Positions 1 to 7,930 of a stretch of 7,930 bases of DNA are shown piece by piece; the first letter of the stretch is position 1; each line of letters starts with the position of its first letter. The translations under genes and the position numbers were made by a program. A model generated the notes under the pieces. The model worked only from the letters and a program-made list of their open reading frames with translations, made no database searches and was not told the origin of the DNA. Source of the stretch: JBFMHD01 sp040752395 [NCBI: Candidatus Hydrogenedentota bacterium] (GTDB lineage: Bacteria > JBFMHD01); assembly GCA_040752395.1 (NCBI GenBank), contig JBFMHD010000126.1, positions 1 through 7,930 on the forward strand, in the 5' to 3' direction.

Positions 1-556
1 AAGAATTTTTATAAGTAATATTACCACAGAATCCAAGTACAAATCCGTTATCAATTACTTTAAAAGCTAATTTTTTATCACCTGAGAAACAATGCCAGAC
101 CCCATAAAGTTTCGAACCATCAAAATATGATTTTAATATTTCATGCATTCTTTTATCTGATTCTCTTGAATGAATTATAATTGGCAGCTCCAGGGATAGT
201 GCCAACTCAATAAATTCTCTAAAAATATTTTCCTGTAGTTTTTTATTATCTACATTTCTGTAAAAATCAAGTCCGACTTCTCCGATAGCTTTTAATTTAG
301 TGTTATTTTTTTCTTGCTGTATCATCAAAGTGACTTCCTCAGTAAAACTTTTGATATTATTAGGATGAATACCCCAGGCAAAATATACAATTTCGAAAAG
401 TTCTGCGATTTTTTTTACTTTAGACAGGGATTCGCGAGAATCAGAAGGGTTTAAAATATATTTTACATCGTTCTCTTTTGCCCGCTTTATTACTTCTTCG
501 ATATTATTATCAAATCTTATATCATCAAGATGTGCATGTGAATCAACATAATTCAT
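1..556 (-). CDS. tatD: TatD-family metal-dependent hydrolase/DNase, 3' part cut by the window edge
   Basis: Reading the minus strand from the ATG at 556-554 gives 185 codons with no stop before the window edge. The family is usually about 255 residues, so roughly the last 70 are missing. The TatD metal-binding landmarks are in order: DSHAHLD (His7, His9), GIHP at 62-65, IGEVGLDFYR at 91-100 (Glu93), PIIIHSRE at 125-132 (His129) and HCFSG at 155-159 (His155). The final conserved Asp would lie outside the window. TatD proteins are cytosolic TIM-barrel hydrolases; characterised members are 3'-5' exonucleases or DNases needing divalent metal, but the physiological substrate varies. The start codon overlaps the metG stop (ATGA, 4 bases) and has little Shine-Dalgarno of its own, so translation is probably coupled to metG. 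The metG-tatD pairing is also seen in Bacillus (metS-yabD). Confidence 0.93.
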   Translation of the reverse strand, partial: MNYVDSHAHLDDIRFDNNIEEVIKRAKENDVKYILNPSDSRESLSKVKKIAELFEIVYFAWGIHPNNIKSFTEEVTLMIQQEKNNTKLKAIGEVGLDFYRNVDNKKLQENIFREFIELALSLELPIIIHSRESDKRMHEILKSYFDGSKLYGVWHCFSGDKKLAFKVIDNGFVLGFCGNITYKNS

Positions 557-2097
557 ATTTTAACTTTTTTAAAAAGTATAATACTTTCTTTGAGTTTTTT
601 ACCCTTTTTTAATTTACCAAACAAAAGATTGTCTTTCATAGATACGTCTTTAACCTTTTCTTCAGCTAAACAATCGAGCATCCTTTCAGCTGATTCTGGA
701 ATAAAAGGCTGTAGTAAAATAGCGAGTCTTCTTAAGGAATCAACGACTATATATAAAACAGTTTTCAAACGTTCAATAGCATCTTTCTTATAAAGGTTCC
801 ATGGTGCTTGATGGTCTATATATTGATTTAAAAGTTTTATACATTTCCAGATTTCTTCAAGCGCCTTATTAGTATAAAAATTCTTCATACTATTAAAAAC
901 TCTCTCATATAAAATATTCATCTCATCTATTACTATTTTATCATCATCAGTGTAACTAAAATTGTCTGAAGGGATAACCCCTTCAAAATATTTATGAACC
1001 ATACTAATAGACCTTGAGAAAAGGTTCCCAAGGTCATCTGCAAGATCAGAGTTTAATCTATTAATAAGGTTTTCTTCTTTAAAATCAGCATCAAGCCCGA
1101 ATCCCATCTCTCTTAAAAGAAAATATCTAAACGCATCTTTACTATATTTTTCACCCATCTCAAGCGGTCTTACCACATTATCAAGGCTCTTGCTCATCTT
1201 CGATGTAGCCATCATCCAGTATCCATGAACGTTCAGTTTTTTGTATAAAGGCAGTCCTGCTGATTTCAACATAATGGGCCAGAACACAGCGTGCGGTTTT
1301 AAGATATCCTTTGCGATCAGATGTTCTGCATATCCCCAAAATTTTTTATAATTATCACCAGCCGTGCCCAAACCGCTAATGTAATTTATCAAAGCATCAA
1401 ACCAGACATAAGTGACATAATTTTTATCAAAAGGTAAAGTTATGCCCCAGTTAAGCCTGCTTTTGGGTCTGGAGATGCATAGATCACCAATAGGCTCTTT
1501 TAAGTATGCGAGTATCTCATTTTTATATCGTTCTGGTCTTATAAATTCAGGATTATTATTTATATAATCAAGTAGCCAAGGTCTATATTTTTCCATCTTA
1601 AAAAAATAGTTTTCTTCTTTTATATATTCGAGTTTGGTCTTATGGTCAGGGCAAAAACGCTCTTCGCTGATCATGACCCATTCTTTCTCAGTATAAAACC
1701 TTTCACACCCTGTACAATAATAACCCCCAAATTCACTGAAATATATGTCGTTGTTATGATATACTCTTTTTAATATATCACAAACAACATTGCTATGATA
1801 CTCATCTGTGGTACGTATAAAATTATCAAACGTTATCCCCATCTCAAGCCATGTCTCTTTGAAAATAGAAGCTATCCTGTCAACGTAATCTTTAGGATTA
1901 ACATTCTCTTTTGCTGCTGTTCTTTGTATTTTATCGCCGTGTTCATCAGTACCTGTAAGAAAAAATACCTCGTAATCATTTAATCTATAAAATCTTGCGA
2001 GTGTATCAGCTAAGATTGTAGTGTAAGCATGACCGAGATGTGGTGTAGCGTTAACATAATATATCGGGGTTGTAATATAAAATATCCTCTCAGACAT
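553..2097 (-). CDS. metG: Methionyl-tRNA synthetase (short form without C-terminal tRNA-binding domain)
   Basis: This cytosolic class I aminoacyl-tRNA synthetase charges tRNA-Met with methionine using ATP. The 514-residue protein has the HIGH-type signature HLGH at 20-23, TGTDEHG at 48-54, WFDALINYISG at 232-242 and KMSKS at 300-304. A single zinc knuckle is formed by Cys128, Cys131, Cys149 and His152 (CxxC...CxxH). The anticodon-binding helical domain follows (QAPW motif). The protein stops soon after it, so the C-terminal OB-fold dimerisation/tRNA-binding domain found in enzymes of about 650 residues is absent. Forms without that domain are known, so this need not be a truncation, and the reading frame is clean. 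The ATG start is supported by AGAGGAG at 2108-2102. That site is the end of a dispersed repeat filling the spacer to ricT. No T-box signature (TGGNACC) was seen in the leader. The stop overlaps the tatD start by 4 bases. Confidence 0.97.
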   Translation of the reverse strand: MSERIFYITTPIYYVNATPHLGHAYTTILADTLARFYRLNDYEVFFLTGTDEHGDKIQRTAAKENVNPKDYVDRIASIFKETWLEMGITFDNFIRTTDEYHSNVVCDILKRVYHNNDIYFSEFGGYYCTGCERFYTEKEWVMISEERFCPDHKTKLEYIKEENYFFKMEKYRPWLLDYINNNPEFIRPERYKNEILAYLKEPIGDLCISRPKSRLNWGITLPFDKNYVTYVWFDALINYISGLGTAGDNYKKFWGYAEHLIAKDILKPHAVFWPIMLKSAGLPLYKKLNVHGYWMMATSKMSKSLDNVVRPLEMGEKYSKDAFRYFLLREMGFGLDADFKEENLINRLNSDLADDLGNLFSRSISMVHKYFEGVIPSDNFSYTDDDKIVIDEMNILYERVFNSMKNFYTNKALEEIWKCIKLLNQYIDHQAPWNLYKKDAIERLKTVLYIVVDSLRRLAILLQPFIPESAERMLDCLAEEKVKDVSMKDNLLFGKLKKGKKLKESIILFKKVKI

Positions 2098-2101
2098 ACT
2101 A

Positions 2102-2108
2102 CTCCTCT
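2102..2108 (-). promoter_or_regulatory. Shine-Dalgarno site of metG, inside the repeat end
   Basis: On the minus strand the sequence reads AGAGGAG-TAGT-ATG. It supports the metG start at 2097 and is identical to the site used by the aldolase gene, because both come from the repeat. Confidence 0.8.
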
Positions 2109-2195
2109 GAAAAACGCTGTAACTCTAATAATATCAAGTAGAGGCAAGAAGCAAGATAACGCAAGAACGCAATAACCCAATAACCCAATAGTGTA

Positions 2196-2211
2196 GAGCG
2201 CAAAAGCGCTC
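2196..2211. other. Perfect hairpin inside repeat R1
   Basis: GAGCGC and GCGCTC form a 6-bp GC-rich perfect inverted repeat around an AAAA loop (TTTT on the minus strand). No T-run follows on either strand, so it does not look like an intrinsic terminator. The equivalent place in R2 (7121-7137) keeps an imperfect version. Confidence 0.7.
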
Positions 2212-2234
2212 ATGTTGATTCCTATGAAAAAATA

Positions 2235-2969
2235 CTAAGTAAGAATGGTTTGAGCAGTTTGCTGGTCTGCTGATTGTTTCTCTGGTATCTCCTCGTCTCT
2301 GCCTTCCCTGCGTATCTCAGCCTGGAGTTCTGGAGATAATTCATACATAAGGCAGCACATCAGCCTGCCACAGAGTCCTGATATTTTAAGCGGGTTCAGG
2401 CTCAAATTTTGTTCTTTAGCTGCTCTTATTGATACCGGGCAAAACTCTCTTAAATTTTCAGCACAGCATAACCTCACACCGCAACATCCCAGTCCGCGAA
2501 GCATTTTTGCCTCATCACGAACACCTATCTGTCTTAATTCTATTCTTCGTTTAAATACCTTAGCAAGGTCTTTAACAAGTTCCCTGAAATCAACTCTATT
2601 ATCAGCTCTAAAATAAAAGACATATTTACATCTATCAAAGAGCACTTCGCAGGTTACAGGTTTCATTGGAAGCTTGTGTTCTTCTATCTTTTCCCTGAAA
2701 ACTTTGAGTGCTTTTATAGCCTCTGCCTTGTTCTGTTTCCATTGTTCTATATCTTTATCAGAAGCTTTTCTTATGATTTTTTTAGTAGGTTTAAGCGGCA
2801 TTTCATCTTCTCTATTATAGATTTTAGGGTCAACCACCACATATCCGAGTTCCTGGCCGCGTTCTGTCTCTACAAGCACTCTATCGCCCCTTTTTAAAAC
2901 ATCCTCTTCTACCTGGAAATAATATATCTTTCCTGCTTTTTTAAATTGTACACCTACTATCTCAATCAC
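2235..2969 (-). CDS. ricT: RicT/YaaT-type PSP1-domain protein
   Basis: This 244-residue protein belongs to the PSP1/YaaT family. The cysteine-rich core is very characteristic: GLGCCG at 159-164 (Cys162, Cys163), Cys168, Cys169, Cys177, then SGLCGRLMCC at 197-206 (Cys200, Cys205, Cys206). In Bacillus subtilis RicT acts with RicA (YmcA) and RicF (YlbF) in a complex carrying iron-sulfur clusters. That complex works with RNase Y in mRNA maturation and affects sporulation, competence and biofilm formation; whether that applies here is inference. The start is GTG at 2969, overlapping the holB stop as GTGA, and GGGAGG lies 7 bases upstream. The C-terminal tail after about residue 215 is charged and low in complexity. 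In Bacillus yabA follows; here a repeat and metG follow instead. Confidence 0.93.
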   Translation of the reverse strand: MIEIVGVQFKKAGKIYYFQVEEDVLKRGDRVLVETERGQELGYVVVDPKIYNREDEMPLKPTKKIIRKASDKDIEQWKQNKAEAIKALKVFREKIEEHKLPMKPVTCEVLFDRCKYVFYFRADNRVDFRELVKDLAKVFKRRIELRQIGVRDEAKMLRGLGCCGVRLCCAENLREFCPVSIRAAKEQNLSLNPLKISGLCGRLMCCLMYELSPELQAEIRREGRDEEIPEKQSADQQTAQTILT

Positions 2970-3940
2970 ACCATAACCTCCCTCATACGCATAAGTGCTT
3001 CTGGTAAAATAATATCTGCATTCAAATCTCGTGACAATCCTTCTCTTAAATTTATTATCTCTTTTAAAACAAATTTTTCTTTTAATGGTGAATTCAACTT
3101 TTGTAAAGAGTTATCATACAATTTATCAGTCAATTTTTTTATAAATAAATCTATAAATAATATATAGATATCCTTGAATGATATACCATCAGTAGCATCT
3201 ATTTTTTCGTCTTCTTTATCTTCTTTTATCGCTCTCTTAATTTCAGTAATAATAAAATTAAATATCTCACTTTTTTTATTACTGAAAAACAACTCTTCGA
3301 AATTTTTATACACATCACAAAACTTAGAATCTAATAAAAACCTAGCTATTTTTACACTGCCCCTTGAATAAGGAAGCACGCCGTCAATATCCGCTGGAGG
3401 ATAGTCTGTACTTAATATTTTTTTCAGTGTTATATCATCAAGTCTTTTGAATGTTACCGGGATGCATCGCGAAGCTATTGTAGGGAATAGTTTTTCTTTA
3501 TTCTGCGCTATAAGAATAAAGATGGTAGAATTCGAGGGTTCCTCGAGTGTCTTTAAAAAGGCGTTTGCACTCTCTTCATTAAAGGATTCAGGATACAATA
3601 TAAAAACTTTTTTTTTTGCTTCTATTGGATAAAGAAACGATTCTTTGATAATTACCTCCTTCATATACTTTATAGATAAGACAGTCTTCTTATCTTTTTT
3701 AAAAGTTCTTACATCAAAATAAATATCCTTCATTATATTTCTACAAGTTGTACATTCGAGACAGGGCTTTATTAATGCTTCACAATTTATGCCCATAGCA
3801 AAATATCTGGAAGCAGTAAGCCTGCCAACCCCCGCTAACCCAAGAAAAAGATATGCATGATGAAAATTTTCGTTCTCAATAATTCTATCAAGATACGCTA
3901 ATACCTCGTCCTGTCCTATTAAAAACTCTTCTTTTTTCAC
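2966..3940 (-). CDS. holB: DNA polymerase III delta' subunit
   Basis: This 324-residue protein is the delta' subunit of the clamp loader, which opens and loads the sliding clamp on primed DNA in the cytosol. It has an N-terminal AAA+ module with a P-loop-like GLAGVGRL at 34-41, a zinc-module cysteine set (Cys53, Cys60, Cys63, Cys66), NAFLKTLEEPS at 126-136 and the sensor/arginine-finger motif SRC at 157-159. The P-loop lysine is replaced by Arg40, and the Walker B acidic pair is missing (VFILYPESF at 112-120). This fits the known role of delta' as a subunit that does not hydrolyse ATP. The C-terminal half is weakly conserved, as is normal for the family. Translation starts at GTG 3940, overlapping the yaaR stop (GTGA), with GAGGGG upstream. 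Its place between yaaR and ricT supports the call. Confidence 0.93.
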   Translation of the reverse strand: MKKEEFLIGQDEVLAYLDRIIENENFHHAYLFLGLAGVGRLTASRYFAMGINCEALIKPCLECTTCRNIMKDIYFDVRTFKKDKKTVLSIKYMKEVIIKESFLYPIEAKKKVFILYPESFNEESANAFLKTLEEPSNSTIFILIAQNKEKLFPTIASRCIPVTFKRLDDITLKKILSTDYPPADIDGVLPYSRGSVKIARFLLDSKFCDVYKNFEELFFSNKKSEIFNFIITEIKRAIKEDKEDEKIDATDGISFKDIYILFIDLFIKKLTDKLYDNSLQKLNSPLKEKFVLKEIINLREGLSRDLNADIILPEALMRMREVMV

Positions 3941-4455
3941 TCTTCTTTCCCCTCAAGTATAACTATATCAAGTAATAAACCCCTTATATCATCGACTTTC
4001 GATAAAATATTTAGATTATTTTTTTCTTTTTTTACTAATTCGTCTGCGAGTTCCTCTAACTTTTCGTTTATATCTTCTGCGATAAGATATATCTTCTCAT
4101 TTTCGACAAATCTTCTATGCTTCTTCTCAACGACTCTATATAAATCAGGGATTACTTTTCTCAAAAACTCCTGTATTAAAGCCTTATACCTCGCAAATAC
4201 TGATAAACTACCTGTTTTAGGCAGCACTTTTCCAATCTCGTCTATCTCTCTGATAAGTTTCTCAAGCTCATACTTTGATACTGTAGTTGAATAATTTTTA
4301 ACTATCTCTTCAAAACTTGATGTCTCCTCAATATCCGAAACCCTTGTATCAGCATCAGCAGATTTTAACACTCTTGCTTTTTCTAAATCTTTACCGCCAC
4401 CGCTCTTTAATGAACCTGTCCCGGGTGCTGAGCTCTCTGCTTTAGTAACCTTCAT
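3937..4455 (-). CDS. yaaR: YaaR-like protein (DUF327)
   Basis: This 172-residue protein resembles the DUF327 family typified by Bacillus YaaR. The first 45 or so residues are polar, Ser/Gly/Lys-rich and probably disordered. The rest is mostly charged helix, with family-like stretches ELEKLIREIDEIGKVL, FARYKALIQEFLRKV and, near the C-terminus, DIRGLLLDIV. No signal peptide or membrane segment is visible. The biochemical role of the family is not established to my knowledge. Its position between tmk and holB, with 4-base overlaps on both sides (ATGA with tmk, GTGA with holB), is the same as in Bacillus. I therefore rest the call on both sequence resemblance and gene order. Confidence 0.85.
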   Translation of the reverse strand: MKVTKAESSAPGTGSLKSGGGKDLEKARVLKSADADTRVSDIEETSSFEEIVKNYSTTVSKYELEKLIREIDEIGKVLPKTGSLSVFARYKALIQEFLRKVIPDLYRVVEKKHRRFVENEKIYLIAEDINEKLEELADELVKKEKNNLNILSKVDDIRGLLLDIVILEGKEE

Positions 4456-5114
4456 ACCTTAAATCCTCTCTCTATTAACATAAGCTTTACAAAATCTAAT
4501 ACCTTTTCAAAAATTTTATCCTCATCATCATTAACATAAATATACTTAACTCTATCCGGTTCTTTCTGCTGTATCTTTTTATATCCTTCTCTCACTCTTC
4601 TGTGAAAACTTATACCCATCTCCTCAATTCTGTCAGGTGTACCGGCTGATTCATCCTTGGCTAAAGCTATGGCCTTTTTTAACCCTCTTTCAGCCTCTAT
4701 ATCAAGAACCAGGGTAATATCAGGAAGACAACCATTAACAGCAATTTTATTCAGGGTTTCGATAAGTTCTAAATCAAGTTGTCTGCCGTAACCCTGATAC
4801 GCAGTAGATGAATCCATAAACCTATCACAGATAACAATAGTTCCTCGCATAAGCGCGGGTTTAATCATTTCTTCAATGTGTTGTGCTCTACAAGCAGCAT
4901 ATAATAAAAGCTCTGTTGTAGAGATCATTTCTTTATTTTTAGGGTCAAGCAATAACCCTCTTATTTTATCTCCGATTAAACTGCCACCAGGTTCACGGGT
5001 ATACAAAACCTCATTTCCCCTGTCCCGTAAATATTGAACAAGTCTCGAAGACTGGGTTGTTTTACCACTGCCCTCAGGCCCCTCAAAAGTTATGAAAATC
5101 CCTCTCTTCTTCAT
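4452..5114 (-). CDS. tmk: Thymidylate kinase
   Basis: This enzyme phosphorylates dTMP to dTDP with ATP in dTTP synthesis. The 220-residue protein shows the P-loop GPEGSGKT at 12-19, TREPGG at 39-44, the DRF motif at 97-99 followed by SSTAYQGYGR (substrate binding), and a LID region at about 147-163 ending in DRIE, then FHRRVREGY. The P-loop is of the bacterial type (EGxEGxGKTT). The length is normal for the family. The ATG at 5114 has AGGAG about 10 bases upstream, lying inside the end of the acetyltransferase gene, which it overlaps by 32 bases. The downstream yaaR gene overlaps by 4 bases. The Bacillus gene darA/yaaQ, which lies between tmk and yaaR there, is absent. Confidence 0.96.
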   Translation of the reverse strand: MKKRGIFITFEGPEGSGKTTQSSRLVQYLRDRGNEVLYTREPGGSLIGDKIRGLLLDPKNKEMISTTELLLYAACRAQHIEEMIKPALMRGTIVICDRFMDSSTAYQGYGRQLDLELIETLNKIAVNGCLPDITLVLDIEAERGLKKAIALAKDESAGTPDRIEEMGISFHRRVREGYKKIQQKEPDRVKYIYVNDDEDKIFEKVLDFVKLMLIERGFKV

Positions 5115-5634
5115 AATTAATAAACTCCTTTTCTAAAAATTGTAAAGCTGTTATTTCTTTTCTCATTATATACCGTTTAGTTTTATACCTGCTGTTTTTC
5201 CAGAAAGCTACACCCTCTTCATTCTCACTGAATACATCTACTTCTATATATTTCACGTTCTTTAACTTGAACCACTCTTCTATCCTCTCTAATAACTCTT
5301 TCCCGATTTTAAGTTTTCGATAATTATCATCAACATATAATTCAGCAATGAGACCATAATTATATTGTTTCAGCGGTTGGGGACATTGTTTCAGCCCACC
5401 AAGAATATAGCCGATGCATTTTTCTTTATCTTTTGCCACAAAAGCACCTGTTGTATCTTTATGTAGCAATGTATTTAAATAATTTCTGTAATAGGAACAT
5501 GCATTCTCATCAAGCTCAAGTTTAGCATCAATCCTGGAATGATGTTTTACGAACTCTAACCATAAATCTATTATATTTTCTATATCAGCAAGCGATGCCT
5601 GCCCTATTTTAATATTATCTTCTCTCCCATTCAT
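5083..5634 (-). CDS. GNAT-family N-acetyltransferase
   Basis: This 183-residue protein has the GNAT fold pattern. An N-terminal strand with ADIENIIDLWLEF is followed by a central strand (GAFVAKDKEKCIGYILGG, 63-80), the acetyl-CoA-binding motif A (LIAELYVDDNYRKLKIGKEL, about 95-114), and motif B with YIEVDVFSENEEGVAFWKNSRY (129-150). GNAT enzymes move an acetyl group from acetyl-CoA to an amine; the substrate cannot be told from sequence. The usual R/QxxGxG loop reads RKLKIG, with Lys in place of the first glycine, which is a tolerated but less common variant. The ATG at 5634 has only a weak Shine-Dalgarno (AGAG), 18 bases after the phosphatase stop. The gene overlaps tmk by 32 bases, so the two are cotranscribed. 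It is not part of the Bacillus tmk cluster. Confidence 0.88.
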   Translation of the reverse strand: MNGREDNIKIGQASLADIENIIDLWLEFVKHHSRIDAKLELDENACSYYRNYLNTLLHKDTTGAFVAKDKEKCIGYILGGLKQCPQPLKQYNYGLIAELYVDDNYRKLKIGKELLERIEEWFKLKNVKYIEVDVFSENEEGVAFWKNSRYKTKRYIMRKEITALQFLEKEFINYEEERDFHNF

Positions 5635-5652
5635 ATACTTGCTCTAATTTCG

Positions 5653-6225
5653 CTAATAAGCGCTCAATGGTAAAATAAATTCATTAAATTTACCGGGTTT
5701 ATAGTCTTGTTTATATGAGCTCTCAGGACTTCGTTGAATCCTTATTGCGAAGACATCTGATTCCATAGCCTCGGTTATATCGCTGTCACTATCTCCAAAG
5801 AAACAAATAAACCTGTGTTTTTTTAAAACATCAGATTTATATTCTGAATTATCTGTAAAATATATCTCATCAGTCAGCCACTCCCAGTATTTCTTTATTT
5901 TATCAGTATTTATATCGGGCCTTGCTGTGATTATTACAGAATCTATCCCGAATGCCCTGGCTAAAATTGCTATACTTACTGTAACCTTCTTTATATTGCC
6001 ATTTTCAATATCACCATTTACCATTTCCCAATATTTGGGAGAAAATTTTTTGATTTTAAATTTATATGCAAGTTTATCAGCTTTGACAAATGCGGGCGAA
6101 GAAAATATCAAAGTATCATCCATATCAAACCCTATCTTTACATCAAGCACAACATTTGTTAAAACGATTATTGCATATACAAGAACCAGTATTAAAAAAA
6201 CAACAAATTTTTTCTTAATAGCCAT
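5653..6225 (-). CDS. aphA: Class B acid phosphatase-like HAD hydrolase, membrane-anchored
   Basis: From the ATG at 6225 this is 190 residues. Residues 7-28 are strongly hydrophobic after a Lys-rich start (AIKKK) with no clear signal-peptidase or lipoprotein site, so an N-terminal membrane anchor with an exported catalytic domain is likely. The domain matches class B phosphatases (AphA) along its length: GFDMDDTLIFSSPAF at 32-46 (nucleophile Asp34, acid/base Asp36), ITARPD at 99-104, Lys130 in the motif III position, FFGDSDSDIT at 142-151, and a C-terminal IRIQRSPESSYK...PGKF...AY that aligns with the AphA tail. AphA enzymes are periplasmic metal-dependent nucleotidases and phosphotransferases. 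A longer frame begins with TTG at 6231, two codons upstream; I prefer ATG, preceded by AGGG at a normal distance. Lipoprotein acid phosphatases of the same superfamily are the main alternative. Confidence 0.85.
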   Translation of the reverse strand: MAIKKKFVVFLILVLVYAIIVLTNVVLDVKIGFDMDDTLIFSSPAFVKADKLAYKFKIKKFSPKYWEMVNGDIENGNIKKVTVSIAILARAFGIDSVIITARPDINTDKIKKYWEWLTDEIYFTDNSEYKSDVLKKHRFICFFGDSDSDITEAMESDVFAIRIQRSPESSYKQDYKPGKFNEFILPLSAY

Positions 6226-6246
6226 TGGCAACCCTGTAATTCATCA

Positions 6247-6252
6247 ATTATA
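6247..6252 (-). promoter_or_regulatory. Possible -10 box for the phosphatase gene
   Basis: The minus strand carries an exact TATAAT 21 bases before the phosphatase ATG, in a 76-base spacer after the aldolase stop. No good -35 box is found 16-18 bases upstream, so this may be chance in AT-rich DNA. If real, it gives an internal promoter with a leader of about 15 bases. The rest of the spacer is a purine/pyrimidine-biased run on the plus strand (AAGTAAGAAGTGAGAAGT). Confidence 0.3.
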
Positions 6253-6301
6253 GGTGAATAAGAAATAAAAAGTAAGAAGTGAGAAGTATCAGATTTCTTT
6301 C

Positions 6302-6988
6302 TTATTTACATTGTGTAACATCGCATACTATGCAGGGGACATTTCTTCCTGGATACCCTAATTTTTTACGCACCTCCATTATTTTTTCTACGTCTTCTTT
6401 AGATAAATAATTTATCTGTCCTATATTCATAGCATAATAATAGATACGTGCAAAATGTTCAACTGTTTCAAGTCGATAATATGCTTGTTTTAAATCTTCT
6501 CCGAATGTTAAAACACCATGGTTCTGTAACAACATCGCATCGCATTTAGGAACAAGTTCTTTTATCGAGTCAGGGACCTCAGTTGTAGAAGGAGTTGCAT
6601 ACGGTGCTTTTGGTATAGCTCCTAAGGTGGCTATAACCTCGGGTAAAACGCATTTTGATAGATCAAACTCTGATACGGCAAATGCTGTTGAATACTGTGG
6701 ATGAGCATGAACAACTGCTTTAATATCTTCCCTGATGTTATATGCTACAAGATGCATTTTTATCTCAGAAGATGGTTTTTTTGCGCCGTTAAAAACATTG
6801 CCATTCAAATCCATTAAAACAATATCATCTATATTTAACTCGCCTTTACAAACTCCTTGTGGCGTAGCTAAAACCCTGTTTTTTTCAACCCTTATACTTA
6901 TATTCCCATCAAAAGCTACAACTAAACCATTCTCATACATCCGCTTCCCTATCTCAACTATCTCTTTCCTTGCTCTAAATAATTCCAT
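6302..6988 (-). CDS. Class II aldolase/adducin family protein (FucA-like sugar-phosphate aldolase)
   Basis: From the ATG at 6988 the product is 228 residues, close to the family norm. Zinc-dependent class II aldolases of this family (L-fuculose-1-phosphate aldolase, rhamnulose-phosphate aldolase, ribulose-phosphate 4-epimerase, 5-deoxyribulose-phosphate aldolase) share the features seen here: GNIS at 28-31, the catalytic Glu75 in PSSEIKMH, the metal ligands HAHP (His94, His96) and QNHG (His157). They cleave sugar phosphates to dihydroxyacetone phosphate plus an aldehyde; the sugar cannot be assigned. The C-terminus ends in a cysteine-rich tail (Cys219, Cys222, Cys227) beyond the usual fold. 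The open frame extends 39 codons further upstream, but that part is translated repeat sequence. AGAGGAG lies just before Met 6988, which decides the start. It is the first gene of the minus-strand cluster. Confidence 0.9.
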   Translation of the reverse strand: MELFRARKEIVEIGKRMYENGLVVAFDGNISIRVEKNRVLATPQGVCKGELNIDDIVLMDLNGNVFNGAKKPSSEIKMHLVAYNIREDIKAVVHAHPQYSTAFAVSEFDLSKCVLPEVIATLGAIPKAPYATPSTTEVPDSIKELVPKCDAMLLQNHGVLTFGEDLKQAYYRLETVEHFARIYYYAMNIGQINYLSKEDVEKIMEVRKKLGYPGRNVPCIVCDVTQCK

Positions 6989-6993
6989 CTTAT

Positions 6994-7000
6994 CTCCTCT
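6994..7000 (-). promoter_or_regulatory. Shine-Dalgarno site that fixes the aldolase start
   Basis: The minus strand reads AGAGGAG-ATAAG-ATG, ideal spacing for the ATG at 6988. The longer frame starting at 7105 has no comparable site and encodes the repeat. Confidence 0.8.
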
Positions 7001-7149
7001 GAAAAACATTGTAACTCTAATAATATCAAATAGAAGCAAGAGGCAAGATAAACAAACATCTGGTTTTTCATACCTTGTGTAGAGCGCAAAAACGCAAGAA
7101 CCCAATAACCCAATAGTGTAGAGCGCAAATTGTGCTCACGGCGATTCCT
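6994..7149 (-). repeat. Dispersed leader repeat, copy R2 (upstream of the aldolase)
   Basis: This is the same element as 2102-2223 in the same orientation relative to the downstream gene. Shared blocks on the minus strand, in order, are AGGAATC, TGCGCTCTACACTATTGGGT, TTATCTTGC, TTGATATTATTAGAGTTACA and TTTTTCAGAGGAG. Relative to R1 it has one extra base in the hairpin and a 33-nt extra module in the middle that carries a second copy of the GCGCTCTACAC unit. The plus-strand unit GTGTAGAGCGCAAA occurs at 7077-7090 and 7116-7129 here, and at 2191-2204 in R1. The element covers nearly the whole predicted 5' untranslated leader of the aldolase gene. Confidence 0.85.
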
Positions 7150-7159
7150 TTCTGTTTAC

Positions 7160-7188
7160 TATATACAATGTAATAAGAATTTATTCAA
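7160..7188 (-). promoter_or_regulatory. Candidate sigma-70-type promoter for the minus-strand cluster
   Basis: On the minus strand TTGAAT (7188-7183) is followed, after exactly 17 bases, by TATATA (7165-7160). Each box matches its consensus at 4 of 6 positions. Transcription would begin near 7153, just before the first base of repeat R2, leaving a leader of about 165 bases to the aldolase ATG. The match is modest and the DNA is AT-rich, so this is a prediction only. Confidence 0.45.
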
Positions 7189-7233
7189 GAATTATTTAAA
7201 CAATTACGATAAATTTATTGATAAGAGGTATCT

Positions 7234-7238
7234 GGAGG
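7234..7238 (+). promoter_or_regulatory. Shine-Dalgarno site of the secreted hypothetical gene
   Basis: GGAGG sits 7 bases before the ATG at 7246 and supports that start. I found no convincing plus-strand promoter boxes in the 140-base divergent spacer. Confidence 0.75.
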
Positions 7239-7245
7239 TATTATT

Positions 7246-7761
7246 ATGAATAAGATATATAGAATATTATTAGCGTGTATATTAATCATCGGTTTTTCTT
7301 CAACGCTCTTTGCTAAAAATATCTTTAGTGATTTAAAAAAATTGATAACAAAAAAGAGACAAGAGATCATCCAGACAAAGACAATATGGTTCACACTATA
7401 TCTAACAAACAACAAAACTATTGAGTGCCTTGATACAAAATCACCTTATAACCCGAGCAGTATAAAAGTTTTAACTGATTATGAATCTGTTTCAAAGATA
7501 CAATTAAAATATATTAAATATATTGATTTTTCTAAAACCAATAAAAATATTCTCGAGAACGAATGGGCTAATGCTGAGAACGATATAATACATCTTATTA
7601 ATAGCGATATAATGTCAGGAACCATAACTGGCTTTGCAGGCGATTCCTGTAAAATAGAAACACCCTATGGCACTCATAATGTATTATTGAACGGCGTTGA
7701 TTATATCATCATCGCAAAAAGAGAAGAACTCCCAAAGAAAGAAGAAAAAAAACAAGAATAA
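7246..7761 (+). CDS. Secreted or periplasmic hypothetical protein with two beta-rich segments
   Basis: I do not recognise a family for this 171-residue protein. Residues 1-23 look like a signal peptide (MNKIYR, then a hydrophobic core, ending SSTLFA before Lys24). An LLAC at 8-11 resembles a lipobox but lies too close to the N-terminus, with the hydrophobic core continuing after it. After a basic stretch (29-40), residues 49-94 and 123-156 each read like a small beta-barrel segment. Both have a pattern of substrate-like strand, glycine or polar turn, then a strand ending in a hydrophobic I-x-x-I/IDF or IIIA. The second contains GTITGFAGDSCKIETPYGT. An SH3- or Sm-like fold is a guess. The C-terminal tail is Lys/Glu-rich. 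The gene has a strong GGAGG site and is divergent from the minus-strand cluster. Confidence 0.8.
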   Translation: MNKIYRILLACILIIGFSSTLFAKNIFSDLKKLITKKRQEIIQTKTIWFTLYLTNNKTIECLDTKSPYNPSSIKVLTDYESVSKIQLKYIKYIDFSKTNKNILENEWANAENDIIHLINSDIMSGTITGFAGDSCKIETPYGTHNVLLNGVDYIIIAKREELPKKEEKKQE

Positions 7762-7770
7762 GTCATAACT

Positions 7771-7791
7771 TCCAGTTTTTGAATTACTGGA
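7771..7791 (+). terminator. Weak candidate terminator after the secreted hypothetical gene
   Basis: TCCAGT and ACTGGA form a 6-bp stem with a 9-base loop starting 10 bases after the stop codon, followed by TATATTTTA. The stem is short and the T-run is interrupted, so termination efficiency is doubtful. Confidence 0.35.
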
Positions 7792-7867
7792 TATATTTTA
7801 ATGACTATAGTTAAGCAGAAAATACAAGATAAAAATTCATAAAAAAGTGAATTTAAGAGTGTTATTT

Positions 7868-7930
7868 ATGTCTAATATTTTTTTATTGTTTGTGGGGAAC
7901 ATACACAAAGTATCAAAAATTAATTTTTTG
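7868..7930 (+). CDS. Possible start of a further gene, cut by the window edge
   Basis: An ATG at 7868 opens 21 codons (MSNIFLLFVGNIHKVSKINF and on) without a stop before the edge. The Shine-Dalgarno is weak (AAGAG, 7 bases away from the ATG). In DNA this AT-rich, 21 open codons carry little weight. The stretch between 7762 and 7867 holds only the hairpins at 7771-7791 and 7833-7854. Confidence 0.2.
   Translation, partial: MSNIFLLFVGNIHKVSKINFL

What the first reader, a model, noticed from the sequence alone, without database searches (positions are those of the whole stretch)
2102..2223. Dispersed repeat that acts as a ready-made 5' leader, ending in the Shine-Dalgarno site
Two copies (2102-2223 and 6994-7149) lie in the same orientation directly before unrelated genes (metG and a class II aldolase). 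In both, similarity stops at AGAGGAG, the ribosome binding site of the downstream gene, and the bases between it and the ATG differ. An element that inserts or recombines so as to supply the translation start region would be unusual compared with REP elements or MITEs, which are normally intergenic without providing the binding site. It may coordinate expression of many genes. Two copies cannot separate function from a chance insertion preference.
Basis: partly seen in the sequence, partly recalled or inferred. Interest (0 to 1): 0.6.

Follow-up and report, generated by a model that had tools for sequence, protein, structure and literature searches.

The report
Twin repeat at two ribosome-binding sites
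A short stretch of DNA occurs twice in this bacterial fragment, each time squeezed in just before a different gene at the spot where the ribosome attaches; it looks like a small dispersed repeat of a broadly known kind, and whether it serves as a control element could not be settled because the rest of the genome is not available.

Summary
Two sense-oriented copies (2223-2102 and 7149-6994, minus strand) share 110 of 122 aligned bases. The alignment score is 110, against a maximum of 32 in 1000 shuffles. Both end at AGAGGAG, the only two AGAGGAG sites in the window. Their flanks do not match.

New here: both copies also BEGIN with AGGA. Collapsing each to one AGGA(G) restores a Shine-Dalgarno site before metG and the aldolase; removing the whole repeat leaves neither gene with one. 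So the ribosome site may be the insertion target, split and duplicated, rather than cargo. Against: 8 of the window's 11 AGGAG sites lie inside genes, so loss of in-gene insertions must be assumed.

The 3' block carries an extended -10-like TGATATTAT 19 nt before AGAGGAG; a portable promoter remains open.

Closest known: mycobacterial MIRUs and TAACTGA heptamer arrays before start codons. Two copies cannot prove function.

The parts
2102..2223 (-). Copy 1 of the repeat (122 nt), between ricT (stop codon ends at 2235) and metG (start 2097)
6994..7149 (-). Copy 2 of the repeat (156 nt), upstream of the class II aldolase gene (start 6988); divergent orf9 starts at 7246 on the + strand
2220..2223 (-). 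AGGA at the 5' end of copy 1 (possible left half of a split Shine-Dalgarno)
7146..7149 (-). AGGA at the 5' end of copy 2
2196..2211 (-). Hairpin GAGCGC-TTTT-GCGCTC near the 5' end of copy 1; no U run after it in the sense direction
   Evidence: hairpin, listed on the + strand; fold
7121..7137 (-). Corresponding imperfect hairpin GAGCAC-AATTT-GCGCTC in copy 2 (one A-C mismatch)
   Evidence: sequence
2160..2190 (-). Octamer array (TATTGGGT)2(TATTGCGT)(TCTTGCG) in copy 1
7085..7115 (-). Octamer array in copy 2, 29 of 31 identical to copy 1
7052..7084 (-). 33-nt stretch present only in copy 2; begins with a second CTCTACAC
2139..2159 (-). Heptamer-like CTTGCTT/CTTGCCT stretch of copy 1, 19 of 21 identical to copy 2
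7031..7051 (-). Heptamer-like CTTGCCT/CTTGCTT stretch of copy 2
2128..2136 (-). TGATATTAT, extended -10-like motif, copy 1
7020..7028 (-). TGATATTAT, extended -10-like motif, copy 2
2102..2108 (-). AGAGGAG, Shine-Dalgarno site of metG, 3' end of copy 1
6994..7000 (-). AGAGGAG, Shine-Dalgarno site of the aldolase gene, 3' end of copy 2
553..2097 (-). metG, methionine--tRNA ligase
6302..6988 (-). class II aldolase/adducin family protein (FucA-like; below the cut-off of each of the 25 NCBIfam families shown, of 32 matched)

Best explanation
This is a small (about 120-155 nt) apparently non-coding dispersed repeat that came to lie inside the Shine-Dalgarno sequence of two unrelated genes. Shown: the two copies, their orientation, their sharp ends, AGGA at both ends, and a normal Shine-Dalgarno remaining next to each start codon. 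Inferred: the target was an existing AGGAG; insertion duplicated AGGA (or joined at AGGA), so the right-hand copy kept the gene translatable. AGGAG lies mostly on the coding strand, so sense orientation follows from target choice; that the copies sit at starts rather than inside genes would follow if insertions at AGGAG inside genes are lost. The repeat then need not regulate anything. Once in place it forms most of the 5' leader and may also contribute a promoter (extended -10 TGATATTAT). The internal octamers and heptamers probably vary by slippage or recombination. The enzyme that moves it, if any, is unknown.
For: The first four bases of the repeat are AGGA in both copies and the last five AGGAG. 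AGGA or GGAG begins a minus-strand position of this window with frequency 0.0078, and lies within six bases with frequency 0.021. Joined flanks with one AGGAG give TTCATAGGAGTAGT-ATG and CAGAAAGGAGATAAG-ATG (anti-SD duplex -6.8 and -8.7 kcal/mol). Without it the two starts would have none (+0.6, -0.3), whereas 5 of the 8 other genes here have sites at -8 or better. 10 of the 11 AGGAG sites in the window are on the minus strand, the strand of all genes here but one, which would give sense orientation. Outside the repeat the flanks match at 7 of 30 and 3 of 30. In copy 1 the repeat takes up all but 15 nt of the gap between two genes of a tight gene string. A precedent for repeats inserting at translation starts with little cost is MIRU (PMC12548453 passage).
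Against: Only two copies. 8 of the 11 AGGAG sites in the window lie inside genes away from any start; only 3 (metG, aldolase, tmk) precede a start, so target choice alone does not explain the position and selection must be added. The AGGA match is post hoc; AGGA is common on this strand (42 places), and the 5' AGGA may simply be the repeat's own sequence (in both copies it stands 6 nt before an ATG or GTG). The eight bases CAGAGGAG are identical in both copies, more than the five that a shared target would require. 3 of 8 other genes lack a good site, so SD-less ancestors are possible; 13% of 300 random 20-mers reach -6 kcal/mol. No empty site in a relative was found.
Confidence: 0.38

Rival explanations
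1. Portable expression leader: the repeat itself carries promoter, 5' untranslated region and Shine-Dalgarno, and supplies all three to whichever gene it lands before.
For: The last 37 nt are 34 of 37 identical and hold TGATATTAT 19 nt before AGAGGAG in both copies, which would give a leader of about 23-25 nt if transcription began about 7 nt after it (inference). TGNTATTAT has 3 matches in the window against 0.88 expected; 15 of 200 shuffles reach 3; two of the three are the two copies, so they are not independent. CAGAGGAG is identical in both, and AGAGGAG occurs nowhere else in the window.
Against: No -35 better than 3 or 4 of 6, and that at a 15-nt spacer; the promoter scan listed no site in either copy and found no excess over shuffles (36 against 35.7). 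Copy 1 sits inside a tight gene string that would probably be transcribed anyway. AGGA at the 5' end is unexplained. It requires both genes to have lacked a Shine-Dalgarno before, or to have lost it.
Confidence: 0.27
2. Ectopic gene conversion or duplication of one gene's regulatory region onto another: not an element, just two copies of one leader.
For: Exactly two copies seen, nearly full length, 110 of 122 identical; no further copy found by the exact-pattern scans of parts of the repeat or by blastn of copy 1 against plasmids.
Against: Absence elsewhere carries little weight, since the genome itself was not searchable. The octamer and heptamer arrays and the hairpin look like repeat-element anatomy rather than an ordinary leader.
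Confidence: 0.2
3. Cis-regulatory RNA (riboswitch, T-box or attenuator) shared by two co-regulated genes.
For: metG is a gene of the sort that can be T-box controlled (recalled); a perfect hairpin stands at the 5' end of copy 1.
Against: No Rfam match at gathering; at relaxed thresholds one chance-level antisense match to a microRNA family at copy 1 (14.5 bits against a cut-off of 93, E 1.9) and none at copy 2. The folds are no more stable than shuffles (z +1.07 and +0.69; 176 and 153 of 200 shuffles fold at least as well). The hairpin is not kept intact in copy 2. The aldolase scores below the mtnB cut-off (85.5 against 137 bits), so a methionine link is not shown.
Confidence: 0.06
4. Decayed non-autonomous IS200/IS605- or REP-type element.
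For: A hairpin lies near the 5' end, and AGGA at both ends could be a cleavage or target tetranucleotide.
Against: The tetranucleotide 5' of the hairpin, which guides cleavage in IS200/IS605 elements and is conserved in REPs (PMC8266576 passages), is not kept between copies: ACAT against CCGT. No Y1 transposase could be sought in the genome.
Confidence: 0.09

Closest known systems
MIRU, mycobacterial interspersed repetitive units
   Different: MIRUs carry an ORF coupled to the downstream gene with -4 nt spacing; here the possible small ORF is 67 codons in copy 1 and 23 in copy 2, in different frames, and is not coupled that way. The site here is the Shine-Dalgarno, not the start codon. No sequence comparison with MIRUs was made.
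TAACTGA heptamer direct repeats of Beggiatoaceae, Cyanobacteria and Bacteroidetes
   Same: Heptamer arrays, in the best-studied genome mostly forward-oriented and just upstream of start codons of functionally unrelated, partly essential genes; a translational role is proposed (PMC4679880, abstract and 12 passages).
   Different: Different unit sequence; those arrays mostly overlap the expected ribosome site, and only about 10% of the repeat-bearing regions also hold a Shine-Dalgarno; they are described as arrays, not as a 120-nt composite with hairpin and Shine-Dalgarno.
Small MITE-like bacterial repeats: BOX, RUP and SPRITE of pneumococcus; Correia elements; enterobacterial RU repeats
   Same: Small interspersed repeats, partly modular, some within transcribed 5' regions (PMC3049150, five passages; RU repeats: PMC2759123, abstract start in a search listing only).
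   Different: MITEs are characterised there by terminal inverted repeats and highly base-paired structure; neither is present here.

Membership tests
MITE | terminal inverted repeats | tested here: not met
   The ends match at most 4 of 12 at the offsets tried (0-3 either way)
MITE | highly base-paired secondary structure | tested here: not met
   z-scores +1.07 and +0.69, not more stable than shuffles
MITE | target site duplication | tested here: inconclusive
   AGGA at both ends of both copies, but it could belong to the repeat
MITE | many copies and a related autonomous transposon | not testable with these tools
   no genome held
MIRU | location at translation starts, read in the direction of the gene | tested here: met
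   2 of 2 copies end 4-5 nt before a start codon, sense-oriented; at the Shine-Dalgarno rather than on the start codon itself
MIRU | internal ORF coupled to the downstream gene | tested here: not met
   67 and 23 codons, different frames; in copy 1 it runs past the metG start, in copy 2 it stops well before the aldolase
REP / IS200-IS605 non-autonomous | conserved tetranucleotide immediately 5' of the hairpin | tested here: not met
   ACAT against CCGT
TAACTGA-type heptamer leader | direct heptamer array within several nt of the start codon | tested here: not met
   Tandem units are octamer- and heptamer-like of other sequence; the heptamer stretch ends 41 and 42 nt before the start codons (coordinates)
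Riboswitch or T-box | match to a curated covariance model | tested here: not met
   0 matches at gathering; nothing credible at relaxed thresholds
Mobile promoter | functional promoter inside the repeat | tested here: inconclusive
   extended -10-like TGATATTAT present, -35 poor; no expression data

The most novel reading that the evidence does not exclude
A family of small repeats in this bacterium uses the Shine-Dalgarno sequence itself as its insertion target and rebuilds it by duplicating AGGA, so that surviving insertions are sense-oriented, leave the gene translatable and add a ready-made leader with its own -10 element, a near-neutral landing strategy that could rewire many genes at once.
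Probability: 0.14. Interest if true: 0.65.

Novelty: new variant of a known kind. Interest (0 to 1): 0.33.

Why it matters
If Shine-Dalgarno-targeted insertion holds up, it would be a simple way for a selfish repeat to avoid harming its host, comparable to what is proposed for MIRUs at start codons, and it would warn against reading 'always sense-oriented and always ends at the ribosome site' as proof of regulation. If instead the repeat carries promoter and ribosome site, it would be a mobile expression unit. On present evidence it is a two-copy repeat in one 7.9-kb fragment.

Tried and rejected
Genome-wide search with the repeat: not possible, no genome is held. Exact 20-mer TTGATATTATTAGAGTTACA in genome contigs: one match, L001, an archaeal MAG. 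It shares 22 bases with copy 2 and nothing more and the stretch looks protein-coding, so I take it as chance. That used the only scan; no second was asked for. The genome behind L001 was searched once for DUF327, only to see the control genomes (0 of 1; controls 2 of 14, Bacillus subtilis and Thermotoga maritima). Patterns in viral contigs: 0 stretches, 0, 2 stretches of what looks like one phage region, chance, 0. A MetG search of viral contigs found nothing. Plasmid search with copy 1: no match. The whole window against phages matched 3 records, each only at 2350-2618 within ricT. MetG against plasmids: 308 records, all below 60% identity, at most 43.9% in the 8 rows listed; no close relative. 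The taxon was not determined.

Heptamer TTGCYTCTTGCYTCTTGCYTC: 40 viral stretches (contexts). Aligned whole to both copies, none of the 43 loci held scores above 44 (the L001 match; next L036 at 43), against 110 between the copies, so none holds the repeat. In 19 of the 40 the reverse complement abuts AGGAATG or CGGAATG. These heptamers are generic and were not used as evidence for the repeat.

Rejected: N-terminal coding extension. The 3' end lies 4 nt from one start and 5 nt from the other, so the frames differ, although copy 2 is open in the aldolase frame back to 7105. Rejected: intrinsic terminator in the sense direction (no U run after the hairpin; one search lists it on the other strand, with a poor tail). 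Rejected: conserved small ORF. In one search the AphA-like start was set one base off (ATG is 6225-6223); its weak value does not affect the argument. The 'frame offset' lines were ill-defined and are not used.

Paper searches: (10 of 10). One search looked for four short octamer strings and found one unrelated fish-marker paper. None of the listed titles or abstract starts describes a repeat that inserts into Shine-Dalgarno sequences; one search held the phrases 'into the Shine-Dalgarno' and 'duplicated Shine-Dalgarno', with 0 occurrences in the 10 papers listed of 1,169 that held at least two of its terms. This is not proof that none is in print.

Full report
WHAT IS THERE. The window is 33% G+C and holds a minus-strand gene string tmk, DUF327, holB, ricT, metG, tatD, preceded by a class II aldolase, an AphA-like phosphatase and a GNAT acetyltransferase, with one divergent plus-strand ORF at 7246. 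Copy 1 of the repeat fills 122 of the 137 nt between ricT (stop codon ends at 2235) and metG (start 2097). Copy 2 (156 nt) precedes the aldolase (start 6988). Both are read in the direction of the downstream gene.

IS IT MORE THAN CHANCE. Yes. 110 of 122 aligned bases are identical, with one 33-nt stretch only in copy 2 and a 1-nt loop difference. The score is 110, against a maximum of 32 in 1000 dinucleotide shuffles. Beyond the ends, 7 of 30 and 3 of 30 bases match. No third copy is in the window (best score elsewhere 28).

ANATOMY (5' to 3', sense). AGGAATC; a hairpin GAGCGC-TTTT-GCGCTC, imperfect in copy 2; an octamer array of TATTGGGT and TCTTGCGT-like units; in copy 2 only, a 33-nt stretch starting with a second CTCTACAC; a heptamer-like CTTGCYT stretch; then a 37-nt block, 34 of 37 identical, holding TGATATTAT, a run of five T, and AGAGGAG. 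The RNA folds are no more stable than shuffles and there is no Rfam match at gathering or credible one below it. No terminal inverted repeats were found. The AGGA-N6-RTG at the 5' end could start a small ORF, but it is 67 codons in copy 1 and 23 in copy 2, in different frames, so it is not a conserved peptide.

WHOSE SHINE-DALGARNO IS IT. In favour: AGAGGAG occurs only twice in the window, at these two places, and in none of the 20-nt stretches before the 8 other starts. Competing: both copies also begin with AGGA. Collapsing each copy to a single AGGAG gives CAT-AGGAG-TAGT-ATG before metG and GAA-AGGAG-ATAAG-ATG before the aldolase, with anti-SD duplex energies of -6.8 and -8.7 kcal/mol. Taking out the whole repeat leaves +0.6 and -0.3. 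Five of the 8 other genes have -8 or better, three do not, and 13% of 300 random 20-mers reach -6, so an ancestral site at both loci is likely but not certain. AGGA or GGAG begins a minus-strand position of the window with frequency 0.8%, and lies within six bases with 2.1%. This is a post hoc test and is weighed as such. AGGAG itself occurs 11 times, 10 of them on the minus strand, but 8 of the 11 lie inside genes away from starts. So a preference for AGGAG would give sense orientation by itself, while the position at starts needs insertions inside genes to be lost. With that, I still prefer insertion into the Shine-Dalgarno, because it explains the orientation, the 3' boundary, the 5' AGGA and the viability of both genes. 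The identity of CAG before AGGAG in both copies is then the repeat's own end.

PROMOTER. TGATATTAT ends 19 nt before AGAGGAG in both copies. TGNTATTAT has 3 matches in the window against 0.88 expected, 15 of 200 shuffles reach 3, and two of the three are these copies. The best -35-like hexamer is TTGCTT or TTGCCT at a 15-nt spacer (3 and 4 of 6), and the simple promoter scan found no excess over shuffles and listed no site in either copy. So a promoter is possible, not shown.

WHAT COULD NOT BE DONE. The scans that were allowed found no related sequence. Absence there means little, because no close relative of this organism was found in them: MetG against plasmids reached at most 43.9% identity in the 8 rows listed, and all 308 records lie below 60%.

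KNOWN KINDS. [quoted passage not shown] So repeats placed at the translation start region, in sense, before unrelated genes, are a described kind. The composite here fits neither: the MIRU ORF test fails, the heptamer differs in unit and position, and MITE inverted repeats and folding fail (membership table).

VERDICT. A real, small repeat in two copies, more likely than any single rival to have inserted at Shine-Dalgarno sites, though at less than even odds; leader function undemonstrated. Interest 0.33; it would rise if a genome showed many copies with split AGGA ends.

Noticed in passing
window 6247-6288 (minus strand): A second, unrelated heptamer array (TAAGAAG on the + strand, 6259-6288) stands just upstream of a TATAAT (6252-6247) and of TTACAG (sequence printed) before the AphA-like gene: again a pyrimidine-rich array directly ahead of a -10-like hexamer, as in the repeat.
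   Followed up: partly
window 6988-7105 (minus strand): Copy 2 leaves the aldolase reading frame open upstream to a TTG at 7105, so automatic annotation could mis-call a 267-aa protein that includes part of the repeat.
   Followed up: yes
19 of 40 IMG/VR loci, e.g. L005 10262-10282, L007 240-260: In what looks like one phage gene family, (GAGGCAA)3 directly abuts AGGAATG or CGGAATG at the start of a frame of 303-330 codons in 16 of the 19, shorter in 3.
   Followed up: partly
L036 around 909-992: A 98-nt (GCAAGAA)n array directly abuts GGAGGAATG in the sense direction of a 223-codon frame: another heptamer array ending at a Shine-Dalgarno.
   Followed up: no
window 2350-2618: Three unannotated 'Bacteriophage sp.' records from human faeces match the ricT gene at 66-71%; these may be bacterial contigs deposited as phage.
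   Followed up: no
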